The position numbers and the translations under genes were made by a program. Below are positions 1-64,000 of a stretch of 64,000 nt of DNA, in pieces. Each line of letters opens with the position of its first letter. The stretch's first letter is position 1. Source of the DNA: a virus; the IMG/VR virus record IMGVR_UViG_3300032163_000011, positions 1-64,000 of that record, one strand, 5' to 3'. A model generated the notes under the pieces. The model saw nothing but the letters and a program-made list of their open reading frames with translations. It was not told where the DNA came from and did no database searches.

Positions 1-234
1 GCAGACATATCAGCGCTGTTGATGACACCGGTGAAACCGGCAGGTAGACCATAGCATTCCCAGTACGTCGGCCTCCAGGCAGACATATCAGCGCTGTTGA
101 GGACACCGGTGAAACCGGCAGGTAGACTATAGCAATACCAGTACGTCGGTCTCCAGGCAGACATATCAGCGCTGTTGATGACACCGGTGAAACCGGCAGG
201 TAGACTATAGCAATACCAGTACGTCGGTCTCCAG
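1..234. repeat. 78-bp tandem repeat, three copies plus a degenerate unit
   Basis: Units start at 1, 79 and 157 and are nearly identical; a diverged partial unit begins at 235. The 78-bp period equals 26 codons, so copy number can change without breaking the leftward frame. More copies may lie beyond the left edge. Confidence 0.95.
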
Positions 235-608
235 GCTGCCATGTCGGCGGAGTTGATCACGCCCTGCGGCGCATCAGAGCACCTAAAATAAGTCGTATTG
301 ACGCAAACTTTCAGCCAGACCGAATAAATCCGCAAAGCCACATGCCGAAAATCCATCCGGGTCACGGCCAGGGGCGAAACCCCTAAGAGGATGGTATAGG
401 TCCCTGCCGCCGCATAGGTATGGCTGATCGTTGTCCCAGTGTTGGCCGGGACTACTGTGGTGCTGCCGTCGCCCCAATTAATCGTGGTGGGAGCCGTAGC
501 GTTCCATTCTTGGATGACCACGGCTTGATTCGGGGCGGTGGTGACGGCGCCCAGGCGGGGAAAGTTGGCGCCCCGGTTAAAAATCCGATGTCTTAGCGCA
601 GGTAGCAT
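1..608 (-). CDS. PKD-domain protein with 26-residue tandem repeats (partial)
   Basis: The frame is open from an ATG at 608 to the left edge, so the C-terminus is missing. Residues 1-100 hold a PKD-like beta-sandwich, with NWGDGST followed about 20 residues later by HTYAAAGTYTI. The chain then enters 26-residue repeats of the type LPAGFTGVINSADMSAW, rich in Trp, Tyr and Pro. PKD plus short repeats recalls BspA/DUF285-like surface proteins, but I cannot assign the repeat family firmly. It starts 3 nt after the stop of the upstream virion gene, so it is the distal gene of the leftward late operon and probably an exposed virion or adhesion protein (inference). Confidence 0.7.
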   Translation of the reverse strand, partial: MLPALRHRIFNRGANFPRLGAVTTAPNQAVVIQEWNATAPTTINWGDGSTTVVPANTGTTISHTYAAAGTYTILLGVSPLAVTRMDFRHVALRIYSVWLKVCVNTTYFRCSDAPQGVINSADMAAWRPTYWYCYSLPAGFTGVINSADMSAWRPTYWYCYSLPAGFTGVLNSADMSAWRPTYWECYGLPAGFTGVINSADMS

Positions 609-611
609 GGC

Positions 612-1316
612 TTAATACCTGTCAAACTTGCAGGTGATGGTTAGGTCATTGGTATGGGCAAAGGTCGGCGTCGTCACGGTCCGAACCATCAGATAAAGAT
701 TCGCAGAGCCGACGGCCTTGACCATAAGCACCGGAACCGCACTCAAAGCATTTGGGATTTGCGCCTGTGAGAAATTCGTCCGGGTAACCCAATCCGTAGC
801 AGCGACCGGGATGGTGCCCAGCCATTTCAGGGCGTCGGCAGCGGTCAAAGTGGCCGCGTCATTGTCGTTATAGGTTCCAGCCAGGGTGCCCGAGAAGAAG
901 TCCAAGTAGAGGGCGGCATTCTGCTTGGCCACGTCAATTAAAAGGAGGTCGGTCAAGTAGCCTTTGCCCCCGGAAATCCGCATGGCCCCGGTCAAGGTAA
1001 TCAACCCGCCCACGATATCATTAGCGGAATATGGCCCCGCGGTGATAGTCGGGGTCACCTGGATGATCTCGGCATTGCCGCCGACCTCGCCGATGTGGGA
1101 TTCGCCGGCCACCAGGGCGGGTAACGCAGCCAAAGTAGCGGCTATCCCTGGCAAACTCTCCTGTACCCAGCCCGCGGCGGTATAGATATACCAGTTGGTG
1201 GTATCCGTCTCGTAATAGGTGGCACCGTAGGGTGTACCATCGGTGGGTTTTGCTGCGGCATGTAACCCGGTGAAATGTTTGGGGCGACGATCAGATTTTA
1301 CCTGTGCGATAGCCAT
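612..1316 (-). CDS. Virion structural protein, fibre or decoration type
   Basis: A 234-residue soluble protein with no signal peptide. The N-terminal stretch around residues 25-55 (YGATYYETDTTNWYIYTAAGWV) is of the kind common in phage structural proteins; the rest is rich in Ala, Thr and Gly and looks beta-rich. The start has a clear AAGGAGAT ribosome-binding site. It lies between the giant ejection protein and the PKD/repeat protein in the late operon. The exact role is unknown. Confidence 0.65.
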   Translation of the reverse strand: MAIAQVKSDRRPKHFTGLHAAAKPTDGTPYGATYYETDTTNWYIYTAAGWVQESLPGIAATLAALPALVAGESHIGEVGGNAEIIQVTPTITAGPYSANDIVGGLITLTGAMRISGGKGYLTDLLLIDVAKQNAALYLDFFSGTLAGTYNDNDAATLTAADALKWLGTIPVAATDWVTRTNFSQAQIPNALSAVPVLMVKAVGSANLYLMVRTVTTPTFAHTNDLTITCKFDRY

Positions 1317-1345
1317 GGTCTTATCTCCTTTTTTCTCATCATCTT

Positions 1346-1366
1346 GGATGAATTAAATTTTCATCC
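1346..1366. other. Inverted repeat in the 5' leader of the 612-1316 gene
   Basis: GGATGAA and TTCATCC flank a 7-nt AT loop. There is no T-run, so it is not an intrinsic terminator. It could be an operator or an mRNA hairpin. The rest of 1317-1491 shows no gene. Confidence 0.4.
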
Positions 1367-1491
1367 ACTTGACTGAATCACTCTACCATGTATCTTTTTA
1401 TCCTCTCTGACACCTCCGGTTGGAAATGTCCAGGGTAAATGTTATATTTTTTGCTTTTTGACACAATTTTAATTAAATAAAAAGGGTTAAT

Positions 1492-4400
1492 TCAAAATCC
1501 CAAAACCTTATATGGGTTTTTCTTCTCTTTGGTCCTGGCGACTGGGTTGACGGGAGACCTCTTGCCTTTGTCCCCCTCCAGCTTCGCCAGCCTGTCGCTC
1601 AGGCTCTTCTCCAGGGCACCCTCTATCGCCCCCGGCTCGCCCATCGTAGGAGCCTCCTTGAGAATTCCCAGGCCCGTGGTATCAACCCTGGTGCCCTTCT
1701 CCGGGATGGTGAGTTCTCCAATCTGGTCTGCCAAATCGTTGAGGCCCATATCTTTCAGAAGGGCCACCAGCGGCTCCCGCAGCTTGACCAGGTTCTCGGG
1801 CTTCTCGGTCATCACCTTCTTTAGGATGTAGGGCTGCCATTGCTCTTTCTCATAGTCGCTGCCGGCCTCGAAGGCGCGCATCGCCCATTCCAGGGGCAGT
1901 TTGGTAAACCGGGTCAAGCCGGCGGGGATCTGAGACTCCTTGACGACCTCCTGGACCTGCTGGCGCGTGATTTTCCCGTCGGCGATGGACTCGGCGGCCA
2001 GGTCATCGAAGCCGGCCTGGTCCTCGTCCCGGGCCATTTTCATCAGGTCGGCCTTCAGTTTCTTTTTCTCCGCCGACTCCTTGGTGGTGGTGGTGGCCCT
2101 GGTCAGCTTATTGTATTCGTCGATGATGTTCTGCGCCGGCGTGTTGCTGTATTGCCGGGGGACCGGGGTGATGCCCACCACATTAAGGGCTTTGGACTGA
2201 GGAGTCTCAGCCTTCAACATGCCCTGGACCCCGAACGGCAAGAACGATTTACCCAGATACTCACCGGTCTGTTTTAGCTGTTCGCCACCGGTGGCCCAGG
2301 GGTCCCGGATCTGCTCCCCGAAGTAATCCTGATTCGACGCCAACGCTGAGAACATCCGGATGGGGAAGTTCGTCTTGTGCGCCACCATGTCGATGGGATG
2401 ATTCAGACTGAGAATATCCCTCATGTAAGAGGGCATCCGCACCCGCTCCGGCTGGCCGTTGGGGAGAGTGCCACCGGTCTGCGGCATGAACACATCCTTC
2501 ATATCCGTGGGCCAGTTGCCGGTGAGCAGCTTCATGGTGAGGGAGCCCGCCACCGCCGTCACCATGGTCATCCCCAGGTAGAATTCCATGGACACCCGGG
2601 CCTGCCGGGTCATGGGTTCGTAGCCGGGCCGGCGGCCCTGTACCATTTCAGCCCCGGCCTTTCCAGCCTGGCCGATCAGGTGGCCGATCCCCTTGGCACC
2701 CTCCAGCATCAGCGACCCAGACCCGATGTTCCACCCGGGAAACCCGATCCAGATCCGCAGGATGTCCCTCATGGACCGCTTCATCCCCAGGTTGTCATAG
2801 ACCATCTGGCCGAAGATGTTATCGGCCTCCCGTGAGACATCTTGGGCGATCCGGGTTTCTTCATCACGGGAGGGGGCCCGGCCTTCCTTCTCCCGGAAGC
2901 GTTCCAGTTCCATGCTCAGGCGCCGGTCGATGGCGTTGAGTTTGATCCGGGGCACGAAGTAATTCATAATGGGCCAAGAAATTCCTCTAATCATCTTGCG
3001 CGGCAGGCTCAGTTTACTGTCCCGCAGAGCGTCTTCAAAGGCCTGGGTCATCTTCGAGAAGTCTGAGGCATTGATCCGAATTCCGCCCCGTTCCATCAGG
3101 TCCACCCGGGCGGAAAGCTCCGGGTGGGTCCCGGGCTTGCGGTATTCCTCCATCAGCTTTCCGCCTCCCAAAAGATTTCCCGGGGTGTTCAACGCCTTGC
3201 CCATCTCGACGAGGTGGTGGCCAGCCGCATCGAACCGGCCCGTCAGGGCGGCGCCGATGGCCCGTGAGAGGTTGCTGCCAACTCCCTGGGAGAGGTCAGA
3301 GAGGGTCGTGAAGAAGCCGTGGAAGGCGCTCAAGCCCACGAAGAGCTCGCGGAGGGCTGAGGTGGGGTTGTCGATGGCGTCGAAGATGGCGTTGCCCCTG
3401 AGCCCCTTAGAGAGAAAGTTATCCAGCACCCGGGCCACATCCGGATGAGCATAATAGCCCTGCAGGGACTTATCCCTCAACTCCACCCATCCGGGGAATT
3501 TTCGCTTTTGCAGGAAACCCGCCTCGATGTAATCGTTCTTGATATAGGTCCCGGTGAGATACCGGAGGGATTCGTGAACCTTGGCCTTCATCATGTCCAC
3601 ATAGTTGTCGTGGGCCAGTTCCAGGCCCAGGCCGCCCTCCGCCACAGGCTTGACGGATTGCGACAGCAGCAGTTGGGTTCTGGCTTTAAGCATCCCCTCC
3701 GGGCCGGTCATGCTGCGGCCGTGGCTTTTGAGAAATTGTTCAATGACGGCTTCGGCCTGCGCCGGGTCTTTGAACATCCGGGGAAACCAGTCTCGCCAGT
3801 AGGCGAACTCTCCACCTTTCGAGTCGGCGATCAGGAGGTGGAGCCCGTCAGCCAGTCGGCGCCAGGCCCCCGCTGCTTCCTGTAACTCGGGGCTCACCTG
3901 CCCCAACTGCCCCATTTCTGCCTTGTCGGTGAAGGCCATAAGGTCTTCCTGGCTCATGTTCCGGAAAAGTTTGTCGTACTTCCCCAGGACCGTGACGGCC
4001 TTCTCCATCTCCCTGGCGGCCCAGCCCAAATGCCTGACCACGCTGGTATGCGCCAGGTCGGAGAGTTCGGAGACCTTCCGGATGGACATATTCTCGTTCC
4101 AATTCCTGCGGATGGCACCCAGCTTTCCCGGGACCTCCTTGGAAACAGTCAGGTTCGGTGGGGGCTCCAGGGCTCCCTCCGGGGGTAACAGGGGGTTGCG
4201 GCCCACGGCCTCGGTCCCGGCCGGCTGCTGCAGGGGACGCTTCGGGTCGTAAAACCTCTCATAGATTTCCTGCTTCGAAAGGAATCGCTTTTTGCCCTTC
4301 TCGTCGATGATCTGATTCCCGGCGCGGTTGGTGAACCGCTCACCCTGGTAGAGGGGGATTTCCCGGCTGCCCGGCATGATGTAACGCTGGTACAGGGCCT

Positions 4401-7400
4401 CGTTGTCCTTGTCCATCTCACCCTTAAATTGTTTGAAAGAAGGGGTCTCGCCCCGTTCGATCCAACTTTGGCGGGTTTCGGCTTCATCCTCCACCTTCAA
4501 TTTACGGGGTGCGATGGCCGCCGGCAGCTTGCGCTCCACCGGCTCCCGGCCGAAGAGTTTCCCACTCCGGGCCGCGGCGAAGACATCTTCGCCGGAGACC
4601 TTGCCGGTGATGGCCTTGACGATCCGCTGGAAGAAATCAAGGATCTTTTGGAAGACGGTATTGGGGGCTTCCTTGGGTTTCCAGTTGGCGTAGGCTTCCG
4701 CCCGGACCTCCTCGTTGTCGCCAAAGTCCCGGGCCAAGGCCGCCCGTTCCTTGTCGTTAAGCAGCCAATGTTCAATGTTGTGCCAGGATTCGTGATCGAA
4801 GGTCCGCAGCCCCTCCCCCCGGGCCAGTTCGATGACGCTGCCAAGGCCAATAGGCCGGAAGGCCCCAGCGATTTTCTCGCCTGGGCGTAACTCCGTTCTC
4901 CCTATGGCCGCATAATCAGGGCCAAGGTCCTTGGTATCGCCGGTTAAGAACAGAGAGCCTTCTTTACTCTCGAAAATGAAGGCCATTTGGTCATTTTTGA
5001 ATTTAATCGTCCAGCCGCGGTTGTATTTCCCCGTGCTCTCAGAGGCGATTTCGCTGACCGTGCCGTTCTCACCCAAGCGGGATTTGATCTGGCCTGTGGT
5101 CAGGGCCCGGGCAATCTGTCCCTCCGGCGTGGCCTTGAACATCGGTTGCCCGTTGTAGAGCACCGAGTCCCGCATGGAGTCGGGGATGTCAAAGTGGGCA
5201 AGGGATTCAGCCTTGTTTTTTTCGGTCCTTGGAAACCCTTGCTCATCTATAAACTTTTCTGGAAAGGTCTCAACATCCTTCTTCCCAACCTCCGCCCCCC
5301 ACTGTTTCACATACTTCTTCAGGTAGGACGGGATGGTCTTGTCGTAGAGGTTGTTGGCCCACTCGCCGCCGACTTGGAGGTCGAGGTTAGAGAGACGGTT
5401 CCAAATCTTGGGTTTCTCATTGTTACCAGCAAAATTCTCAGGCTTGCCCTGTCCTTCAATTATCTTGGCGGCAACATCCTTGCCGATGTGGTTCTCAAGT
5501 TCTTTCTCAGGGATAGCCTCACCAATTAAATTTCCCCGGCCATCTTTCTGGTAACTGAGTTTATATGTGCCGTCAGGGTTTTTCTGATAATCCAAACCAT
5601 CAATTTTCTTTGAAAGATCATACCGCTGCTTAACCATATCCCCATTAACGACCATCACCCCGTCGTAGCCGTTCTCGGCGGCGTACCGGATGGCCTGTTT
5701 CAGCGCGACCTCGTGCCAGCTCTTGGCGAAGGGGAGAGGGGGCGGTCCATTTTGGGCATTGGCGATATTTTTATCGTTTAATTCTCGATATTCCTGACGT
5801 TCTGCTTCGGTAAATTCACCTGTAGCAATTTTTTCAGAAAGCCTTTTCCATCTATAAAATTCTTCGTTTGTAAATTCAACCTTATACCCCTTACTCCTCC
5901 CCTCCCTGGCCCAATCGCTCTGTGTCTCCGTGACCACCAGGAACTTCTTCCCGGTCTTGGGGTCAACGTAGTCGGCCAGGAAGACGTGGGCGAAGCGATT
6001 TACGTCCGCGGCGGTGTCGCCGTAGGCGTGGGCGGAGGGAACACGGTAAAGACCTTCCGGTTGATTCCCTGGAATAGCCCCACGTTCAAAATAATCTTGT
6101 GCCCTCTGCCTTGCTTCGGCCTCAGAATGACCAGCGGCAAATCCGACCCCTTCTGCATTGACGGCCAAAAACCATTCACCATCTCGAATGATTTTAAAAT
6201 CAGGATGAGGGATATTAGCTGGCAGCGTCAGCAGCATCTCCCGCCGGTTGGTGAAGGACTCCGGCAGGTCGGTTAGGTAGGACTGGAATTGGGTGGCACC
6301 AGGGAATGGACCTTCCCCAGCAGGACTTTCATTCTCAGTTAAGAAATTACGCTTCTCCACCACCTTAACCCGGACCTCACCCTCCTTCAGCTTGTCCAGG
6401 ATTTGTTGCTTCGTCACCGTCCCCTTCTGTTCCCGGAGCCAGGGGATGATACCGGACACCTTGAGTTCGTCAGCCTTGAACTGCCCCTTGGCACCCCAGC
6501 CCTCGATGAGTTTAGCCAGGTCTGCCCCGGTGCCCTTACCAGGGAGTTTTATTTCCAGGTGGTTCTGCATCTGGGAGAAGAAGACAGGGCCGTACCGGCG
6601 GGCTTCCTCGACGGAATACCTCTTACCATCGGCCGGCAACGGAATGTCGAATAGCCCCCCACCGCCCCCGCCAAAGAGGCCCTGCTGCCTTCCGGGAGTC
6701 GCCGCACCGCCGAGTTTCTGTTGCTCTGCTTCAGACAGGCCAGAGCGCACCATCCGGTGGAACATCTCCGGATCGGCCACCATGTTGGCGACTTGATCGT
6801 TTTCGGCTTTGGGGAAGGAACGGAGGACCTGTGAGGCTTTATCCCGGTCGATGTCGGGATACTCGCCCTGAAGTTCGGTGAGGCGGGTTTCTAACTTTGA
6901 GGTTGGCCTTTCCTGGGCGCTAAGGCCAGGGGCAGCCTCTTTGACGGAGTATTTGGTAGTGGACCCTCCGGGGCCGGTTGGTAATTCTCCAGGGGCGGCA
7001 GGTGCGGGTACTTTTCCGCGTACTTTTGCTCCAGCAACTTGGCCAAGTCCGGCGGCGTCGCGGTCGGATTCGAGGGCTTGAGGGAGTCTGGCATAAAATT
7101 CTTCCTTGACCTGAGTTTTGTTACCGCTCTCTTGTAATTTAGCGGCAAACTCTTTAAAAAGCAAGTTGGTTTTGGAGCCTGGCACAAAGGCGGCCTTGTC
7201 CAAAACAGCTAACCCAATGGCTGCGTCGTTGGAAATCTTCTCGTTGATCTTGGGTTTTATCTTGTTGCCAGCCTCAATTAACTTCTGCGCTTTGGCGCTG
7301 ACAGTCTTAAATAGATTCTTTTCATTGGCCAGTTTCTTTGCTGCATAAGTCATCAGATCAGAATTTTCACTGACCAAGTTGGCCTTGGCAAAATCCTCGA

Positions 7401-10400
7401 ACTCTTCCCCTAAAATCGGTTGCCTGGTAGGCACCACCTTCGAGAACTCAGCAAACCGAATATCGTTCTTCAACTTCTCATCGGAAATAGAGATATTTCC
7501 GTTCTTATCCGTGTGCTTCTTCTGGATTAATCTATAAATGGCCTCCTGGGCATCCGGGTTACCAGGGAGTTGTTCGCCGATGATGGCACCCTTTGGAGCG
7601 GGGAAGTCACCCTTAGCAACCGCGGTAAAAATGGGCTCAGAGAGGTTGGCCAACCCGGTGGCAATCAGGGTATGCTCGGAATTAAGATCAATGCCATTTT
7701 GGCTTAGGTCTTCAATCGTGAGACCAAAATCCCGGATAGCCTTGGCCGAATCCACCACGGTCCCGGTCCGCTGGCGGATGTTGGTCAGGGCCGCGGTGGC
7801 ACGGGCCTCTTCCACGGTGAAGACATTGCCATCGTAAATCCGTACCCCGTAGCCACTGACACCCACCCGGTCCCCGGCGGTTATCCGGGAATGGCCATCC
7901 ATCAACTCCACATGGCCATCGGGATAGCGGTACAGGGATGTCTCTCTGGCCGCCTGAGCATCCCATTGGGATTTGTTCTTGACGTGGGCCAGGGCTTGGC
8001 CGGCCCCGGTTTCGGCCATCTTGTGCTGCCAAACATCGGGGTTAAGCTGGATCTGATCACGAGGGAAGTTGTCATGGTAGGAGACGCCGGAGGTCTCCGG
8101 TGCCACCCTCTCCCCGGAGACCATCCGTTCGCTGTCAGTCCTCAGACCTTCCGGGGCCCTCTGATTGGAACCGAACTTCTGAGTAAACTCTTCCGGGGTC
8201 CTGGGAGCTATCGCCTGGGGGAGTTTGCTTCTCTTCCCCTTCGCCTCAACCGGGGCGGGGATGGCCTCCTCCAATGCCCCAGGCACCGCTGGCGGGGCGA
8301 TCTCCTCCGGGGCCGTGGTCTTTATTACCCCGTACTTCTCCGCCAAGTCGGGATACGCCTCGAAGTGGCCTAACTCTGAAGATTGTTCGTGAGTTAATCG
8401 TCCAGTAGAAAGATAACGGTCAACTTCCGCTTTGTGGGTTTTTGTAGCTATTTCAATTTCTCTCTCTGATTTTGCATTTTTATATTTAAGGTACTCAGAC
8501 AAAGATTTTTCATAAGTTGACTTGGGTATTTCGGAGGTCTTTATTGACACTCCGGGAATAATGACCCCACCAGCTTCTTCGGCAGGCCGGGCCAAGTTCT
8601 CCGCCTCGGCTCCAGACGACCCCATGGGTGCCATCGGGCCTGTAGGCTCCGGAACGGCTGCCTTGGGTTTTGCTTCACCCGCCGGCGTCGGCGAGATACC
8701 CACCGTCCCCCCACCGCCAGCCCGGGCCGGTGCGCTGGAAGGAGGTTCTTCAGGAGGCGGGGCCTTGGCCTTGGTCGGCTCCGGAGCGGCGGTGCCCGGC
8801 AAGGAGGTGGAACCGGGAGGGGGAGCCGCCGCCCCAGGCGCCGGTGTCTCTGTGGCAACACCCCGTCCCATGGGCTGATCTATAATTCCAGCCGGGGCCG
8901 GGGTTACCTCTTTCTGCTGCTCCGTGGCCAGGGAAGACATCTCCGGGAATTCTTTCAGGGCCGTGTCAGCGTCGCCCTTCTGGTAGAGATCATAGAACCG
9001 CTCGGCCCGGGCTTGGTCGCCGATCTGGGGCACCAGGGCCCGAACTGCATCAGCTTGGTTCGCTTGACCTTCGATAGTCTCCCCCAACTTCCCGCCGAAG
9101 ATGGCCTCTTTCTTGGCTTCAGGGGTGAGGGTGGTCACCTCTGGGGTTTTACCAAAGGCAGATTCCCCGGTCTGGTCCACCCCATATTTCTGAGCGATAG
9201 TCTGGAGATCCTGTTGAACCTTTTCAGCCACCGCGGGGTCAGGAGCCGGAGCGTTCGGGTCTTCCTTGACCTTGCCCTGAAAGACATCCATCACCTCTTT
9301 AAATTCGTCATCACTGAGGTTGTAGTCCTTCTTAAATTTATCCACCCAGCGGCGCATCAATTCCTGTTGCGGTTGCCCCCGGGTGCCGAACATGTGGGTG
9401 CCGTAGCCTACCCCAAACTGCACGGCCAGGGAAACCGGGTCACGGTCTCCGCCGATGGCGCTGGCTCCCATCATAGCGGTTCCGGTTGCCAAGCCTTCCA
9501 GTTGCCGCACCAGGTAAGGATTAGAGACTACCTTAGCGAAGGGCAAGGATTGGGCGACAGTGAACAGGACCGCCGAAGGGATCGACCCCTTAGCCGCCTC
9601 CAGCATCGCCGCCGGATCATGTCCTTGCGCCGTGGTCTTGGCCGAATCCACCAAGCCAAAAGTCATAAGGTTGGTAGCAAATTTCTGTAAAAAGGTCGAG
9701 GCCCCGCCACCGCCGCCAGCCATCATCATCGGGGCGAATCCGGCCAAGCCGCCAATAATCTTCCCCGGCATGGTGACATATTCATCACCTTCCCCGGACA
9801 TCGGCAAACCAAGTTGCGAACCCTTCAGGAAGGCGCTCCCGGCCTCCTTGACCTTATCGGAAATACCCCACCACGACTGCGGCCCGCTGGTGACATCACC
9901 GTGTTTGATGAGGCGTTCCGGAATGGACAGAAGATTTTCCAAGCCTTGGACTACAGTTTCCACGCTCCCCACAATAGGTTCAAAGAAGCCACGAGTGACC
10001 TCCGGGATGTTCTTGGCAACCCTCTCGGCTGTGGTTTCTGGTCCTACAGGAACGCCCGGAACCGGAGCAGTGGCCCCCGGTAACACACCTTGGGGCTGTT
10101 CGGGAGGAGTCACTTGGGCGGGCGAAGCCGCTGGTTCTTCCTGTCTCCCGCCGAAGTCAGGAATGGCTTCCGCTGGACTCGGCGACATGGCCGGCTGGCG
10201 AGGCGCGATGGCCGGGGGCAGATAGCCGCCCATAGGCCCAGGGACCTTCTCGGGCGGCTTCGGTGCTTCCTCAACCGGCGCGGCCGCTGCAGGCGCAGGC
10301 GCGGGCTTGGCCGACAGTATGCCCTCAAACTTTTTCACCAAATCAACAGGGGGAGCGGCCTCACCAGGAGGCGGGGTGCCACCGGGTTGCGGGGCCTCCT

Positions 10401-10464
10401 GCTGTTTAAGGATACCCTCAAATTTGGCGATTAAGGGGTTATCATTCTGCTGTAAGTCGGCCAT
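1492..10464 (-). CDS. Giant polyvalent (DarB/ejection-type) virion protein, 2990 aa
   Basis: Multi-domain protein of the large polyvalent class carried in virions and injected with DNA. Visible parts: a Pro/Ala-rich N-terminus with two FEGIL motifs (about 15-19, 46-50); a Gly/Ala-rich hydrophobic region about 225-370, possibly membrane-active; a Pro-rich linker 520-650; a ParB/DdrB-like domain about 795-1000 with MDGHSRITAGDR; a polyvalent-protein domain near 1500-1620 with VTETQSDWAREG; a zincin-like HESWH near 1890 with a downstream EVRAEAYA; and a long helical C-terminal third with hydrophobic segments near 2560-2660. The motif LPxAIAPR recurs near 82, 750 and 1980 between domains. Roles such as host-takeover, antirestriction or channel formation are inferred from the class. 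It is preceded in transcription by the 10476-11528 gene and followed by 612-1316. Confidence 0.85.
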   Translation of the reverse strand: MADLQQNDNPLIAKFEGILKQQEAPQPGGTPPPGEAAPPVDLVKKFEGILSAKPAPAPAAAAPVEEAPKPPEKVPGPMGGYLPPAIAPRQPAMSPSPAEAIPDFGGRQEEPAASPAQVTPPEQPQGVLPGATAPVPGVPVGPETTAERVAKNIPEVTRGFFEPIVGSVETVVQGLENLLSIPERLIKHGDVTSGPQSWWGISDKVKEAGSAFLKGSQLGLPMSGEGDEYVTMPGKIIGGLAGFAPMMMAGGGGGASTFLQKFATNLMTFGLVDSAKTTAQGHDPAAMLEAAKGSIPSAVLFTVAQSLPFAKVVSNPYLVRQLEGLATGTAMMGASAIGGDRDPVSLAVQFGVGYGTHMFGTRGQPQQELMRRWVDKFKKDYNLSDDEFKEVMDVFQGKVKEDPNAPAPDPAVAEKVQQDLQTIAQKYGVDQTGESAFGKTPEVTTLTPEAKKEAIFGGKLGETIEGQANQADAVRALVPQIGDQARAERFYDLYQKGDADTALKEFPEMSSLATEQQKEVTPAPAGIIDQPMGRGVATETPAPGAAAPPPGSTSLPGTAAPEPTKAKAPPPEEPPSSAPARAGGGGTVGISPTPAGEAKPKAAVPEPTGPMAPMGSSGAEAENLARPAEEAGGVIIPGVSIKTSEIPKSTYEKSLSEYLKYKNAKSEREIEIATKTHKAEVDRYLSTGRLTHEQSSELGHFEAYPDLAEKYGVIKTTAPEEIAPPAVPGALEEAIPAPVEAKGKRSKLPQAIAPRTPEEFTQKFGSNQRAPEGLRTDSERMVSGERVAPETSGVSYHDNFPRDQIQLNPDVWQHKMAETGAGQALAHVKNKSQWDAQAARETSLYRYPDGHVELMDGHSRITAGDRVGVSGYGVRIYDGNVFTVEEARATAALTNIRQRTGTVVDSAKAIRDFGLTIEDLSQNGIDLNSEHTLIATGLANLSEPIFTAVAKGDFPAPKGAIIGEQLPGNPDAQEAIYRLIQKKHTDKNGNISISDEKLKNDIRFAEFSKVVPTRQPILGEEFEDFAKANLVSENSDLMTYAAKKLANEKNLFKTVSAKAQKLIEAGNKIKPKINEKISNDAAIGLAVLDKAAFVPGSKTNLLFKEFAAKLQESGNKTQVKEEFYARLPQALESDRDAAGLGQVAGAKVRGKVPAPAAPGELPTGPGGSTTKYSVKEAAPGLSAQERPTSKLETRLTELQGEYPDIDRDKASQVLRSFPKAENDQVANMVADPEMFHRMVRSGLSEAEQQKLGGAATPGRQQGLFGGGGGGLFDIPLPADGKRYSVEEARRYGPVFFSQMQNHLEIKLPGKGTGADLAKLIEGWGAKGQFKADELKVSGIIPWLREQKGTVTKQQILDKLKEGEVRVKVVEKRNFLTENESPAGEGPFPGATQFQSYLTDLPESFTNRREMLLTLPANIPHPDFKIIRDGEWFLAVNAEGVGFAAGHSEAEARQRAQDYFERGAIPGNQPEGLYRVPSAHAYGDTAADVNRFAHVFLADYVDPKTGKKFLVVTETQSDWAREGRSKGYKVEFTNEEFYRWKRLSEKIATGEFTEAERQEYRELNDKNIANAQNGPPPLPFAKSWHEVALKQAIRYAAENGYDGVMVVNGDMVKQRYDLSKKIDGLDYQKNPDGTYKLSYQKDGRGNLIGEAIPEKELENHIGKDVAAKIIEGQGKPENFAGNNEKPKIWNRLSNLDLQVGGEWANNLYDKTIPSYLKKYVKQWGAEVGKKDVETFPEKFIDEQGFPRTEKNKAESLAHFDIPDSMRDSVLYNGQPMFKATPEGQIARALTTGQIKSRLGENGTVSEIASESTGKYNRGWTIKFKNDQMAFIFESKEGSLFLTGDTKDLGPDYAAIGRTELRPGEKIAGAFRPIGLGSVIELARGEGLRTFDHESWHNIEHWLLNDKERAALARDFGDNEEVRAEAYANWKPKEAPNTVFQKILDFFQRIVKAITGKVSGEDVFAAARSGKLFGREPVERKLPAAIAPRKLKVEDEAETRQSWIERGETPSFKQFKGEMDKDNEALYQRYIMPGSREIPLYQGERFTNRAGNQIIDEKGKKRFLSKQEIYERFYDPKRPLQQPAGTEAVGRNPLLPPEGALEPPPNLTVSKEVPGKLGAIRRNWNENMSIRKVSELSDLAHTSVVRHLGWAAREMEKAVTVLGKYDKLFRNMSQEDLMAFTDKAEMGQLGQVSPELQEAAGAWRRLADGLHLLIADSKGGEFAYWRDWFPRMFKDPAQAEAVIEQFLKSHGRSMTGPEGMLKARTQLLLSQSVKPVAEGGLGLELAHDNYVDMMKAKVHESLRYLTGTYIKNDYIEAGFLQKRKFPGWVELRDKSLQGYYAHPDVARVLDNFLSKGLRGNAIFDAIDNPTSALRELFVGLSAFHGFFTTLSDLSQGVGSNLSRAIGAALTGRFDAAGHHLVEMGKALNTPGNLLGGGKLMEEYRKPGTHPELSARVDLMERGGIRINASDFSKMTQAFEDALRDSKLSLPRKMIRGISWPIMNYFVPRIKLNAIDRRLSMELERFREKEGRAPSRDEETRIAQDVSREADNIFGQMVYDNLGMKRSMRDILRIWIGFPGWNIGSGSLMLEGAKGIGHLIGQAGKAGAEMVQGRRPGYEPMTRQARVSMEFYLGMTMVTAVAGSLTMKLLTGNWPTDMKDVFMPQTGGTLPNGQPERVRMPSYMRDILSLNHPIDMVAHKTNFPIRMFSALASNQDYFGEQIRDPWATGGEQLKQTGEYLGKSFLPFGVQGMLKAETPQSKALNVVGITPVPRQYSNTPAQNIIDEYNKLTRATTTTKESAEKKKLKADLMKMARDEDQAGFDDLAAESIADGKITRQQVQEVVKESQIPAGLTRFTKLPLEWAMRAFEAGSDYEKEQWQPYILKKVMTEKPENLVKLREPLVALLKDMGLNDLADQIGELTIPEKGTRVDTTGLGILKEAPTMGEPGAIEGALEKSLSDRLAKLEGDKGKRSPVNPVARTKEKKNPYKVLGF

Positions 10465-10475
10465 CTTTTAGGCTC

Positions 10476-11528
10476 TTAGAAACCTGGGGTTTCGTATCGT
10501 TGGTCAGGAGACGGTGCTGCTGCCCGAGAACTCTGCTGCAACTGCGGGGCAAACTTCAATATGACTTGCCGATAATGCTCTGGACTCTGCTGCTTCAGAT
10601 CGCTGAGTTCCTGGGCATTGAAACCGAGTTTATGTGCATCCAAAGCCGCTTGGTTGAACAGCGGCTCAAACTGCCGTACCTGAATATTTTCGTGGTAGCG
10701 ATTCTTCCCCTCCCCCGGATGGTCCTGTTCCCAAGCTCTGGCATCGGCGTAATCGGCGTGAGCCGCTTCATTTTCTTTGGGAACCGACCCCCCAAACATG
10801 GACTTATAGTATTTATCGAAGTTGACACCCGCCGCTGAGCGGGCCTGGGCCGCATTTTCTCTCTTTAACCCTGCAAGTTTTTCATCCTCAACAAGGCCCT
10901 GTTTCCGCCATAATTCTCCATGGCTGGGCGGTTCCTTGGTGGCCTGAATTTCCGCGAGCGTCTGCCCCGGAGCCCGGTAGCCGCCAAATTTTCCCTCCAC
11001 CGCTTCCCGTGCCCCGGGCTGGGCCTCCACCGGCAAGTTCTCGATGGCCACCAGGTTCTTTCCCTTCTCGAACCGGTTCGAGGCCTGGCCAGCCTGCAAT
11101 GGGGTAGCAAACTCCTGCAACTGCGGCCCCCCGGTGTCGGTGGCGAAGGTCTGCCTGGTGCCCCGGATGACCCCTATGGGCGCAGGCGCGCCGGCCCCGG
11201 CATTGTAGGCGGTGGGTTCGAGGCCCCCGACCAGGTTGGCGCCCTTGACGCTGCCAGTACCTTCTCCGCCAGCCGGGACCCCCCCGGGCCACCCGCCTGT
11301 TGGCCGGTAATGGGTCAGGGTGCCAGAGCCCTTGATAGCAGGATCGGCACCGGCCCTTAACGACTGATCCTCATGCGCCCCGGCGATAAGGGCCTGTCCG
11401 CGTATCTGAGCGGCAGCGTGTTCCCTGGCCGCCGCCACTTGACCCGCAGCAGCAGCTTCCGCTTGGGTAGGGTTGCCGAAGGCGGCTCCCTTAATATCGG
11501 TCGTTCCACGAGTGTCGTACCACGCCAT
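10476..11528 (-). CDS. Ala/Gln-rich virion protein, possible internal protein
   Basis: 350 residues, rich in Ala, Gln and Gly, without a signal peptide or clear enzyme motif. The N-terminal third is probably helical (runs of AAAA with QA and AR); the C-terminus has Gln/Glu-rich helices. The start at 11528 has an AGGAGG that overlaps the end of the upstream gene. The place next to the giant ejection protein suggests a co-packaged internal protein (inference). No family recognised. Confidence 0.55.
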   Translation of the reverse strand: MAWYDTRGTTDIKGAAFGNPTQAEAAAAGQVAAAREHAAAQIRGQALIAGAHEDQSLRAGADPAIKGSGTLTHYRPTGGWPGGVPAGGEGTGSVKGANLVGGLEPTAYNAGAGAPAPIGVIRGTRQTFATDTGGPQLQEFATPLQAGQASNRFEKGKNLVAIENLPVEAQPGAREAVEGKFGGYRAPGQTLAEIQATKEPPSHGELWRKQGLVEDEKLAGLKRENAAQARSAAGVNFDKYYKSMFGGSVPKENEAAHADYADARAWEQDHPGEGKNRYHENIQVRQFEPLFNQAALDAHKLGFNAQELSDLKQQSPEHYRQVILKFAPQLQQSSRAAAPSPDQRYETPGF

Positions 11529-11531
11529 GGC

Positions 11532-12548
11532 TTAATCCTCCTTCTCAGTGTCGATCCCAAAAAACATCAGGGGGACGATCACCCACTTGTCCTTATCAAA
11601 GGCCTTTTCCTCTGACCCTTTTGTATCGTCATCTTTCCAGGTCTCAGTTTTTTTGTCCGATTCTATGTCTTTTAATACCGCAACCCTATCGTCCACGCGG
11701 TATTCAGCAAAGTCAGAGGGCCGGACATCCTTGATCTCGTTTTTTCGCCACTGCACCGTGTAGGTGGGATAAGGCCGATCATCCGTGGGGTCCTGTATCT
11801 CCTTAATCACCGCCCCGGACAGGTAAACGGTATCCGCCCAATTTCCACTAAAGAGGAGGGGAGAACTTTCCTGATCCCACCAGGGTTTGTCCGGCATCAG
11901 GCGGACCCCCAAGGCTACGAATTCGCCAGGATAAGGGAATTTGGCCGGGTTGCCATTTATTTTCTCCGGGAAAGGGACCCGTACCCACCACTTCAACCCT
12001 CCGGGTTCTGGTTCCCCTTTAAGCCCGTCAATCCAGCACATGGCATATTGGGTGTCCAGGTACATATAAGTTAGCAGGGTGCGAACATCCTCGTACCCTT
12101 CAAAAAAACTATCCGGCATTGGTGAGGTGGGCTGGCCCTTGCCATCCTGGACCGGCAATTTCCCCGCTTTGTAGGCCGCCCGAGCGGAGATTTCCCCCAC
12201 CAGCACCATCATTTCCGTGCACTCCATAGGGAAGCCGCAAAGAAAATCTGCGAACCCCATCACCCCCTCGCCCCCGGTGCCCTTATCTGAAAATTGAGAT
12301 TCCTCGCCATATTTCTTAATTTCAAACCGTCCCAGGAAAAGAACCCGATCCTTATCAATATTAATAGGATAGATTTTAAAACGGTCGAAGAATTTATCCA
12401 GAGAATCCCCGGCCTGTGTTAAAAGGTCATCCATTTGCGGCTCTTTTCTGAAAAGCCAATAAGTAGCTTCGGGCCAAACTTCTCCAAACGAAGTATCGAA
12501 GCCATTTTCAGGGCTGGAACTTAAAAGGCCTAAATTATCATCTGCCAT
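11532..12548 (-). CDS. Virion protein of unknown fold
   Basis: 338 residues from the ATG at 12548. An upstream in-frame ATG at 12587 would overlap the previous gene, whereas 12548 sits 9 nt after AAGGAGGG. Mixed alpha/beta with many aromatic residues (for example LTYMYLDTQYAMCW) and a charged C-terminal region. A patch with YRVDDRVAVL resembles FRVDDEVKVM in the 17294-18412 protein, so the two may share a small beta domain (inference). Likely baseplate or tail component. Confidence 0.55.
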   Translation of the reverse strand: MADDNLGLLSSSPENGFDTSFGEVWPEATYWLFRKEPQMDDLLTQAGDSLDKFFDRFKIYPINIDKDRVLFLGRFEIKKYGEESQFSDKGTGGEGVMGFADFLCGFPMECTEMMVLVGEISARAAYKAGKLPVQDGKGQPTSPMPDSFFEGYEDVRTLLTYMYLDTQYAMCWIDGLKGEPEPGGLKWWVRVPFPEKINGNPAKFPYPGEFVALGVRLMPDKPWWDQESSPLLFSGNWADTVYLSGAVIKEIQDPTDDRPYPTYTVQWRKNEIKDVRPSDFAEYRVDDRVAVLKDIESDKKTETWKDDDTKGSEEKAFDKDKWVIVPLMFFGIDTEKED

Positions 12549-12553
12549 CTGTC

Positions 12554-13729
12554 TTAACCCTCCTTCTGAATCCACATATGATCCCAAGCCGTGTGAATCT
12601 GAAACTTATGTTGACTACCGTAAACCGCCGCCTGGGCCGCATTGACCAGGATTGCCATGGCGGCCCGCGCAGCCGCCATGGAGACCCTGTTGGCGCTCTC
12701 GGCGGCAGATACGGCCACACGGCCATCTGCTTCCGATAACAAAAGTCCTGCTTCCACTCCGGTCGCGGCAGTAGCCGCTGCCTTTTCTGCCGCTGCCACC
12801 GCCACGGTGCTCGTCGCCTCATCCACTACCACCTGGGCCCCTATCACCTCAGCACTTGCCAACGCCGCAATGGCCCCCACGATTATTGACTGGTCCGCAG
12901 CCCTGATGCCTTCTGTGGCGGCTCGCTGCTCCCATAATGCCAACATATCAGCCAAGTGTTGACCAATAATACCGAAGGCCTGGTCAATCCCGGCACTTTC
13001 CACCGCCAGAGTGATGGCCGATATTTGCTTGGTGACGGCCTCAGCAAAGAGCATGACCACATCAGCCTGTAGTTCAAGGCTCTCTGCCTGGGTCATGGCT
13101 ATTTGCACCTGCGCTTCAACGACCTTCACAGCCGCTTCTTCTGCCCCGATGTTAGCCATTAAGGCCCGCACTCCGGCCTTGGCCACTTCCAGTTTTTCCT
13201 TGGCGAGGTCGGCCTGGACCATGGCCTTCTGAATACCTTCGATTTCGATCTTGACCCCGATTTCCTGGACGCGTACCGCCTCTTTTTCCACCCCTAATTG
13301 ATGTTTGGCGGCTTCGGCGACCAGTTGGGACACTTCCGCCTGGCCGGCGAATTCCCGCGCCGCCATGAGCAGACCCCGAACCTGGGCGTCATAGACCCGG
13401 GCGGCAAAGAGAACATTATCCGCCCCGATCTTTAGGGCAATTCGTGTCCGCTCCGTTGCCGCTTTCTCCGTAGCCAACAAATTACTCTGATCTACTTCAG
13501 CCTGGGATTGGACCACGCTTTGGTCACGTTCGTATTCCTTGACCTCAAAGACCTCATCAGTCATGGCCAGATACGATTCCACCTCAGTCCGGTATAAATC
13601 ATTGAATAGAGACTCATCTTCGGCCAGGGGTGTTCCGACCAACAAGCCGACCCAAATGGTGCCGTTACGGCTCCTGGTACGCTGCTGTAATTCGCTTTTG
13701 CTGTTAGGGTCTGTGGAAATCATAGCCAC
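12554..13729 (-). CDS. Long coiled-coil Ala-rich virion protein A
   Basis: 391 residues. After about 60 residues the chain becomes almost continuous heptad-like helix rich in Ala, Glu, Val and Gln up to residue 360, ending with a short aromatic tail (AWDHMWIQ). No enzyme motif. It follows directly on the similar gene 13730-14938, with the start codon adjacent to that gene's stop, so the two may assemble together as a stalk or fibre shaft. Function inferred from composition and position only. Confidence 0.55.
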   Translation of the reverse strand: MAMISTDPNSKSELQQRTRSRNGTIWVGLLVGTPLAEDESLFNDLYRTEVESYLAMTDEVFEVKEYERDQSVVQSQAEVDQSNLLATEKAATERTRIALKIGADNVLFAARVYDAQVRGLLMAAREFAGQAEVSQLVAEAAKHQLGVEKEAVRVQEIGVKIEIEGIQKAMVQADLAKEKLEVAKAGVRALMANIGAEEAAVKVVEAQVQIAMTQAESLELQADVVMLFAEAVTKQISAITLAVESAGIDQAFGIIGQHLADMLALWEQRAATEGIRAADQSIIVGAIAALASAEVIGAQVVVDEATSTVAVAAAEKAAATAATGVEAGLLLSEADGRVAVSAAESANRVSMAAARAAMAILVNAAQAAVYGSQHKFQIHTAWDHMWIQKEG

Positions 13730-14938
13730 CTACTTCGCAATATATTTGTACGTCATAGAATCCACTTCAGTAAAGATGTTCTGCACGCCGCTGGCATTAA
13801 CCCTACCCTTTTCGGAGACACCTACTGAATTGATACTGGCCAGAAGCGGCCCAAGTTCCGACGCGATGATGCCGGCCTGACCACCGCTTTGCTTCAAACT
13901 TGCCGCTACTCGATTCAGGGTGTGATCTAATTCAGCCTGCCACCGAATACCGACTCGGGTAATCTCGGCCCCTTGGCGAATGCCGATAGCCGACTCCCGG
14001 GCGGCGGTTTGGGCAAGTTGTACGGTTGTCCGGCTGGCCGTCCGGGACAACTCCACCGCATCTGAAGCCCGAACCACGGCATCCTTGGCTATCTCATAGC
14101 TCAATTCCGCCCTTTTAATGGCACTTTCAGCATTTGCCTCAGCCAGTTTTAAAACGTTTTTCTGGGACCCCAGGTTCTCGATTGCCTTTCTGTTTTCTGC
14201 ATCCGTGGTTATAGCAGCGGCCAATTCTGTTTTGGCGGCAGCCTTTTCCCCATAGATTGGAATCATACTTTGTTTAATTGCGGCAACTTCCGCTTCCGCG
14301 GTGACCACCTGTTCCAGAGCGGCGGCCCGGGCAGTTTCAGCCGACAATACCAGATTCTCAGCCGCTATCACCTCGTAGATTGCAGCAATAATGTCCAGTC
14401 GCGCCTCGGCAGTAGCCAACTGAGCGGCTAACAAATTCGTTTCAGCCCCCAAGGTGGACCGCTCGGCAGCGATCAGGGCTATTTGGCTATCTGTCACCTG
14501 CTGCTGCGCTGTTGCCTTAGCCGTGATGATGGCGCCTTGGCGCCCTTCAATCTCAGCCTGGAGCCGTTCCACATCAGCCCGCTGACCCTCCTTCAAGACC
14601 TCTTCCTCGGTCTGTTCGATGCTTACCTGATTCAAAATTTGCTCACGGTAGAGTTCCATCGCCAGCTTGGCGACCGCCACCGCTAACTTCAACTGAAATT
14701 CGGTCAACTCGAAACCCCGGCCCCGCTCTTCATCATAGAGCTTCCCATTGGCCTCAACCAAGGCCTTCTTGGTCTTGGCACCCACCACCAGGAGTTGCGA
14801 CAGACCTTCGCCGGTGACCGCGGGGAAGCCCCGGGCGGCAGAGTCATCCAGAATCGTGTCCCGGGCCTCCAGATATTTATCCATCTCTTGGTTGGTGGCC
14901 AGGGCCCAACGGGCGCTTTCATGGCGATCATATTCCAT
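13730..14938 (-). CDS. Long coiled-coil Ala-rich virion protein B
   Basis: 402 residues with the same design as its neighbour at 12554-13729: a mixed N-terminal 60 residues, then about 280 residues of Ala/Glu/Lys-rich helix, then a C-terminal segment that may fold back (SELGPLLASINSVG). The similar size and order suggest an old duplication, although direct sequence identity looks low. Likely trimeric shaft or appendage component (inference). Confidence 0.55.
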   Translation of the reverse strand: MEYDRHESARWALATNQEMDKYLEARDTILDDSAARGFPAVTGEGLSQLLVVGAKTKKALVEANGKLYDEERGRGFELTEFQLKLAVAVAKLAMELYREQILNQVSIEQTEEEVLKEGQRADVERLQAEIEGRQGAIITAKATAQQQVTDSQIALIAAERSTLGAETNLLAAQLATAEARLDIIAAIYEVIAAENLVLSAETARAAALEQVVTAEAEVAAIKQSMIPIYGEKAAAKTELAAAITTDAENRKAIENLGSQKNVLKLAEANAESAIKRAELSYEIAKDAVVRASDAVELSRTASRTTVQLAQTAARESAIGIRQGAEITRVGIRWQAELDHTLNRVAASLKQSGGQAGIIASELGPLLASINSVGVSEKGRVNASGVQNIFTEVDSMTYKYIAK

Positions 14939-14941
14939 GAT

Positions 14942-16297
14942 TTACCTCTTGTTCAAAGGCAAGACCGCTATTTCAAGATGTGACAACTGCTCGAAATCCA
15001 CGATATCCAGAGTGAATAGCTGGGATTCCAAATCCCGACTGACCACGACCCGGCCCCCGTTATCCTCCGGTATAAAGGTCCCTTCACCAGTATCCGCCTT
15101 GACCCGGACCTGGGCGCTGTCCCCGCACCTTCCCAGGTGAACACTCCGGAGCCTCTTGTGCTTTTCGCTGGCAAAATTGGTGACCAGTCTGACCCCTGGG
15201 TGGATCGACTGGCCATCATCATCAGGTCCGCCCAGGAGATAGATGCCATCCGGACCAGCAGCATATTCCCGGCCGCGGTAGCGGGCATAAGAGTTGAAGT
15301 TGAACCCGGAGTAAACGGAGGCGCCGAACTTATTCCCGGTAAGCACCCATGTTTCATAGGTCTCGACAGCTTCGGCCAGGGACCCGACGATCACCCCGCC
15401 CTGGGCGATGACCGCAAAAATCGCCGGAGTGATGCAGGCGAACCCGCCGGCCCCGGAAATTTGTACCTGCACTCCGGAGGTGGTGACCGCAAAGACCTCC
15501 GGTTGATCGAGAGCCACCACCGCATCGCCGGAGATGACAACCCCGCCGCTGGCGATGACCGCGCTGACCAAGGTGGCCGGGTCGATGAAACCAGCCACCT
15601 GGAGCCGGTAATACCCCACCTCCACGCCGCCGGAGGCGACTACAGCGTAAATTGTGGGGGAGATAGGTTGTACGAACTGCGGAGCGCCACTCCCGCCAAC
15701 CTGGACGCCGCCAGAGGCGATGAAAGCGGTGACCGTGGGTGCGGTAACGTCAACGAACCTGGCGACACCCTGGCCACCAAGCTCCACTCCGCCCTGGGCG
15801 ATGACCGCATAGACCACCGCCTCTATGAGAGCCGTTACTCCGGCCCCGCCGACCTCAACTCCGCCAGTGGCGACAATGGGGGCTGAAACTATAAAACTTA
15901 CATCTCCGGCCCCTGAGACTTCTGCACCACCGGAACCGACGATCACCGCCGTAGTCCATGCAGGCGGCTGGATAACAATCCCTACGGTCCCGATAACCCC
16001 GGCTCCGGAAACCGCCACCCCGCCAGAACCGACAATTTGAACGACAGTCCAGATGGTCGGCGGTATGGCCGCACCTGTAAAAAAGACCGTCCCGGCCCCG
16101 TCAATCTGCACCCCGCCCGAGCCCACGACAGCAAAATCAAGGATTAGAACTTCAACTTGGGCCAGAAGTTGGGTAACCTTGATCAGGGGGGGGCTATCAG
16201 TCTCCACCTGGGAGAGGGCTTGCGTCACCTTGATCCGCGGTGTCGTGTCCGTCTCTACCTGGCTGAGAACCTGATTGACCTTGATTCGATTCGTCAT
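14942..16297 (-). CDS. Beta-repeat virion protein with Gly-Gly-Val modules
   Basis: 451 residues in three parts. Residues 1-48 hold three 15-residue repeats of the pattern IKVxQxLxQVETD. Residues 55-320 hold about eleven repeats of about 25-33 residues, each with a core like ASGGVEVGGAG, which should form a beta-solenoid or fibre. The last 130 residues (from ETWVLTGNKFGASVYSGF) form a globular domain resembling conserved phage structural domains. Probably a fibre or baseplate spike; no named family assigned. Confidence 0.55.
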   Translation of the reverse strand: MTNRIKVNQVLSQVETDTTPRIKVTQALSQVETDSPPLIKVTQLLAQVEVLILDFAVVGSGGVQIDGAGTVFFTGAAIPPTIWTVVQIVGSGGVAVSGAGVIGTVGIVIQPPAWTTAVIVGSGGAEVSGAGDVSFIVSAPIVATGGVEVGGAGVTALIEAVVYAVIAQGGVELGGQGVARFVDVTAPTVTAFIASGGVQVGGSGAPQFVQPISPTIYAVVASGGVEVGYYRLQVAGFIDPATLVSAVIASGGVVISGDAVVALDQPEVFAVTTSGVQVQISGAGGFACITPAIFAVIAQGGVIVGSLAEAVETYETWVLTGNKFGASVYSGFNFNSYARYRGREYAAGPDGIYLLGGPDDDGQSIHPGVRLVTNFASEKHKRLRSVHLGRCGDSAQVRVKADTGEGTFIPEDNGGRVVVSRDLESQLFTLDIVDFEQLSHLEIAVLPLNKR

Positions 16298-16306
16298 GGC
16301 GTCCCT

Positions 16307-17281
16307 TTAAGCCGCAGACTTCATGCCGATTTCCAGAGCATTAATTTCCGTGTCCAACCACACGCTGGAATCCAAGGGATTTTTTTCCCACAACTTATAA
16401 ACGCTCTTGGCCGTGGTAGTGGGCACCGCATTATTGCCCCCAACGTAATCCACTCCACCACTGCGAATGGCCAGCTTCAGGTTCAAGGGCGTCGGTGCCC
16501 CCTCCTGGATACACTGCGCCTGGACCTGGAGGCTTTTCACATTGGCGATCACCCCGGCCAAATCGCTGGCCAGATATGTGTCCAGAAGATCATCCGTATT
16601 GGTAGCCACGAAATCGGCGGCGCTGGCCGGCCTCTCATCCACGCAGGTGTAATTGTTTCCCGTGGAGGGGGTGAATTGCGTAGTATTCCCGATGGCGTTA
16701 GGAACGATGGCCTGGACCGAAGTATTGCCGATCCAGTTGGCATCATCGACGACCACATCGTCGTATAAAGCCGCACCAACGCCGCTTGCAAGTCCTAACC
16801 GAATGTTATCAATTTGTACCGACGAAGCAGTGGTATTTCCGGTAAAGTTTATAACGTAACTACCATTGACCTTTACCTGGAAGTATCCTGCCGAAGCATG
16901 AGGTTTATATCTAACCTCGATTAGATATACAACATTCATGGTTAATGCGGTAAGTGCAGATGCCAACAAAGTGCCAGTTGTATCTCCTGCATACGCTTTT
17001 AGTATTGCGGTGGTGAGGGCTAACTGAAGGCATCCCAACACAGTAGTCCCATTTTTAAAAAAAATTACCACCGCTCCTGCTGTGCTTGGTTTGAATTTAA
17101 AAGCGCAATAATACTCATCGGCAGCAGGTAAGTTTTTATCTATACTGGCCGTAGTGCCTTGGCTAAGACAATAGGAACCAGACATGCCAGCAGGAGCCGC
17201 AATCACCGTTGGAGTTCCTACCCAGGCATCCCACAGGTCCATCTGCCCCGACTCGAAACCATCTATGAACACCCTAGCCAT
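16307..17281 (-). CDS. Concanavalin A-like lectin-fold virion protein
   Basis: 324 residues. Residues 1-190 show the pattern of phage lectin/glucanase-like sandwiches: FIDGFESG, then DEYYCAFKFKP, VRYKPHASAGYFQVKVNGS and a closing YDDVVVDDANWIGN. The C-terminal 130 residues are a second conserved phage domain. Such proteins decorate tails or fibres and may bind glycans (family knowledge); the ligand is unknown. Confidence 0.6.
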   Translation of the reverse strand: MARVFIDGFESGQMDLWDAWVGTPTVIAAPAGMSGSYCLSQGTTASIDKNLPAADEYYCAFKFKPSTAGAVVIFFKNGTTVLGCLQLALTTAILKAYAGDTTGTLLASALTALTMNVVYLIEVRYKPHASAGYFQVKVNGSYVINFTGNTTASSVQIDNIRLGLASGVGAALYDDVVVDDANWIGNTSVQAIVPNAIGNTTQFTPSTGNNYTCVDERPASAADFVATNTDDLLDTYLASDLAGVIANVKSLQVQAQCIQEGAPTPLNLKLAIRSGGVDYVGGNNAVPTTTAKSVYKLWEKNPLDSSVWLDTEINALEIGMKSAA

Positions 17282-17293
17282 GGTCGTATCTCC

Positions 17294-18412
17294 TTATGTG
17301 GCTCCAGGCCAAAAGCCCGCAGTCTGAAGTTCTTCTTTGGTATGTGGGCGCGTATAAAACTTGATTTTGCTTGGATCTGTTTCATGAATACTATCAGGTT
17401 GCCGCCATGACCAATGATTTATATTCTCATTATTAACCAAATTAACCGAGAATTTATCTTGATACTTAAACTCAGGAAATTCAAGGAAATAACCCCTTTC
17501 TCCTTCCCAAACAAATCCTTCATCTATATCAAGGGGCGACATACCGCTATGACTTTGACCAAGCGCCTTTACTTCTTCATATAATTTTTTGGTATAAGGA
17601 GCCGCCAACACGCTAATCATCGTAACATCATAAAACCATTCAGTCCAACGACCATCTGGATATGAAACCCAATATAATGTTCCAGGGGTATAGATTGAAA
17701 AGCTTCTATTTCTTGCACCAATGGCTTGAAAAATATACATAATAGGCCCGACTATAATAAGCCATTCAAAATATCTCTTGTCATTATAAACTGTTGATTG
17801 AGTATCATATTCCCATGGCCCCGGACCAATGACTGTTGTTTCTATTCCTGTATCACAGATTACCTCCGATTCATTAACCAAGCCAAGGTCCATCCCGTCC
17901 GGACCCTTGCCTTCGCTATCTAAATTTCCATACATTTCCCCCTGTTTACTGCATTGGAGATAAAGTTTATGAGCTTCATCATCATAGGCTTCCAGCATCA
18001 TCCGGATAATATCTTCCCCGATCCGGGGAATGCCATCCAAAAAGCCCACCACGGCAAAGGGTTTGCCATCCTGAAGCATCACCTTCACTTCATCATCAAC
18101 CCGAAAACTCATCCAGGCGTTCTCAAAATATTTCTCATCCTGATTAATGTCCTGGGCTTTATGGTCCTCAGTGTCCCAATACTGCTTCCGTGGGTGATAA
18201 AAGAGGGGGATGAAGTCGGACTCTCCAACCCCCTCAATCTCCACCTTCACCATTGATTCAACCCTGAAGGGATCATCCGGATTATCAACGGCGGGACGCT
18301 TAAAATCCGTGATAACCCCCTTGGCATAGCTCACCTGGCAGACCGTTGGGAAGTCCGGGTGATCAATTCTCCAGCTATCCGGAGATTTTTCGACGACGGC
18401 CAGTTCGGTCAT
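17294..18412 (-). CDS. Virion protein of unknown function
   Basis: 372 residues, Asp/Glu-rich, with a central hydrophobic aromatic stretch (YFEWLIIVGPIMYIFQAIG, about 217-235) that may be buried rather than a true membrane span. The gene is AT-richer than its neighbours. It starts 33 nt after an intrinsic terminator on the same strand, so it needs read-through or a promoter I could not find. Possibly related to the 11532-12548 protein. Confidence 0.5.
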   Translation of the reverse strand: MTELAVVEKSPDSWRIDHPDFPTVCQVSYAKGVITDFKRPAVDNPDDPFRVESMVKVEIEGVGESDFIPLFYHPRKQYWDTEDHKAQDINQDEKYFENAWMSFRVDDEVKVMLQDGKPFAVVGFLDGIPRIGEDIIRMMLEAYDDEAHKLYLQCSKQGEMYGNLDSEGKGPDGMDLGLVNESEVICDTGIETTVIGPGPWEYDTQSTVYNDKRYFEWLIIVGPIMYIFQAIGARNRSFSIYTPGTLYWVSYPDGRWTEWFYDVTMISVLAAPYTKKLYEEVKALGQSHSGMSPLDIDEGFVWEGERGYFLEFPEFKYQDKFSVNLVNNENINHWSWRQPDSIHETDPSKIKFYTRPHTKEELQTAGFWPGAT

Positions 18413-18445
18413 AAGTTACTGTCCAAATGACAATTTATATGTTAT

Positions 18446-18488
18446 AAAAAATGAGCCGAGACGCGGTGCGTGAACACCGGCCCGGCTC
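18446..18488 (-). terminator. Intrinsic terminator inside the late operon
   Basis: Read leftward, a GC-rich hairpin (outer stem GAGCCG with CGGCTC, inner stem CGGTG with CACCG) is followed by A and then six T. It would stop late transcription before the distal virion genes unless there is read-through. It adjoins the inserted homing endonuclease and may have arrived with it. Confidence 0.7.
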
Positions 18489-18523
18489 TCCCCAACACAC
18501 CAACCTGATAGGAGGTCGGCACA

Positions 18524-19126
18524 ATGAGTGATTCCCAGTTTACCAATTCCCCTGAGATTTTCAAGCCAATTCCAGGCTTCCCCGGTTACGAAGTGAGCGA
18601 TCAAGGACGGGTTAGATCCTATTGGAAAAAGGAAGGTGGTCGCCATTCTGGAACAAAGTGGTCTGAAGCTGTAAAGCCGAAGTGGTGTATAACGGCCACG
18701 CCTCAAAGAACCCTTAAACCAACCTTGCGCCTTGGTTATCCCACGGTTACCTTGGCGAATGATGAAAGACACTCGCCCATTGGGATTCACCGCCTCATTC
18801 TGTTCGCTTTCGTAGGGCCATGCCCCCCTGGTCAAGAGTGCCGTCATAAAGACGGTATCCCTGCCCATTGCTTCCTTGATAATCTTCACTGGGGGACGCG
18901 TAGTGACAATACCTATGACAAATTTAAGCATGGATACACTTGCCGTCCCCCAAAGTACGAAGGCGAAAATCATCCTATGGCGAAGCTCACCAGCGACCAG
19001 GTTCTTAAAATTCGTGAACTTTATGCCCATGGTTATCGCCTATGCGAACTTGGAAGAATGTTTAAGGTGTGCCCTCAAACTATAAAATCCATTATCATTG
19101 GTAAGATATGGAATCACCTACCTTAA
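18524..19126 (+). CDS. NUMOD4/HNH homing endonuclease
   Basis: 200 residues. The N-terminus has the NUMOD4 pattern (IPGFPGYEVSDQGRVRSYW), the centre an HNH-like segment (IHRLILFAFVGPCPPGQECRHKDG, then NLHWGT) and the C-terminus a NUMOD/HTH-type repeat (AKLTSDQVLKIRELYAHG). The start is set by ATAGGAGG 9 nt upstream. It is encoded opposite to the surrounding operon and its stop abuts the stop of the 19127-20083 gene, so it is a free-standing inserted element. A paralogue lies at 63019-63546. Confidence 0.88.
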   Translation: MSDSQFTNSPEIFKPIPGFPGYEVSDQGRVRSYWKKEGGRHSGTKWSEAVKPKWCITATPQRTLKPTLRLGYPTVTLANDERHSPIGIHRLILFAFVGPCPPGQECRHKDGIPAHCFLDNLHWGTRSDNTYDKFKHGYTCRPPKYEGENHPMAKLTSDQVLKIRELYAHGYRLCELGRMFKVCPQTIKSIIIGKIWNHLP

Positions 19127-20083
19127 TTATGCTGTTGACAGCGAAAAACGAGGTAAATATGTCAGTTTTTGACCCGCGGCGGTAATCGCGTAGGGGCCCG
19201 GGCTCGGGAAGACCTCCACGAACATCAACTGCTGGTGGGCGTCCGGGACCGCCGTGCCGGTGTTGCTTTCGGCGTATTTCGTGGTCGCCAGGGAATCGAC
19301 ATCAACGTGCAGGGCATCATTTCCGGACCCGGTGATCTTGGTGGTGGTCTTGTTGTCGGCGACGGTGTAACCTGTGCCCGGGGCGATTATGCCAAAGGTG
19401 ACCACAGCCCCGGCGTTCACCGTCAGGACAATGCCCTTGCCTCCCGAAGCGTCAGTTTGGTTAATCGCGAAGATGTCGCCGACGGCATAACCAGTTCCGC
19501 CCGCCCCGGTAGAGCCGAGCGAAGTGGCATTAATGCCGCCAAGGATGGTGATTTCCTCGTTGTCCTGGAAAGTACCGGTCTTGGTCTTGATGTAGAGGTT
19601 GCCGGCCGCGGTCCCGGCCGCCCAGGTGCCCGTGCCCTGCAATTCGACCATGGTGACGATGCCGGTGGCATGGCTGGTGCTGCCATAGACGACATCGCCA
19701 ACCTTGATCTCCACCGCCCCGGCGTCGAAGGGCAGGACCCAGGTGTAAGCGAAGATCCCGTAGGCGGTGGCCAGGTCGGCGGCGTCGGCAGCCGCAAAGT
19801 TCCATTCCTGAGCCACGGCCCCATACTGACCCTCGGCTTTGCCGGCGGCGTTGGTCTGGACGAACCATTTATTCGCGATGGCCGCATCTTCAACCAGGTC
19901 GTTGCTCAGGGGAATTGGGGCGTAGGTCCGTCCCCCGGTGGCGAGCCATTCGGTTAAGGTGGAAAATAGGGTGCTGCCATCAGGAATGATGGAGGTTTTG
20001 AAGAGGCCCAGGACCATGGCCTTCCCCTTGAGGATCGCCTTCAACATCTCTTTTTCGCCTTGATTCGGAACGTAAATTGACAC
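19127..20083 (-). CDS. Virion protein with GxGYxVGD repeats
   Basis: 318 residues from a GTG at 20083, which has AAAAGGAGA 8 nt upstream; the longer ATG frame would overrun the gene before it. The N-terminal half includes LFKTSIIPDGSTLFSTL, as in phage structural proteins. The second half holds repeated GTGYAVGD- and GTGYTVADN-like units typical of beta-rich tail or fibre proteins. Its 3' end is convergent with the HNH gene; the last few codons may have been altered by that insertion. Confidence 0.6.
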   Translation of the reverse strand: MSIYVPNQGEKEMLKAILKGKAMVLGLFKTSIIPDGSTLFSTLTEWLATGGRTYAPIPLSNDLVEDAAIANKWFVQTNAAGKAEGQYGAVAQEWNFAAADAADLATAYGIFAYTWVLPFDAGAVEIKVGDVVYGSTSHATGIVTMVELQGTGTWAAGTAAGNLYIKTKTGTFQDNEEITILGGINATSLGSTGAGGTGYAVGDIFAINQTDASGGKGIVLTVNAGAVVTFGIIAPGTGYTVADNKTTTKITGSGNDALHVDVDSLATTKYAESNTGTAVPDAHQQLMFVEVFPSPGPYAITAAGQKLTYLPRFSLSTA

Positions 20084-20108
20084 GGTATTTCTCCTTTTAA
20101 ATTTATTC

Positions 20109-20357
20109 TTAATCCTGCGCGGTGACCTCAATCCCGGGGATGATCCCCCGCACCGTCAAAGACATCGTGGGGTTCATCACGCAACGCTCTTCCGCCAGAA
20201 CAGCCTTGATCCGCTCCGCCGCCCGATGCTCCCGAGCTATTCGGTCGGCCTGAAGCATGGCCTTCATTTCTTCCGGAAGGGGAGGAACTTTGGATACCAT
20301 CGACGGCCGCAGTTCGGTGGGGCCTTTTACCGTTTCCAACCTTTTCTTGTCAGGCAT
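20109..20357 (-). CDS. Small helical virion-operon protein
   Basis: 82 residues, charged and mostly helical in the middle (PLPEEMKAMLQADRIAREHR), ending in a beta-like tail. AAAGGAGA precedes the ATG. It sits between the fibre gene and the GxGY-repeat gene. Unknown function; could be an assembly chaperone (inference). Confidence 0.5.
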   Translation of the reverse strand: MPDKKRLETVKGPTELRPSMVSKVPPLPEEMKAMLQADRIAREHRAAERIKAVLAEERCVMNPTMSLTVRGIIPGIEVTAQD

Positions 20358-20372
20358 AGAATCTCCTTTAGT

Positions 20373-21980
20373 TTAATGCACCACGCAGACCGGATCAGGA
20401 TCAGCGCCAGTGCGGTAAAAAGCTCCTGCTGTTAAACCAGCGGCTATTGCAGCGGCATTGTTGGCATAAGCTGGTAATCCAGCAACATATAGTTGGCCTG
20501 AAAGTAACATTTGGCCAGTAGCTCTATTAATATAGATTGATGTGCCAAGATAAACATCGTTATCATCAAATCGGTTGAGAAAGAAATTAGAACCTGCATT
20601 CCCTCCAGATTCAGGCACATCATTAATACCATGTTCAAATCTACGACTGCCAGAAGTCTGATAACTGGTAAATCTATAATTTCCAGCAGCGGCATTGACC
20701 ACGAGTGAAGTATTCGTTCTAATAGTTCCATTTACATCAAATTTTGCTCCCATTGATGTAAATCCAACACCGACACTACCATTTTCATCTATTGCCAATC
20801 CGTTTGTGAAGTTTGATGAAAAATTATCAGTTGTATGTTGAAAAAGAATAAATCCGTCTGTTGAACCATTTATTGTAGAGATTATACGCCATTGTTTTCC
20901 TGAACCACCATTAAAATGATATGCTTGGGTATTAACACTTGTAACATAAATACCAGTACCTGCTATTACCCCATTTACATCTAATAAGAAGACAGTTGGT
21001 GTTTTTCCGATGCCGACGTTGCCCGCCGTATCCACCCAAACCGCTTGCGGTGAGCCATCAGAAGCCCAAAGTGCGGAGTGTTTGTGGCCGGGGTCAAGGG
21101 CTGTTCCCCAGGCGTCGTTCCCGCCCGTGCCCCCGTTGGCCACGGGCAGGATGCCGCTCACATGAGTCGTCAGCCCCACCTTGCCCCAGGCTGGTGCCGT
21201 AGAGACCCCGGCAGAGATGAGGACATTATTGACCGCCGCCGCCGCCAACTTCGCCAGGGCAGCCGTGGTGCTGGCATAGATCAAGTCACCCACGACATAA
21301 GGGACCAGCGAGTCCGGAAGGACATCGGCTTGATAGGCAAGTTTTTTCCACTGGACCTCACGAAAAACCGCGCTGACGATGGCCCAATCATCGGAAGTGC
21401 TGAAAGTCCAGTCCATGTGTGTGTCGGTGGTGTCGGTCTTGATGAGATATTGCCCGCCGTCGCCATAGGAGCCGTCATCTACGTCGTAGAGTTGGGTTCC
21501 GGTTCGTCCGGAAGGGTTCCAGGTAGTAGCCCCGGAGCCGATAGCAGCTACGATCACATCACCAGAGGCCAGACCGGTGTGCGTGGGGCCGGTCGGGTCG
21601 GGGCCGGTGCCAGAACCTATATCGGCGGTGCGTAGTTGCGTTTGATACCCCGAGGCGGCTTTATAAGACGAAGCCTCGGCGGTGAAATACACATTGTTAT
21701 CGTCGGGAATATGAATGGTAAGGGATGAACCTGTGGGTGGATTGAGCAGATACCATAACTCAACGGTAGTTTCGCCGCTGCTGGCTTGAGCATTGGTGCT
21801 GGCCTGGGTCAGGGCGACGCCGTTGTAAGTCGGGGCGCCACCGGTCCTGGCCGTCAGGCCGTCCACCACGATCCCCAGGACCAGCAAAGTTGCCCCGGCC
21901 CCGCAGGTGTAGCTCAGATCCCGGCCCGCGGCATTGGCTCCCCTGGCCAGGTTGGCTTTGGTATCGTAGGTATGGGCCAT
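20373..21980 (-). CDS. Tail fibre or appendage protein
   Basis: 535 residues. The N-terminal domain (1-210) is beta-rich; the middle carries the fibre motif GILPVANGGTG (about 281-291); the C-terminal part has pattern VGIGKTPTVFLLDVNG, as in fibre head-binding/knob regions, and ends in the widespread phage tail signature LPAYANNAAAIAAGLTAGAF. The region 20440-21000 is much AT-richer than the rest, which suggests exchange of the receptor-binding end. VQWKKLAYQADV at about 210 matches the N-terminus of the 22216-22542 protein. Confidence 0.8.
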   Translation of the reverse strand: MAHTYDTKANLARGANAAGRDLSYTCGAGATLLVLGIVVDGLTARTGGAPTYNGVALTQASTNAQASSGETTVELWYLLNPPTGSSLTIHIPDDNNVYFTAEASSYKAASGYQTQLRTADIGSGTGPDPTGPTHTGLASGDVIVAAIGSGATTWNPSGRTGTQLYDVDDGSYGDGGQYLIKTDTTDTHMDWTFSTSDDWAIVSAVFREVQWKKLAYQADVLPDSLVPYVVGDLIYASTTAALAKLAAAAVNNVLISAGVSTAPAWGKVGLTTHVSGILPVANGGTGGNDAWGTALDPGHKHSALWASDGSPQAVWVDTAGNVGIGKTPTVFLLDVNGVIAGTGIYVTSVNTQAYHFNGGSGKQWRIISTINGSTDGFILFQHTTDNFSSNFTNGLAIDENGSVGVGFTSMGAKFDVNGTIRTNTSLVVNAAAGNYRFTSYQTSGSRRFEHGINDVPESGGNAGSNFFLNRFDDNDVYLGTSIYINRATGQMLLSGQLYVAGLPAYANNAAAIAAGLTAGAFYRTGADPDPVCVVH

Positions 21981-21985
21981 AATTT

Positions 21986-22216
21986 TTAGACCCCGTATTT
22001 CACCTTGGCCTGCTCAATGGTTTCGGATAATAGTATCTCCAAAACCAAGACCACTTGAGGCAACGGCAACCTGGCTTCAGCGATGAAGGCCACAAAACGG
22101 TTATGGAGGAGGCCCATCTTATCGTCCAGGGCCTCCTCATAAAGTTTGGCCACCTTCTCCAAGGCCGCAGCCTTTTCCTGTTCGGAAGGTTGCTTACCCT
22201 TTTTGGCTACTACCAT
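21986..22216 (-). CDS. Small helical protein of the fibre cluster
   Basis: 76 residues, Lys/Glu-rich N-terminal helix, then LPLPQVVLVLEILLSETIEQAKVKYGV. Its ATG overlaps the stop of the upstream gene (TAATG), indicating translational coupling. Similar small proteins are common beside tail fibre genes; the role is unknown. Confidence 0.55.
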   Translation of the reverse strand: MVVAKKGKQPSEQEKAAALEKVAKLYEEALDDKMGLLHNRFVAFIAEARLPLPQVVLVLEILLSETIEQAKVKYGV

Positions 22217-22542
22217 TATGCAATCGCCGTGCAGCCCATGAAGGCCAGGGTGTCCACCTGAAAGGCCAACTTCCCGAGTATCGGGGTCAGAAGATTCAGG
22301 GCCGTGGCGTCCGCCACGTTGGGAATTTCCCCGTCCGGCAACAGGCCCAGAAGAGTTTGAACTTGCGCGGCGGTCAGGGCTGCGATGTTGCCCCCGGTAA
22401 TGCGGCCCACGATTCTCTGTTCGGCCACGGTTAAGGCCGCCGGGGTGTTGTCGGTGTCGGCGGCCAAGATCGTGTTGGCATCGAACAGCGCCTTCAGAAC
22501 CACATCAGCTTCATACGCTAATTTCTTCCAAGTCACGGCCAT
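22216..22542 (-). CDS. Small virion protein sharing a WKKLAY motif with the fibre
   Basis: 108 residues. The N-terminus WKKLAYEADVVLKALFD matches a segment inside the fibre protein, suggesting a common attachment or oligomerisation peptide. The middle (LTAAQVQTLLGLL) is helical. GGAG ribosome-binding site precedes the ATG. Confidence 0.55.
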   Translation of the reverse strand: MAVTWKKLAYEADVVLKALFDANTILAADTDNTPAALTVAEQRIVGRITGGNIAALTAAQVQTLLGLLPDGEIPNVADATALNLLTPILGKLAFQVDTLAFMGCTAIA

Positions 22543-22554
22543 GTTATTTCTCCT

Positions 22555-22987
22555 TTATTCTACGGCCACATAAAGGCCATTATCCGCAGCTTTGTAGCCC
22601 ACAAAACCCTCTGCCGGCGAGTCCGGCAAAGTCATGGGAACCAAGACAATCCCCTGAAACTCTAAAGGCTCGGCCCGGCTTTCCCAATGCCCGGTAGCGG
22701 CGTTGAACCGGATGATGTCGCCGTCGGTCGGGGCCGGAGCATCCACATTCAGCAGGTCGTCAAGGTTTAGTTCTCCCCCGATCCCCGGAGCCCCGGTTTC
22801 ACCTTTCGGTCCTGCCGGCCCCTGCTGTCCGACTTCTATGGCGACCGCTTCCTGCCGGGGGTGCGATTATCGCCATTTCGGTCCTTGATTCAACTACAAC
22901 AGCTTCCTGCTGCGGTGCTACGGCAACAATTTCCTCCCGGGCCTCAATCAGTACCGCCTCTGATTTAGGGGCAATAATATCGACCAC
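22555..22987 (-). CDS. Repeat/collagen-like virion protein, frameshifted
   Basis: A GTG at 22987 with GGAGG upstream begins VVDIIAPKSEAVLIE. Three related 15-17-residue repeats (IAPKSEAVLIE, VAPQQEAVVVE, IAPRQEAVAIE) can be read only if one base of the G-run at 22857-22861 is skipped. After the shift comes a short collagen-like stretch (GPAGPKGETGAPG), then LNLDDLLNVDAP and a conserved-looking end. Without the shift the frame ends soon after. Either a mutation or assembly error, or less likely a programmed slip on the C5 run. Confidence 0.6.
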
Positions 22988-22988
22988 G

Positions 22989-23354
22989 TTATGAAACCTC
23001 CACGCCGCCCGCCGCCGCCTCATCCCGGGTGACCGTGCCAAGAATTTGCACCGCCCCCTCAATGTAATTCTGGCGTAAACCGTGGGTATCGGTCAGCACC
23101 AAGTCCCAACAGGCCTGGCTATCCTGGAGTAATATGGTCTGCGTATCGGTCAGGCTGATAACGATGCTGCCGATGAGCGGGTCAATCGTGGCCTGGAAAG
23201 TGACGATCAAACTATCCCCATCTTTACCGGACCTCATTTCCGCCTTGGCAGAGTAACCGGTAAGGTCCATGGCCGCGCCCCGGCTCTTCAAATAAAACGT
23301 CTGAGAGAAGTCCCGATCCCGGTAGATGGTCAAGTCGTGGGTTGCAGGTTTCAT
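22989..23354 (-). CDS. Conserved phage beta-sandwich structural protein
   Basis: 121 residues. LTIYRDRDFSQTFYLKS, then DLTGYSAKAEMR, SIVISLTDTQT and WDLVLTDTHG follow the pattern of a small phage protein often found with fibre and upper-baseplate genes (BppU-N-like). The ATG overlaps the stop of the 23354-24631 gene by one base. Likely part of the fibre attachment complex. Confidence 0.65.
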   Translation of the reverse strand: MKPATHDLTIYRDRDFSQTFYLKSRGAAMDLTGYSAKAEMRSGKDGDSLIVTFQATIDPLIGSIVISLTDTQTILLQDSQACWDLVLTDTHGLRQNYIEGAVQILGTVTRDEAAAGGVEVS

Positions 23355-24631
23355 TAGACGAGTGCCCCCAAACTAATAATTGAAGTCATCTCTTCATCCA
23401 CCTCATTCGGCAACCCGGATTGGGTCATCACCACCTGGGGAATCCCGGATAAATACCGGAACAGCCCGGCTCCTCGCTGCCGCATGGAGATCGTCAAGGC
23501 GGAATTGGTCATGTGAGTGACTGTGCCGCCGTGGCTGCCGGTGACGAAACCCGTGCGGGCCATCCATATCGGTAGCGGCATTTGAGGTCCCTTGGGCCGG
23601 AGTAGGCCATCCAAGGCGGTCATAGAACCGGGGACCTGGGCGATAATCAAAGTACCAGGGACGGCTCCGTCAGCAATCCGGTCCACCTTCATCTTCTTTG
23701 GGCTCGTCCCGGCCAGAAACCAGGTGGAGGTCAGGGAGTTGACAAACATCCCCTCGTTCACCGGGGCCACCATCACCAAGTCTTCCATGAAAGGCAGGTA
23801 ATTCCCCCTCTTGAACCATTCATATTCGCCGGGCTCGGAGAAGTAGAGATTGCGCCCCGAGACCCCCCACATACGCCCGTGCGCCTGGCAGAAATGGGCA
23901 AAAAGAGGAGGAGGGATCACGCTCTGGGTAAGAAGGGGCCGGATGGTGGGGGCCTGGGCCGTGATTTGGTCATAACTATCCCACAGCGCCAGAAAGAGTT
24001 TTCCGCCGTCGGGATGGGTGATCCAGGGGGTCAGGTCGTCTTCCAGATTATTTAGCTGAATCCCACGGGAGAGTCCTTCCCAAGCGATCTGCGTTAAGGG
24101 TCCGTTGCCACTCTGTCGCCCATCAGAAGCCGCTCTGGTGTAGGCGAGAGAGTAACGCCCGGGGGGCAGGTCGCCCGCCACCAGGTCGATGTCCGGGGCT
24201 ACAGGAGGGTCTTGGCCCCAGGCCTCCACCTCCCCGGTGAGCAAGTTGTAAATCCCGTTCCAGTAGATGGACGAGCAGAATATCCGGTTGTTGACCTCGG
24301 CGTAGTTCATCTGGGCCCGGGGGCCGACCGAAGCCAAGGCCGTCATGGTCGTTCCCTCTACCCGATACAGAACCTCGTCCACCACCACCAGAAAGACGCT
24401 CAGGCCTTTCTCTTCGCCGGCCAGGGAATGAGGACCGGAAATAGAAATCTCTGCGGCAAATCCGCCCCGAGGCCGAACCACGCCGCCGTCCGTCACATCG
24501 GCGTTCACGATGAGGTGGGGGGTGGTGCGTCTCTCTTTGTCCAGGAAGTAAGCAGGGGCTTCCGGCAGGTTATTCATGCCGTTGATGCCGTACGCGGTGA
24601 CCGGCTTATTGGGTTTAATAGAAGCCGCCAT
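23354..24631 (-). CDS. Tail protein, probable beta-propeller nozzle/stabilisation type
   Basis: 425 residues, beta-rich with recurrent short strands and aromatic turns (for example RMWGVSGRNLYFSEPGEYEW). The N-terminus NNLPEAPAYF and DVTDGGVVRPRGGF recall podoviral tail proteins placed right after the head-tail adaptor. It overlaps the adaptor gene by 17 nt, fitting the same complex. The propeller assignment is from pattern and place only. Confidence 0.55.
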   Translation of the reverse strand: MAASIKPNKPVTAYGINGMNNLPEAPAYFLDKERRTTPHLIVNADVTDGGVVRPRGGFAAEISISGPHSLAGEEKGLSVFLVVVDEVLYRVEGTTMTALASVGPRAQMNYAEVNNRIFCSSIYWNGIYNLLTGEVEAWGQDPPVAPDIDLVAGDLPPGRYSLAYTRAASDGRQSGNGPLTQIAWEGLSRGIQLNNLEDDLTPWITHPDGGKLFLALWDSYDQITAQAPTIRPLLTQSVIPPPLFAHFCQAHGRMWGVSGRNLYFSEPGEYEWFKRGNYLPFMEDLVMVAPVNEGMFVNSLTSTWFLAGTSPKKMKVDRIADGAVPGTLIIAQVPGSMTALDGLLRPKGPQMPLPIWMARTGFVTGSHGGTVTHMTNSALTISMRQRGAGLFRYLSGIPQVVMTQSGLPNEVDEEMTSIISLGALV

Positions 24632-25310
24632 AATACCTGCCTGGACCTATGGGGTCCCGGCCACCGTGGCGCCGGGGCGGGTTATAGAGTTTAGCCAGAT
24701 AGAATTTCAGATTAGTTGTTTCCCTTGCCAACTCTCCCTGCCAATACTGGAGGGGTTGGAGGCTGCCGCCTTCCACCAGGTCGATGAGTTTCTGATAAGA
24801 CCTGACGATCACCTTGGGGATGATCACCCGGGCGTGGAACTCTGAAGGAATGAAGTTGGGTGAATCTTCCGGTTTTACCAAAACCGTAGGCTTGCGATAA
24901 TACCAGAGGTAGATGGTTTCCGTGGCCCGCGGGTAAACCCCGACCTTCAGGGTCCCGTTATCATCCCCGGCCGCCACCATGCGCACATGGTCCTGGACTT
25001 CATCGTGCGCCAGGTTCGCCCGATCCAAACAACTGAAATCCAGGGGCTTCCTCTGGTGGTCCACCCTGATATGAGCATAATTGCTGTCAGCGGCCCGGAA
25101 AATCCTCTTGTGGAAGTCCGCCGGGGCAGCGAAAAGCCAGGTGTCGTCGGTAACCGGGAAGGAAGTGGCCTGCGCAGTCTTTAGAGTAGGGAACTCAAGA
25201 TCAGCCGCCAGTTCCAAGATGGCGTTGTTGAGCCAGCCCTTGAACTTCGGGGCCAGGCTCTTATCCTGGATCTGCTGGACCAACTCGTCTTCCAATTCCT
25301 GCAAGGTCAT
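24615..25310 (-). CDS. Head-tail adaptor (P22 gp4-like)
   Basis: 231 residues. The N-terminus LQELEDELVQQIQDKSLAPKF with KGWLNNAILELAAD is characteristic of phage adaptor proteins that bind under the portal. A beta-rich middle and a Tyr/Gly/Arg-rich tail (GRYYGGFY) follow. The ATG is 7 nt after AGGGGG. It lies between head genes and the tail protein, as expected. Confidence 0.7.
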   Translation of the reverse strand: MTLQELEDELVQQIQDKSLAPKFKGWLNNAILELAADLEFPTLKTAQATSFPVTDDTWLFAAPADFHKRIFRAADSNYAHIRVDHQRKPLDFSCLDRANLAHDEVQDHVRMVAAGDDNGTLKVGVYPRATETIYLWYYRKPTVLVKPEDSPNFIPSEFHARVIIPKVIVRSYQKLIDLVEGGSLQPLQYWQGELARETTNLKFYLAKLYNPPRRHGGRDPIGPGRYYGGFY

Positions 25311-25321
25311 GGCGTGCCCCC

Positions 25322-25448
25322 TTACTTCACCTTCGTTCTGGTGGCTGCGAAGCCAGCCTCCAGGTCGTCCTTCTTGTTCTCAACCTGCAGGGCGATTCCA
25401 GTCGTCCATGGGTGCTTCTACAGCTTTGGATGAACCTGTTGTAGCCAT
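25322..25448 (-). pseudogene. Small frameshifted gene before the adaptor
   Basis: GGAGG and an ATG at 25448 open MATTGSSKAVEAPMDDW but stop after 22 codons at 25380. The next frame continues from the same place with TGIALQVENKKDDLEAGF and ends at 25322. The total of 127 nt is one base over 42 codons, so a single-base insertion near 25400 would explain it. Confidence 0.45.
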
Positions 25449-25449
25449 C

Positions 25450-26712
25450 TCAAACCTCCTTCCACCAAAGAGCGCCAGGTCCAGATGACACCCCTTCTAA
25501 ATCGTCAAAATACTGATTTACGGCTTGCTTAACCCCGGGATATTTAGGATCGGTATAGTCATGGCCGCAGATTAAGCGCCGAGTCCTGGGAGCCCAAAGT
25601 TGCAAATCCTTCATCACCATGTCGTAATCATGGTTCCCGTCGATAAAGACCATATCCACCACGGGCGGCAAGCTGTCAGAAGCCGCCGCCTCGCTGGTCA
25701 TTCTGCGGGCGTGAAGGTTGGGGAAATGCCCAACATTCTTTATGAAGTCGTCGTAGGTGTCCTTCCCGGCCAAAGATTCGTCAATGATCTGGCCTTCGTT
25801 AAAGGGATCGACAGCGTAAACCGGACCCTTACAGCCGGATAAGAGGGCATAAGTGCTCCTGCCCTTGTAGCTGCCGATTTCCACGATGGAGTCCATCTTC
25901 TGAGCCTTGTCGTAGAGCCACCGGAGTTCCGGTCGGCTCATCCAGCCTTCGATTGCGTCTGCCTTATCGACGGGACCGGCCATGAGTTCCCTGTAAAATT
26001 TGGGCATAAGCTCGTTGACCCGCCAAGCCACAAGGCGCTGCTGCAGTTCATCGAGCTTCTGGTCCAGCGGCAGCAGATAGTGGTGGAAGAAAAATCCACC
26101 GCCTTCCTTATAATTTGTCGCCAGGACCTTCCGAAGATCGACATACTTCAGGCCGTACTTGGCGATGTTCCGGCTGAGAAGGTAGTCGTCAATGAGGTGG
26201 GGGGCGGTAACGACACCGCCCACCAGTTCCGCCACCGATGGCTGGATGTTGGCAATCGCTTCAACCGGCGTGAGATCGTCAGGCGGTTTCCAGAGGTCGA
26301 TGCACAGATCGCTGGCTATGGCCAGCCAGTTGCCCGAACTGATGTGGCGCCCGTCTCGACGGAAGAACCGGTCGGACCTCCACCTGGCGGGAGCGAAGTC
26401 CGACCCGAAGTGAGCCACGGTGTCCCGGTCCAGGATCGAAGTCAGGTCCGGGGTGTCCGGGTGGACGAGGGCATCGGAGTCGATGTAGATGTTCCAGTCG
26501 TTCTCCATCTGCTGGGCCAGTTCGTAGATTTGCAGCTTCTCAAAGGTCACCGGCCACTCGGGAAACTTCCTCTCGCTGATGACATGGAAATCAGCATCAA
26601 TCTTGCAGGCGTAGGCCTTCAAGAGAGGGTAGGTGAGCGCCGTCATCTCAGGCGAGTACCCGTCCACGTTCAGGGTAAAGACGGTCTTCTTGACTCTTTT
26701 CTGCCAAGCCAT
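25450..26712 (-). CDS. Glycosyltransferase-methyltransferase fusion
   Basis: 420 residues in two domains. Residues 1-260 look like a GT-A glycosyltransferase: TLNVDGYSPEMTALTYPLLKAY at the start and IYIDSDALVHP with a DxD-type metal motif near 77. Residues 270-420 are a class I SAM methyltransferase of the Methyltransf_24 type: VEIGSYKGRSTYALL (glycine-loop motif), VYAVDPF, then DMVFIDGNHDYDMVMKDL and a final GHDYTDP. It lies among head genes, so it may modify a capsid or tail protein or host glycan. Substrates unknown. Confidence 0.78.
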   Translation of the reverse strand: MAWQKRVKKTVFTLNVDGYSPEMTALTYPLLKAYACKIDADFHVISERKFPEWPVTFEKLQIYELAQQMENDWNIYIDSDALVHPDTPDLTSILDRDTVAHFGSDFAPARWRSDRFFRRDGRHISSGNWLAIASDLCIDLWKPPDDLTPVEAIANIQPSVAELVGGVVTAPHLIDDYLLSRNIAKYGLKYVDLRKVLATNYKEGGGFFFHHYLLPLDQKLDELQQRLVAWRVNELMPKFYRELMAGPVDKADAIEGWMSRPELRWLYDKAQKMDSIVEIGSYKGRSTYALLSGCKGPVYAVDPFNEGQIIDESLAGKDTYDDFIKNVGHFPNLHARRMTSEAAASDSLPPVVDMVFIDGNHDYDMVMKDLQLWAPRTRRLICGHDYTDPKYPGVKQAVNQYFDDLEGVSSGPGALWWKEV

Positions 26713-26719
26713 CGGATAT

Positions 26720-26884
26720 TCATCCTTTCTGATCGCCGCGCCCCCTATCGAAGATAGGAGGCGGCTTCTCCAGGTCTGCCCCGCACTTGGGGCAATACCT
26801 GTCGCCTTGCTTATAAATCCGAGGGTCGGGCCTGAAAATCAACCCGCACTTCGGATTCGGGCAATGGACGATAAAATCAGTCAT
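26720..26884 (-). CDS. 54-aa zinc-ribbon protein
   Basis: ATG at 26884, 3 nt after the upstream stop and with no clear Shine-Dalgarno, so probably coupled. Two knuckles, CPNPKCG near residue 8 and CPKCG near residue 32, give a rubredoxin-like four-Cys site. The tail is Pro/Arg/Gly-rich. Function unknown. Confidence 0.65.
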   Translation of the reverse strand: MTDFIVHCPNPKCGLIFRPDPRIYKQGDRYCPKCGADLEKPPPIFDRGRGDQKG

Positions 26885-26887
26885 AGC

Positions 26888-27481
26888 TTAGACCGTGACC
26901 GTATTCTCGCTCAGGGTCGTCTCTTTGGGTTTGGCCGCGGGCCGGCCACCGGCCTTCCCGTGCTTCCCCTTCTGAGCCGCCTTCTTGTTGGCCGCCATGG
27001 TGGAGGGCTTATTGATGACCCCCTTGATGTGCGGCGGGGTCTTCTGGCCCGCCTCTGCCGCCACGGCCTCCAGCCTTTTATTCAGGCCAGCCATGGCAAT
27101 CATCAGAAGCGGGGCGTTCTGTAAACACTCAACGAGATCATCCGGCTTTTCCACGAAACTGCCATCCTCGAAGCAGGGGTAGCCGTTGCTGTCGAACATG
27201 ATCTTCGACAGGGGTTTATCTTCATCCAGGTGGCGGTTCCGAAACCAGTTCAAGGCTCGGTCTCGAATCGGCCTCATGTCGGGGGTGCAGAGGATTTCGT
27301 TGATCTCGTCTTCGCTGCTGAAGGGCAGGCCGGTGATGTTAATGAAGGCCCCGTTGGTCAGGAGGGCGACATGGCCGCCCCGCTGGATCTCCTTGCCGGC
27401 CTCGTTCTGCTTGCCCACCACGACCCAACTCTGCTCCACTTCGAGCAGACCAAAAGCCTTCGTACCGAGAATCTGTCCCAT
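26888..27481 (-). CDS. Head-cluster protein with a basic tail
   Basis: 197 residues. The first 140 form a mixed fold (FGLLEVEQSWVVVGKQ, then NALNWFRNRHLDEDKP-like helix). The last 50 are Lys/Ala/Gly-rich and disordered (KKAAQKGKHGKAGGR), suiting DNA or capsid contact. AAAGGAAAG precedes the ATG, with a hairpin just upstream. Unknown role. Confidence 0.5.
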   Translation of the reverse strand: MGQILGTKAFGLLEVEQSWVVVGKQNEAGKEIQRGGHVALLTNGAFINITGLPFSSEDEINEILCTPDMRPIRDRALNWFRNRHLDEDKPLSKIMFDSNGYPCFEDGSFVEKPDDLVECLQNAPLLMIAMAGLNKRLEAVAAEAGQKTPPHIKGVINKPSTMAANKKAAQKGKHGKAGGRPAAKPKETTLSENTVTV

Positions 27482-27511
27482 GGTGTAACTTTCCTTTCTT
27501 TAATGAGATGT

Positions 27512-27537
27512 CACGCTCCACCTTGCGATGGAGCGTG
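27512..27537. other. Strong hairpin upstream of the 26888-27481 gene
   Basis: CACGCTCCA and TGGAGCGTG form a perfect 9-bp stem with an 8-nt loop. Leftward there is no T-run, so it is not a terminator for the operon; rightward it is followed by GTTTT. It probably acts in the mRNA as a 5' stabiliser or processing site (inference). Confidence 0.6.
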
Positions 27538-27540
27538 GTT

Positions 27541-28146
27541 TTACTCGCCGATAACCATCAGGTCGAGAGTCGTAGCCCCCGGGGCCACGCTCCCGAGTTC
27601 CACCAGTTGCGCCGCCGCTCCGGTGCCCCCGGTGACGGCGTGGGTATGGTTGGCCAGGGCTTCCATCGTCACGACCTTATTGGCCAAGTTGCCGGTGGGT
27701 GCAGCCACATCCACGACAAGATTACTGACCACGTTCGCTGCTACCGTGCCGTCGTGTAGATTGGCAGACGGGGCGGCGATGGTCAACGCAGCCGCCGCCA
27801 CATTCCCCGTGGGGGTGCCGGCAGAGGCCGCGACAATCCCCACCGCCCCGGCGTCGGCGGCTACCTGGTAAATCCGAATGGTGCCGAACGGGGCCAAGGT
27901 ACGCACCGTCTTATCGTATTTATAGACGTACCCGGTCCCAGGGGCGGGGGTGACGAGGATTCGCTTGATCGCTTTTTTGAAGGCCCCCAACTGGCCCATG
28001 TTGGGCAGGGGGACGCCGTAGGTCGGATAGAGCAAGCTGGCGGGCCATGAGATGCTTGGAAAACTCACCAGCGGCATCCCGGGGGGGTTATAGGAATCCC
28101 CCGCGGCCAGCGTTACGGTGACATTGGCTTGAAGAATGTCAGGCAT
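27541..28146 (-). CDS. Head-associated structural protein
   Basis: 201 residues, Ala/Val/Gly/Thr-rich, beta-like. N-terminus MPDILQANVTVTLAAGDSY; the centre (AAPSANLHDGTVAANVVSN) is repeat-like and the C-terminus ends in a conserved-looking strand (TTLDLMVIG). It lies two genes after the capsid. A decoration or head-closure role is possible but unproven. Confidence 0.5.
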   Translation of the reverse strand: MPDILQANVTVTLAAGDSYNPPGMPLVSFPSISWPASLLYPTYGVPLPNMGQLGAFKKAIKRILVTPAPGTGYVYKYDKTVRTLAPFGTIRIYQVAADAGAVGIVAASAGTPTGNVAAAALTIAAPSANLHDGTVAANVVSNLVVDVAAPTGNLANKVVTMEALANHTHAVTGGTGAAAQLVELGSVAPGATTLDLMVIGE

Positions 28147-28164
28147 AGTTATTTCTCCCGCAGA

Positions 28165-28190
28165 GGGGTCCCGGCTTATCCCAGGACCCC
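28165..28190. other. Hairpin in the leader of the 27541-28146 gene
   Basis: GGGGTCC and GGACCCC pair across a 12-nt loop directly before the GGGAG ribosome-binding site. The T-run (TTTT) lies on the rightward side only, so it would stop antisense rather than operon transcription. Confidence 0.55.
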
Positions 28191-28213
28191 TTTTATCTCA
28201 GTTGAGCCCGGTG

Positions 28214-29161
28214 TTAGGCGAAGGCGTCGTTTACCGCGGCCTTCTCCGGGGTCCGGTTGACCAGATAGGGCATAACATCCTCGGACTCGGCCCGGCTGTG
28301 CCAGCAGAAGAACGGCTGGTAGGTGCCCGACACGGAACCGGCGGCCAGACTCAGAACCTCTATGGCCACCTGATCCCCCGGTTCGATGTCGGCGACACCC
28401 TTGTCGGACACCCCCGTATAGGGCGCCACGGCCTTGACCAGTTTGTTGTCCACATCGCAGACATACTCGAAGCCCACCTTGTCCCCATTGGTCAGAGTGA
28501 TGCTCGCCAGGAGCACCTTATAAGCCCAATGCAGATTGCCCACGGTGTGGCTGACAATCGACTGGTCGTGGAGGTTATACTTCGTCAGCATGTCGTTGAG
28601 CTTAGCGATGGCCCCGGCCAGGGTAGTCACCGGGGTAGCGTTGGCCAGTATGAGCGCACCGGATTCACCTTCCTCGGCGATGTGAAAGACCCAAGCAGAT
28701 TCGAGTTCTGCGTCAGCTTCATGCGCCGCGTAGGCCGTCTGGAGCAGGTTGACGCCCACCAGGAGCCCCGCCAGGTCCCCTTGGACAACGGCCGCCATAG
28801 TCCCCGGGAAGTTCGTGGTGTCCGGAACTTTGACCGGCCCGTGCATGGTGGCATCGGCGGCGTGAGCCCGCATGGCCACCAGCAGGCTGTTATACATGTC
28901 GATGGCGCTGGGCAGATCCACGCAGATCAGCCCCCGCGGGTATTTGTAAAGGCCCAACTGGGCATTGGTGGTCAGGCTGACAAACGCCGTGACCGGGTTG
29001 AAGCCAAGACGGTCCACGCACATCGGCTCCTTGGCGGTCTTGACGGAGAGGGGGAGAACCCCCAGCACGGCACTCAAATTGACTGCCGCAGCCCCGCCCT
29101 GGCCCACATCGGAGTTGGCCCCGTCCACTACTATTCTGTCGTAAGTTCCATATTGACCCAT
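28214..29161 (-). CDS. Abundant-type head protein, function unknown
   Basis: 315 residues, mixed alpha/beta, no enzyme motif seen. N-terminus YDRIVVDGANSDVGQGGAA; a helical centre (AMRAHAADATMHGP); a beta-rich end with GDQVAIEVLSLAAGSVSGTYQ. It follows the capsid gene by 34 nt, a usual place for a minor capsid, cement or fibre-base protein. Confidence 0.45.
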   Translation of the reverse strand: MGQYGTYDRIVVDGANSDVGQGGAAAVNLSAVLGVLPLSVKTAKEPMCVDRLGFNPVTAFVSLTTNAQLGLYKYPRGLICVDLPSAIDMYNSLLVAMRAHAADATMHGPVKVPDTTNFPGTMAAVVQGDLAGLLVGVNLLQTAYAAHEADAELESAWVFHIAEEGESGALILANATPVTTLAGAIAKLNDMLTKYNLHDQSIVSHTVGNLHWAYKVLLASITLTNGDKVGFEYVCDVDNKLVKAVAPYTGVSDKGVADIEPGDQVAIEVLSLAAGSVSGTYQPFFCWHSRAESEDVMPYLVNRTPEKAAVNDAFA

Positions 29162-29195
29162 GTTCTTTTACCTCCTGAAGATGGCTGACCTCGAC

Positions 29196-30835
29196 TTACA
29201 GAGAGTCGAGGCGGATGATCTTGGCTTTCCCATCATCCGCTGAATCCCATACAGATCCAATGCCGATGATGCCGTACCAGGCGCAGGCCTGCGAACGCCC
29301 GAAGTCCGACTGATAGTTGGTATCCAGGCGGAGGTGCGGGGTCTCCGCGGTGATTCTCGCCACTGCGTCGTCACCGAAGATCACGGCTTGGCCCAGGTAG
29401 GACGAGGCGCCGGCCACATTCGAGAAGGCCAGGGCCCGGTTGCATTCGACCCACCGAATCCGCTCGGTCATGCCCATCTCGCCCTTGAAGACGAAATCGC
29501 CCTTGGACAGGTACTTGTGCCATTCCTGCCAGTAGCGGTCCTGCTTCAGGCTCCGGAGGTTCTTGTTGGCCGAAATGCCCACGAAGTTGTCACCCTCGTA
29601 GGGCGGGCAATGAATGGTGTCCCGCAGATAGTCGGCCAGGATGGTGCAATGGTCGAAGGTCAGGCCCGCGGTGGCGATGGCCCCCGGGGTCCCGTCGGTG
29701 GCCCAGGTCCCGCCGGTGAGGCTGGTGGGGGTGAAAACCAACTTGACCGCGAGGGGGTCCATGAAAGCCGCGGCGCTTTCGGTGTCCAGGGCCTCCTCCA
29801 TCTGGGTTTTGAGGAGTTTCTGGAGTTCGTCCTTGATGTTGAATTTTCCCAACCGCAGCATCAGGTTGGTATATTCAACGCCTTCGCCCATCTCCATCAC
29901 CTTGATGATCCGGTTGCCGAAGGCCGTTTTCCGGATGGGAATACGGTTGTTCTCCTGCAGCCGCGAAGAGACGGAGTTGGGAAGGCGCTCGATGTGCATG
30001 ATGTTGACGCCTTCACCCGCGTTCGGTTTGAAGTTGATCCCGTGTGCATGGGTAAAGGGCGCTACGATGGTAGCGCCGGCGGCCACCTTCCTCAGATCAT
30101 TGCTGAGTTGGTGGTTCTTATAGATCGGCTCATCCCCTATGTCGCCAAAGGGGCCGGACTATACCATGACCTCAAGTTTGCTCAAATCCAATACACTTGA
30201 GGCCGCCCTTGGTAGTCTCTGGAAGCTGAATCGCTTTTGTTTGGCGGCCGTTAATAGTGCCTTGGTTTCATCACGCCGCTGATTAATCAAATCAGCAACT
30301 TCCCGGTTCCGGGTATGAAAGGCAACTTCATTTAACCGCCAATCCAAATAGTCGAGTAAAATCGTGGCTTGTTCTTTCTTGGTAGTGAAGTAAGGTAACA
30401 GGTGGTTGAGTATGCGTTGAATGCTCCTCATTCCAGTTACCTCCAGACTTAACTGCTCTTTCCATACTTCTTTTGCGAACTTCGCATAATTTATATGGAA
30501 GGGGGTATTCCATTGTACCAAGATGGTGGTAATACGCTGAATCATATATGGACAGGTAACTTTCACGGCCAATTTTAATTGACCCATGCCACGAGCATTA
30601 TTCCCGTGGATACCAAAAGAACCCTCTCCATCCATAATGCCAGCAAGCCACGCACGATTTGCGATTTCATCTCTGCTGATTGACCCCACCTCAACATTTT
30701 CACTCTTCGGTAGTTGAGGATACACGGGTGATTCCAGCACATTCAGGCTTTTCATCGTAAAGTCACCTCTACGCGCGGCGTCTATAGTTCACCGATTGCG
30801 GCATCAAATTCCCAAGTCATAGCATCGCCAGGCAT
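29196..30835 (-). CDS. Major capsid protein, split by a group I intron
   Basis: Exon 1 is 30835-30784: ATG after CGGAGGT, reading MPGDAMTWEFDAAIGEL plus one base. Exon 2 is 30136-29196. Joined, they make 993 nt, exactly 331 codons, with an in-frame junction reading GELWDEPIYKNHQ. The product is 330 residues with HK97/N4-gp56-like features: a helical N-arm (GKFNIKDELQKLLKTQMEEALD), DNFVGISANKNLRSL, and FVFKGEMGMTERIRWVECN. It follows the scaffold gene. Without splicing only an 17-residue peptide is made, so intron removal controls capsid supply. Junction bases are predicted, not proven. Confidence 0.8.
30137..30783 (-). mobile_element. Group I intron in the capsid gene
   Basis: About 647 nt. 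Core elements near the 3' end: GACTA (30217-30213) can pair with TAGTC in a TATAGTCC S-like element (30161-30157) to form P7, and CCTCAAGT pairs with ACTTGAGG between them (30202-30195 with 30177-30170) as P8. A predicted P1 pairs CTAT at the exon end with GTAG in the intron, with a U-G pair at the splice site. The 3' end is a G (30137). It carries a LAGLIDADG gene. Boundaries are inferred from pairing and from the restored frame. Confidence 0.8.
30159..30755 (-). CDS. Intron-encoded LAGLIDADG homing endonuclease
   Basis: 198 residues with one clear dodecapeptide, WLAGIMDGEGSFGI (about 36-49), supplying the acidic metal ligand. The usual continuation is present (LAVKVTCPYMIQRI, then a helical LNHLLPYFTTKKEQA). 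A second dodecapeptide is not obvious, so it may dimerise. ATG 7 nt after GAGGTGA. Its stop codon TAG lies inside the intron P7 strand, so coding and ribozyme core overlap. It would spread the intron into intronless capsid genes. Confidence 0.85.
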   Translation of the reverse strand: MKSLNVLESPVYPQLPKSENVEVGSISRDEIANRAWLAGIMDGEGSFGIHGNNARGMGQLKLAVKVTCPYMIQRITTILVQWNTPFHINYAKFAKEVWKEQLSLEVTGMRSIQRILNHLLPYFTTKKEQATILLDYLDWRLNEVAFHTRNREVADLINQRRDETKALLTAAKQKRFSFQRLPRAASSVLDLSKLEVMV

Positions 30836-30854
30836 GGGTTATACCTCCGAGTAA

Positions 30855-31892
30855 TTAAAGTGTTCGTTCCCTTTGAACTGCATCAAAGTCGTCATCCAGG
30901 GAACCCGGGGTAGCCTTCGCTGGCTTTTGGGGCGTTCTGCGCCCCCCGAGTCCCAGGACTGAGTTATTAGTTTGTGTCCGACGAGCCGCCGCCTCCCGCT
31001 CTTGTGCTGTCTGAGCGGTTCTTCCGAGGCGTTTCTGAGTTTCGGCGATCAGCCAATCCGTGGCCTCTTTGGGTTTTCCCCATAACTCCTTGGGAATTTT
31101 CTTCTCCAGTTGGTCAAAGATCAGGTACTCCGCCGTGTCCTCATCTCTCACAGCCAAACCAGCCGCTTCGGCGGCATCAAGGGCCTTATCCCAGGCTTTT
31201 TGCTGGGCCGATTTCTTGTCTTCTTCGGCCCTCGCTGCTTTGCTGGCGGTCTCCTTGGCCTCGATCTTCTGGTCAATGAGTTTGTCCAGTTCGGCTTGGT
31301 TAAGGGTGGATGCTCCGATCCCTGCTTCCATGAGGGCTGCGGCATTGGCCTCGGCCCACGCGTCGGCGACCTGATCGTCATACTCCGGGTCGGTGTCATC
31401 CAACTGCTTGATCGCCGCGACGGCCTTTTTGTTCGCCACTTTCGCGACTTCTTTGAGTTTGGCTTTGCGCTCGTCGTCGGTTAATACCTTGACCTCTTCG
31501 GCAGGCTTCTCCGGGGGCTTTGTGGCGGCCTCAAGTTTTTGCTTGAGTTCGTCACGCTCTCGCTCGATGTCGGCGGCCTTCGTGGTGGCCTCGTGCATCT
31601 TGCGCTCGGCTTCGGCGTGAGCTTTTTCGGCCTCCTCCTGGCTTTTAAACCTTGGTTTTGTTTCGCCAGGCTTCGCCTCGCCCTCACCCTCACCTTCGCC
31701 CTTGCCAGCTTCAGCCTCCCCTTCACCTGGGCCAGCTTCCCCTTCTGCCTCTCCGCCCGTGTCCGCAGGATGACCGGTCAGTAAACGATGACCAAGTTCA
31801 TCATCCATCGGGGTTTCTTGGGCCGGGATGACTGCCGGGGCTACCTGGGTATCCAGTTGGGTGTCTTCGCCAGCTAAGTTTTCGCCTGCCAT
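30855..31892 (-). CDS. Scaffolding protein
   Basis: 345 residues, very charged. An acidic, Gly/Glu-rich N-terminal third (GEAEGEAGPGEGEAEAG) is followed by long coiled coil (EEAEKAHAEAERKMHEATTK) and a basic C-terminus (REAAARRTQTNN and GGRRTPQKPAK). This composition and its place between portal and capsid are those of phage scaffolds, which guide procapsid assembly and are then removed. Confidence 0.75.
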   Translation of the reverse strand: MAGENLAGEDTQLDTQVAPAVIPAQETPMDDELGHRLLTGHPADTGGEAEGEAGPGEGEAEAGKGEGEGEGEAKPGETKPRFKSQEEAEKAHAEAERKMHEATTKAADIERERDELKQKLEAATKPPEKPAEEVKVLTDDERKAKLKEVAKVANKKAVAAIKQLDDTDPEYDDQVADAWAEANAAALMEAGIGASTLNQAELDKLIDQKIEAKETASKAARAEEDKKSAQQKAWDKALDAAEAAGLAVRDEDTAEYLIFDQLEKKIPKELWGKPKEATDWLIAETQKRLGRTAQTAQEREAAARRTQTNNSVLGLGGRRTPQKPAKATPGSLDDDFDAVQRERTL

Positions 31893-31980
31893 GGTCGTTT
31901 CCCTTTCCGTGACGGTTATCCTTGCGGGCCGCCAGATGTCATATTCTCAACCGTTATCCCTAATGGGGCGGCGTGAGTTC

Positions 31981-32334
31981 TTATTCGATGAAAGCCGATA
32001 AGCGTGGCCCCAACTTCCTACGGGCTACCTTCTCAGCTATGATCGGCTTGAACTCCAGGGTATTTCTGACAGCCATGATCGGGGCTGCCAACGCCTGACA
32101 GACCGAATCGGCCTCCGCCAGTTCCAGGAGTCGGTTGCGGTAACTTTGCAACCACACCTTGAGCATCTGGCTGTTCTGGTGCAATTCGGCGGTAATCTGC
32201 CAGGAGTCCATGATGGTCTTCTCCAGTCTGGAGACGACCTTGGCCCGCTCCTCGTCCACCTTGGGGACCCTGGGCCGGCCTGTGGTCATGTCAATATCGA
32301 CGCCACTGGAGCCCATAGGCTGATCAGCACTCAT
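31981..32334 (-). CDS. Small helical head-assembly protein
   Basis: 117 residues, almost all helical after residue 25 (DEERAKVVSRLEKTIMDSW). Its first codon overlaps the portal stop by 4 nt, so it is translationally coupled to the portal. Such portal-adjacent helical proteins may act in head assembly; function unknown. Confidence 0.5.
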   Translation of the reverse strand: MSADQPMGSSGVDIDMTTGRPRVPKVDEERAKVVSRLEKTIMDSWQITAELHQNSQMLKVWLQSYRNRLLELAEADSVCQALAAPIMAVRNTLEFKPIIAEKVARRKLGPRLSAFIE

Positions 32335-34337
32335 TGGACCTCTCCTGGGGCCGGTTCCTGCCCAACCGCCCCGGCCTGCGCTGTATAGAGGCCGGCCTGC
32401 GCCTCGTTGGCCAACCCTTCGCCCCTGGCCTTCTCTGCCAGAGCAGCATCCTTGGCGGCCTTGGCTTCAGCTCCTGCCGCGGTGGCGGCCTCGGTCCCGG
32501 CCTGATGGCCGACCTGCGCTTCCTGCTGCTCCTGCTGGGCGTCGTCGATGGCCTTAGCCCTATTCGGGTCGATGAGAATGCCTTCGTCTTCGAGGTTGAG
32601 CCGCTTTTCCAGCGACTTCAGCAAGGCGTAGGGTTTGATGTACGGGATGAAAGTGTTGCCCAATTCAAACAGGGGGAGGATCAATTTCGAGATGGCGTTG
32701 ATAATCTCCTGGTTACGCATCAAAGAGGCAACACCGGAGACCTTGAAAGAGCCGGAGGTGAGATGGGGCATCCGCAGGCCGGTGGGCTCATCATTATCCC
32801 GGTATTTATTGGCGACCTCCTCACCCATCATCATCGCCAGTTCTTTATAGGTGAGGTTGATGGCCACCGTCTCATAGCCGGCCACGATAGCGTTCAGGGC
32901 CCCGTCCTCCAGGTTCTCACCCATGAGGCCCACCACCGTCATGGACTGCTCCAGGTTTTGGGACGACTCCGTGGCGGTCACTTCGGCACGGTAGCCGGGG
33001 AGACCCTGGGCGGCATAATTGATCATCACGCCTTCCTGGAACCTCTGATCCCCAAAATTCATGTTGGCCAGCACTTCACCGGTATTGGACCGGCGATCCA
33101 CGGTGCGCACCACCTGTTGGCCCTGCTGGGTCCCTTGGGTCAGCCATAACTTCCCGGGGTAATCGTCCAGATCGTCTTGGTCCTGCAAAGAAGAGAGGTC
33201 AATTTCCGAAGCCGGGTTGACGATCCAGTTGAGATTATCCACATGCAGGGAGAGCAGGGAGCACATCATGTACCAGAGGCTCTTGATGCCCTGCAGGAGG
33301 GACCGGCCATCGAAGCGAAGTAGGTGCGGCAAAGGGGAAAAGCCGACCCCGGGCCAGCGCAGGGAGGGGTAGGGGCTCACCTTGGGAAGCCGCACCACCC
33401 GGTTGCCGACCACGGTGAAGGTGGAGTTGGGGAGCAATAATTCACCCCGTTTATCCAGAGTCGTGCCCCAGAACTCCGAAGTCAGTACCTTGGTGCGGAA
33501 TTTGGATTGCTGCCAGAGCATGTCCTGGCGCCGCTTGATCTCTTCTGGTTCGAGGTCGGGATTGTCCTTCGCACTTCCCCAGGAGCCCCCGGGCCCGCAT
33601 TGCGGGATGTTGAGCATCTGGCCCGACTTCTCCATTTCCTTCAGGTCGTAATAGTCAAGCCATTCCTGGTGAATCCAATACATGCCGCTCTGGGGTGACC
33701 GGCTGAGGGCGTCGGGGTCCCGCTGGATATGCCAGGGGGGCACCAGTATGTATCGCAACCCCTTCCCCGGAATCCATTGCGGGATCATATCCATGGACTG
33801 CCCCACCGCGGCCCCCATCCCCGTGGCGTCGGTGAACTGAATGGGGAAGTTGGAATAACTCCGGGACAACATCAACTCCATGAGTTTCCGGATGAAGTCG
33901 GCGTCCTCTTTGTTTTGCTCGTTTTCGATGCTGAGAAATTTTGGATCGAAGGCTTTCCGCACAATGGCCAAGAAGAATTGGACCGAAGAGTACGGCTTGG
34001 GCACCACCACCCGGGACTGCCAGGATTCTTTCAGCGTGTAGGACGGGGGCTCTTTCTCGTTGTAGATTTCCCAACACTCCTGCTGCTGCTCCCGGATGGG
34101 CTTCATGCTGTCCGTGGATATATTGACGCAATCGTCCAGGAAGCGAACGAAGTGAGTCTCGTCCTCACCGGCGTAGGCCTGAGCCGCTTCTTCCCGCTCC
34201 TTCAACTCTTTCTGGTCCATGTCCTCATTAGTTTTCGGCTGAGAGGACTTCACCTCAAGCTGATTGCGGGAGGCCTGGACTGCGACGGCCGGGTCTTCTA
34301 TGGGCGGGTCTTCTATGGGCGGTTTGACTCTGGGCAT
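32331..34337 (-). CDS. Portal protein
   Basis: 668 residues, typical of large podoviral portals (P22/N4 size class). The N-terminal half contains KESWQSRVVVPKPYSSVQFF and a conserved pattern of alpha/beta stem and wing; the last 90 residues are an Ala/Glu/Gln-rich helix (QQEAQVGHQAGTEAATAAG) as expected for a barrel. It forms the dodecameric DNA channel at one capsid vertex and docks the terminase. Position between terL and scaffold agrees. Confidence 0.85.
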   Translation of the reverse strand: MPRVKPPIEDPPIEDPAVAVQASRNQLEVKSSQPKTNEDMDQKELKEREEAAQAYAGEDETHFVRFLDDCVNISTDSMKPIREQQQECWEIYNEKEPPSYTLKESWQSRVVVPKPYSSVQFFLAIVRKAFDPKFLSIENEQNKEDADFIRKLMELMLSRSYSNFPIQFTDATGMGAAVGQSMDMIPQWIPGKGLRYILVPPWHIQRDPDALSRSPQSGMYWIHQEWLDYYDLKEMEKSGQMLNIPQCGPGGSWGSAKDNPDLEPEEIKRRQDMLWQQSKFRTKVLTSEFWGTTLDKRGELLLPNSTFTVVGNRVVRLPKVSPYPSLRWPGVGFSPLPHLLRFDGRSLLQGIKSLWYMMCSLLSLHVDNLNWIVNPASEIDLSSLQDQDDLDDYPGKLWLTQGTQQGQQVVRTVDRRSNTGEVLANMNFGDQRFQEGVMINYAAQGLPGYRAEVTATESSQNLEQSMTVVGLMGENLEDGALNAIVAGYETVAINLTYKELAMMMGEEVANKYRDNDEPTGLRMPHLTSGSFKVSGVASLMRNQEIINAISKLILPLFELGNTFIPYIKPYALLKSLEKRLNLEDEGILIDPNRAKAIDDAQQEQQEAQVGHQAGTEAATAAGAEAKAAKDAALAEKARGEGLANEAQAGLYTAQAGAVGQEPAPGEVQ

Positions 34338-34341
34338 TTAT

Positions 34342-34587
34342 TCACCTGGGGAAAGGCATCTTGGTTAATTCGCCGGTCGGGGTGTTCACGACGGGCCCCA
34401 CCGCTGCCCCCGTGGTCACTGCTTGGGCCAGGGTGGGTGGCCCGCCTACTGTCCCAGGTGCGGGACCTGCGGGGGCAATCGGAGCAGCCGGAGCGGGGGT
34501 AAGCGCATCACGAACGGCATTAACAGGGGTTGCCCCGGTTAGCCATCCCGCTGTCTTTTTGGTGGCACCTACTAAATCATCAGCCAT
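34342..34587 (-). CDS. Small Ala/Pro-rich protein
   Basis: 81 residues. A short helix (DLVGATKKTAGWLTG) is followed by a Pro/Ala/Gly-rich disordered stretch and a C-terminus NTPTGELTKMPFPR. That last segment resembles the end of the next protein (QTPTGNLTKKKF), which suggests a shared docking peptide. Function unknown. Confidence 0.5.
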   Translation of the reverse strand: MADDLVGATKKTAGWLTGATPVNAVRDALTPAPAAPIAPAGPAPGTVGGPPTLAQAVTTGAAVGPVVNTPTGELTKMPFPR

Positions 34588-34596
34588 GACAGCCCC

Positions 34597-34869
34597 CTAA
34601 AATTTCTTCTTCGTCAGGTTACCCGTGGGGGTCTGTTTAGCTTGCATCGGGCCTCTACCTGCCCCCGGTCCATGTGGTCCAGGACCCATGCCCTGTCCAG
34701 GAACATGGTTTGGCAAGCCCGTCTGAGGGGTGCTGGCGAAATCTTTGGCGCTCTTCTTGCTCATGCCCTTGGCTGCCTTGGCCACTTCCGGGCTGGCGGC
34801 CTTCTCGCCCGTCTGGGCGGCATGGACCATCCCCATGAACTGCTGCTGCGCTTTCGATTTTGCGGGCAT
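34597..34869 (-). CDS. DUF3008-like small protein
   Basis: 90 residues from the ATG at 34869. The N-terminus MPAKSKAQQQFMGMVHAA with GMSKKSAKDFASTPQTGLP is the DUF3008 signature; function of that family is unknown. The C-terminal half is Gly/Pro-rich and unstructured. GGGAG lies 9 nt before this ATG, so I prefer it to the ATG at 34884. Confidence 0.75.
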   Translation of the reverse strand: MPAKSKAQQQFMGMVHAAQTGEKAASPEVAKAAKGMSKKSAKDFASTPQTGLPNHVPGQGMGPGPHGPGAGRGPMQAKQTPTGNLTKKKF

Positions 34870-34871
34870 CT

Positions 34872-35117
34872 TCATTTCTCCCATTGAATTTGGTCATAAC
34901 CCCGACGATAGGCCTCGGAGGTATGCCGGGCACACGCCAGGTCGCCAGTCGGTCTCGGGGGTTCTCCAGACCAACCGTTCTCCGGGATGGCAAACCGACC
35001 ATCCACGATGTTCCGGAAGCCCTCCCGGCCCACATTGTTGTTAGCCTCGTCCCGGCCCTCGAAGACCTGTACCTCTTTCCAGCCGGCAAAGCCGGAAGTT
35101 CTGTCGTCCATGCCCAT
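34872..35117 (-). CDS. Small conserved-looking protein downstream of terL
   Basis: 81 residues. ATG at 35117 overlaps the terL stop (TAATG), with GGGAGGG nearby. Begins MGMDDRTSGFAGWKEVQVFEG; acidic/aromatic, no known motif. A longer upstream reading would lie inside terL and is rejected. Function unknown. Confidence 0.55.
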   Translation of the reverse strand: MGMDDRTSGFAGWKEVQVFEGRDEANNNVGREGFRNIVDGRFAIPENGWSGEPPRPTGDLACARHTSEAYRRGYDQIQWEK

Positions 35118-36553
35118 TACCGCATCCCTCCCATTCCATAACTTCTGGCCCGGTTGAGGGCCTTGGCTGCCCGGGCCTGCGTTTTCCGTTTCGACACATA
35201 GGAAATTTTGGAAGGAAGAAGAACGCACACCGAACTGGCCCAGGCATCGCACGGATGGCTGGCCTCGTCTTTGTGAGGGACGCTACTGGTGCGCTTTCCT
35301 TGGTTGTTGAGGTGGTAGTGCCAGGAACCGGAGAGGCCCCGGTCCAGGATCCGGTTGTCGGCCGAGAGCAGGATCATGGGCTCACCCCGGGCGTCGGAAT
35401 CCCGCAACACAGACCGGATGTGCCGCTCGATCATCGACCACTCTCGGGGGCCCGGCTCAAAAAAAGCACCAGGGAAGAACTTCTCGACCTCCCTGGCCGC
35501 GCTCTTCAGCTTGTTAGACTGGTCCATGTTCTTCATAGTGGGATCACCACCGATCCGCCAAGCCTTGGCCTTGCCCTTCCACCGCGGACTTTCCAGGAGG
35601 GGGATGACCTGCAATTCCATGAGGGTGATGATGTCGGAACCGGAGAGTCGGACGGTATCCAGGAAGATGAGGCGGTTCATGTTGGTAATCTGGCCCAGGA
35701 CACAGCTTGGGTTTGACCAAGAATCGAAGAAGGCGAAGGACACCAGGCCCGGGGCCGGGATCAAGCGGTTGGGGGAGAGGTGGCGCTGCTGATTGTAGCC
35801 CGGCGTGACCGGGGCGCCCGGGTCGATTTTGGCAAACTTGCCCAGGACATAACGGTCGTAAGAGGCCTTGTCGTTCTCGTACATCTTCATGGCGGCCTGG
35901 CGGGACTCGTCCTTGAGGTGAAAGTTCTCGCCATAGGGCACATGCCAAACCTTTTTCCGGATGAGGGGGTATCTGGCGTCGATGTCGGGTTCTTCGATGA
36001 AACGCCGGTAGGTCCAATGGTCTTCATCGGCCGGGTTCATATCCACCAGCAGCCGGCCCGGGGTTCCGGTGTGTCTGACGCATCGGATAACCGAGTTGTT
36101 GTAAACATCTTCTGAGAGCCCGGCGTTCACCCTGTCGGCGGTGGCCATGGGGGCGGGCTCGTTGAGCCAGATCAGGGACCAGGCCGAGGAGCCCTGTAAT
36201 TTTCCCAAACTGGCCGAGTCGTCCAGGCCGAAGAGATCCACCTGAATCCGCAGGCCATTGACGTTGATGGTCAGTTCCTTAAATTCGTTCTTGAAAGCGA
36301 TGGCCTGGGGACAGTCTTGAAAGAACTCTTGGAAAGAAGGGACGATACTCAGTTTGATGTTTTCCAGGGTATCTCGAATAATGGCAGCCCGGATAGGCTG
36401 ACCACAACGCTTCGCATGGCTTAATAAAGCACCAATACAACCAAAGGTCTTACCCTCCCCTAATGAAGCGATAAGAATAGTGATGGTTTCGTGCGAGTCG
36501 ATGAAGTTTTTTACCGTTGGAGAGAAGACAATTTTCCGCTCGGTGCTACCCAT
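35117..36553 (-). CDS. terL: Terminase large subunit
   Basis: 478 residues from the ATG at 36553 (a TTG at 36595 is the only earlier start and lies in the terminator T-run). The ATPase domain has Walker A in ASLGEGKTFG (about 29-38) and a hydrophobic strand ending in acidic residues (WSLIWLNEPAP, Walker B-like). The nuclease half has acidic positions such as FFDSWSNPS and the late DEASHPCDAWASS. It packages DNA through the portal. A terminator ends about 18 nt before this start. Confidence 0.85.
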   Translation of the reverse strand: MGSTERKIVFSPTVKNFIDSHETITILIASLGEGKTFGCIGALLSHAKRCGQPIRAAIIRDTLENIKLSIVPSFQEFFQDCPQAIAFKNEFKELTINVNGLRIQVDLFGLDDSASLGKLQGSSAWSLIWLNEPAPMATADRVNAGLSEDVYNNSVIRCVRHTGTPGRLLVDMNPADEDHWTYRRFIEEPDIDARYPLIRKKVWHVPYGENFHLKDESRQAAMKMYENDKASYDRYVLGKFAKIDPGAPVTPGYNQQRHLSPNRLIPAPGLVSFAFFDSWSNPSCVLGQITNMNRLIFLDTVRLSGSDIITLMELQVIPLLESPRWKGKAKAWRIGGDPTMKNMDQSNKLKSAAREVEKFFPGAFFEPGPREWSMIERHIRSVLRDSDARGEPMILLSADNRILDRGLSGSWHYHLNNQGKRTSSVPHKDEASHPCDAWASSVCVLLPSKISYVSKRKTQARAAKALNRARSYGMGGMR

Positions 36554-36570
36554 GCCTTCTTTGTTACCCT

Positions 36571-36605
36571 CAAAAATAAAAAAAGAAAGGGCCAACTTCG
36601 CCCTT
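36571..36605 (-). terminator. Intrinsic terminator just upstream of terL
   Basis: Leftward, AAGGGC pairs with GCCCTT over a 7-nt loop and is followed by TTTCTTTTTTT. It would end transcripts from 37-43 kb before terL. With under 20 nt left before the terL start there is no room for a new promoter, so late expression probably depends on read-through or antitermination. Confidence 0.65.
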
Positions 36606-36665
36606 GATTAATTTTATTATCCATACTATTTGTGTTGAAATTATACGGTAGGGGGTTTATTTCCT

Positions 36666-36860
36666 ATGAAAAAGCTAAATGTGCGGGGACCGGGGAAGTT
36701 GAAGCAAACAACGGTGATGAAAGTGCGTAATTTCGGGGGATCGTTCTATATTTGCCTGCCAAAATACTTTTGCGATCAAACCAATATCAAGGCTGGCGAT
36801 CCAATGGTATTAATTTTTGGGGAGAGTTTACGAATAACGCCAGTGAATAAGGGGGAATAG
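36666..36860 (+). CDS. AbrB/MazE-type DNA-binding protein
   Basis: 64 residues with the SpoVT-AbrB swapped-hairpin pattern: VMKVRNFGGSFYICLPKYF, then IKAGDPMVLIFGESLRITP. Such dimers bind promoter DNA or act as antitoxins; no toxin gene is adjacent, so a regulator is more likely. It runs opposite to terL from an AT-rich divergent spacer (36606-36665). AGGGGG lies 10 nt before the ATG. Confidence 0.7.
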   Translation: MKKLNVRGPGKLKQTTVMKVRNFGGSFYICLPKYFCDQTNIKAGDPMVLIFGESLRITPVNKGE

Positions 36861-36861
36861 A

Positions 36862-37074
36862 CTATTTTGCTACTACCAGCCACTCCCCGAAAAGAAGCAA
36901 CGGAGCCGGGATGCGGGCTGGAATACCCGGGCTCCATTGCCAGCATGGTTTCTCGTTTTCGACAAAAATAATCCCGTTGTCTGATCCGATCAGTGCCCCT
37001 ACCGGCACCGCCATCAGGGCAGGATCGTCCTGAATAATTTTCATGGCTTCAAGGAAGTTCATCTTCATTTTCAT
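36862..37074 (-). CDS. Small hypothetical protein
   Basis: 70 residues (66 if the third in-frame ATG is used). Compact mixed fold: NFLEAMKIIQDDPALMAVPVG, then ENEKPCWQWSPG. It overlaps the end of the upstream gene by 26 nt. The stop abuts the convergent AbrB gene. Unknown function. Confidence 0.5.
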   Translation of the reverse strand: MKMKMNFLEAMKIIQDDPALMAVPVGALIGSDNGIIFVENEKPCWQWSPGIPARIPAPLLLFGEWLVVAK

Positions 37075-37345
37075 TTTCCAAAGTAGCTACATATAAACCA
37101 CGGTTCGGATCAAACCTCGGACCATGCCGGGAACATAGCGAATGAAAGAGGGTGGAAAGAACAGCGATGAAGTACCCCACCACCTGTTTTCTCCCGGAGA
37201 AAACAACGAAAGTCTCGCCAGCATCGGTGCGGGTGAGATTGACATCGACGGAATCTGGCACCCGAATAGCATATAGGTGATTCGTACCGAGTCTGTGGCT
37301 TGCATCCGGGTCAAAAAGAATCTCGAACTCATTGTAGTTGGGCAT
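37049..37345 (-). CDS. Small hypothetical protein
   Basis: 98 residues, beginning MPNYNEFEILFDPDASHRLG, with beta-strands (GETFVVFSGRKQVVGYF) and an acidic end (ENENEDELP). GGGAAGAAA ribosome-binding site. 37346-37507 downstream of Acb2-like cluster, on its upstream side, holds no gene I can support, only two GCGGGCCC repeats. Confidence 0.5.
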   Translation of the reverse strand: MPNYNEFEILFDPDASHRLGTNHLYAIRVPDSVDVNLTRTDAGETFVVFSGRKQVVGYFIAVLSTLFHSLCSRHGPRFDPNRGLYVATLENENEDELP

Positions 37346-37507
37346 GGTAGATTTCTTCCTGGGAGAAGGAGATGGATTTAATCATCATTAGCTTTATTGT
37401 TTATAAAGTGGCGGGCCCTTGGTATTTCCCCTAATTACCGTTCTTCGCTGCATTACAGCGGTCCCTCCGGCAAAGAAGTTGAATGGAAAATCGCGGGCCC
37501 ATAATTA

Positions 37508-37627
37508 TTAGTTCCAGCAGCCCCACACCCCGTCAATTCCGGTGAGCAGCACCATAAGGTCCTGGCATTGCTTCCAGAAGACGTAACTTCCCATAAACCA
37601 GACAATCGGTTCTTTAGGAGGCCACAT
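37508..37627 (-). CDS. 39-aa aromatic small protein
   Basis: ATG at 37627 reads MWPPKEPIVWFMGSYVFWK and ends GVWGCWN. Trp-rich and amphipathic; no clear Shine-Dalgarno, 17 nt after the upstream gene. Could be a membrane-associated microprotein. Low certainty. Confidence 0.35.
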   Translation of the reverse strand: MWPPKEPIVWFMGSYVFWKQCQDLMVLLTGIDGVWGCWN

Positions 37628-37644
37628 TCTATATTCGTTCAAGA

Positions 37645-37851
37645 TCATTCGTTCCGAGCTATGGACGCGTTGGCCCACATCACCGACTCTTCAATCTTGG
37701 TCAGGGCCAGGGACCGCTCCCGGGACTCAGGACAGAAATCCATAACCATCTGGGCCAGACTCCTGGCCTTGCTCCGCAATTCCTCATAGCGGCGCTGTTG
37801 GTCTCCCTTGGGGGCATGGTAGGTGAAATTGTTCTCCAGGCTGTAGGGCAT
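37645..37851 (-). CDS. Acb2/Tad1-like cyclic-nucleotide sponge
   Basis: 68 residues: NNFTYHAPKGDQQRRYEELR, a helix with MDFCPESRERSLALTKIEE, and an end VMWANASIARNE. This matches the helical-hairpin family that I know as Acb2/Tad1 domain proteins. Members sequester cyclic nucleotide signals of CBASS or Thoeris immunity (family knowledge). Sponge activity here is inferred; related family members are not all tested. It sits in a run of small accessory genes, a usual anti-defence location. Confidence 0.65.
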   Translation of the reverse strand: MPYSLENNFTYHAPKGDQQRRYEELRSKARSLAQMVMDFCPESRERSLALTKIEESVMWANASIARNE

Positions 37852-37855
37852 TGAA

Positions 37856-38077
37856 TTACTCCTCCTTGGTGGTGGGGTACTGGTTCTTGATCTTGGTCAG
37901 GAAGAACTTGCCGGCCGAGATCCCGTACAAGAGTTCCTCATAGACCTCGTGGGGCACATTTTCGTACCGGTAAAGCCCGCCTTTTAGGAACTTTATGAAC
38001 AGTATTTTGTTCATGGGATCGTAACCGACACTATGGAGAAGAGTTGAATCGACAAGATTCATCGGGCAGGTTGACAT
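37856..38077 (-). CDS. KTSC-domain protein
   Basis: 73 residues from the ATG at 38077, which follows AAGGAGG. The chain has the KTSC pattern: VDSTLLHSVGYDPMNKILFI, then FLKGGLYRYENVPHEVYEEL and SAGKFFLTKIKNQYP. The domain is common in phages and bacteria, of uncertain function, sometimes linked to nucleic-acid binding. Overlaps the upstream gene by 19 nt. Confidence 0.75.
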   Translation of the reverse strand: MSTCPMNLVDSTLLHSVGYDPMNKILFIKFLKGGLYRYENVPHEVYEELLYGISAGKFFLTKIKNQYPTTKEE

Positions 38078-38241
38078 GACTTTTCCTCCTTCGGGTTGTG
38101 GATCGGGCAGCCGGCCGTGATCACGAACATCTCGTAATCGCAGTTGATCCCCCGGCCCCAATGGTTGTCAATAATGGAGCACAAGCAGCCCATATCTCGG
38201 GCCTCTTCGCTCCCAGGGTAAGGCATTGGGTATTCTTTCAT
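38059..38241 (-). CDS. Small Cys-containing protein
   Basis: 60 residues with GCLCSIIDNHWGRGINCDYEMF and ITAGCPIH; the four Cys and His suggest a small metal site. ATG overlaps the stop of the upstream gene (ATGA). Seen as a type in many phage accessory runs; function unknown. Confidence 0.55.
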   Translation of the reverse strand: MKEYPMPYPGSEEARDMGCLCSIIDNHWGRGINCDYEMFVITAGCPIHNPKEEKSCQPAR

Positions 38242-38402
38242 TTGATAATCCCTTCCTGGACGAGGAATGTTCGGCCCACGCGATGTAACTCCTCATCGAA
38301 GAGCCCCTTGATCAGGAGACTGAGACGGCGCCATTGGTCCGGCCTAATCCGGTAGAGCCGGCCATCGCAGTAAATGACGGCTGGCTTAGAGAATTTGCTC
38401 AT
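38238..38402 (-). CDS. 54-aa basic protein
   Basis: ATG at 38402 reads MSKFSKPAVIYCDGRLYRIR and continues RPDQWRRLSLLIKGLF. Stop overlaps the next ATG and its own ATG overlaps the previous stop, so it is part of a tightly coupled run. Unknown function. Confidence 0.55.
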   Translation of the reverse strand: MSKFSKPAVIYCDGRLYRIRPDQWRRLSLLIKGLFDEELHRVGRTFLVQEGIIK

Positions 38403-38740
38403 GGCCGTACCAAAGTCTTCCCACTATTCTGCGGTATGGTCACCAATGCCCGGAGGTCCTGGAGGTGGGCCTCCTTCGCTTCCAGGAGACCCTTGAGTTT
38501 GGCTGCGCCTTCGCTCTTTATCCCGATGGACTCCGCGGAGTTGAGGAAGGCCTGAAAGAATTGCTCTAACTCTCCCCTCGAATTGGTTTCAAAGGTGGCC
38601 TTTTGAATAAGCTCGTAGTCTCCCAACTCCCGGAAGACCAGCGGTTCGGCTATAAAGGTTTTGCCATCCCGGATAAGCATTATTACCAAGCGGTGATGGC
38701 GCCCAAAGAACTCTTCTAAACTTAGCCTGATCTCGTACAT
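38399..38740 (-). CDS. Small hypothetical protein
   Basis: 113 residues from the ATG at 38740, with GGAGGTGG just before it. Begins MYEIRLSLEEFFGRHHRLVI; a strand pair, then a helical C-terminal half (EGAAKLKGLLEAKEAHLQDL). Coupled on both sides by overlapping start and stop codons. Unknown function. Confidence 0.5.
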   Translation of the reverse strand: MYEIRLSLEEFFGRHHRLVIMLIRDGKTFIAEPLVFRELGDYELIQKATFETNSRGELEQFFQAFLNSAESIGIKSEGAAKLKGLLEAKEAHLQDLRALVTIPQNSGKTLVRP

Positions 38741-38940
38741 CACCACCTCCATCCCGTAAGGCTCATCTGTAAGATCCCGGCGTGGACCTGCCGGAGGCAC
38801 CGGCCATTCTCCCGGTCACGGTTGAACTTGCCCCCGTAGCTGCGCTTGATCTTGATGGCCTTGGGTCCCCGGGTAAATAGTCTCATCAGGGAGGCCGTCC
38901 ACCGCGCTGCGTCCGAGTAAAACCTCTGTCCTTTTCTCAT
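38740..38940 (-). CDS. Small basic protein
   Basis: 66 residues, Arg/Lys-rich (RKGQRFYSDAARWTASLMRL). AGGAG precedes the ATG; the stop overlaps the next start (TGATG). Its charge suggests nucleic-acid contact. Unknown function. Confidence 0.45.
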   Translation of the reverse strand: MRKGQRFYSDAARWTASLMRLFTRGPKAIKIKRSYGGKFNRDRENGRCLRQVHAGILQMSLTGWRW

Positions 38941-38951
38941 CGGTTCTCCTC

Positions 38952-39413
38952 TTACTCAAACACCCTGGCCATCCGGTTCTGCTTCTCCAAATACTTTATG
39001 CGCCTATAGTACCGCTCGAATTGGGCCGGACCATCCCCCGTGTTATATTTCCTGAGCGCGGCCCGTAGGCTACCTTCCCTTCGGAGGTGACCCGCCAGAG
39101 CCTTGATCCCGCCCTCGGCGTTGCCGCCAGGCGTGTTGGCCCGGGGCACTTTGCAGCCGACATAGATACCAAAGGGTAGCCAGTAGTTACCATGTCGGCC
39201 GAACCGGAAGCGGACCTGCTTGTTGCTGCCTTCGGCCTCGGCCAGCGCCAGGGACAGATTAGGGTCAACGTGATAAGCCATCGAATACGCCTTTACCAAG
39301 ATCATCCACTCCGGCACGGTCATTCCTTGCGGCTGGCTGGAGGCCAGAGTGGGGTTGAAGGTTAATGTCAAGGACAGCCATAGGGCTGCTGCCGGTAAAG
39401 ATAACGGTGTCAC
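38952..39413 (-). CDS. Secreted lysozyme / lytic transglycosylase-like endolysin
   Basis: 153 residues from a GTG at 39413. Residues 5-25 form a signal peptide or signal anchor (LPAAALWLSLTLTF). The body looks like an SLT-type fold: a helix with LSLALAEAEGSNKQVR that can supply the catalytic Glu, then FGRHGNYWLPFGIYVG and a helical end with ALRKYNTGDG. It would cleave peptidoglycan from the periplasm. A 42-residue membrane protein lies upstream at 39656-39784. Confidence 0.65.
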   Translation of the reverse strand: MTPLSLPAAALWLSLTLTFNPTLASSQPQGMTVPEWMILVKAYSMAYHVDPNLSLALAEAEGSNKQVRFRFGRHGNYWLPFGIYVGCKVPRANTPGGNAEGGIKALAGHLRREGSLRAALRKYNTGDGPAQFERYYRRIKYLEKQNRMARVFE

Positions 39414-39476
39414 TCAGGCATTTTGCAGGGTGCCAGCCCTTTACTGCGGTTAAAGTTCATCATGTTGTCCTCCACC

Positions 39477-39659
39477 TTAAAACAATCCTTGGTTCACTGC
39501 CTTCACCCGGGCCTCAGCGACGGGGATGCAGTCGCCGTCGTTGTCCAGGCCCACCGCCCGGCGCCCCATGGCCTTCACCGCCACCAGGGTCGTCCCGGAA
39601 CCCATGAACGGATCCAGGATGATGTCCCCCGGCCGGGAGCCGATGGCGATCTGACTCAT
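39477..39659 (-). pseudogene. Remnant of a DNA N4/N6 methyltransferase
   Basis: 60 residues beginning MSQIAIGSRPGDIILDPFMG and continuing GSGTTLVAVKAMGRRAVGLD. This is the C-terminal portion of beta-class methyltransferases, with motif I (DPFMGSGTT) but no catalytic DPPY motif or recognition domain. The ATG overlaps the stop of the upstream gene. It cannot methylate alone; it may be a leftover or a domesticated SAM-binding piece. 39414-39476 holds a possible 17-codon leader after GGAGG. Confidence 0.7.
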
Positions 39660-39784
39660 CTAAGAACCACCACCGGCACCGTCGTCCTAACCCGTTGCGC
39701 CTGCCGTGCATCATTCCAAGCTACCCCGATGCCCAGGGCGCAGAGGAGGAAGAAGGCGATGAGAAGGCCGATCAGATAATTCAT
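39656..39784 (-). CDS. 42-aa single-span membrane protein
   Basis: MNYLIGLLIAFFLLCALGIG is a clear N-terminal membrane span, followed by a basic tail (RQAQRVRTTV). Size and closeness to the lysozyme fit a small holin/antiholin or spanin-like protein, but nothing proves it. The ribosome-binding site is AGGAACAAG. Confidence 0.5.
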   Translation of the reverse strand: MNYLIGLLIAFFLLCALGIGVAWNDARQAQRVRTTVPVVVLR

Positions 39785-39975
39785 ATCTTGTTCCTCCAGG
39801 TCTTCTCTGGCTTCCAACCCTCCGGATATTCCAGATCCAGCGCCGGCATCGGCTTCCCCGTCATCATGTCGATCCGGTCAGCCTGGAAGGCGCATGTCTC
39901 CTGGATCGGCGGATCTTCCCCGATGTCGCAGGTCCCGTCTTCGTTCGCCCAGAAGCAACGGCAGGATTTACTCAC
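39781..39975 (-). CDS. Small Cys-rich protein
   Basis: 64 residues from a GTG at 39975 that overlaps the upstream stop (GTGAG...TAA). SKSCRCFWANEDGTCDIGED and ETCAFQADRIDM hold four Cys that may bind metal. C-terminus EYPEGWKPEKTWRNKI. Unknown function. Confidence 0.5.
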   Translation of the reverse strand: MSKSCRCFWANEDGTCDIGEDPPIQETCAFQADRIDMMTGKPMPALDLEYPEGWKPEKTWRNKI

Positions 39976-40183
39976 CAGGAGCCTCTTGTCCCCAGAGCAG
40001 GTGGTCGTCGAAATGTTTTTGAAAAATGGCGATGGCCGGCACAGAGGCAGGAAAAACTTTATGGTGCCAACCCTGGACACCCAGCGGGCAGTCCCCCACC
40101 GCGTCGATCAGGACATAACAATGGGTCAGTTCGTCCTCGATCACGAATCGCACTTCCTTGATGATGCTTGAGCATTTTCCCAT
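39968..40183 (-). CDS. Small hypothetical protein
   Basis: 71 residues, MGKCSSIIKEVRFVIEDELT then DCPLGVQGWHHKVFPASVPA. GGGAGGAG lies before the ATG. It resembles small phage accessory proteins with an alpha-beta fold; no assignment. Confidence 0.5.
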   Translation of the reverse strand: MGKCSSIIKEVRFVIEDELTHCYVLIDAVGDCPLGVQGWHHKVFPASVPAIAIFQKHFDDHLLWGQEAPGE

Positions 40184-40188
40184 GTCAT

Positions 40189-40347
40189 TTACTCCTCCCC
40201 GGGTCCTTGTGGACCCCAGCCTCTTTGCACTCGTAATGGTTGTTGACCGGCACCCCCTCCAAGCATGTATCCCGGCAAGGCGTTCGCCCTGTCGATTCTT
40301 TCATGCGCCTCCCGGAGGGATTTCAGAAAGTCGGGCTGGTCAGCCAT
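40189..40347 (-). CDS. 52-aa small protein
   Basis: ATG at 40347 overlaps the end of the methyltransferase gene by 8 nt. Reads MADQPDFLKSLREAHERIDR, then a Gly/Pro/Gln-rich end. Helix plus disordered tail; unknown function. Confidence 0.45.
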   Translation of the reverse strand: MADQPDFLKSLREAHERIDRANALPGYMLGGGAGQQPLRVQRGWGPQGPGEE

Positions 40348-41446
40348 CGTGGTCTCGCATGAAAGCCTTGATAAATTCCGCCCCTACTTCCGGCGAGATG
40401 GCATTACCCGCGGCGCGCAGTCGTCCCACTCTTGCGGGAACCCTAACAGCCAAAGGGGAAAGGCCGGGTTTAGTTGGCCTGAACTTCCCGTCCCGGCAGG
40501 GGAGCCATTCGCAGGAGGACCAGAAATTTGAGCCGCTTCGTTGATTGAGAATTGTTTCTTGCTGCCGCTCGGCCTCTTTCTCGCCAAGGGATCGCTGCTG
40601 GTCCTGCCCCCGCTGCCCGAGTGCATGTCCGGTGTCAGCCACGGCGCACACTCCGCCATTTTCCTCCGGTACTGCCCCGAACTCTGGCCGTGGCTGGCTT
40701 CCGAGGTTGGCGCACTCATCGGCGTCGGCCAAGGCGCTATGCTCCTGGCGATCTGGTCCATCCCCATCTCGTGCTTCCGGTCTCCGCCCCGGCTCCTGAA
40801 GTTGTCCACTTGCGGTGTCGGCCACGAGGCCAGTTGGGCTTGCTCCCCGAGGTAAATTGGAACCGTGTTCTGGTTCGCATTTCGCTTCCGGAAGGCCGCA
40901 CATTTCTCCATCGTTGCTTCGTCCCTTACCCGATCTACCGAAGTTGGCGTGGCCCACGAACCACAATCGCTGCCTGATGTGGAACGCACCGACGCCCGCA
41001 GCGCACAAATCAGCCGCCCCAACGGCGTAACCCTCACCCTCCAAGTCATCCGAAACAAGGTCAAGCCACTCAAGGGCAGCCTTGCTCGCAACCTGTTCTC
41101 CAAAGATGACTGGAGGCCGGCAGACCCGGATGAGGTGAAACCAGTACGGCCATAGGTGCCGCTCGTCAGCAAACCCCGCTCCCCGGCCTGCCGTGCTGAA
41201 AGATTGGCAAGGGCAGGATCCGGTCCAGACGGCTTGGCCATCAGGCCACCCGGCGAGGCGTAGGGCGTAAGGCCACCCCCCAATCCCGGCAAAGAAATGA
41301 CATTGGCTGTATCCCATAAGCTCGGCTGGCGTGACATCCCTCACATCCCTCTCGTCCACTTCGCCCGGCGGAATATGACCCGCCTTAATCAGCTTCCTCA
41401 GCCACTTCGCACAGAACGGGTCGATCTCGTTGTAGTAGGTCGTCAT
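40340..41446 (-). CDS. dcm: C5-cytosine DNA methyltransferase
   Basis: 368 residues. Motif I FFAGIGGW (about 50-57), motif IV GSCPCQSFS with the catalytic Cys (about 77-85), motif VI-like FGEQVAS, motif VIII RQRLWFVG and a late motif AAGNAISPEVG are all present. It transfers methyl groups to cytosine in DNA, presumably protecting phage DNA from restriction. The recognition region (about 180-300) is Gly/Pro/Ala/Asp-rich with repeated VADT/LADA motifs and overlaps a second long frame (40384-41337). Confidence 0.9.
   Translation of the reverse strand: MTTYYNEIDPFCAKWLRKLIKAGHIPPGEVDERDVRDVTPAELMGYSQCHFFAGIGGWPYALRLAGWPDGQAVWTGSCPCQSFSTAGRGAGFADERHLWPYWFHLIRVCRPPVIFGEQVASKAALEWLDLVSDDLEGEGYAVGAADLCAAGVGAFHIRQRLWFVGHANFGRSGKGRSNDGEMCGLPEAKCEPEHGSNLPRGASPTGLVADTASGQLQEPGRRPEARDGDGPDRQEHSALADADECANLGSQPRPEFGAVPEENGGVCAVADTGHALGQRGQDQQRSLGEKEAERQQETILNQRSGSNFWSSCEWLPCRDGKFRPTKPGLSPLAVRVPARVGRLRAAGNAISPEVGAEFIKAFMRDHDG
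40384..41337 (-). CDS. Putative overlapping gene in the +1 frame of dcm (WPTP-repeat protein)
   Basis: A 317-residue frame lies almost wholly inside the methyltransferase gene. It carries repeated WATPT, WPTPQ, WPTPM and WLTPD motifs and a C-terminus LNPAFPLWLLGFPQEWDD. Proteins with WPTP repeats and an LNPxxVxWLMGFPxGW end are a recognisable phage type found next to C5 methyltransferases. Each WPTP falls exactly where the other frame reads VADT or LADA. GC-rich DNA can create chance frames, so the family-like ending is the main support. Expression is unproven. Confidence 0.5.
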   Translation of the reverse strand: MSRQPSLWDTANVISLPGLGGGLTPYASPGGLMAKPSGPDPALANLSARQAGERGLLTSGTYGRTGFTSSGSAGLQSSLENRLRARLPLSGLTLFRMTWRVRVTPLGRLICALRASVRSTSGSDCGSWATPTSVDRVRDEATMEKCAAFRKRNANQNTVPIYLGEQAQLASWPTPQVDNFRSRGGDRKHEMGMDQIARSIAPWPTPMSAPTSEASHGQSSGQYRRKMAECAPWLTPDMHSGSGGRTSSDPLARKRPSGSKKQFSINEAAQISGPPANGSPAGTGSSGQLNPAFPLWLLGFPQEWDDCAPRVMPSRRK

Positions 41447-42106
41447 CTATTTTTCATAAATGCCTTGTACCGGGCCGGGTTGCACCACCGCCGTACCAGC
41501 GCCCGCCACTCTTTTGTCTCTCCACAGCCGAATAATTCCTCCCTTCCCGGTGCCGCCGCACCCCCACAGCCTCAACCTTCCCCCTAATCTTCCACACTCC
41601 CACCATCCTGTCAAGTCTTTATGTCATCCCGACAGATATTTTGTGAAAAAATTATTGGGATTTCACAATCAAGGGGGGCCTCCCCTCAATGAACACCCCC
41701 CTTCCCCGGCGAATTTTTTACTATTTTCCTCGCATTTTATTCCAAATATTATTCCAGAATTATTCCTCAATACCGCCGCACCCCCATGGTTGTCACTCTT
41801 TAGAGGATGTGTCTCTTTGTCATATAAGTTTTTGGAGAAAAATGTCGGTGGGACTCATTGAATAACATAGGGGGGCCGGTACTCGGTCCCCGGGTTCGGG
41901 CTCGGGCCGGGCTGGATGTTGGCAGGGTGGATCGCCAGGCCGGAGCGCCGAGACCGCCTGACCACGGCTTGAGGGATGATGGTAGGGGCTCTTGATAGGG
42001 TTAGTGGATACTTAATCCATTAGTCGGTAATAAATAGAATAGTCTTATCAAGTAGATGGCATGGCGTCGAAGCGCTGCGAGTAGGTCGGCGAGTAGGTCG
42101 GCTCCT
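41447..42106. other. 660-bp stretch with no supported gene
   Basis: Mostly between dcm and the terS candidate. Just upstream of dcm a leftward frame ending ETKEWRALVRRWCNPARYKA stops in an ATGA overlap with dcm, but has no start codon I can support, so it may be a truncated gene. The rest is low-complexity C-rich DNA, a GGTCCCCGGG/CGGGCTCGGGC stretch and the repeat at 42077-42100. Confidence 0.5.
42077..42100. repeat. Two tandem 12-bp repeats GCGAGTAGGTCG
   Basis: Two copies of the pattern lie head to tail next to the terS stop. The same 12-mer pair occurs at 63796-63819 beside the attachment core. Possible protein-binding site. Confidence 0.75.
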
Positions 42107-42811
42107 CTAATCCCTTATCATGGCAGGCGCCGGAAGCATGGCTTGAGGCTGCGCCAACTTGCCGGGCTCCTTGATCTCCCCAGTTTCCTCCTCCCCCTGG
42201 CCGGTGATGATGAGCGTGATTCCCCCGGCACCCTCTATCACCTCACGCTGCAAACCGAGGCACTTTGCCGCCAGGCCGTAAGCGTCTGTCAATTCCTTGG
42301 TGGTCCTTGCCTTTTGACACGCTTTAAGAATGCCTTTAGCAACTGCAATTTCCCCCAAACCCACAGCACGAAAGATTTTCCGGTGATCTTCCGCCTGCTC
42401 CTCATATTTTTGGAGTATTTTCTTCGCTAATAGATATTTGTAAGTATTCGTTCCTACCTGATAACCACTCATCGACATAGCCTTGATGATACGAAATTGC
42501 ATAACAAGGTGATATTCCAGGAATTTTAGCTCTTGAGGAGTCATTTTAGATTTGGTATCATAAATATCTAATATATCTCTATTTATACCATTCCCTTTAT
42601 TATATATATTATATAGATTAGAGTTTGCATCCTTAGAAGTTGGCTTAGTGGCTGTGGCTGTGGATTTGGGGCGTCCTGGGGGGCGTTTGGGTTTTGAGGT
42701 GGCCGGTTTGGGTTTAGGTGGTCTGCCTACTGGCCGTTTTTGGGAAGCTGCGAAAAAGTCAATTTCGGTCTCTTTAATCTCTTCGGTGTCGGTTTTGGTT
42801 TGGTTGTCCAT
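42107..42811 (-). CDS. Terminase small subunit candidate with AT-hooks
   Basis: 234 residues. Two AT-hook-like motifs (RPVGRPPKP near 26-34, KRPPGRPK near 42-49) are followed by a helical core: PQELKFLEYHLVMQFRIIKA, SMSGYQVGTNTYKYL, KILQKYEEQAEDHR. The order of helices resembles DNA-recognising small terminases. It lies about 5.5 kb from terL, which is unusual. N-terminal EIDFFAAS resembles ELDFFAAT in the 56282-57166 protein. Could also be another DNA-binding protein. Confidence 0.5.
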   Translation of the reverse strand: MDNQTKTDTEEIKETEIDFFAASQKRPVGRPPKPKPATSKPKRPPGRPKSTATATKPTSKDANSNLYNIYNKGNGINRDILDIYDTKSKMTPQELKFLEYHLVMQFRIIKAMSMSGYQVGTNTYKYLLAKKILQKYEEQAEDHRKIFRAVGLGEIAVAKGILKACQKARTTKELTDAYGLAAKCLGLQREVIEGAGGITLIITGQGEEETGEIKEPGKLAQPQAMLPAPAMIRD

Positions 42812-42913
42812 TATAATATCTCTCCCATGTATATATATATTATATATAGGGTTTGGTCAGTTTCCCGGTTTCGGCCATAAACCGAGGCTCTGAGACTGGC
42901 CAGGTTGAGCGAT

Positions 42914-43510
42914 TTACCAGGGGGCAGGGTTAGCGGCCATGGCCTTTTTCATCTTTTTCTTCCGTTTGGCTTTATCCCGGGCGCGGGCCCGGACCTCACC
43001 GCGGTCGATCCCCTGGAGGTGGTCCCGCCTGGCAAGGTCGGCCAGAATCAGACCGACCGCCTTACCATCATCAGCTTGAAACTCAAGAGGCGCTGCGGGC
43101 CATAGGCGCCGCGCCAGGGTAAGCGGTGAATCTACCGCGGGCCCGCCGAATTCACTTTGCTCTAACCTCTTTTTCCATTTGAAGAGGCCCGCAACCGCCT
43201 GCCAGGTGGCCGGAGCTATTAAATCGAATTCCAGGCCCGCCGCCATAAGCCAGCCTTGCCAGATACCGAAATTAACCATGAGGTTCCCGGCTCGTGAGAA
43301 TTGGTTATCTATTCCGGCGCCGGTCTGCGGTAGGTTGATGTCCTCAAGATAGGTCTTAACCCTTAACCCCTTCATCATCAATAATATATTCTCATATATA
43401 TATATAGGGTTTTTGAGGTTCCAACGGTGCGCCGCGACGAATTGACCGGCACTGTCAAGGATACCGATTCCGCCGGTTTGCCCTGGGTCAATTCCCATGA
43501 AGTAATTCAC
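42914..43510 (-). CDS. RuvC-like Holliday junction resolvase
   Basis: 198 residues with a RuvC/RNase H pattern: FMGIDPGQTGGIGILD (first acidic strand), KTYLEDINLP (second), and a C-terminal FQADDGKAVGLILADLARR with the last acidic pair. A Lys-rich tail (KAKRKKKMKKAM) should bind DNA. It would resolve branched replication or recombination intermediates before packaging. 42812-42913 is AT-rich with TATATA runs and no gene. Confidence 0.8.
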   Translation of the reverse strand: MNYFMGIDPGQTGGIGILDSAGQFVAAHRWNLKNPIYIYENILLMMKGLRVKTYLEDINLPQTGAGIDNQFSRAGNLMVNFGIWQGWLMAAGLEFDLIAPATWQAVAGLFKWKKRLEQSEFGGPAVDSPLTLARRLWPAAPLEFQADDGKAVGLILADLARRDHLQGIDRGEVRARARDKAKRKKKMKKAMAANPAPW

Positions 43511-43672
43511 TGCAAAATCCCGTTTTAAATTAATTTATTTTATTTATTTTCCTATTTTTTTTGGGCATCTGTCAATACGACCCAGTTTAACCACAGCTTT
43601 CCCCAATAATCAAGAGCATTTATGGCATATCAAATTATTTTCGGTTTTTTCTCTTTTTTTAGTTATGTCCTA

Positions 43673-43701
43673 TTGACATATCAGTCAGGCTGTCATATAG
43701 T
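43673..43701 (+). promoter_or_regulatory. Strong sigma70-type early promoter with operator-like dyad
   Basis: TTGACA, 17-nt spacer, TATAGT. TGACA at 43674 and TGTCA at 43691 form an inverted pair spanning the spacer, and CTAT/ATAG extend it, so a repressor could bind here. It drives the rightward genes from 43745. Confidence 0.75.
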
Positions 43702-43744
43702 TACCTTAACAGCTTGATAAACCACTAACCCAGGAGGGATGACG

Positions 43745-43918
43745 ATGAAAACAGGCCAACGGGTAATGATTTATCTTGACCCATTAACCGAACAGAAACC
43801 AGAGGATGAAGCTATTTTAATGTCCAAAGTGACAGAGGACCATGACACGGAAACGTGGCGAGTTGTCTTTGTTTCTGATGCTTTTCAGACCACGCGGACA
43901 ATTAAAAAGACAGTTTAA
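43745..43918 (+). CDS. 57-aa early protein
   Basis: First gene after the promoter. ATG at 43745 after AGGAGGG. MKTGQRVMIYLDPLTEQKPE then ETWRVVFVSDAFQTTRTIKK: a small beta-rich domain. Early, small and first in line, it could be a host- or defence-directed protein, but no family is recognised. Confidence 0.6.
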   Translation: MKTGQRVMIYLDPLTEQKPEDEAILMSKVTEDHDTETWRVVFVSDAFQTTRTIKKTV

Positions 43919-43942
43919 CCCTATCACCAGGAGGCCCCGGTT

Positions 43943-44068
43943 ATGACGCTGCGAGAGTTAATCAGGATTTTGATCGAATCTCCCCTTTACTGGGGCTTGA
44001 GCGTCCGGGAGCGGTTGACGTTGGCCCGGTTGCCCTTAACCTATTCACCCAAATTTCAGGGAGCTTAA
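43943..44068 (+). CDS. 41-aa early protein
   Basis: ATG at 43943 after CAGGAGG. MTLRELIRILIESPLYWGLS, then RERLTLARLPLTYSP: two amphipathic helices, possibly membrane-associated. Unknown function. Confidence 0.5.
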   Translation: MTLRELIRILIESPLYWGLSVRERLTLARLPLTYSPKFQGA

Positions 44069-44074
44069 ACAATC

Positions 44075-44659
44075 ATGGGAGAATACATCACCACCAACAA
44101 CGGCAACAAAATCAAGCTCGGGACTTGTGAACATCTTATGTATGTCCGCAAAGATGAGGTGGAGTCAGAGGCGCTGGTTAATTCTGCGATCCGGGAATAC
44201 TTGGACCCTAAATGCAGTTGGATTTATCGCTTTCCCTGGCCCCAGGAAGACGGCCAGATGATCGCGTGCGCCGGCGAGCGTGAGCCGTTCGACTATGGCC
44301 ACTTCGTCTTTGCCTGCGACGACCTGGAGGTTGAACATCAGGAAATCGCTAAACACGTTTCGGCCGGTCACAGCTATGGGCTTAACGTCATGATCCCCTG
44401 CCCGGCTGGGAAAGATTTCAACCTCAAGCGGAGTTTAGGCGACACCTTTCACCCCTTCCGCATCATCGGGGAAAGGGTCAAGCCGGGGCAATATTACACC
44501 GTTTTCGCCTGCGGATACTGCGATCAATGGTTTTCTCTCGAAGAGGAAGAGGGGATAGAGAAAATCCGCCAGGCGATCCTGGCCTGTGAGCCACGAGAGG
44601 AAAGAGATAAGCCCGATACCTGGTACAAGAAAGTGGTGGCCAGGCTCAGGGCCAGATAG
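44075..44659 (+). CDS. Hypothetical early protein, 194 aa
   Basis: ATG at 44075, 6 nt after the previous stop. Acidic, aromatic fold: CSWIYRFPWPQEDGQM, FDYGHFVFACDDLEVEHQEI, HSYGLNVMIPCPAGKDF and a CGYC pair near the C-terminus. No recognised enzyme motif. Unknown function. Confidence 0.55.
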   Translation: MGEYITTNNGNKIKLGTCEHLMYVRKDEVESEALVNSAIREYLDPKCSWIYRFPWPQEDGQMIACAGEREPFDYGHFVFACDDLEVEHQEIAKHVSAGHSYGLNVMIPCPAGKDFNLKRSLGDTFHPFRIIGERVKPGQYYTVFACGYCDQWFSLEEEEGIEKIRQAILACEPREERDKPDTWYKKVVARLRAR

Positions 44660-44672
44660 TGAGGGGGAACCC

Positions 44673-44756
44673 ATGCACCGAATCCTAACCGACATTCGAG
44701 TAATTTTGCTTGGCGCGGTGATCCTGGTAATCCTGGCGATCTTAACTGACAAATGA
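44673..44756 (+). CDS. 27-aa single-span membrane microprotein
   Basis: ATG at 44673 after GAGGGGGA. MHRILTDIRVILLGAVILVI gives one hydrophobic span with a short basic N-terminus. Unknown role. Confidence 0.4.
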   Translation: MHRILTDIRVILLGAVILVILAILTDK

Positions 44757-44770
44757 AGGAGGTGGAGACG

Positions 44771-45178
44771 ATGACCAAAGATCAAACCAGACGCGAAATC
44801 TCTAAGATGAAACCAGGGATTTTGGAATATCTGGAGAAAGAAACTGATAAGACTACTCCAGAAAAGGGCGGCGCCTGCCGTTGCCGGGCTAACCGTGGCG
44901 AGTGGTCCTATATCGTGAAGGTGAACAAAGTTTCTGTATCGGTTGAAGATAATTGGGGCAATGAAGGCCCTAACTTCTCCCGAACTGTGAAATTTACGGA
45001 CATCAAAAGTATGATGAGCGCCGCCGAAGTGCAGGAGAAACGCGAAGCCGGATTAATTGCCGAAAATGCTTATAAATCGGCTTTTTGGTTATTTGACAGT
45101 CTCGCCCCTTCTTCAAAACAGCCGGAAGAAATCAAGCCGGAAAAGGAAATTGAAGCGGAAAGGGAAAACCCGGCTTGA
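44771..45178 (+). CDS. Hypothetical early protein, 135 aa
   Basis: ATG at 44771 after GGAGGTGGA. KPGILEYLEKETDKTTPEKG, then CRCRANRGEWSYIVKVNKVS; a beta-rich centre and an acidic Glu/Lys tail. Unknown function. Confidence 0.5.
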   Translation: MTKDQTRREISKMKPGILEYLEKETDKTTPEKGGACRCRANRGEWSYIVKVNKVSVSVEDNWGNEGPNFSRTVKFTDIKSMMSAAEVQEKREAGLIAENAYKSAFWLFDSLAPSSKQPEEIKPEKEIEAERENPA

Positions 45179-45181
45179 CTT

Positions 45182-45223
45182 CTCAGGGTAGGCCGGGGCC
45201 GCAAGGCCCTGGCCCGCCTTGAG
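45182..45223. other. Intergenic hairpin with GCAA tetraloop
   Basis: GGGCC, GCAA, GGCCC, extended by GGCC/GGCC and an outer CTCA/TGAG. No T-run. Lies between a stop and the next Shine-Dalgarno. Confidence 0.65.
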
Positions 45224-45254
45224 CAGTTAAACCTACGAATGGAGGATTAAAGTC

Positions 45255-45533
45255 ATGGCAAGGAAAACGGCACAGACCGAACCCGGCGAACCCCAGCGCA
45301 CCAAGCACTTGAACGCTGACCAATGCAAGGTGGCCGCGGCCAAAATCAGCGTAGAGCGCCGGAGTTATGAAGCTGATGTCGCCCGGTATGCTCAGGCCCA
45401 ATTTCACAGTGATCCTTTCCTGGGCTCATTTCTTCCGATCTGGCCCGCGGATTATGACCTGTGCGTCGAAAAGATCAACCGCCTCTATCACCCGGAAGAG
45501 GCTGAGCTCATCATCGCCGGGCTGACAGCGTAG
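45255..45533 (+). CDS. Hypothetical early protein, 92 aa
   Basis: ATG after GGAGGATTAAAGTC. Helical: KVAAAKISVERRSYEADVAR, then PADYDLCVEKINRLYHPEEA. Unknown function. Confidence 0.5.
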   Translation: MARKTAQTEPGEPQRTKHLNADQCKVAAAKISVERRSYEADVARYAQAQFHSDPFLGSFLPIWPADYDLCVEKINRLYHPEEAELIIAGLTA

Positions 45534-45542
45534 GAGGAGACC

Positions 45543-45695
45543 ATGCAAATCATGTGGGAAAAAGGCCAGCAAGGCGTCTGGTGGGTATTTTTGCTTCTTG
45601 AGGAAGGAGTAGAAAGCGTCATGTTTTGGAACCTTAACCGGATACAGCATACCTACCCATGGCACAGGGTTGACCGTTATCCGTTTCCTGTTTAA
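45543..45695 (+). CDS. 50-aa aromatic early protein
   Basis: ATG at 45543 after TAGGAGGAG. MQIMWEKGQQGVWWVFLLLE, then MFWNLNRIQHTYPWHRVDRY. Compact Trp-rich protein; unknown function. Confidence 0.45.
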   Translation: MQIMWEKGQQGVWWVFLLLEEGVESVMFWNLNRIQHTYPWHRVDRYPFPV

Positions 45696-45704
45696 CCCCT
45701 GAAC

Positions 45705-45726
45705 CCTGGCCCCTACGGGAGCCGGG
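45705..45726. other. Weaker intergenic hairpin
   Basis: CCTGGCCCC pairs imperfectly with GGGAGCCGGG. Followed by TTGAGTGGTTAAA and GATGGAGGATTA, nearly the same leader as at 45217-45247. Confidence 0.4.
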
Positions 45727-45763
45727 CTTGAGTGGTTAAATAATAAGCGATGGAGGATTAGTT

Positions 45764-46339
45764 ATGGGCTCACCGGAATCATCGGCAAATATCAAATTTC
45801 CAGTATCTCAGATAGATCAAGAGATACGGGAACACCTGACGGATTACTATGGCGTCAAATTTAACGCGGATGGCAGTCTCACGGAAGACGTAGGGCCGTG
45901 GGACACGGAAATAGAGGTTGAAGATGGTCTCTTTTTCATGCACAACAGCCAGGCCCGCGACGGAGAGTTCTCGGACCTGGAAATCCTGCTCATCGAAAAG
46001 GGAATCCCCTTTGACCGGACCTCTTACATGGAATGGCAATGCCCGCCGCGGTGTAGGATTTTTCGGCCTGCTAATTCAAATCTCCTGGGTCGCGGCAACC
46101 TGGTGGATCTTGACATTCGCATCAACCTGGATGCCGACGCCTACGAGCCTGTGGTGAGCGTAACCAAAATCCGGGAGATCATCAAGAGAGGAACGGCCAT
46201 TGATGAGACCGAAGAAATGCAGGATGAAGTTGACCGAATTGGCCTAATAGCCTATCAGAAACTCATTGACTTGCTGGCCTACCTTGACGAAATCGTTCCC
46301 CCCTGCCCGCCCCTGGCGGATTATGTGAAGGAGGGTTAA
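45764..46339 (+). CDS. Hypothetical early protein, 191 aa
   Basis: ATG after GATGGAGGATTAGTT. Acidic. Segments QIDQEIREHLTDYYGVKFNA, DGLFFMHNSQARDGEFSDLE and a helical C-terminus QKLIDLLAYLDEIVPP. Unknown function; part of a possible defence or takeover set (inference from position). Confidence 0.5.
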   Translation: MGSPESSANIKFPVSQIDQEIREHLTDYYGVKFNADGSLTEDVGPWDTEIEVEDGLFFMHNSQARDGEFSDLEILLIEKGIPFDRTSYMEWQCPPRCRIFRPANSNLLGRGNLVDLDIRINLDADAYEPVVSVTKIREIIKRGTAIDETEEMQDEVDRIGLIAYQKLIDLLAYLDEIVPPCPPLADYVKEG

Positions 46340-46341
46340 TC

Positions 46342-46557
46342 ATGTTGGATAACATTGATCGTGAAAAGCGCGCCGGAGAAGCATTAAGGGCTTATCCCGG
46401 ATTTGAAGAAGAGGATATTTCCTCTTCAATCGTGGACTTGGTGTCGGACCTGCTGCACCTAGCCCGGAGTTTGGACATCGAACCGGACTACATCATCCAC
46501 ATGGCGACGATGCACTACGACGCCGAAGTGGAAGAAGCCGCGCTGGGTGCGCCATGA
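46342..46557 (+). CDS. Small helical early protein
   Basis: 71 residues: IDREKRAGEALRAYPGFEEE, then VSDLLHLARSLDIEPDYIIH. Acidic helical domain; ends in ATGA overlap with the next gene. Unknown function. Confidence 0.55.
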   Translation: MLDNIDREKRAGEALRAYPGFEEEDISSSIVDLVSDLLHLARSLDIEPDYIIHMATMHYDAEVEEAALGAP

Positions 46558-46727
46558 AATCCTTGGCCCACGTCCTTGCGGGGCGATGGTGCGTAAACGC
46601 GGGGGCCGTGCTCAAGTGGCTCAAGGCCCGGCATATCGAAAAAATAACCGACCTTATGCGCTTTGGTTTTCCTCACAGCGTAGGAATGGAAAAGGCGCTT
46701 GCCGACTTTTGGGAGTTTTCGACATGA
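46554..46727 (+). CDS. 57-aa basic early protein
   Basis: ATG at 46554 overlaps the upstream stop. MKSLAHVLAGRWCVNAGAVL, KWLKARHIEKITDLM: helical and basic. It overlaps the next ATG as well. Unknown function. Confidence 0.5.
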   Translation: MKSLAHVLAGRWCVNAGAVLKWLKARHIEKITDLMRFGFPHSVGMEKALADFWEFST

Positions 46728-46801
46728 AAACCGCCCTAATCGTATGCTGGCTAATTTTCCTTGGGCTGGTGGCCTGGGGCGGATGGGAAAAGGGGAAATA
46801 A
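46724..46801 (+). CDS. 25-aa membrane microprotein
   Basis: MKTALIVCWLIFLGLVAWGG followed by WEKGK. One hydrophobic span; start overlaps the previous stop. Unknown role. Confidence 0.4.
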   Translation: MKTALIVCWLIFLGLVAWGGWEKGK

Positions 46802-46822
46802 CCCCATACCCTAACCCTTAAC

Positions 46823-46871
46823 CGGGGAAGATCGGCGCTCCTGGGGCGTCTCAAGAGGCCGATTTTCCCCG
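46823..46871. other. 14-bp intergenic hairpin
   Basis: CGGGGAAGATCGGC pairs without a gap (one G-U) with GCCGATTTTCCCCG around a 21-nt loop. No T-run. Directly precedes GGAGG of the next gene. Confidence 0.75.
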
Positions 46872-46889
46872 AAATGGAGGAATTAAGGA

Positions 46890-47120
46890 ATGAAATCACA
46901 TTGGCTTGATTACTCAGAACTTCCGGCTTATTTGGGGCTGTGCAAAAAAAATCTATCTGATGATGATGCAGGCCCCAACTATGCGGGAGAAGCTATAACA
47001 AACTTCCCGGCAGGAGTAACTTGCCCGAAATGCCTACAACTGCTACGCGAACGCCAAGCAGAAGGCAGGCCCCCATTTGGAACAGGAGCACCCCAGCGTA
47101 AAAAACAGCTTGCGGCTTAA
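46890..47120 (+). CDS. Small Cys-containing early protein
   Basis: 76 residues. HWLDYSELPAYLGLCKKNLS, then GVTCPKCLQLLRERQAEG with a CxxC knuckle. Could bind zinc. GGAGG 8 nt before ATG. Unknown function. Confidence 0.5.
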   Translation: MKSHWLDYSELPAYLGLCKKNLSDDDAGPNYAGEAITNFPAGVTCPKCLQLLRERQAEGRPPFGTGAPQRKKQLAA

Positions 47121-47129
47121 CCGCGAACC

Positions 47130-47152
47130 GGGGGAGACCCAGCGTCTCCCCC
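47130..47152. other. Perfect 9-bp intergenic hairpin
   Basis: GGGGGAGAC, 5-nt loop, GTCTCCCCC. No T-run. Lies between a stop and the 47173 start. Confidence 0.75.
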
Positions 47153-47172
47153 ATCCCTCAAAGGATTATCAC

Positions 47173-47361
47173 ATGACCGCTAAATGGGATATGCTGGCAA
47201 AAATTGGAAGGGTTGAGGCAATAATTACCTTCGATGACGAAAATACTCTGAACATCGACATCTATCGATTAGGGGAATCAAAAACCGGCGATGCAATAGC
47301 TACCTTTGAAATCGTCCTTGATGATTCTACTTCACCAAAAGGAAGGGTTACGCTCACATGA
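47173..47361 (+). CDS. 62-aa early protein
   Basis: ATG at 47173 after AAAGGATTA. MTAKWDMLAKIGRVEAIITF then TLNIDIYRLGESKTG: beta-rich. Overlaps the next start by 4 nt. Unknown function. Confidence 0.5.
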   Translation: MTAKWDMLAKIGRVEAIITFDDENTLNIDIYRLGESKTGDAIATFEIVLDDSTSPKGRVTLT

Positions 47362-47564
47362 CCGCCAAGCAATTCACCCGCCGCCGACAAAAACTCTACC
47401 GGACGCAGATTCAAGCCGCAGAGGCCCTGGGAGTCAAGAGAAATACAATAACCATGTGGGAGACCGGCAAGAACCCGGTGCCCCGGTGGGCTATAAAATT
47501 TTTGGAGTGTCTTTCTGCCTCCGTCCAGTACGCGCCCAAAACGGCAACCGGCTCCGTCCAGTAA
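47358..47564 (+). CDS. XRE-family helix-turn-helix regulator
   Basis: 68 residues with TQIQAAEALGVKRNTITMWE, the two-helix DNA-reading part of Cro/C1-type proteins, then GKNPVPRWAIKFLECLS. Last gene of the rightward operon, directly before a terminator, and a candidate Cro-like regulator of the 43.67-kb promoter (inference). Confidence 0.75.
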   Translation: MTAKQFTRRRQKLYRTQIQAAEALGVKRNTITMWETGKNPVPRWAIKFLECLSASVQYAPKTATGSVQ

Positions 47565-47682
47565 ATTACGGTTGTGTCCTGGCGATAGAATACCCCTACA
47601 AACGCGCCAGACTCATTCTAAGGTTGATTTGGGGACGGGTGAATGGTAAGGGTAAGGGTAAAATACGAAATCCAGTAACCAT

Positions 47683-47710
47683 AAGGCCCGGAGAAATCCG
47701 GGCCTTTTTT
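47683..47710 (+). terminator. Intrinsic terminator of the early operon
   Basis: AAGGCCCGGA, GAAA loop, TCCGGGCC, then TTTTTT. Ends rightward transcripts before the convergent HU gene. Confidence 0.9.
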
Positions 47711-47741
47711 CTTGTCCATTTTACGTCCAGTAAATCCAGTC

Positions 47742-48029
47742 TCACTTCTGATTCAACGCCGCCTTGAACCCCGGCGACGCCCGGAACAAGATACCCTTCC
47801 GGGCCGGGACCTTGACCTTCTCGCCCTTCTTCGGGCCGTTCATCACCACCGTTTCCCGGGCCTTACGATCCCGCGCCGTGAACACCCCGAGACCGGCGAA
47901 AGTAAACCGTCCGGTATCCATCAACTCCGTGATGACCAGATCCCGAACTGCCTGCAGGGCCCTCTTGGCCGCTGCCTTGGTGATTTTTGCCCGAACTGCG
48001 ATTTCCTCAATCTGCGTTACCTGCATCAT
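47742..48029 (-). CDS. HU/IHF-family DNA-binding protein
   Basis: 95 residues. Helical N-terminus (IEEIAVRAKITKAAAKRALQ), TGRFTFAGLGVFTARDRKAR (saddle strand with the FxxxG-F motif), a DNA arm and a closing VPARKGILFRASPGFKAAL. It bends DNA and may serve integration, packaging or replication. GGAG before the ATG. Last gene of the leftward replication operon. Confidence 0.9.
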   Translation of the reverse strand: MMQVTQIEEIAVRAKITKAAAKRALQAVRDLVITELMDTGRFTFAGLGVFTARDRKARETVVMNGPKKGEKVKVPARKGILFRASPGFKAALNQK

Positions 48030-48044
48030 GGCTTGTCTCCTTTT

Positions 48045-48266
48045 TTAGTTGTGGCCGGTGTCTGCCGGGTCATTCACTTTTTGCGGGGGCTTCCGATAGC
48101 CTCCCGTGACAAATTTTCTCGCGTGGTTTTGAAGGCATATCTCTGAACAAAAATCAAACTCTTGTTCCAAAGAAAGCCTGTCGTTTATGTCCGAGTCACG
48201 CCTGATAACAAGAGGCGGTCGCCCTTTGAATTTGCGCTTACATGCGTCGCATTGATAAAATCTCAT
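48045..48266 (-). CDS. Small zinc-finger protein
   Basis: 73 residues with YQCDACKRKFKGRPPLVIRR and DFCSEICLQNHARKF: four Cys plus His suggest a treble-clef-like site. GGAGGG before the ATG, 3 nt after dnaB. Unknown function. Confidence 0.6.
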   Translation of the reverse strand: MRFYQCDACKRKFKGRPPLVIRRDSDINDRLSLEQEFDFCSEICLQNHARKFVTGGYRKPPQKVNDPADTGHN

Positions 48267-48269
48267 TCA

Positions 48270-49616
48270 TCATCCCTCCGTCCAGTTCCCAAACGTCATA
48301 AATTCCTTCCTGTACGCGGCCTTAATCCGTCCCGTGGGGCCGTTGCGCTGCTTCGCTACTCGGATTTCGGCCATCCCCTTGTCCGGAGAGTCCTCTCGGT
48401 ACACCTCGTCTCGGTAAATGAACATGACCACATCGGCATCCTGTTCCTGGGATCCGCTTTCCCGCAGATCGGCCAGTTGCGGCCGCTTGTTGGGGCGGGC
48501 TTCCAGGTTCCGGTTTAGCTGGCTCAGGGCGATGACCGGGAGGTATAATTCTTTCGCCAGGGCCTTGAGGGCTCCCGAGATTTCCGAAATTTCCTGCTCC
48601 CGGCTCCGGGCCCCCTTGTATTTCGCCAACTGCAAATAATCCACAATCACCAGGCCGATGTTTTGCCGGGACTTCAGGCGCCGGCAAAGGGAACGGATTG
48701 CCAGAATACTCATGGCCGGCTTGTCGATGATGAAGATCGGCAGGTCCAGCAACTCGCCGGCCGCCGACTGCAGACGGGCCCAACCGTCCCCGTCCAGCCT
48801 GGCGCTGCGCAAGTGGTAGGCGTTAATCCCGCCGACGCTGGCCAACTGGCGCTGCACCAACTGTTCCTTGGGTTGCTCCATCGAAAAGAAGGCCACGGGC
48901 ACTTTAGCAACTTTAGCAGCGTGATAGGCGAAGCTATTCAATGCAAGTGCGGTCTTGCCCATTGAGGGCCGGGCCCCCACCAAGATCAGGTCGCCGTTCT
49001 GCCAACCGCCGGTGATGGCGTCCAGGTCGGTCAGACCGCTTGGCACCCCCAAGACCCCTTTCTTGTGCTGCCAGATTTTCTCCAGGCGCTCCACCACGGG
49101 CGGGACAATATCCGACTCGGTGTAAACCGCCTGGACCTCCTGGCCGTCCTTGATCTGGTAGATTTTTTCTTCGGCAGCGTCTATGAACTCATCGACATTA
49201 TCCACCGGGTCAAAGCATTTACTGGCGATTTGCTGGGTGGCATCCAGTAGGCGCCGGAGCATCGCCTTCTCTCGGACGATCCGGGCATACCGAGTAAAGT
49301 TCGTTGCGAATCCAACCGCTTCAGATAACGCGGCCAAATAAACAGGCCCACCGCATTCCTCTAATTGGCCCCGGTCTTTGAGATATTGGGTGACGGTGAC
49401 CAGATCAACCGCTTCTTCAATCCCATAAAGATCGGTCATGGCAAAAAAGATTTTACGGTGTTTAATTTGGTAGAAATCTTCCGTGTCAAGCAACTCTACC
49501 GCCTCGTCCATTAATTCCGGCCTGATAAATAAAGACCCCAAGGCAGCACATTCAGCCTCTAAAGACGCAGGAGGAGTATATATTTTATTTTGCTCGTCTT
49601 TTTCTTTGGTTTTCAT
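48270..49616 (-). CDS. dnaB: Replicative DNA helicase (DnaB type)
   Basis: 448 residues. N-terminal collar domain (SLEAECAALGSLFIRPELMD), linker helix, then the RecA-like motor: Walker A GARPSMGKTALALN near 213, IGLVIVDYLQL (Walker B) and SQLNRNLEARPNKRPQLADL. It unwinds DNA at the fork as a hexamer loaded by the 50539-51009 protein. Normal length, no intein. The upstream HNH gene overlaps its first 32 nt in another frame. Confidence 0.93.
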   Translation of the reverse strand: MKTKEKDEQNKIYTPPASLEAECAALGSLFIRPELMDEAVELLDTEDFYQIKHRKIFFAMTDLYGIEEAVDLVTVTQYLKDRGQLEECGGPVYLAALSEAVGFATNFTRYARIVREKAMLRRLLDATQQIASKCFDPVDNVDEFIDAAEEKIYQIKDGQEVQAVYTESDIVPPVVERLEKIWQHKKGVLGVPSGLTDLDAITGGWQNGDLILVGARPSMGKTALALNSFAYHAAKVAKVPVAFFSMEQPKEQLVQRQLASVGGINAYHLRSARLDGDGWARLQSAAGELLDLPIFIIDKPAMSILAIRSLCRRLKSRQNIGLVIVDYLQLAKYKGARSREQEISEISGALKALAKELYLPVIALSQLNRNLEARPNKRPQLADLRESGSQEQDADVVMFIYRDEVYREDSPDKGMAEIRVAKQRNGPTGRIKAAYRKEFMTFGNWTEG

Positions 49617-50205
49617 TTATTCTCTCTCTGTTTTGTTGAGCATAAGACCGTCTTTTATCGTTGTTGATAAGACGGTACCTTTTCAGTCTTTCCTTCCGAC
49701 ACTCTGGATGAATAAAAGACCCTCGGCTGTGTTTAACTAAATTATCTAAGGAATCATACTCCTTGCACTCTACACATTTCCACCAGTCGGCGTGGCCACA
49801 AGACCTAAGTGCTCTGGTTCTTTTGTGAAGTAGAGAATAGTATGCTTGATCTTGGCAAATGACTAATTGTTTAATGGTGTGATGGTGTATCACCACCTCA
49901 CGCGGTAATGGTTTACCGAGGGCACTTTCAGCTATAAGAGTATGTAAAAAAACATACCCGTGCCCATGCGCCCTATGATGTTTTGGCATAAGAATATCTA
50001 AATAACCACGCTCGCGTCCTTTTTTACCTACCTGAGAAACGCCGCCGTTCCAGTTATGGGGTGCTTGGCCCTTCCACTTCAATTTTGCCCAATGACCGAC
50101 GATAAATTTAATAGGTTGCCCTTTGACCCAACCAAGTTTTTTATTCGTTTGTGGAGCCAATCTCGTTCTTTCGCCGCAACCGCATTGGCAAAAACCCAAG
50201 TTCAA
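49585..50205 (-). CDS. HNH homing endonuclease, CGCG type
   Basis: 206 residues. FCQCGCGERTRLAPQTNK (Cys knuckle), KFIVGHWAKLKWKGQAPHNW, an HNH with HTLIAESALGKPLPREVVIHH and a later Cys pair (CGHADWWKCVECKEYD). AT-rich, unlike dnaB next to it. The start is a TTG without a good ribosome-binding site; upstream frame KPEEQPAGYTPPASPEARW looks like the tail of another protein cut by the insertion. Paralogue of 52294-52809. Confidence 0.8.
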   Translation of the reverse strand: MNLGFCQCGCGERTRLAPQTNKKLGWVKGQPIKFIVGHWAKLKWKGQAPHNWNGGVSQVGKKGRERGYLDILMPKHHRAHGHGYVFLHTLIAESALGKPLPREVVIHHHTIKQLVICQDQAYYSLLHKRTRALRSCGHADWWKCVECKEYDSLDNLVKHSRGSFIHPECRKERLKRYRLINNDKRRSYAQQNRERINENQRKRRAK

Positions 50206-50294
50206 AACAATGCCACGGGGCCACCGGGCCTCGGGGCTGGCCGGCGGGGTGTAGCCGGCAGGCTGCTCTTCTGGTTTTCAGTTAGAGCGGGGCA

Positions 50295-50534
50295 TTAAAT
50301 TCCTTCCCAAAGAGGACAATCAAACTTTAATTTATCACTGCGTATATCAGGACCATCTTCCCGTTCACAATAAGGGCCAAATTCAGGGTCGTTTTTGAGA
50401 TTCCTACAGGATTTACAGGCCCTCCTTGCGGGATTCCCGAAGCACCAGGCCTCGTGAGAGATAACCGCTCTTTTGCTAATTCGATTGAAGCCGCACCCGA
50501 AGTCGCATTTGAAGGCATGACATTTTGTTGGCAC
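50295..50534 (-). CDS. Small Cys-rich zinc protein
   Basis: 79 residues from a GTG at 50534 after GGAGAGG. CHAFKCDFGCGFNR, SHEAWCFGNPARRACKSCRN and PYCEREDG give many Cys for one or two zinc sites. Unknown function, in the replication operon. Confidence 0.6.
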   Translation of the reverse strand: MPTKCHAFKCDFGCGFNRISKRAVISHEAWCFGNPARRACKSCRNLKNDPEFGPYCEREDGPDIRSDKLKFDCPLWEGI

Positions 50535-50538
50535 TTCA

Positions 50539-51009
50539 TCACCTCTCCAACTGCTTCTGCAGCCCTTCCAGCCCGAGGAGCGCGCCCCGGTCCTCCGCCT
50601 CCAACACCTCGGTATAGACCCGCTCGAAATCCCGGCGCCGGAAGTCCAGGTCTTTATACTCCATTCGGTTAAACGCCTCCCAGCCGCCACAGACTTGCAG
50701 GGCTCGCACCGTGGCCGGGTCCGTTGGCCCCCCCTCGCCTCTCTCCGCAGCGATGATGAGTTGACCCCACCGCTCCGCCGCCGTCGGCCGGCCCTGGTTC
50801 CGTAGAGCCAAGACCACTCCTTTGAGTTCCGCAATTTTAGGAAACCATTTACAGGTATCGAGGCAGTTATCTACGGCAACCTCAAATTCCTTGTCCGTTA
50901 AACCCCAAAGCCGATCTCGGTAAGCCTCTATGGTGGGCTGGGTCAAACTTACATCAGGATAACCAGACGCGAGTTTGAACATCCCTTTGATAAAAGTTTC
51001 TTCGGTCAT
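50539..51009 (-). CDS. Helicase loader-like replication protein
   Basis: 156 residues. Helical with KEFEVAVDNCLDTCKWFPKI and AELKGVVLALRN, the FP-x-IAEL pattern of phage helicase-loader proteins (G39P/P-like). ATG overlaps the initiator stop (ATGA). Likely hands DnaB to the origin. Confidence 0.6.
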   Translation of the reverse strand: MTEETFIKGMFKLASGYPDVSLTQPTIEAYRDRLWGLTDKEFEVAVDNCLDTCKWFPKIAELKGVVLALRNQGRPTAAERWGQLIIAAERGEGGPTDPATVRALQVCGGWEAFNRMEYKDLDFRRRDFERVYTEVLEAEDRGALLGLEGLQKQLER

Positions 51010-51881
51010 TCTCCAAGCCTCCGTTCGGCATATTTTTTAAGACCAGGGAGTCCCTTGGGTGCATTTGAAGGGCCTCCCCCACCATCATATTTGCCATCCA
51101 AGATCACCTCAGCATGACTCACCATGAAATCAAAACTGGCTTTCCAGCCGCGGTCATTCATCCCCCGACAATGCGGCGAATCAAAGAGCCTGAGAATCAC
51201 CCTCTCCCACCACGCCCTTTCAGGGTTGCGCTTCAGGGCGTCTTTGATTTTGTCCATGTCTTTAGGTTTGCGCTGGAGAGGAAGGTTGACCCTGGATAGC
51301 TCCGGAGGAGCTTTCTCGTTCCACAGCTTTGCTAAATTTTGAGGAGACGGAGCCTTCCCCCCTGGAAGGGGGGTAGGGGGGTTATCTTTTTCTTCTGTTT
51401 TTATTTCTTCTTCTGTTTCTTCTTCTGTTTTACGGGATAGGGTATAGGTATAGGGTATCAATAGGGTATCGTAATATTCCAAAAAATCCTTAATCAAAGG
51501 GCAATTATGTAATGTATTAAAATGGTTAGCAACTCCCTTGAGTTGCTGTTTTGATATAGATTGACCCTTCCCCTCTGGATTACCTCCATCAAGGGTGGTT
51601 TTCGTCTGCCATTTAAACATCTTTCTAACCCAAACCATTGAAAACTCTGGATTATATTGAATAAACCTATACCGTACCGATAGGGTATCAATACCCTTTA
51701 AGACTGTTTTTTCACTTAATTTGGTCTGCTTTCCGATTGATTCAAATTCAAAGAAATAGAGTCCTGAGTAGTGTCTGTAAGGGTTTGTAATAAACCAGAC
51801 CAAAAGCAGCATTTCGTCTGAAGTCAATTTCCGGATTTCTGGATCAGTCCAGAATCCATCGTGAAATTGGGAATAAGACAT
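51006..51881 (-). CDS. Replication initiator (O-like, winged helix)
   Basis: 291 residues. N-terminal winged-helix-like domain: HDGFWTDPEIRKLTSDEMLL, then IGKQTKLSEKTVLKGIDTLS. A Pro/Glu-rich linker (EEETEEEIKTEEKDNPP) leads to a C-terminal domain with AWWERVILRLFDSP and NDRGWKASFDFMVSHAEVIL, usual for phage replisome organisers. Iteron-like repeats lie inside the gene, as in lambda O. AT-rich 5' half. Confidence 0.7.
   Translation of the reverse strand: MSYSQFHDGFWTDPEIRKLTSDEMLLLVWFITNPYRHYSGLYFFEFESIGKQTKLSEKTVLKGIDTLSVRYRFIQYNPEFSMVWVRKMFKWQTKTTLDGGNPEGKGQSISKQQLKGVANHFNTLHNCPLIKDFLEYYDTLLIPYTYTLSRKTEEETEEEIKTEEKDNPPTPLPGGKAPSPQNLAKLWNEKAPPELSRVNLPLQRKPKDMDKIKDALKRNPERAWWERVILRLFDSPHCRGMNDRGWKASFDFMVSHAEVILDGKYDGGGGPSNAPKGLPGLKKYAERRLGE
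51437..51469. repeat. Iteron-like repeats, candidate replication origin
   Basis: ATAGGGTAT occurs at 51437-51445, 51450-51458 and 51461-51469, with an ATAGGTAT variant between; a fourth copy is at 51680-51688 next to an inverted TACCC. AT-rich DNA follows on the right (51473-51540). Placement inside the initiator gene is lambda-like. Confidence 0.6.
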
Positions 51882-51926
51882 ATATTTAAAATCCCTCCCC
51901 GGCCCCCGAAGATACCGGGATTAAGA

Positions 51927-52283
51927 TCACCATGGTACATCCGCTTCGGCTTTGCGTTCGGTCTTAGCCCCGACGAACTCCACCGTGTCCGCCACGATCT
52001 CACACCTCACGATCTTCTGGCCGGCCTTTTCGTATTCGGAGTAACTGAGTTTTCCGGTGACGCCACACCACGAGCCGGAGAAGAAAAACTTCTCCACGAA
52101 CTCCGCCGTTTTCTGCCAGGTGACGATGTTGTGCCAGATGCTTTTTATGCTCCAGGTGCCATCGGCGTTCCGGGTGCTCTCCTTGGTTGCCATGCTGAAT
52201 TTGCACACCGCGGTTTGTTTGGCCCCGATGTGCTTCATTATCGGATCCTTGCCAATTATTCCGCACAGACAAACCTTATTCAT
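51927..52283 (-). CDS. ssb: Single-stranded DNA-binding protein
   Basis: 118 residues with an OB fold: NKVCLCGIIGKDPIMKHIGA, VCKFSMATKES, SIWHNIVTWQKTAEFVEKFF and GSWCGVTGKLSYSEYEKAG. The usual acidic DDDIPF tip is reduced to EADVPW. It coats single strands during replication and RecT-mediated annealing. Confidence 0.88.
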   Translation of the reverse strand: MNKVCLCGIIGKDPIMKHIGAKQTAVCKFSMATKESTRNADGTWSIKSIWHNIVTWQKTAEFVEKFFFSGSWCGVTGKLSYSEYEKAGQKIVRCEIVADTVEFVGAKTERKAEADVPW

Positions 52284-52293
52284 TGACAGCCCC

Positions 52294-52809
52294 CTACTTT
52301 ATCACTGCTCTTTGTTTCATGTATTCCCAAATACACGAACTGTGGTAACAAGTTTGGGCTTTTACATGATGATATAAGTTGGCAGGATCATCATACTGCT
52401 TACAGATCCAACATCTCCTCCAGGTGGTATGGCCGCAAGCCGCAAGAGCCCTTTTTCTTCGATGGAGTAAAAGATGATACGCTTGGTTTTGACAAACAAC
52501 TAACTGCTCAGGAGTGTGGTGGTGGACAACTGCTTTGGGGGGTAGGGACTTGCCCAGGGCTTTCTCAGCAATAAGGATATGTTCAAAAACATGGCCCCTA
52601 TGTGCCCTGGGATGACCAGGCATATAAACCGTAGCGTAACCAGCCTTCGTCTTTGATCTGCCGCCCTTCCAAAAGGTGCAGGACGGCCCCTTGGCGAGAT
52701 TGTGGCCCAAGATGAACTTGAGATGTTCACCCTTCGCCGCCCCATACCGCTTGTCGGTATATTTGGAGACTGGGGCCTCTTGGCCGCACCCGCATTGACA
52801 CTTGTTCAT
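52294..52809 (-). CDS. HNH homing endonuclease, CGCG type
   Basis: 171 residues from the ATG at 52809, which overlaps the upstream stop (ATGA). NKCQCGCGQEAPVSKYTDKR, then LKFILGHNLAKGPSCTFWKG, HNH with HILIAEKALGKSLPPKAVVH and CGHTTWRRCWICKQYDD. Same design as 49585-50205. Sits in the replication operon before ssb. Confidence 0.82.
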   Translation of the reverse strand: MNKCQCGCGQEAPVSKYTDKRYGAAKGEHLKFILGHNLAKGPSCTFWKGGRSKTKAGYATVYMPGHPRAHRGHVFEHILIAEKALGKSLPPKAVVHHHTPEQLVVCQNQAYHLLLHRRKRALAACGHTTWRRCWICKQYDDPANLYHHVKAQTCYHSSCIWEYMKQRAVIK

Positions 52810-53018
52810 GGGGAAGGGGCTTCTTTTCTTGTGGTGGGCATAACTCTTTCCTCCTGTGAGGTGAGATGGTGTTGTTTGCAAATCAGGCACCGGTAGGCCC
52901 GAATCGGATGCGGCGTATCCAGCGCGGCGGTGTCTTTGATCTTCGCCAGAGCCATGAGCGCCCGTATCCGGCTCTTGTAACAGACCTTGCCGCTTGGGCA
53001 CTCCATTACATAGGCCAT
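52806..53018 (-). CDS. Small zinc-knuckle protein
   Basis: 70 residues. MECPSGKVCYKSRIRALMAL, then RAYRCLICKQHHLTSQEERV: two Cys pairs and His-His. A common phage type often paired with nuclease or recombination genes. Start overlaps the end of the DUF5131 gene; the ATG at 53006 is also possible. Confidence 0.6.
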   Translation of the reverse strand: MAYVMECPSGKVCYKSRIRALMALAKIKDTAALDTPHPIRAYRCLICKQHHLTSQEERVMPTTRKEAPSP

Positions 53019-53749
53019 TCCTGAATTTTCTCCGGCAATTTAAGATTATCCTTGAGGAACAGACTGACTCCCGCCGCCCGGTATTGGTCAATGAGGCCCT
53101 GGACCCACTGATTTTTCGGCTTCACCGCCCCCGGCCCGGTCATGGCTCCGATGATGGCCCACTTGATTCCATCGAAGGGGATTTTATAGTCACCGACAAA
53201 ATGCTGGCCCCGATTCCCAAATTCATCTTCAAATAAATAATGGTCAACGACCATATCCCCCAGCAACGGCTCATGGCTCACGAATTTTACCGCAGCATCC
53301 ATCTTCAAGAGCCAGGGCAGCCGTTCATCCGCATCCGCCTGGTTCGTGACCGTCGTGCCGACCCAGCAGTTAGAGGGCCAGGGGTTGAAGTCTTTCAGGC
53401 GCTTCGGGTTTTTGGTGAGGAATTGGAAGGTGTGACGCGGGCATGTCTTCGCCTGGGCCAGAACCAGTTCAATTTGAAACTCAAATGTGGTGGGGTGAAA
53501 CAGATCCCCCATGGATTGCACGAAGATCCGTCGAGGTTTTTTCCAGTGGTGAGGTTTATCAAGCATCTCCGGGTGCCAGTGAGGGATGAACTTGCGGCAG
53601 AGATCGCAGTCCCTTAAACTCCTGGTAGCCAGTCTCCGGGCGTAACAATAGGAGCATGGCTGTGGATTCTCAGGTGTTCCTCCTGGGCCGTAACAGCCCC
53701 AGCCGAGGGGGTTTAGCGCTTCGTCAGTCCACTCTATTTTGCTGGGCAT
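53006..53749 (-). CDS. DUF5131 / phage Gp37-Gp68 family protein
   Basis: 247 residues from the ATG at 53749. IEWTDEALNPLGWGCYGPGG and CSYCYARRLATRSL give a CxxCYAxR cluster motif as in radical-SAM-like proteins; then RIFVQSMGDLFHP, FQFLTKNPKRL, CWVGTTVTNQADADERLPWL and FVSHEPLLGDM. This is the DUF5131 pattern. The family's reaction is not known to me; DNA modification or repair is often proposed. Confidence 0.8.
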   Translation of the reverse strand: MPSKIEWTDEALNPLGWGCYGPGGTPENPQPCSYCYARRLATRSLRDCDLCRKFIPHWHPEMLDKPHHWKKPRRIFVQSMGDLFHPTTFEFQIELVLAQAKTCPRHTFQFLTKNPKRLKDFNPWPSNCWVGTTVTNQADADERLPWLLKMDAAVKFVSHEPLLGDMVVDHYLFEDEFGNRGQHFVGDYKIPFDGIKWAIIGAMTGPGAVKPKNQWVQGLIDQYRAAGVSLFLKDNLKLPEKIQEWPM

Positions 53750-53756
53750 GGGCGGC

Positions 53757-53873
53757 CTACCAGCACAGCCAGGTAATGAGGCAAGCCGAGGCGAAGATGA
53801 TGAATCCCCAGGCGGGTTTAACCCACCAGGGAATGTGCTCAAGGGCGAGACATTCAATGCAGCGACAGTCCAT
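53757..53873 (-). CDS. 38-aa single-span membrane protein
   Basis: ATG at 53873 after GGAGGCGTT. Short Cys-rich head (MDCRCIECLALEHIPWWVKP) then AWGFIIFASACLITWLCW as membrane span. Unknown role. Confidence 0.45.
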   Translation of the reverse strand: MDCRCIECLALEHIPWWVKPAWGFIIFASACLITWLCW

Positions 53874-53885
53874 AACGCCTCCTTT

Positions 53886-54155
53886 TTACTCTCCGGTTAT
53901 TAAATCCAGGTCGAAGTTCTTACCAAACTTGATGACTTTCTCGGGCAGATGAATAACAAACGGATGGCTCAGGCCACAGGTCCGTGCCCAGCAACCAGCC
54001 ACGCGCCGGTAAAAAAAAACTCCGATGTGGTCCACCAGCAGCCGGGACGAGCCTTTCTCCCATAACCCCGGACCCACCGATTTCCATTCGCAGGCCCGCA
54101 AGGTTATTTCCAGGGCGAGGCCCGGGTTTCGGCGATGGTCTTCGTTATCGGCCAC
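53886..54155 (-). CDS. Small hypothetical protein
   Basis: 89 residues from GTG at 54155, overlapping the HNH-HTH gene by 11 nt. EITLRACEWKSVGPGLWEKG then VDHIGVFFYRRVAGCWART. Beta-rich; unknown function. Confidence 0.5.
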   Translation of the reverse strand: MADNEDHRRNPGLALEITLRACEWKSVGPGLWEKGSSRLLVDHIGVFFYRRVAGCWARTCGLSHPFVIHLPEKVIKFGKNFDLDLITGE

Positions 54156-54651
54156 GCCCCGCCCCCTTTTTGGTCTCCTTCTTTTGTTTTTTGGGGCAGA
54201 GCTTACAGAGGTGCGGGAAGGCTTGCGTTAATTCAGGCCGTAGGTGGATAATATTGAGGCCGGTGAGCCGCGGATCGCCTTGGGCCCGGTCCAGGACCTT
54301 GCAGGCTTGATCAATCCTGAATCGCTTCCGGCCAGCATTGATATGATAGATCGTGGTGCGATCACAGCCGGCGGTCTCGGCATAATCCGACGGGATGGTC
54401 ATGGGTGGGGGTTGATATTTAGACAAATCATTATCCTTATGATGATTTTGGCAAGCAGGATGTTCTATCTTATGGCAAAGCGGGCAGAGCCAGATTACTT
54501 CAAGAGGCTTTTCGTAATTCTCATGGTGAGCATGAAGGTGCTTTGGCGATTTCCCGCACTTTTGACATCTATCAGGTTTGATCAACTTACCGCTATCTAC
54601 GGCAGCCTTCACCTTAACCTGGGCCAGCTTAGAGATTGGAGTTTTATTCAT
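54145..54651 (-). CDS. HNH-like zinc protein with HTH tail
   Basis: 168 residues from the ATG at 54651. PDRCQKCGKSPKHLHAHHEN and VIWLCPLCHKIEHPACQNHH form an HNH with zinc-binding Cys. The C-terminal half, PSDYAETAGCDRTTIYHINA, has a helix-turn-helix pattern. It overlaps the repressor stop by 8 nt, so it may be co-expressed in the lysogen. Could be a nuclease or a regulator. Confidence 0.6.
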   Translation of the reverse strand: MNKTPISKLAQVKVKAAVDSGKLIKPDRCQKCGKSPKHLHAHHENYEKPLEVIWLCPLCHKIEHPACQNHHKDNDLSKYQPPPMTIPSDYAETAGCDRTTIYHINAGRKRFRIDQACKVLDRAQGDPRLTGLNIIHLRPELTQAFPHLCKLCPKKQKKETKKGAGRGR

Positions 54652-54859
54652 CACTGTTCTCCGAATCCAAAAGCATGGCAGGGGGGATCCTGAGTGCCTT
54701 GGCAATCTTATTGAGGGTTTTAAACCCTCCCACGCCATTCTTCTCCCATGCCTCAATAGCCTGACGGGTAACTGGTGGCTCGCATTTCAGGGCCAGTTCG
54801 GTGGTGGTCCACTTCTGGCCCTCTCGGAATTCTTTGATTTTGTTGCCGCTGACTCGCAT
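54644..54859 (-). CDS. XRE-family repressor, leaderless
   Basis: 71 residues: MRVSGNKIKEFREGQKWTTT, ELALKCEPPVTRQAIEAWE (recognition helix) and FKTLNKIAKALRIPPAMLL. A full Cro/C1-type HTH with no dimerisation or RecA-cleavage domain, so it is a small repressor. TATAAT ends 6 nt before the ATG, so the transcript should begin at the start codon. It probably represses the divergent rightward promoter. Confidence 0.75.
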   Translation of the reverse strand: MRVSGNKIKEFREGQKWTTTELALKCEPPVTRQAIEAWEKNGVGGFKTLNKIAKALRIPPAMLLDSENSDE

Positions 54860-54865
54860 AAGCCC

Positions 54866-54893
54866 ATTATAGGAGGGCTTTTAGATTTTGCAA
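54866..54893 (-). promoter_or_regulatory. Repressor promoter
   Basis: Leftward: TTGCAA, 16-nt spacer, TATAAT. ATG follows the -10 by 6 nt. TTGCAA is also a candidate operator half-site. Confidence 0.7.
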
Positions 54894-54935
54894 CAATATT
54901 ATTCCAATTAATTTCATTTGATGGCAAAAAAACAG

Positions 54936-54963
54936 TTGCAATCCGGTGAAAAGCGTTTATCAT
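54936..54963 (+). promoter_or_regulatory. Rightward promoter of the recombination operon
   Basis: TTGCAA, 16-nt spacer, TATCAT. It mirrors the repressor promoter: same -35 and same spacing, opposite strand, 42 bp between the two -35 hexamers. Confidence 0.55.
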
Positions 54964-55020
54964 CATCATCAAGCCCCTCAATCTCCCTTCACGAGCAAGC
55001 AGGATCAGGCGACGCTGGGA

Positions 55021-55212
55021 GATGAAAGGCCCACTACCTCAGAGACCTATGGCTGATGGTGAAGGGTGGCGGGAACGGGGCGCAAGGTTCCACAGCCTGA
55101 GTGGTTGCGGCGAGATAGGGTGCCCAAGCGGTGGAGACAGTCTGCCGGGAGTGAAAAACTGAGCGAGATGTCGTGAGTGTGCCGACCCTTGGAGCCTGTA
55201 AGAGTGGGCATC
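55021..55212 (+). ncRNA. Candidate structured leader RNA
   Basis: No gene lies between 54964 and 55297. Long-range pairing GCCCACT (55029-55035) with AGTGGGC (55203-55209) closes a domain. Inside are CTCAG with CTGAG, GGAAC with GTTCC, and a hairpin CGCAA/TTGCG (55081-55108) with inner CCAC/GTGG. It would be the 5' leader of the recombination operon. It matches no RNA family I know; antitermination or regulation is speculative. Confidence 0.4.
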
Positions 55213-55297
55213 TTGCAATCCTTACCTCCGACCCAAGTTAATGTCTCGCCGTAGCCAACTGAGGCTGCGGGAAAAACCAGAAGGAGAGGTGTGTCTT

Positions 55298-55756
55298 ATG
55301 ACCAAAGGAAAGGTAGAAGCAGTACCGGAAGTAAGGATAGAAACTGTAGCGGAAACCTTGGCCGGCGTAGCTGCCAGCCCAGAAAACCCCGCCAGCATCC
55401 AAACCGAATTTGACACCGAAATCCTCAAGTGCATCCTGACGGACTCCGAACTCCAAAACTACGGGATCCTGGCAGCGCGGCATGACCAAGAAGTTGATCA
55501 GGCCGAATTGGAACTGACCGCGGTTAAAAGCCAGTTCAAAAACCGGATCGACGCCGCAACCTCCAAGCGGAAGGAGTTGGCCGCCAAGATTAACCAGGGG
55601 TATGAATTCCGCACCGTGGATGTCCAGATCGTCAAGGACTTCACGAACAACACGGTGACCACTATCCGCCAGGACACCGGCGTAACGGTTAAGCAGCGCA
55701 CGATGACCCGGCAGGAATGCCAGCGGCCCCTGGGGTTTGGCGAGGAGGTAGCGTAA
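55298..55756 (+). CDS. Recombination-operon protein of unknown function
   Basis: 152 residues from the ATG at 55298 after AAGGAGAGG. A flexible N-terminus (VEAVPEVRIETVAETLAGVA) is followed by a coiled coil (HDQEVDQAELELTAVKSQFK) and a beta region (FRTVDVQIVKDFTNNTVTTI). Its shape resembles small accessory proteins placed before phage exonuclease genes. First gene after the leader. Confidence 0.55.
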   Translation: MTKGKVEAVPEVRIETVAETLAGVAASPENPASIQTEFDTEILKCILTDSELQNYGILAARHDQEVDQAELELTAVKSQFKNRIDAATSKRKELAAKINQGYEFRTVDVQIVKDFTNNTVTTIRQDTGVTVKQRTMTRQECQRPLGFGEEVA

Positions 55757-56298
55757 AACTTCCAAGCGTGACCCAAATCCTGGCTCCGCACTCGGATTTC
55801 TCTCAGGTGCCGGCGCACCTCTTGGGCCCGGCCCAGGACCGAGGGGATGCTGTCCATGAGCTTTGTGCGCTCTACGCGAATCGTTTATGGATTCAGGAAG
55901 TCCCTGTAAAGATTGATGGGTATTTTCAGAGCTTCAAAGCGTGGTTTGACCAGGCCGTTGAAGAGGTTATTTTGGTGGAAGCGGAGTTACGAGACGAGGA
56001 CCGGGCCTTCTGCGGCCATCCCGATTTGATCGCCCGGCTCCGGGGAGACACCGGCCTCAGCCTGATTGATTATAAGACCGCGAAGCCGCTGTCAAAGGGG
56101 TGGCGCCTGCAGTTGGCTGGATATAAACTGCTGGCCGAAAAGAACGGCTACCCCATCACCCGGGTCGCTTCCCTGCGGCCCCAACAGGACGGCAGGGTCG
56201 CCAAATTCCAGGGGTACGAGCGGACCTTGGCTTACGATGCCAGTATTTTCCTGGCAGAACTCGCAGTCTGGAGGTTTTTTCATGCAGCAACAAGATGA
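55717..56298 (+). CDS. PD-(D/E)XK nuclease, Cas4/exonuclease-like
   Basis: Up to 193 residues. Core motif DRAFCGHPDLIARLRGDTGL with SLIDYKTAKPLSKGW: D, then D-x-K, the metal site of PD-(D/E)XK exonucleases. A later QLAGYKLLAEKNG is the QxxxY helix. It would resect DNA ends for RecT. The start is unclear: homologues tend to begin MKLPSVTQIL, and here the codon there is GTA; the ATG at 55717 overlaps the previous gene. Confidence 0.75.
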   Translation: MPAAPGVWRGGSVKLPSVTQILAPHSDFSQVPAHLLGPAQDRGDAVHELCALYANRLWIQEVPVKIDGYFQSFKAWFDQAVEEVILVEAELRDEDRAFCGHPDLIARLRGDTGLSLIDYKTAKPLSKGWRLQLAGYKLLAEKNGYPITRVASLRPQQDGRVAKFQGYERTLAYDASIFLAELAVWRFFHAATR

Positions 56299-57166
56299 AG
56301 AACTGGATTTTTTCGCCGCCACCAAGACCCCGCCCCCCCCCGTTGAAGAACCCGAAGCCCCTCCCGTAGAGGCAGAGGTCCTGCCGGGGCTACCCGCCAT
56401 CATAGAGTATAAAACCCAGCAGGCTGTAACTCGGATCTACCAGTTCGAGCAGAAGGTCAACAGGGCCATCGCCGGCAGCAAGAAGATCGTGGCCATTCGG
56501 GATGAGGCCACCAATGCGCTTTCAGCGACGGCGGCGTCTGAGGTCACCCGCCTCATTGAGGACATCGAGACCGTCCGGAAGCACTTCACGGCGCCTCACA
56601 CGAAATTTAACCAGAAGGTGAACGAGTTCGCCAAGAAGTATTCCGACCCCTTGGGTAAGGAACAGGCCCGCCAGAAGATGATGCTGACCGGCTGGCACAA
56701 CGCCCAGGAGATGGAGAAGCGCCGGAAGGAGGCGGCCGCCCGAGAGGAACAGCGCAAGGCCCAAGCGGAGGTGGACGCCGAAGCCCAAAGGCTCCGGGAC
56801 GAAGCGCAGGAAAAGGTGGACAACGCCGCGGCAGAGCTTGAACGCCTAAAGACGGTCCCGGGCCTCCATGATGACCAAATTGCCGCCCTGGAGAAAACCA
56901 TCGAAGAAGAATCGGTGGCGGCTGCGGCTGAGACGCCCATGGTGGCCTTCCCGGTGGTGGCGGAACAGGACAAGGTGGTGCGCACCTTGGCGGGATCGGC
57001 CTCCTTCGCCCACTATTTCACTTGGGAACTGGAAAACATCGACCAGGTGGATCGGAAATGGCTGGTGGTGGACGACAAGAAGATCACCCAGGCGGTTAAG
57101 GGCGGGTTGAGGAATGAATCCGGTTTCAGAATATTCGACCGGACCACGGCAAAGATTAAGGCGTGA
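56282..57166 (+). CDS. Coiled-coil protein of the recombination operon
   Basis: 294 residues from ATG at 56282 after GGAGG. Begins QQQDEELDFFAATKTPPPPV, where ELDFF may be a sliding-clamp-type peptide. Residues 80-230 are long coiled coil (MEKRRKEAAAREEQRKAQAE). The C-terminus (FAHYFTWELENIDQVDRKWL) resembles a domain found with phage nuclease/recombinase pairs. Overlaps the nuclease by 17 nt; probably a partner. Confidence 0.6.
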   Translation: MQQQDEELDFFAATKTPPPPVEEPEAPPVEAEVLPGLPAIIEYKTQQAVTRIYQFEQKVNRAIAGSKKIVAIRDEATNALSATAASEVTRLIEDIETVRKHFTAPHTKFNQKVNEFAKKYSDPLGKEQARQKMMLTGWHNAQEMEKRRKEAAAREEQRKAQAEVDAEAQRLRDEAQEKVDNAAAELERLKTVPGLHDDQIAALEKTIEEESVAAAAETPMVAFPVVAEQDKVVRTLAGSASFAHYFTWELENIDQVDRKWLVVDDKKITQAVKGGLRNESGFRIFDRTTAKIKA

Positions 57167-57167
57167 T

Positions 57168-57377
57168 ATGGGAAACACCAGAAAACCAGGACAAAAGACC
57201 TGTGCCCAGTGCCATTATTGGGAAGGAAACTGGCGGGCCAAATCGAGACGAATAGCCCAGCGGTGTCTCAAGGGAGCGAGTCCCCATAAGGGCACCTTAA
57301 TCGGCGGAGGTACGACGCCTTGCCACCTATTTAAGTGGCACGATGTCGAGGGAGCTAAACCAAGGGATTGCAGATAA
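57168..57377 (+). CDS. Small zinc-binding protein
   Basis: 69 residues from 57168. KTCAQCHYWEGNWRAKSRRI, QRCLKGASPHKGTL, PCHLFKWHD: CxxC plus Cys/His for one zinc. Between two recombination genes. Unknown role. Confidence 0.6.
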   Translation: MGNTRKPGQKTCAQCHYWEGNWRAKSRRIAQRCLKGASPHKGTLIGGGTTPCHLFKWHDVEGAKPRDCR

Positions 57378-57417
57378 TCGCAAATTGAGAGGATTCTATG
57401 CCCAAGGAGAGAATCGC

Positions 57418-58809
57418 ATGAGCAGTCAAAACTCTGCATCAACTCAAGAAGTAATGGTTCAAGCCTTTAAAGAAGACATGAACAAGATAGTCCCTTACCT
57501 TGAAAGCCTTCTGCCATTCAAGGGCGGTGTTGAAAAATTTATCCAGATGGCTCGGTTGGCTATTTTGCGGGACCCAAGCCTTTTATCCTGTAACCGGAAA
57601 AGCCTGCTTTTAGCCATCCTCTGGTGCGCCAGCAAAAATCTTGAGCCCGGGGTAGATGACGGCGCCTGGCTGATCCCGTTTAAAGGTATCGTGGTCCCGG
57701 TGCCGGCCTACAAGGGCCTGATCAAAAAGGCCACGGAAACCGAGTCGGTCAAAGATGTTCAACCCTTCCCGGTCTTCGCTAATGACACCTTTGAATACGG
57801 GTTGGGGCTGACCCCGTACATTGACCACAAGCCGCCCAAGCTGGGAGCACCCCGCGGCGACCTGATCGGCGTCTATGTGATCATCACCATGCCCGACATG
57901 ACCAAGCGGTTCTGGGTCATGGACCGGGCCGATGTGGAAGCGATCCGGAATTCCTCGGCGGCTTATAAGGCCAAACCCAACGAAGGACCCTGGCACGACT
58001 GGTTTGAGAAGATGGCCATGAAGACCGTGATCAAGCAGGGGCTCAAATACATTCCCGTGAAGCCCCCCGTGCGGGACCTGCTTGAGGATGATGGCCGGAT
58101 GGAGGCCGGGGAGTCCGTCGCCACGCTTCTGCGCCAGAGCGGCGCCGAACTGGATGGGCTGGAAGGAGAGGATCCGGCCGGGACCAGCGGCGAAGCACCG
58201 GAGCCCGACACCAGCGCCTTCGACAAGTTGGTGGTGGAGAAAAACCTGGGAACGATCCAGAAAAAGCACTTGGACCTCTTCCTGAAGGAAACCGTCGCTG
58301 CGCAAAAGAAAGTGAAGACCACAGTGGCACAACTGAAGGTCAAGGCTACGGGGACCATTTTACATGAGGAGTCTGGCGAGCAGGTATCACGGTTCCCCAA
58401 CTTTTGGTTGGCTTTTGAGCAGTGGGAGGCCGGCAGGTTCCCGAAAAAGGAAGAACCCAAGAAGGAGCCCCCGGCCATCAACGCTGGCGGTCCCCCGCCA
58501 GGAGAAGTCCCGCCGGCAGGTGCCACCGGAGAGCCGGTCGTGGAAGCGGAAATCGTGGAGGAAGGGCCTGGTGAGGGTGAAGGGGAATCTGCGGGCGAGG
58601 GAGATCCCTGGCCGGACGCGGCGCCTGAGCGGACCTTCGAGCAAGAGCAGGGCGACCTCTGGAACATCGTCATCCAGAAGGGCATTCCTCTCAAGGACAT
58701 TATGGCCAAGGTAGCCGTCAAGAACATGGCCGACATCACGCCCGAGAACATTGCCAGCGTGAAGGCCTTCGTCACCTCCTGGGAGCCGGCGGGGAAGGGA
58801 AAGAAATAG
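57418..58809 (+). CDS. recT: RecT-family single-strand annealing protein
   Basis: 463 residues from the ATG at 57418 after AAGGAGA. The RecT core is plain: FIQMARLAILRDPSLLSCNR, KSLLLAILWCASKNLEPG, GAWLIPFKGIVVPVPAYKGL, MAMKTVIKQGLKYIPV. A long acidic, Pro-rich extension (300-400) precedes a C-terminal module around TFEQEQGDLWNIVIQKGIPL. It anneals homologous strands made by the nuclease; the tail makes it longer than most RecT. Confidence 0.9.
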   Translation: MSSQNSASTQEVMVQAFKEDMNKIVPYLESLLPFKGGVEKFIQMARLAILRDPSLLSCNRKSLLLAILWCASKNLEPGVDDGAWLIPFKGIVVPVPAYKGLIKKATETESVKDVQPFPVFANDTFEYGLGLTPYIDHKPPKLGAPRGDLIGVYVIITMPDMTKRFWVMDRADVEAIRNSSAAYKAKPNEGPWHDWFEKMAMKTVIKQGLKYIPVKPPVRDLLEDDGRMEAGESVATLLRQSGAELDGLEGEDPAGTSGEAPEPDTSAFDKLVVEKNLGTIQKKHLDLFLKETVAAQKKVKTTVAQLKVKATGTILHEESGEQVSRFPNFWLAFEQWEAGRFPKKEEPKKEPPAINAGGPPPGEVPPAGATGEPVVEAEIVEEGPGEGEGESAGEGDPWPDAAPERTFEQEQGDLWNIVIQKGIPLKDIMAKVAVKNMADITPENIASVKAFVTSWEPAGKGKK

Positions 58810-58872
58810 GAATGAAAATGCGCCAGGGTGGCTGGGAAGGGGCGTCGGGGAAGATGGCGCCATGGCGTGTCG

Positions 58873-59019
58873 ATGAGGCTGGCCACTTGCCTCGGTGAAT
58901 CCCGGGCACACTTCGCGCTGAGGGGCGGTTATACGATTCGCCAGCTACGGCTTTTCCTGTCTTGGGATTTCACCGTCGCAATGCTGGCCTGCCCCAAGGC
59001 GCTTATAAGGAGACGATGA
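58873..59019 (+). CDS. Possible 48-aa protein (weak)
   Basis: Frame MRLATCLGESRAHFALRGGY ends at an overlap with the next ATG. No ribosome-binding site seen. Otherwise 58810-59015 has no supported gene. Confidence 0.25.
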   Translation: MRLATCLGESRAHFALRGGYTIRQLRLFLSWDFTVAMLACPKALIRRR

Positions 59020-59414
59020 TGAGCGCAAGACCGAGAGTAAGACACGAGTTAAAGACTTGGCCGCAGTTTTTCCAGCCAATCTTGAATGGGATTAAGCGGT
59101 TCGAACTTCGCCGGGATGACCGCCTGGAAAGTTTCCAGGTGGGGGATGAGTTGCTGTTGAAGGAATGGGACCCAGCTACGTTTGAACACCTCATGTCTTT
59201 GGAGCATGAACCTCCGTCCGAGGACGCTATTGAGCGATTCAAAGAAGCGGCCTATACCGGCCGGGAAGTCCTGGTGAGGGTCGATTATATTCTCTGGGCC
59301 GAAGATATTAACAAGATCAATGCTGTTTCCAGGCCCGATAGTTTCTTGGAATCCATCGGCGGCAAGATTCTTCAGCCCGGCTTCGTCATTATGAGCGTGT
59401 CGCTGATTTCTTAG
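59019..59414 (+). CDS. DUF3850 / ASCH-like protein
   Basis: 131 residues. RHELKTWPQFFQPILNGIKR, FELRRDDRLESFQVGDELLL, YTGREVLVRVDYIL and GFVIMSV are the ASCH/PUA-like DUF3850 pattern, a small beta-barrel thought to bind RNA or modified nucleotides. AAGGAG before the ATG. Confidence 0.8.
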   Translation: MSARPRVRHELKTWPQFFQPILNGIKRFELRRDDRLESFQVGDELLLKEWDPATFEHLMSLEHEPPSEDAIERFKEAAYTGREVLVRVDYILWAEDINKINAVSRPDSFLESIGGKILQPGFVIMSVSLIS

Positions 59415-59422
59415 AGGAGACG

Positions 59423-60319
59423 ATGATGCCAGAGGCCTCACCCTGTAAATCGTGTCCCGAATGGGGAGAGGGCTTCACGGAACGCTGTCTCCCTACCTGT
59501 AAAAAGGTCGAGGAATATCAACAAAGGGTGAGCTCCGGACAGGCGCGCTATGCGGATTGTGTCAGGGTACTTCCTTCGGCAAAGCCGTCTCCACCACCAC
59601 CTCAAAAGGAACCGAAAATGAGCGCATTCGACCGACTGGTCCGTAAAGGTGAGAAAAAGACAGCTATCCTCAAGGCTCTTGATTTTTTAAGTCACAAGGA
59701 AAACAACCTAAAGGGAGGTGTCACTAAGAGGGCCATCGCCGACCACTTGGGGGAGACTAACGCCGTCCTGGAATACTGGTTTCAGTTGTTGAAGAAAGAG
59801 GGCGTCATCGACATTACTGGAGGTGGCCCCGGCGCCCCGGCCACGATCTCCTGGACCAAGAAGCCGGAAGAGACGACGAATATCAATCAAGTCGTTGCCC
59901 CAAAAGAAGATGGAATTCTGACCGGTGATCCACCGTCCTCTGAGAGGGTGAGGGTGAAGGAGACGGCTCTTATAGAGAGGGGAATAAAACCGCCTCCGCC
60001 GGTCCATCCCTGCCCAAACCATGAAGACCGGGAACAGAAGGTCGGTAGAAATGGCAGACGCCTCGGGGTTTGTGACGAATGCTTATCGACCAGGGATTCA
60101 CCTAAGAATTTAGATCGTGCCCGTGAGGGCGGGCGTATGGTGCAATTATATTTTCACGACAAACACCTTGACCTGAAGGCGTGGCTGGATAAAGAGGCTG
60201 AGAGCAACGAGCGCACCATCCAGCAGGAGATCATCTATCTCCTGAAACAGGCCAGGATATTCATTGAAGGCGGTTATGTGATCAGCATCGTTAAAGGACA
60301 CTATGTCGAAAAAGGATAA
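59423..60319 (+). CDS. Multi-domain zinc/winged-helix/CopG-like regulator
   Basis: 298 residues. N-terminal Cys site (CKSCPEWGEGFTERCLPTC), then a winged helix at about 75-135 (AILKALDFLSHKENNLKGGV, HLGETNAVLEYWFQLLKKEG), a second zinc site (HPCPNHEDREQKVGRNGRRL with CDEC), and a C-terminal ribbon-helix-helix-like part (FHDKHLDLKAWLDKEAESNE). Likely a transcription factor; the combination is unusual. Confidence 0.6.
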   Translation: MMPEASPCKSCPEWGEGFTERCLPTCKKVEEYQQRVSSGQARYADCVRVLPSAKPSPPPPQKEPKMSAFDRLVRKGEKKTAILKALDFLSHKENNLKGGVTKRAIADHLGETNAVLEYWFQLLKKEGVIDITGGGPGAPATISWTKKPEETTNINQVVAPKEDGILTGDPPSSERVRVKETALIERGIKPPPPVHPCPNHEDREQKVGRNGRRLGVCDECLSTRDSPKNLDRAREGGRMVQLYFHDKHLDLKAWLDKEAESNERTIQQEIIYLLKQARIFIEGGYVISIVKGHYVEKG

Positions 60320-60530
60320 TCTCAGCCCCCAGGTAGTTCAACTGGCTATTAATTCCTATCTGGAAGCTCTCAGGGAGGCCAAGGGCGAACGCGTGGCGGA
60401 GATGACTGATCTGTTCTACCAGAAAGGTTTCTTCTTCCTACGGACGGCAGGGTGTAGCAAGGAGGCCCCGGCGATCCCCTACCGGCTGTCTCAAATCCAA
60501 AAAATGACCACAGAATTAGAGACCGCATAA
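60303..60530 (+). CDS. Small helical protein
   Basis: 75 residues. LSPQVVQLAINSYLEALREA, then YQKGFFFLRTAGCSKEAPAI. Overlaps the previous gene by 17 nt. Unknown function. Confidence 0.5.
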   Translation: MSKKDNLSPQVVQLAINSYLEALREAKGERVAEMTDLFYQKGFFFLRTAGCSKEAPAIPYRLSQIQKMTTELETA

Positions 60531-60531
60531 C

Positions 60532-61017
60532 ATGGCCCATACCGACGCTTGTAAAATCCAAGTCACGGAATTCGTGAGGAAGTTAGCCGACAAGGGCATG
60601 TCTATCAATAAAGCCTGTGAAGTGGCTGAAAAAGAAAGTGATGGGATACCATCAGAGACAATCCGCAGGTGGTGGAAAGAAATTAAAACGCAGACTGCCG
60701 CCGAGTTGGTCAAAAATGACCAACCTCTGCCAACCCCTGAAAATTCCCCACAAATTCAAGAAAATCAAGTTGCGGAATATGGCGGCACAAGGGACGGTGC
60801 AGGCCGGCCACCGAAGTATGCGCCCCCGAAACCATCTTCACCACCCCCAAAGCCAATCTCCTTTGCACTTGATTTCGCGACCATGGCGATAAGTCAGTTG
60901 GAAAGGATCAGGGATGACGACCCCAAACGGGAAGATGCATTTAATGAAGTTATAAAATGGATTAACAACCAATTAAACAAGGAGAACGGAAATGGCAAGA
61001 ATCCTGGAAACAAATAA
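60532..61017 (+). CDS. HTH-type DNA-binding protein
   Basis: 161 residues. N-terminal helix-turn-helix KGMSINKACEVAEKESDGIP with SETIRRWWKEIKT; Pro-rich linker (YAPPKPSSPPPKPI); C-terminal helix DFATMAISQLERIRDDDPKR. A regulator or partition partner of the next, ParB-like gene, which it overlaps. Confidence 0.6.
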   Translation: MAHTDACKIQVTEFVRKLADKGMSINKACEVAEKESDGIPSETIRRWWKEIKTQTAAELVKNDQPLPTPENSPQIQENQVAEYGGTRDGAGRPPKYAPPKPSSPPPKPISFALDFATMAISQLERIRDDDPKREDAFNEVIKWINNQLNKENGNGKNPGNK

Positions 61018-61804
61018 TTATAGCAAATTTGTGCTCTCACCTTTCAACCGTAATGTGAGAAGGACTTGGAACCTTGAAACCTCCATGCTGAAATACGGGT
61101 TCCGTGATTCCGAGCCCATTGAAGTCATAAGACTTGAAAATGGGCATCTGGAAATCCAGGAAGGCCATCACCGTTTTGAGGTGTGCAAGAAGCTCGGCAT
61201 CCCTGTGAAGTACGTTGAGGTTAATGAGGCCCTTCCTCGGGGAGTTAGAGCAAAGACGGTCCAACCTTGGAGTTTGAAAGACTACCTGGACTCTTATGTG
61301 AGGGCGAATCTGCCGACGTATCTTGTGGTTAAAAAATACCAAGAAAGATCCGGTATCCCTCTTTCTTGTTGTATAAACATGCTGGCGGGAGATAGTGCTG
61401 GTAGCGGCAACTGGAGTGACCACTTCAAAAATGGCACCTACCGCTTGGTGGCTGGTTCCTCCCACGCGGATATGGTTGCAGCCATCATAATCCATTGTAA
61501 AAAACTCGGAATCTCCTGGGCTACTAACCAGATATTTGTTTTTGGCGTTTCAAAGATTATCTGGGCTGAGAGTTTTGATCTCAGCGTTCTTTTAAACAAG
61601 ATAAGCCTTTTCTCCGAGCGCATGAAGAAGCAGGCGACTAAAGATGATTATGTCAAGATGCTCGATGAGATTTACAACCGCAAAAGTCAGACCAAGGTGC
61701 CCCTGGCCTTTCAGGCAGAGGAAGCCGCCAGAAAGAGGAATGTTGTGGTTCCTGGTGAAAAAGCAAAATCCAAGGTTTTCTCTGGCCCGCCCCCTGCGCC
61801 ATGA
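60992..61804 (+). CDS. ParB-like nuclease-domain protein
   Basis: 270 residues. ParB/sulfiredoxin motif: FRDSEPIEVIRLENGHLEIQ, EGHHRFEVCKKLGIPVKYVE, with GHHR as the CTP/ATP-type signature. The rest is helical. A ParA ATPase is absent, so a partition role is doubtful; a DNA-modifying or transcriptional role is possible. Confidence 0.7.
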   Translation: MARILETNNYSKFVLSPFNRNVRRTWNLETSMLKYGFRDSEPIEVIRLENGHLEIQEGHHRFEVCKKLGIPVKYVEVNEALPRGVRAKTVQPWSLKDYLDSYVRANLPTYLVVKKYQERSGIPLSCCINMLAGDSAGSGNWSDHFKNGTYRLVAGSSHADMVAAIIIHCKKLGISWATNQIFVFGVSKIIWAESFDLSVLLNKISLFSERMKKQATKDDYVKMLDEIYNRKSQTKVPLAFQAEEAARKRNVVVPGEKAKSKVFSGPPPAP

Positions 61805-61825
61805 GAGAATCGTATTGGGGCATAA

Positions 61826-62302
61826 ATGACTAAGAAACCGCTCCTAAAACCTGAGCAAGTGGCAGACCTCTTGCAGTGTAGCGTTGCCACTGTGTATGGT
61901 CATGCTGCTGCCTTGGGTGGATTCTACCCAGGTCCGATTAAAATCCTAAGATTCAAAGAGGCCGATATTGTCTCCATCATGGCGGGAAAACAACAAGTGG
62001 CGCCACCAGTTCCAATACCTGGGGAAGAGGTACAGCAAGAGCAACTTTCACACCAAAAAGGCCGGCGAACGCTGGGAGGTCCTGAAACTGGCGGAACTGG
62101 AGGCGGAAGCGAAGACGCCACCATCGGCGAAGACGCCATCCGCTTCGGCCTCCGAGGTACTGACCCTGGAAACCCTGATGGTGAAGTACCTCCGCCTGGC
62201 CGAAAGAGGGCTCGCCGAAACGACCTTGAGTTATCGAAAGAGCGTGTTTCGCCGCTTCCTGGCTCATGTCGGGGATGGCCCGATCTTGACCTTGACCCCT
62301 GA
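61826..62302 (+). CDS. Excisionase-like HTH protein, overlapping integrase
   Basis: The first 52 residues are a MerR/HTH_17-type domain (LLKPEQVADLLQCSVATVYG, then FYPGPIKILRFKEADIVSIM), as in excisionases. From 61968 to 62302 the frame runs over the integrase gene in another frame; that part (GGTGGGSEDATIGED) is low-complexity and probably not a folded domain. A frameshift fusing the HTH to the integrase cannot be excluded. Confidence 0.6.
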   Translation: MTKKPLLKPEQVADLLQCSVATVYGHAAALGGFYPGPIKILRFKEADIVSIMAGKQQVAPPVPIPGEEVQQEQLSHQKGRRTLGGPETGGTGGGSEDATIGEDAIRFGLRGTDPGNPDGEVPPPGRKRARRNDLELSKERVSPLPGSCRGWPDLDLDP

Positions 62303-63062
62303 GCAGGTGGAGGATTACCTGCTGACCAGCCCCTCGAACCACAATTTCAATAAGCAGCGCACCGAGATCATGCGCCTCTTTTCCTGGGCCCTCCGGCGCC
62401 AGATGGTGCCCCACAACCCGGTCTTCCTGGTGGAGAAGTTGTCGGTCGAGCGAAAGAAGAAGGTAATCCCGGTTCCCCAGGACATGGCGAAGATCCTGAT
62501 GGCAGCCGGCCCCGACCGGCCCCTGCTCCTGGTCCTGTTCCACACCATGGCCCGGATCGACGAGATCCTGCGGCTCAAGTGGGAAGATGTGAACTTCCAG
62601 GAGAAGGCCGTGCGCCTCTGGACCCGCAAGCGCCGGGGTGGGAATTGGGAGTTCGATTGGCTACCGATGAACGAGGACCTGGAGGCGGTCCTGTGGGGCC
62701 TCTGGCAGAAGAAAGAACAGGACGAATGGGTCTTCTTCAACCAGCGCCAGGGCACCCGCTACCTCTACCGGCCAAAGCTCATGGGGACCATCTGCAAGCG
62801 CGCCGGGGTGGATAAATTTGGGTTTCATGTAATAAGACACTTTGTTGCGAGTTATCTTTATGACATTAAAAAGATTTCTTTGCCGGTGATTTCAAAGTTA
62901 CTTAGGCATAAGAACTTATCGACTACAGAAATTTATCTCAGAGCTATTGATCCGCATTTTCGAGAAGCGATGAAACTTCTCGAAGGTAATTTTATGGAAG
63001 GATTGAGCGAGGTAACAAATGAAAGAAATTTGGAAACCGATTCTAAGTTGTCCAGGGTATGA
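61968..63062 (+). CDS. int: Tyrosine-recombinase integrase
   Basis: 364 residues from a TTG. N-terminal arm-binding region (WRHQFQYLGKRYSKSNFHTK), core-binding SAM-like domain (LRLAERGLAETTLSYRKSVF), catalytic domain with ARIDEILRLKWED (first Arg), HVIRHF (His-x-x-Arg) and LLRHKNLSTTEIYLRA (His and Tyr nucleophile). It joins phage and host DNA at the tRNA core. From about 62810 the gene turns AT-rich, like the HNH gene that overlaps its end. Confidence 0.9.
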   Translation: MSPSWRENNKWRHQFQYLGKRYSKSNFHTKKAGERWEVLKLAELEAEAKTPPSAKTPSASASEVLTLETLMVKYLRLAERGLAETTLSYRKSVFRRFLAHVGDGPILTLTPEQVEDYLLTSPSNHNFNKQRTEIMRLFSWALRRQMVPHNPVFLVEKLSVERKKKVIPVPQDMAKILMAAGPDRPLLLVLFHTMARIDEILRLKWEDVNFQEKAVRLWTRKRRGGNWEFDWLPMNEDLEAVLWGLWQKKEQDEWVFFNQRQGTRYLYRPKLMGTICKRAGVDKFGFHVIRHFVASYLYDIKKISLPVISKLLRHKNLSTTEIYLRAIDPHFREAMKLLEGNFMEGLSEVTNERNLETDSKLSRV

Positions 63063-63546
63063 AGCATCAAGTCTTGGCAGAATACGATCTTTTTGGAAAT
63101 TCGTAGGTCCAGGGCCACGTTTATTAAGCGATCAACCTCAACGGATATTGGCCCGATGGTTAGATAATTGTGGATATTATAGAGTTCAGATTAAAAATGG
63201 CAATAAAACTATTCATCGCTTAGTTGCAGAAGCATTTAGGGGGCCATGTCCGCCAGGGCAACAATGCCGGCATTTGGATGGAGTTCGTACAAATGTAGAT
63301 GAAACTAATTTATGCTGGGGTACTTTTGAAGAACAAGGGATTGATAAAATAAAACATGACAACAATGGCAATAGAATCCGTGGCGAAAAACAATGGAAGG
63401 CCAAACTGACTGCCAGTGAGGTCAAAGAAATCAGAGAACTTTATACCCAGGGGGGTTATTCTCAACCCCAACTTGGAAGAATATTTGGCGTTTCTCATAC
63501 TCAAATCGGTTATGTGGTTCATCATAAAAGCTGGGCGCACATTTAA
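63019..63546 (+). CDS. NUMOD4/HNH homing endonuclease beside int
   Basis: 175 residues. NUMOD4 start (EIWKPILSCPGYEASSLGRI), HNH centre (HRLVAEAFRGPCPPGQQCRH, then NLCWGT), NUMOD end (AKLTASEVKEIRELYTQGGY). It overlaps the last 44 nt of int and is AT-rich. Close relative of 18524-19126. Probably invaded next to attP. Confidence 0.88.
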   Translation: MKEIWKPILSCPGYEASSLGRIRSFWKFVGPGPRLLSDQPQRILARWLDNCGYYRVQIKNGNKTIHRLVAEAFRGPCPPGQQCRHLDGVRTNVDETNLCWGTFEEQGIDKIKHDNNGNRIRGEKQWKAKLTASEVKEIRELYTQGGYSQPQLGRIFGVSHTQIGYVVHHKSWAHI

Positions 63547-63615
63547 GCGAGAAGGAAGCCGTGGCTGGAAGTATTAAATCTTGAACTCGATTTACAGATG
63601 GGTGCTACCAATTCA

Positions 63616-63869
63616 GGCGAGTAGGTCTTGGGTAGGTCTGAGCATACTAAAACCGAAACAACCACACGCCCTGGAAAGTCGATGTGCCAACCATGCTTAT
63701 TTAAGGGGTTTACCGTATTGGTGTTGTGGCCTACGAATCCATGTGTCGGGGGTTCAAATCCCTCCGGGCGCGCCACTTCCAGGAATAGCGAATTTCGGCG
63801 AGTAGGTCGGCGAGTAGGTGATGAACTCCAATAAAATAATTAACACTTATCTTGTAAACTTCCTACTCG
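63616..63869. repeat. Short repeats flanking the attachment core
   Basis: GGCGAGTAGGTC at 63616-63627 and a GGGTAGGTC variant at 63630 lie left of the core; CGGCGAGTAGGT twice at 63796-63819 and an inverted CCTACTCG at 63862-63869 lie right. They suit integrase arm-type sites. 63547-63615 has no gene. Confidence 0.65.
63731..63775 (+). other. Attachment core: 3' half of tRNA-Arg(ACG)
   Basis: 45 bp from the anticodon loop CTACGAA to the terminal CCA. T-arm GGGGG-TTCAAAT-CCCTC and acceptor strand CGGGCGC plus G and CCA are intact; the 5' half of a tRNA is absent. Integration at this core would rebuild the host tRNA gene. Anticodon ACG reads Arg. Confidence 0.8.
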
Positions 63870-63918
63870 GGTTCAAGAATTTTGAGGCGGGTTCAAATTA
63901 TTGGACGGGAGGTGTAAT

Positions 63919-64000
63919 TTGAGAAAACAGTTCTTTTTGAAAGTATATCTGAGTTGGAATCCGCAATATCCAAAAAGAAAAACAGAGGACACAAGTGGGA
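63919..64000 (+). CDS. Partial frame at the right edge
   Basis: TTG at 63919 after GGGAGGTG begins LRKQFFLKVYLSWNPQYPKR and is open to the end. Too short to classify. Confidence 0.3.
   Translation, partial: MRKQFFLKVYLSWNPQYPKRKTEDTSG

Follow-up and report, generated by a model that had tools for sequence, protein, structure and literature searches.

Introduction

Lee et al. reportedly found in 1995 that the gene for the small subunit of M.EcoHK31I lies inside the gene for the large one, in another reading frame. The large subunit of this two-chain enzyme carries motifs I to VIII and X together with the predicted target-recognition domain (TRD), and motif IX resides on the small subunit (PMC3404938). 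M.AquI, also composed of two chains, has its catalytic motifs on one chain and the distal variable region with motif IX on the other (PMC3404938). The multispecific C5 methyltransferases of the Bacillus phages SPR, phi3T, and H2 contain tandem TRDs and combine several specificities (PMC8936443). Out-of-frame coding within a phage methylase gene has been described for ShiLan, where the second product is an HNH endonuclease (PMC11855218).

We analyzed a window of 64,000 nucleotides, positions 1 to 64,000 of the viral record IMGVR_UViG_3300032163_000011 (69,415 bases in full). The minus strand of the window holds a gene at 40340-41446 for a predicted C5-cytosine DNA methyltransferase catalytic chain of 368 amino acids, here called alpha (PF00145, 1.8e-10; phrog_363, 6e-77). 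Nested within it, at 40384-41337 on the same strand, is a +1-frame gene for a 317-amino-acid protein, beta, which we propose to be the subunit that supplies the TRD and motif IX.

As in M.EcoHK31I, motifs I to VIII and X are found on one chain of the window pair, alpha, and motif IX, as judged by pattern and position, on the other. However, selection places the recognition cassettes of the window pair on beta, whereas the predicted TRD of M.EcoHK31I is on its large chain, and M.EcoHK31I is a restriction-modification enzyme (YGGCCR), whereas the window pair belongs to a phage. Because a TRD is not predicted on the large chain, we regard the window pair as working like M.EcoHK31I rather than as a member of that system. 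By analogy, we infer that it is a two-chain C5 methyltransferase organized like M.EcoHK31I and widespread in phages. The division of labor in M.AquI (CYCGRG) resembles that in three relatives of the window pair, the contig locus L306 and the phages Samy and Upyo, where motifs I to VIII are on one chain and the TRD, IX, and X on the other; unlike M.AquI, the window type keeps motif X on the catalytic chain, and its second gene is wholly nested. The tandem, exchangeable cassettes of beta, about 35 amino acids each, recall the enzymes of SPR, phi3T, and H2, although a role in DNA recognition is inferred for them; the Bacillus phage enzymes are single chains read in one frame, whereas the cassettes of the window lie in another frame and on another chain. 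In ShiLan, too, a phage methylase gene encodes an additional protein out of frame, but there it is a mobile insertion encoding a homing endonuclease, whereas beta spans most of alpha and is conserved with it.

Results

Organization of the two frames

The catalytic PCQ, the SAM-binding motif I, and motifs VI, VIII, and X are all present in alpha. Alignment with M.HhaI located motif I (the SAM-binding segment FAGIGG, matched to the N-terminus of M.HhaI) at 41276-41293, motif IV with the catalytic Cys (PCQSFS, aligned to PCQAFS) at 41195-41212, motif VI (GEQV, a variant of ENV) at 41090-41101, and motif VIII (HIRQRLWFV), which overlaps the first WATP of beta, at 40955-40981. Motif X (AAGNAISP, 40391-40414) contains a GN that is invariant in the alignment. 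Two further conserved segments lie ahead of motif I: YYNEID (41420-41437), which we take to be motif II by comparison with known C5 methyltransferase motifs, and VDERDV (41342-41359), whose assignment as a motif III-like segment is inferred. The resulting order, II, III, I, then IV onward (YYNEID, VDERDV or VDERSI, FAGIGG, and PCQ), is common to the aligned relatives of the window clade. A second nested clade has the ordinary motif order and is nested without the reordering.

In an AF2 model, alpha residues 1 to 170 are well folded, and most of residues 173 to 308 and 328 to 347 fall below a pLDDT of 50. The best Foldseek match of this model is M.HhaI (1.4e-7), and the fold also matches M.HaeIII. 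Neither the model nor the motif alignment revealed an ordered TRD or a motif IX in alpha. Its features are those of a C5-cytosine methyltransferase catalytic chain, a prediction from sequence in which methylation activity is inferred.

The first-pass annotation had proposed likely dual coding at this locus, based on a 317-codon second frame inside the methyltransferase gene with four WxTP motifs and a LNPAFPLWLLGFPQEW ending. These landmarks are indeed present. The beta open reading frame (ORF) starts with ATG and lies wholly within the 368-codon alpha ORF, in the +1 frame of the same strand; its WxTP motifs are WATP at residue 128, WPTP at 172 and 203, and WLTP at 233, and LNPAFPLWLLGFPQEW occupies residues 289 to 304. 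The motifs open four cassettes, all on the minus strand: cassette 1, a W.TP module (residues 128 to 171, 40825-40956), cassette 2 (172 to 202, 40732-40824), cassette 3 (203 to 232, 40642-40731), and cassette 4 with a linker (233 to 288, 40474-40641). The first-pass annotation also held that every WxTP coincides with a VADT- or LADA-like motif of alpha. This is true of three of the four (VADT, LADA, and VADT under cassettes 2, 3, and 4), and the first lies over VGHAN, the end of alpha motif VIII. The coincidence, which had suggested that both motifs are conserved together, is dictated by the genetic code (TGG CCN ACN CCN, when its reading is moved back by one base, encodes [LVM]-A-[DHNY]-[TPAS]) and thus offers no separate evidence of joint conservation. 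VADT and LADA, taken earlier for a feature of the methyltransferase recognition region, are a passive +1 shadow of WPTP, and selection is on the nested frame.

Upstream of the cassettes, beta contains an N-terminal hairpin, GLTLFRMTWRVRVTPLGRLICALRAS (residues 91 to 116, 40990-41067), which is overprinted on alpha motifs VI to VIII. AF2 assigns it a pLDDT of about 75 to 90, and many of its positions are nearly invariant in homologues. The motif IX-like segment at the other end (40426-40473) has L289, P291, W296, L297, P301, and W304 invariant in 100 beta homologues and occupies the place of the motif IX segment in single-chain relatives. Its pattern, L-N-P-x-x-x-x-W-L-x-G-x-P-x-x-W, has what we take to be the spacing of C5 motif IX. 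This assignment rests on pattern and position only; the Pfam C5 model gives no more than a weak match to the motif IX region, and does so in a tandem relative (E 0.2, profile positions 270 to 322).

A protein search with beta, the check proposed earlier, returned annotated homologues. Beta matches phrog_1008 over most of its length (residues 39 to 309, E 6.4e-23) and phrog_31772 (1e-12), both labeled DNA methyltransferase; the PHROG families of the pair are phrog_363 and phrog_116 for alpha and phrog_1008 and phrog_31772 for beta. Two overlapping coding sequences corresponding to the same proteins as window alpha and beta are annotated in four phages, K1G, fTaEco01, Toothless, and PhiXhv-5. 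Both are labeled simply "DNA methyltransferase," and the nested two-subunit logic is absent from the records; among the matches listed, most of the phage records have a single named feature at the matching place. Pfam, NCBIfam, PADLOC, and PDB revealed no known-function domain in beta, searches of PDB and Pfam with beta or its profile returned no relative, and the WxTP cassettes did not match solved TRDs. Modeled alone by AF2, beta gave a poor model (pTM 0.28), and a fold search with it found no PDB match and nothing usable.

Elsewhere, the window encodes a phage integrase, a DnaB-type helicase, RecT, a Holliday-junction resolvase, and a large terminase, a gene content that points to a likely temperate phage. 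A 60-codon ORF at 39480-39659 on the minus strand matches N6/N4 DNA methyltransferases (PF01555, 3e-13) in their C-terminal portion with DPFMGSGTT and lacks the remaining protein; it is probably a remnant of, or a frame break in, a second methyltransferase gene. The C-terminal third of a 420-codon ORF at 25453-26712 (minus strand) matches phrog_2675, "DNA methyltransferase" (2e-19), and positions 1492-10464 of the same strand form a single ORF of 2,990 codons, very long for a phage.

Beta compared with chance expectation and across homologues

As a null model, the alpha protein was held fixed and its synonymous codons were shuffled, 1,000 times for the window gene. A +1 ORF of the real length was reached in 0.2% of these shuffles, in which the longest +1 ORF averaged 156 codons. 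Over 171 loci, the mean +1 ORF was 326 codons as opposed to 167 in the null. The +2 frame was no more open than in the shuffles; it contains about 15 stops per gene, whereas the beta ORF stays open. The shuffles draw on the codon usage of each gene, which has already been shaped by beta, and the ORF-length null is therefore conservative. On the strength of the shuffles and stop counts, we rejected a chance ORF in high-GC DNA. The length of a single ORF at high GC is only suggestive, and it is the comparison across relatives that decides.

Loci on viral contigs were gathered by the alpha frame alone. A homologous beta was found in the same +1 frame in all 80 of the best alpha-profile matches, with a median coverage of window beta of 97%, and the reverse search on viral contigs, from beta to alpha, gave the same result in 80 of 80 loci. 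One scan of bacterial genomes, in which loci were again selected by the alpha frame alone, also found beta nested in the same +1 frame at each of the 80 best-matching loci, which are mostly from Pseudomonadota, with others labeled Leptospiraceae, Planctomycetota, Kiritimatiellae, and Verrucomicrobiota. These counts refer to best profile matches, some of which are close relatives (204 of 254 loci were unique). Annotated phage records with beta matches numbered 208, and coverage was at least 80% in 142 of them.

When compared with the window, the alternative frame of homologues had a median score of 172 bits, whereas synonymous shuffles of the homologue codons had a median of 67 and a maximum of 125, and none of 1,600 shuffles attained the real similarity. 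The +2 frame also scored above its shuffles (137 versus 72 bits), as would be expected if the wobble bases are under constraint. Pattern scans gave a similar picture: the WPTPT[AT]RDW sites analyzed were nested in 79 of 79 cases and the VEWLMGWP sites in 77 of 80, the three exceptions being two incomplete ORFs, each at the end of a contig or stretch, and a locus with a shifted frame. These counts led us to reject stand-alone WPTP genes unrelated to methyltransferases as the source of the motif.

Selection along the gene

Wobble identity was measured at 4-fold degenerate codons in 124 nonredundant sequences. In the N-terminal codons of alpha outside the overlap it was 0.32, with 0.275 expected from codon use. 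Inside the overlap, it was 0.36 where beta begins and is weakly conserved, 0.43 around alpha motif IV, 0.69 and 0.66 in alpha residues 101 to 170, 0.54 in the cassette region, and 0.76 and 0.77 in residues 301 to 354. Past the end of beta, the value was 0.41.

In a second approach, isolated substitutions in 45 independent close pairs were classed by their effect in both frames, with only one pair per sequence so as to reduce the effect of kinship. In alpha residues 37 to 170, alpha-nonsynonymous changes occurred at 0.66 times the expected frequency if they were synonymous in beta and at 0.17 times if they were not. Alpha constraint is dominant in the catalytic region, and beta constraint is also present there. 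In the cassette/TRD region, changes that were nonsynonymous in alpha and synonymous in beta were found at 2.6 times the expectation, as opposed to 0.47 times for those synonymous in alpha and nonsynonymous in beta. Both frames are constrained at the C-terminal end. Substitutions creating a beta stop were absent from the overlap (0 versus about 56 expected), whereas stop changes in this frame did appear upstream of the beta start. Over 1,752 nonindependent cassette pairs, alpha stops were likewise absent (0 versus about 466 expected), from which it follows that translation of alpha has to continue across the cassettes to reach motif X; with few exceptions, the alpha frame of the loci is open to this point.

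Beta is itself subject to purifying selection, and in the cassette region it is the beta frame that selection favors, with alpha merely kept open. The substitution pattern and wobble identity, by revealing constraint in both frames, bear out the suggestion of dual coding. Together with the conservation of the frame in homologues, they confirm, at the level of coding sequence, that beta is a real second gene within the alpha gene.

The cassettes behave as modules. Each beta of the family contains one to five of them, with a median inner length of 35 amino acids, and cassettes of the same family can take any position from first to fourth, depending on the protein. In locus pairs whose alpha chains are less than 62% identical, cassette identity was 0.75 in the beta frame versus 0.42 in the alpha frame; these cassette-level pairs are not independent. 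The comparisons indicate that cassettes are shuffled between positions like TRDs, their role in DNA recognition being inferred.

Initiation signals of beta

The ATG of beta (41335-41337, minus strand) is formed inside the alpha codons for D37-V38 (GATGTC), and it occurs at the same place, an alpha Asp-Val, in 74 of the 124 nonredundant homologues. It is preceded, at a distance of 10 nucleotides and again within alpha codons, by a Shine-Dalgarno (SD)-like GAGAGG (41348-41353). In the family, an SD-like AGGAG or CGGAG is formed by the Arg-Ser codons preceding the ATG. The predicted anti-SD pairing was -6.0 kcal/mol versus -3.75 kcal/mol in synonymous shuffles and was stronger than in the shuffles in 96 of 122 loci. 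The SD core was found in 55 of the 70 loci with the canonical beta start. Half of these loci (35 of 70) use the rare Arg codon AGG at the SD position, compared to 3 of 53 other loci; elsewhere in these genes, the figure is 7.7%. In the second nested clade, the start of beta seems to follow that of alpha by four bases (ATGAATGAG; MNELALFAG and MSWLYS), as inferred from the translations.

Rearrangements of the same parts

In Mycobacterium phage Hamulus, a single chain, gp68, contains motifs I to VIII, LPTP cassettes, a motif IX-like segment, and motif X, and both families recognize it, that of alpha (phrog_363, 2e-78) as well as that of beta (phrog_1008, 4e-80). Phage Ovechkin encodes nearly the same protein split into two genes. 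Beta-type genes with motifs IX and X follow the catalytic gene in Ovechkin (gp70), in the Streptomyces phage Samy (gp50), and in the Gordonia phage Upyo (gp53), and in the latter two, the beta frame is also open upstream across the catalytic gene. The profile of window-type beta matched that of this actinophage group with 97% probability over the cassettes; the hhalign match did not cover motif IX.

Other loci divide the parts differently. In L306, alpha stops after motif VIII, and the TRD, IX, and X are on beta. In L352 and L353, the N-terminal alpha frame runs into a cassette and motif IX, and X is in another frame. Only the cassettes are in the alternative frame in L418 and phage Darolandstone, where motif IX stays in the alpha frame; a scan with a GC-rich LPTP pattern found a single contig, L418, with its cassettes in the +1 frame and IX and X in the alpha frame. 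Most of the rearranged loci contain the same parts, differently allotted between frames, and some could be sequencing errors or decay.

Three loci depart from the common layout in other ways. In a bacterial genome (Consotaella, L420:2947-4158), one stop breaks alpha after motif VIII, and the nested beta is intact. At L003:2974-4449, the beta frame remains open as far as the MT-A70-like adenine methyltransferase (DPPW) downstream and runs into it, which may be a fusion or a mere overlap with the downstream gene's own start. A Citrobacter plasmid (L176:1501-2059) has a beta-like match in two pieces that cover roughly half of beta; it lies close to an integrase, with no listed gene beneath, and is possibly a decayed copy of beta on a conjugative plasmid.

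Discussion

We propose that the window encodes a nested two-chain C5 methyltransferase, alpha and beta being produced from one stretch of DNA and the targets being set by cassettes, and we assign this reading a probability of about 0.83. Frame 0 would give alpha, with SAM binding, catalysis, motifs I to VIII and X, and a disordered linker in place of a TRD. The +1 frame would give beta by its own initiation, from the SD sequence and ATG embedded in alpha codons. Beta would consist, in order, of an N-terminal domain encoded over alpha motifs VI to VIII, one to five WxTP target-recognition cassettes, and motif IX. Once assembled, alpha and beta would methylate phage DNA, presumably to counter host restriction, and the cassettes would set the target range of the enzyme. 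The comparisons show directly that the locus is dual-coding, that each of the two frames is under selection, that selection on the cassettes is frame-specific, that cassettes are shuffled, and that the fused form exists elsewhere. The translation of beta, its binding to alpha, the action of the cassettes as TRDs, and restriction evasion are inferences. There is no direct evidence for the translation or the binding, which weighs against the model, and so does the fact that motif IX is not always on beta, since L418 and Darolandstone keep it in the alpha frame.

A programmed +1 frameshift after motif VIII could instead join the alpha N-terminus to the cassettes and motif IX, in which case beta would not be a separate protein. 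The fusion order I to VIII, cassettes, IX does exist in one frame, in Hamulus gp68 and the ORFs of L352 and L353. We nevertheless consider a frameshift unlikely, given that a conserved ATG and an embedded SD sequence are available to beta, that the N-terminal region of beta, which the fusion would skip, is itself constrained (0.66 versus 0.17 times the expectation in alpha residues 37 to 170), and that almost every locus keeps alpha free of stops as far as motif X. That the nested beta protein exists but has a function of its own, e.g., in regulation or antirestriction, and no part in a methyltransferase would agree with its lack of a known-function domain in Pfam, NCBIfam, PADLOC, and PDB. 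It seems quite improbable, because the C-terminal half is of beta type where the methyltransferase is a single chain, because the beta-type sequences of tandem and split relatives include motif X, and because the parts missing from alpha are exactly those found on beta. Most probably, we infer, beta is the TRD and motif IX half of the same enzyme rather than a random overprinted passenger.

The remaining alternative is that beta is untranslated, its conservation merely reflecting that of alpha at the level of DNA or codon bias. The elevated +2 score means that constraint is visible in every frame, but the +2 frame is riddled with stops and beta is open, strong wobble constraint is confined to the overlap, and in the cassettes the alpha protein is free to change while beta is kept. 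A shadow of main-frame conservation is thus rejected by the alternative-frame scores, wobble identity, substitution classes, and cassette pairs, and we find it barely credible.

In the open-licence full text searched, we found no description of the phage class of nested two-chain methyltransferases, and the label "Mte8-like" carried by some such genes has one passing mention in the literature, unexplained. Nesting as the rule for a large phage class, selection on the nested frame in the cassette region, and the movement of cassettes as modules appear to be undescribed in the searchable literature.

We favor, with some reservation, the view that beta is a swappable, multimodule specificity subunit born of old dual coding, in which cassette exchange is selected in beta and has to leave alpha free of stops. 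If this is true, the arrangement spans phages of Pseudomonadota, Bacillota, Cyanobacteriota, and Actinomycetota, and every incoming cassette must be free of alpha stops, so that one segment answers to two unlike constraints. Long, deeply conserved nested genes on the same strand are rare, and proof of selection in two frames is rarer; here, hundreds of phages keep about 950 bp open in both frames, and the constrained frame shifts along the gene. The nested two-chain model would explain a large class of phage C5 methyltransferases seemingly without a recognition domain, the overlapping "DNA methyltransferase" annotations in several phages, and the possible inactivity of an enzyme whose cloning silences one frame. 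With the cassettes, the choice of targets by such enzymes can be tested directly, and the fused, tandem, part-nested, and fully nested forms together would provide a route to study the origin of overlapping genes.
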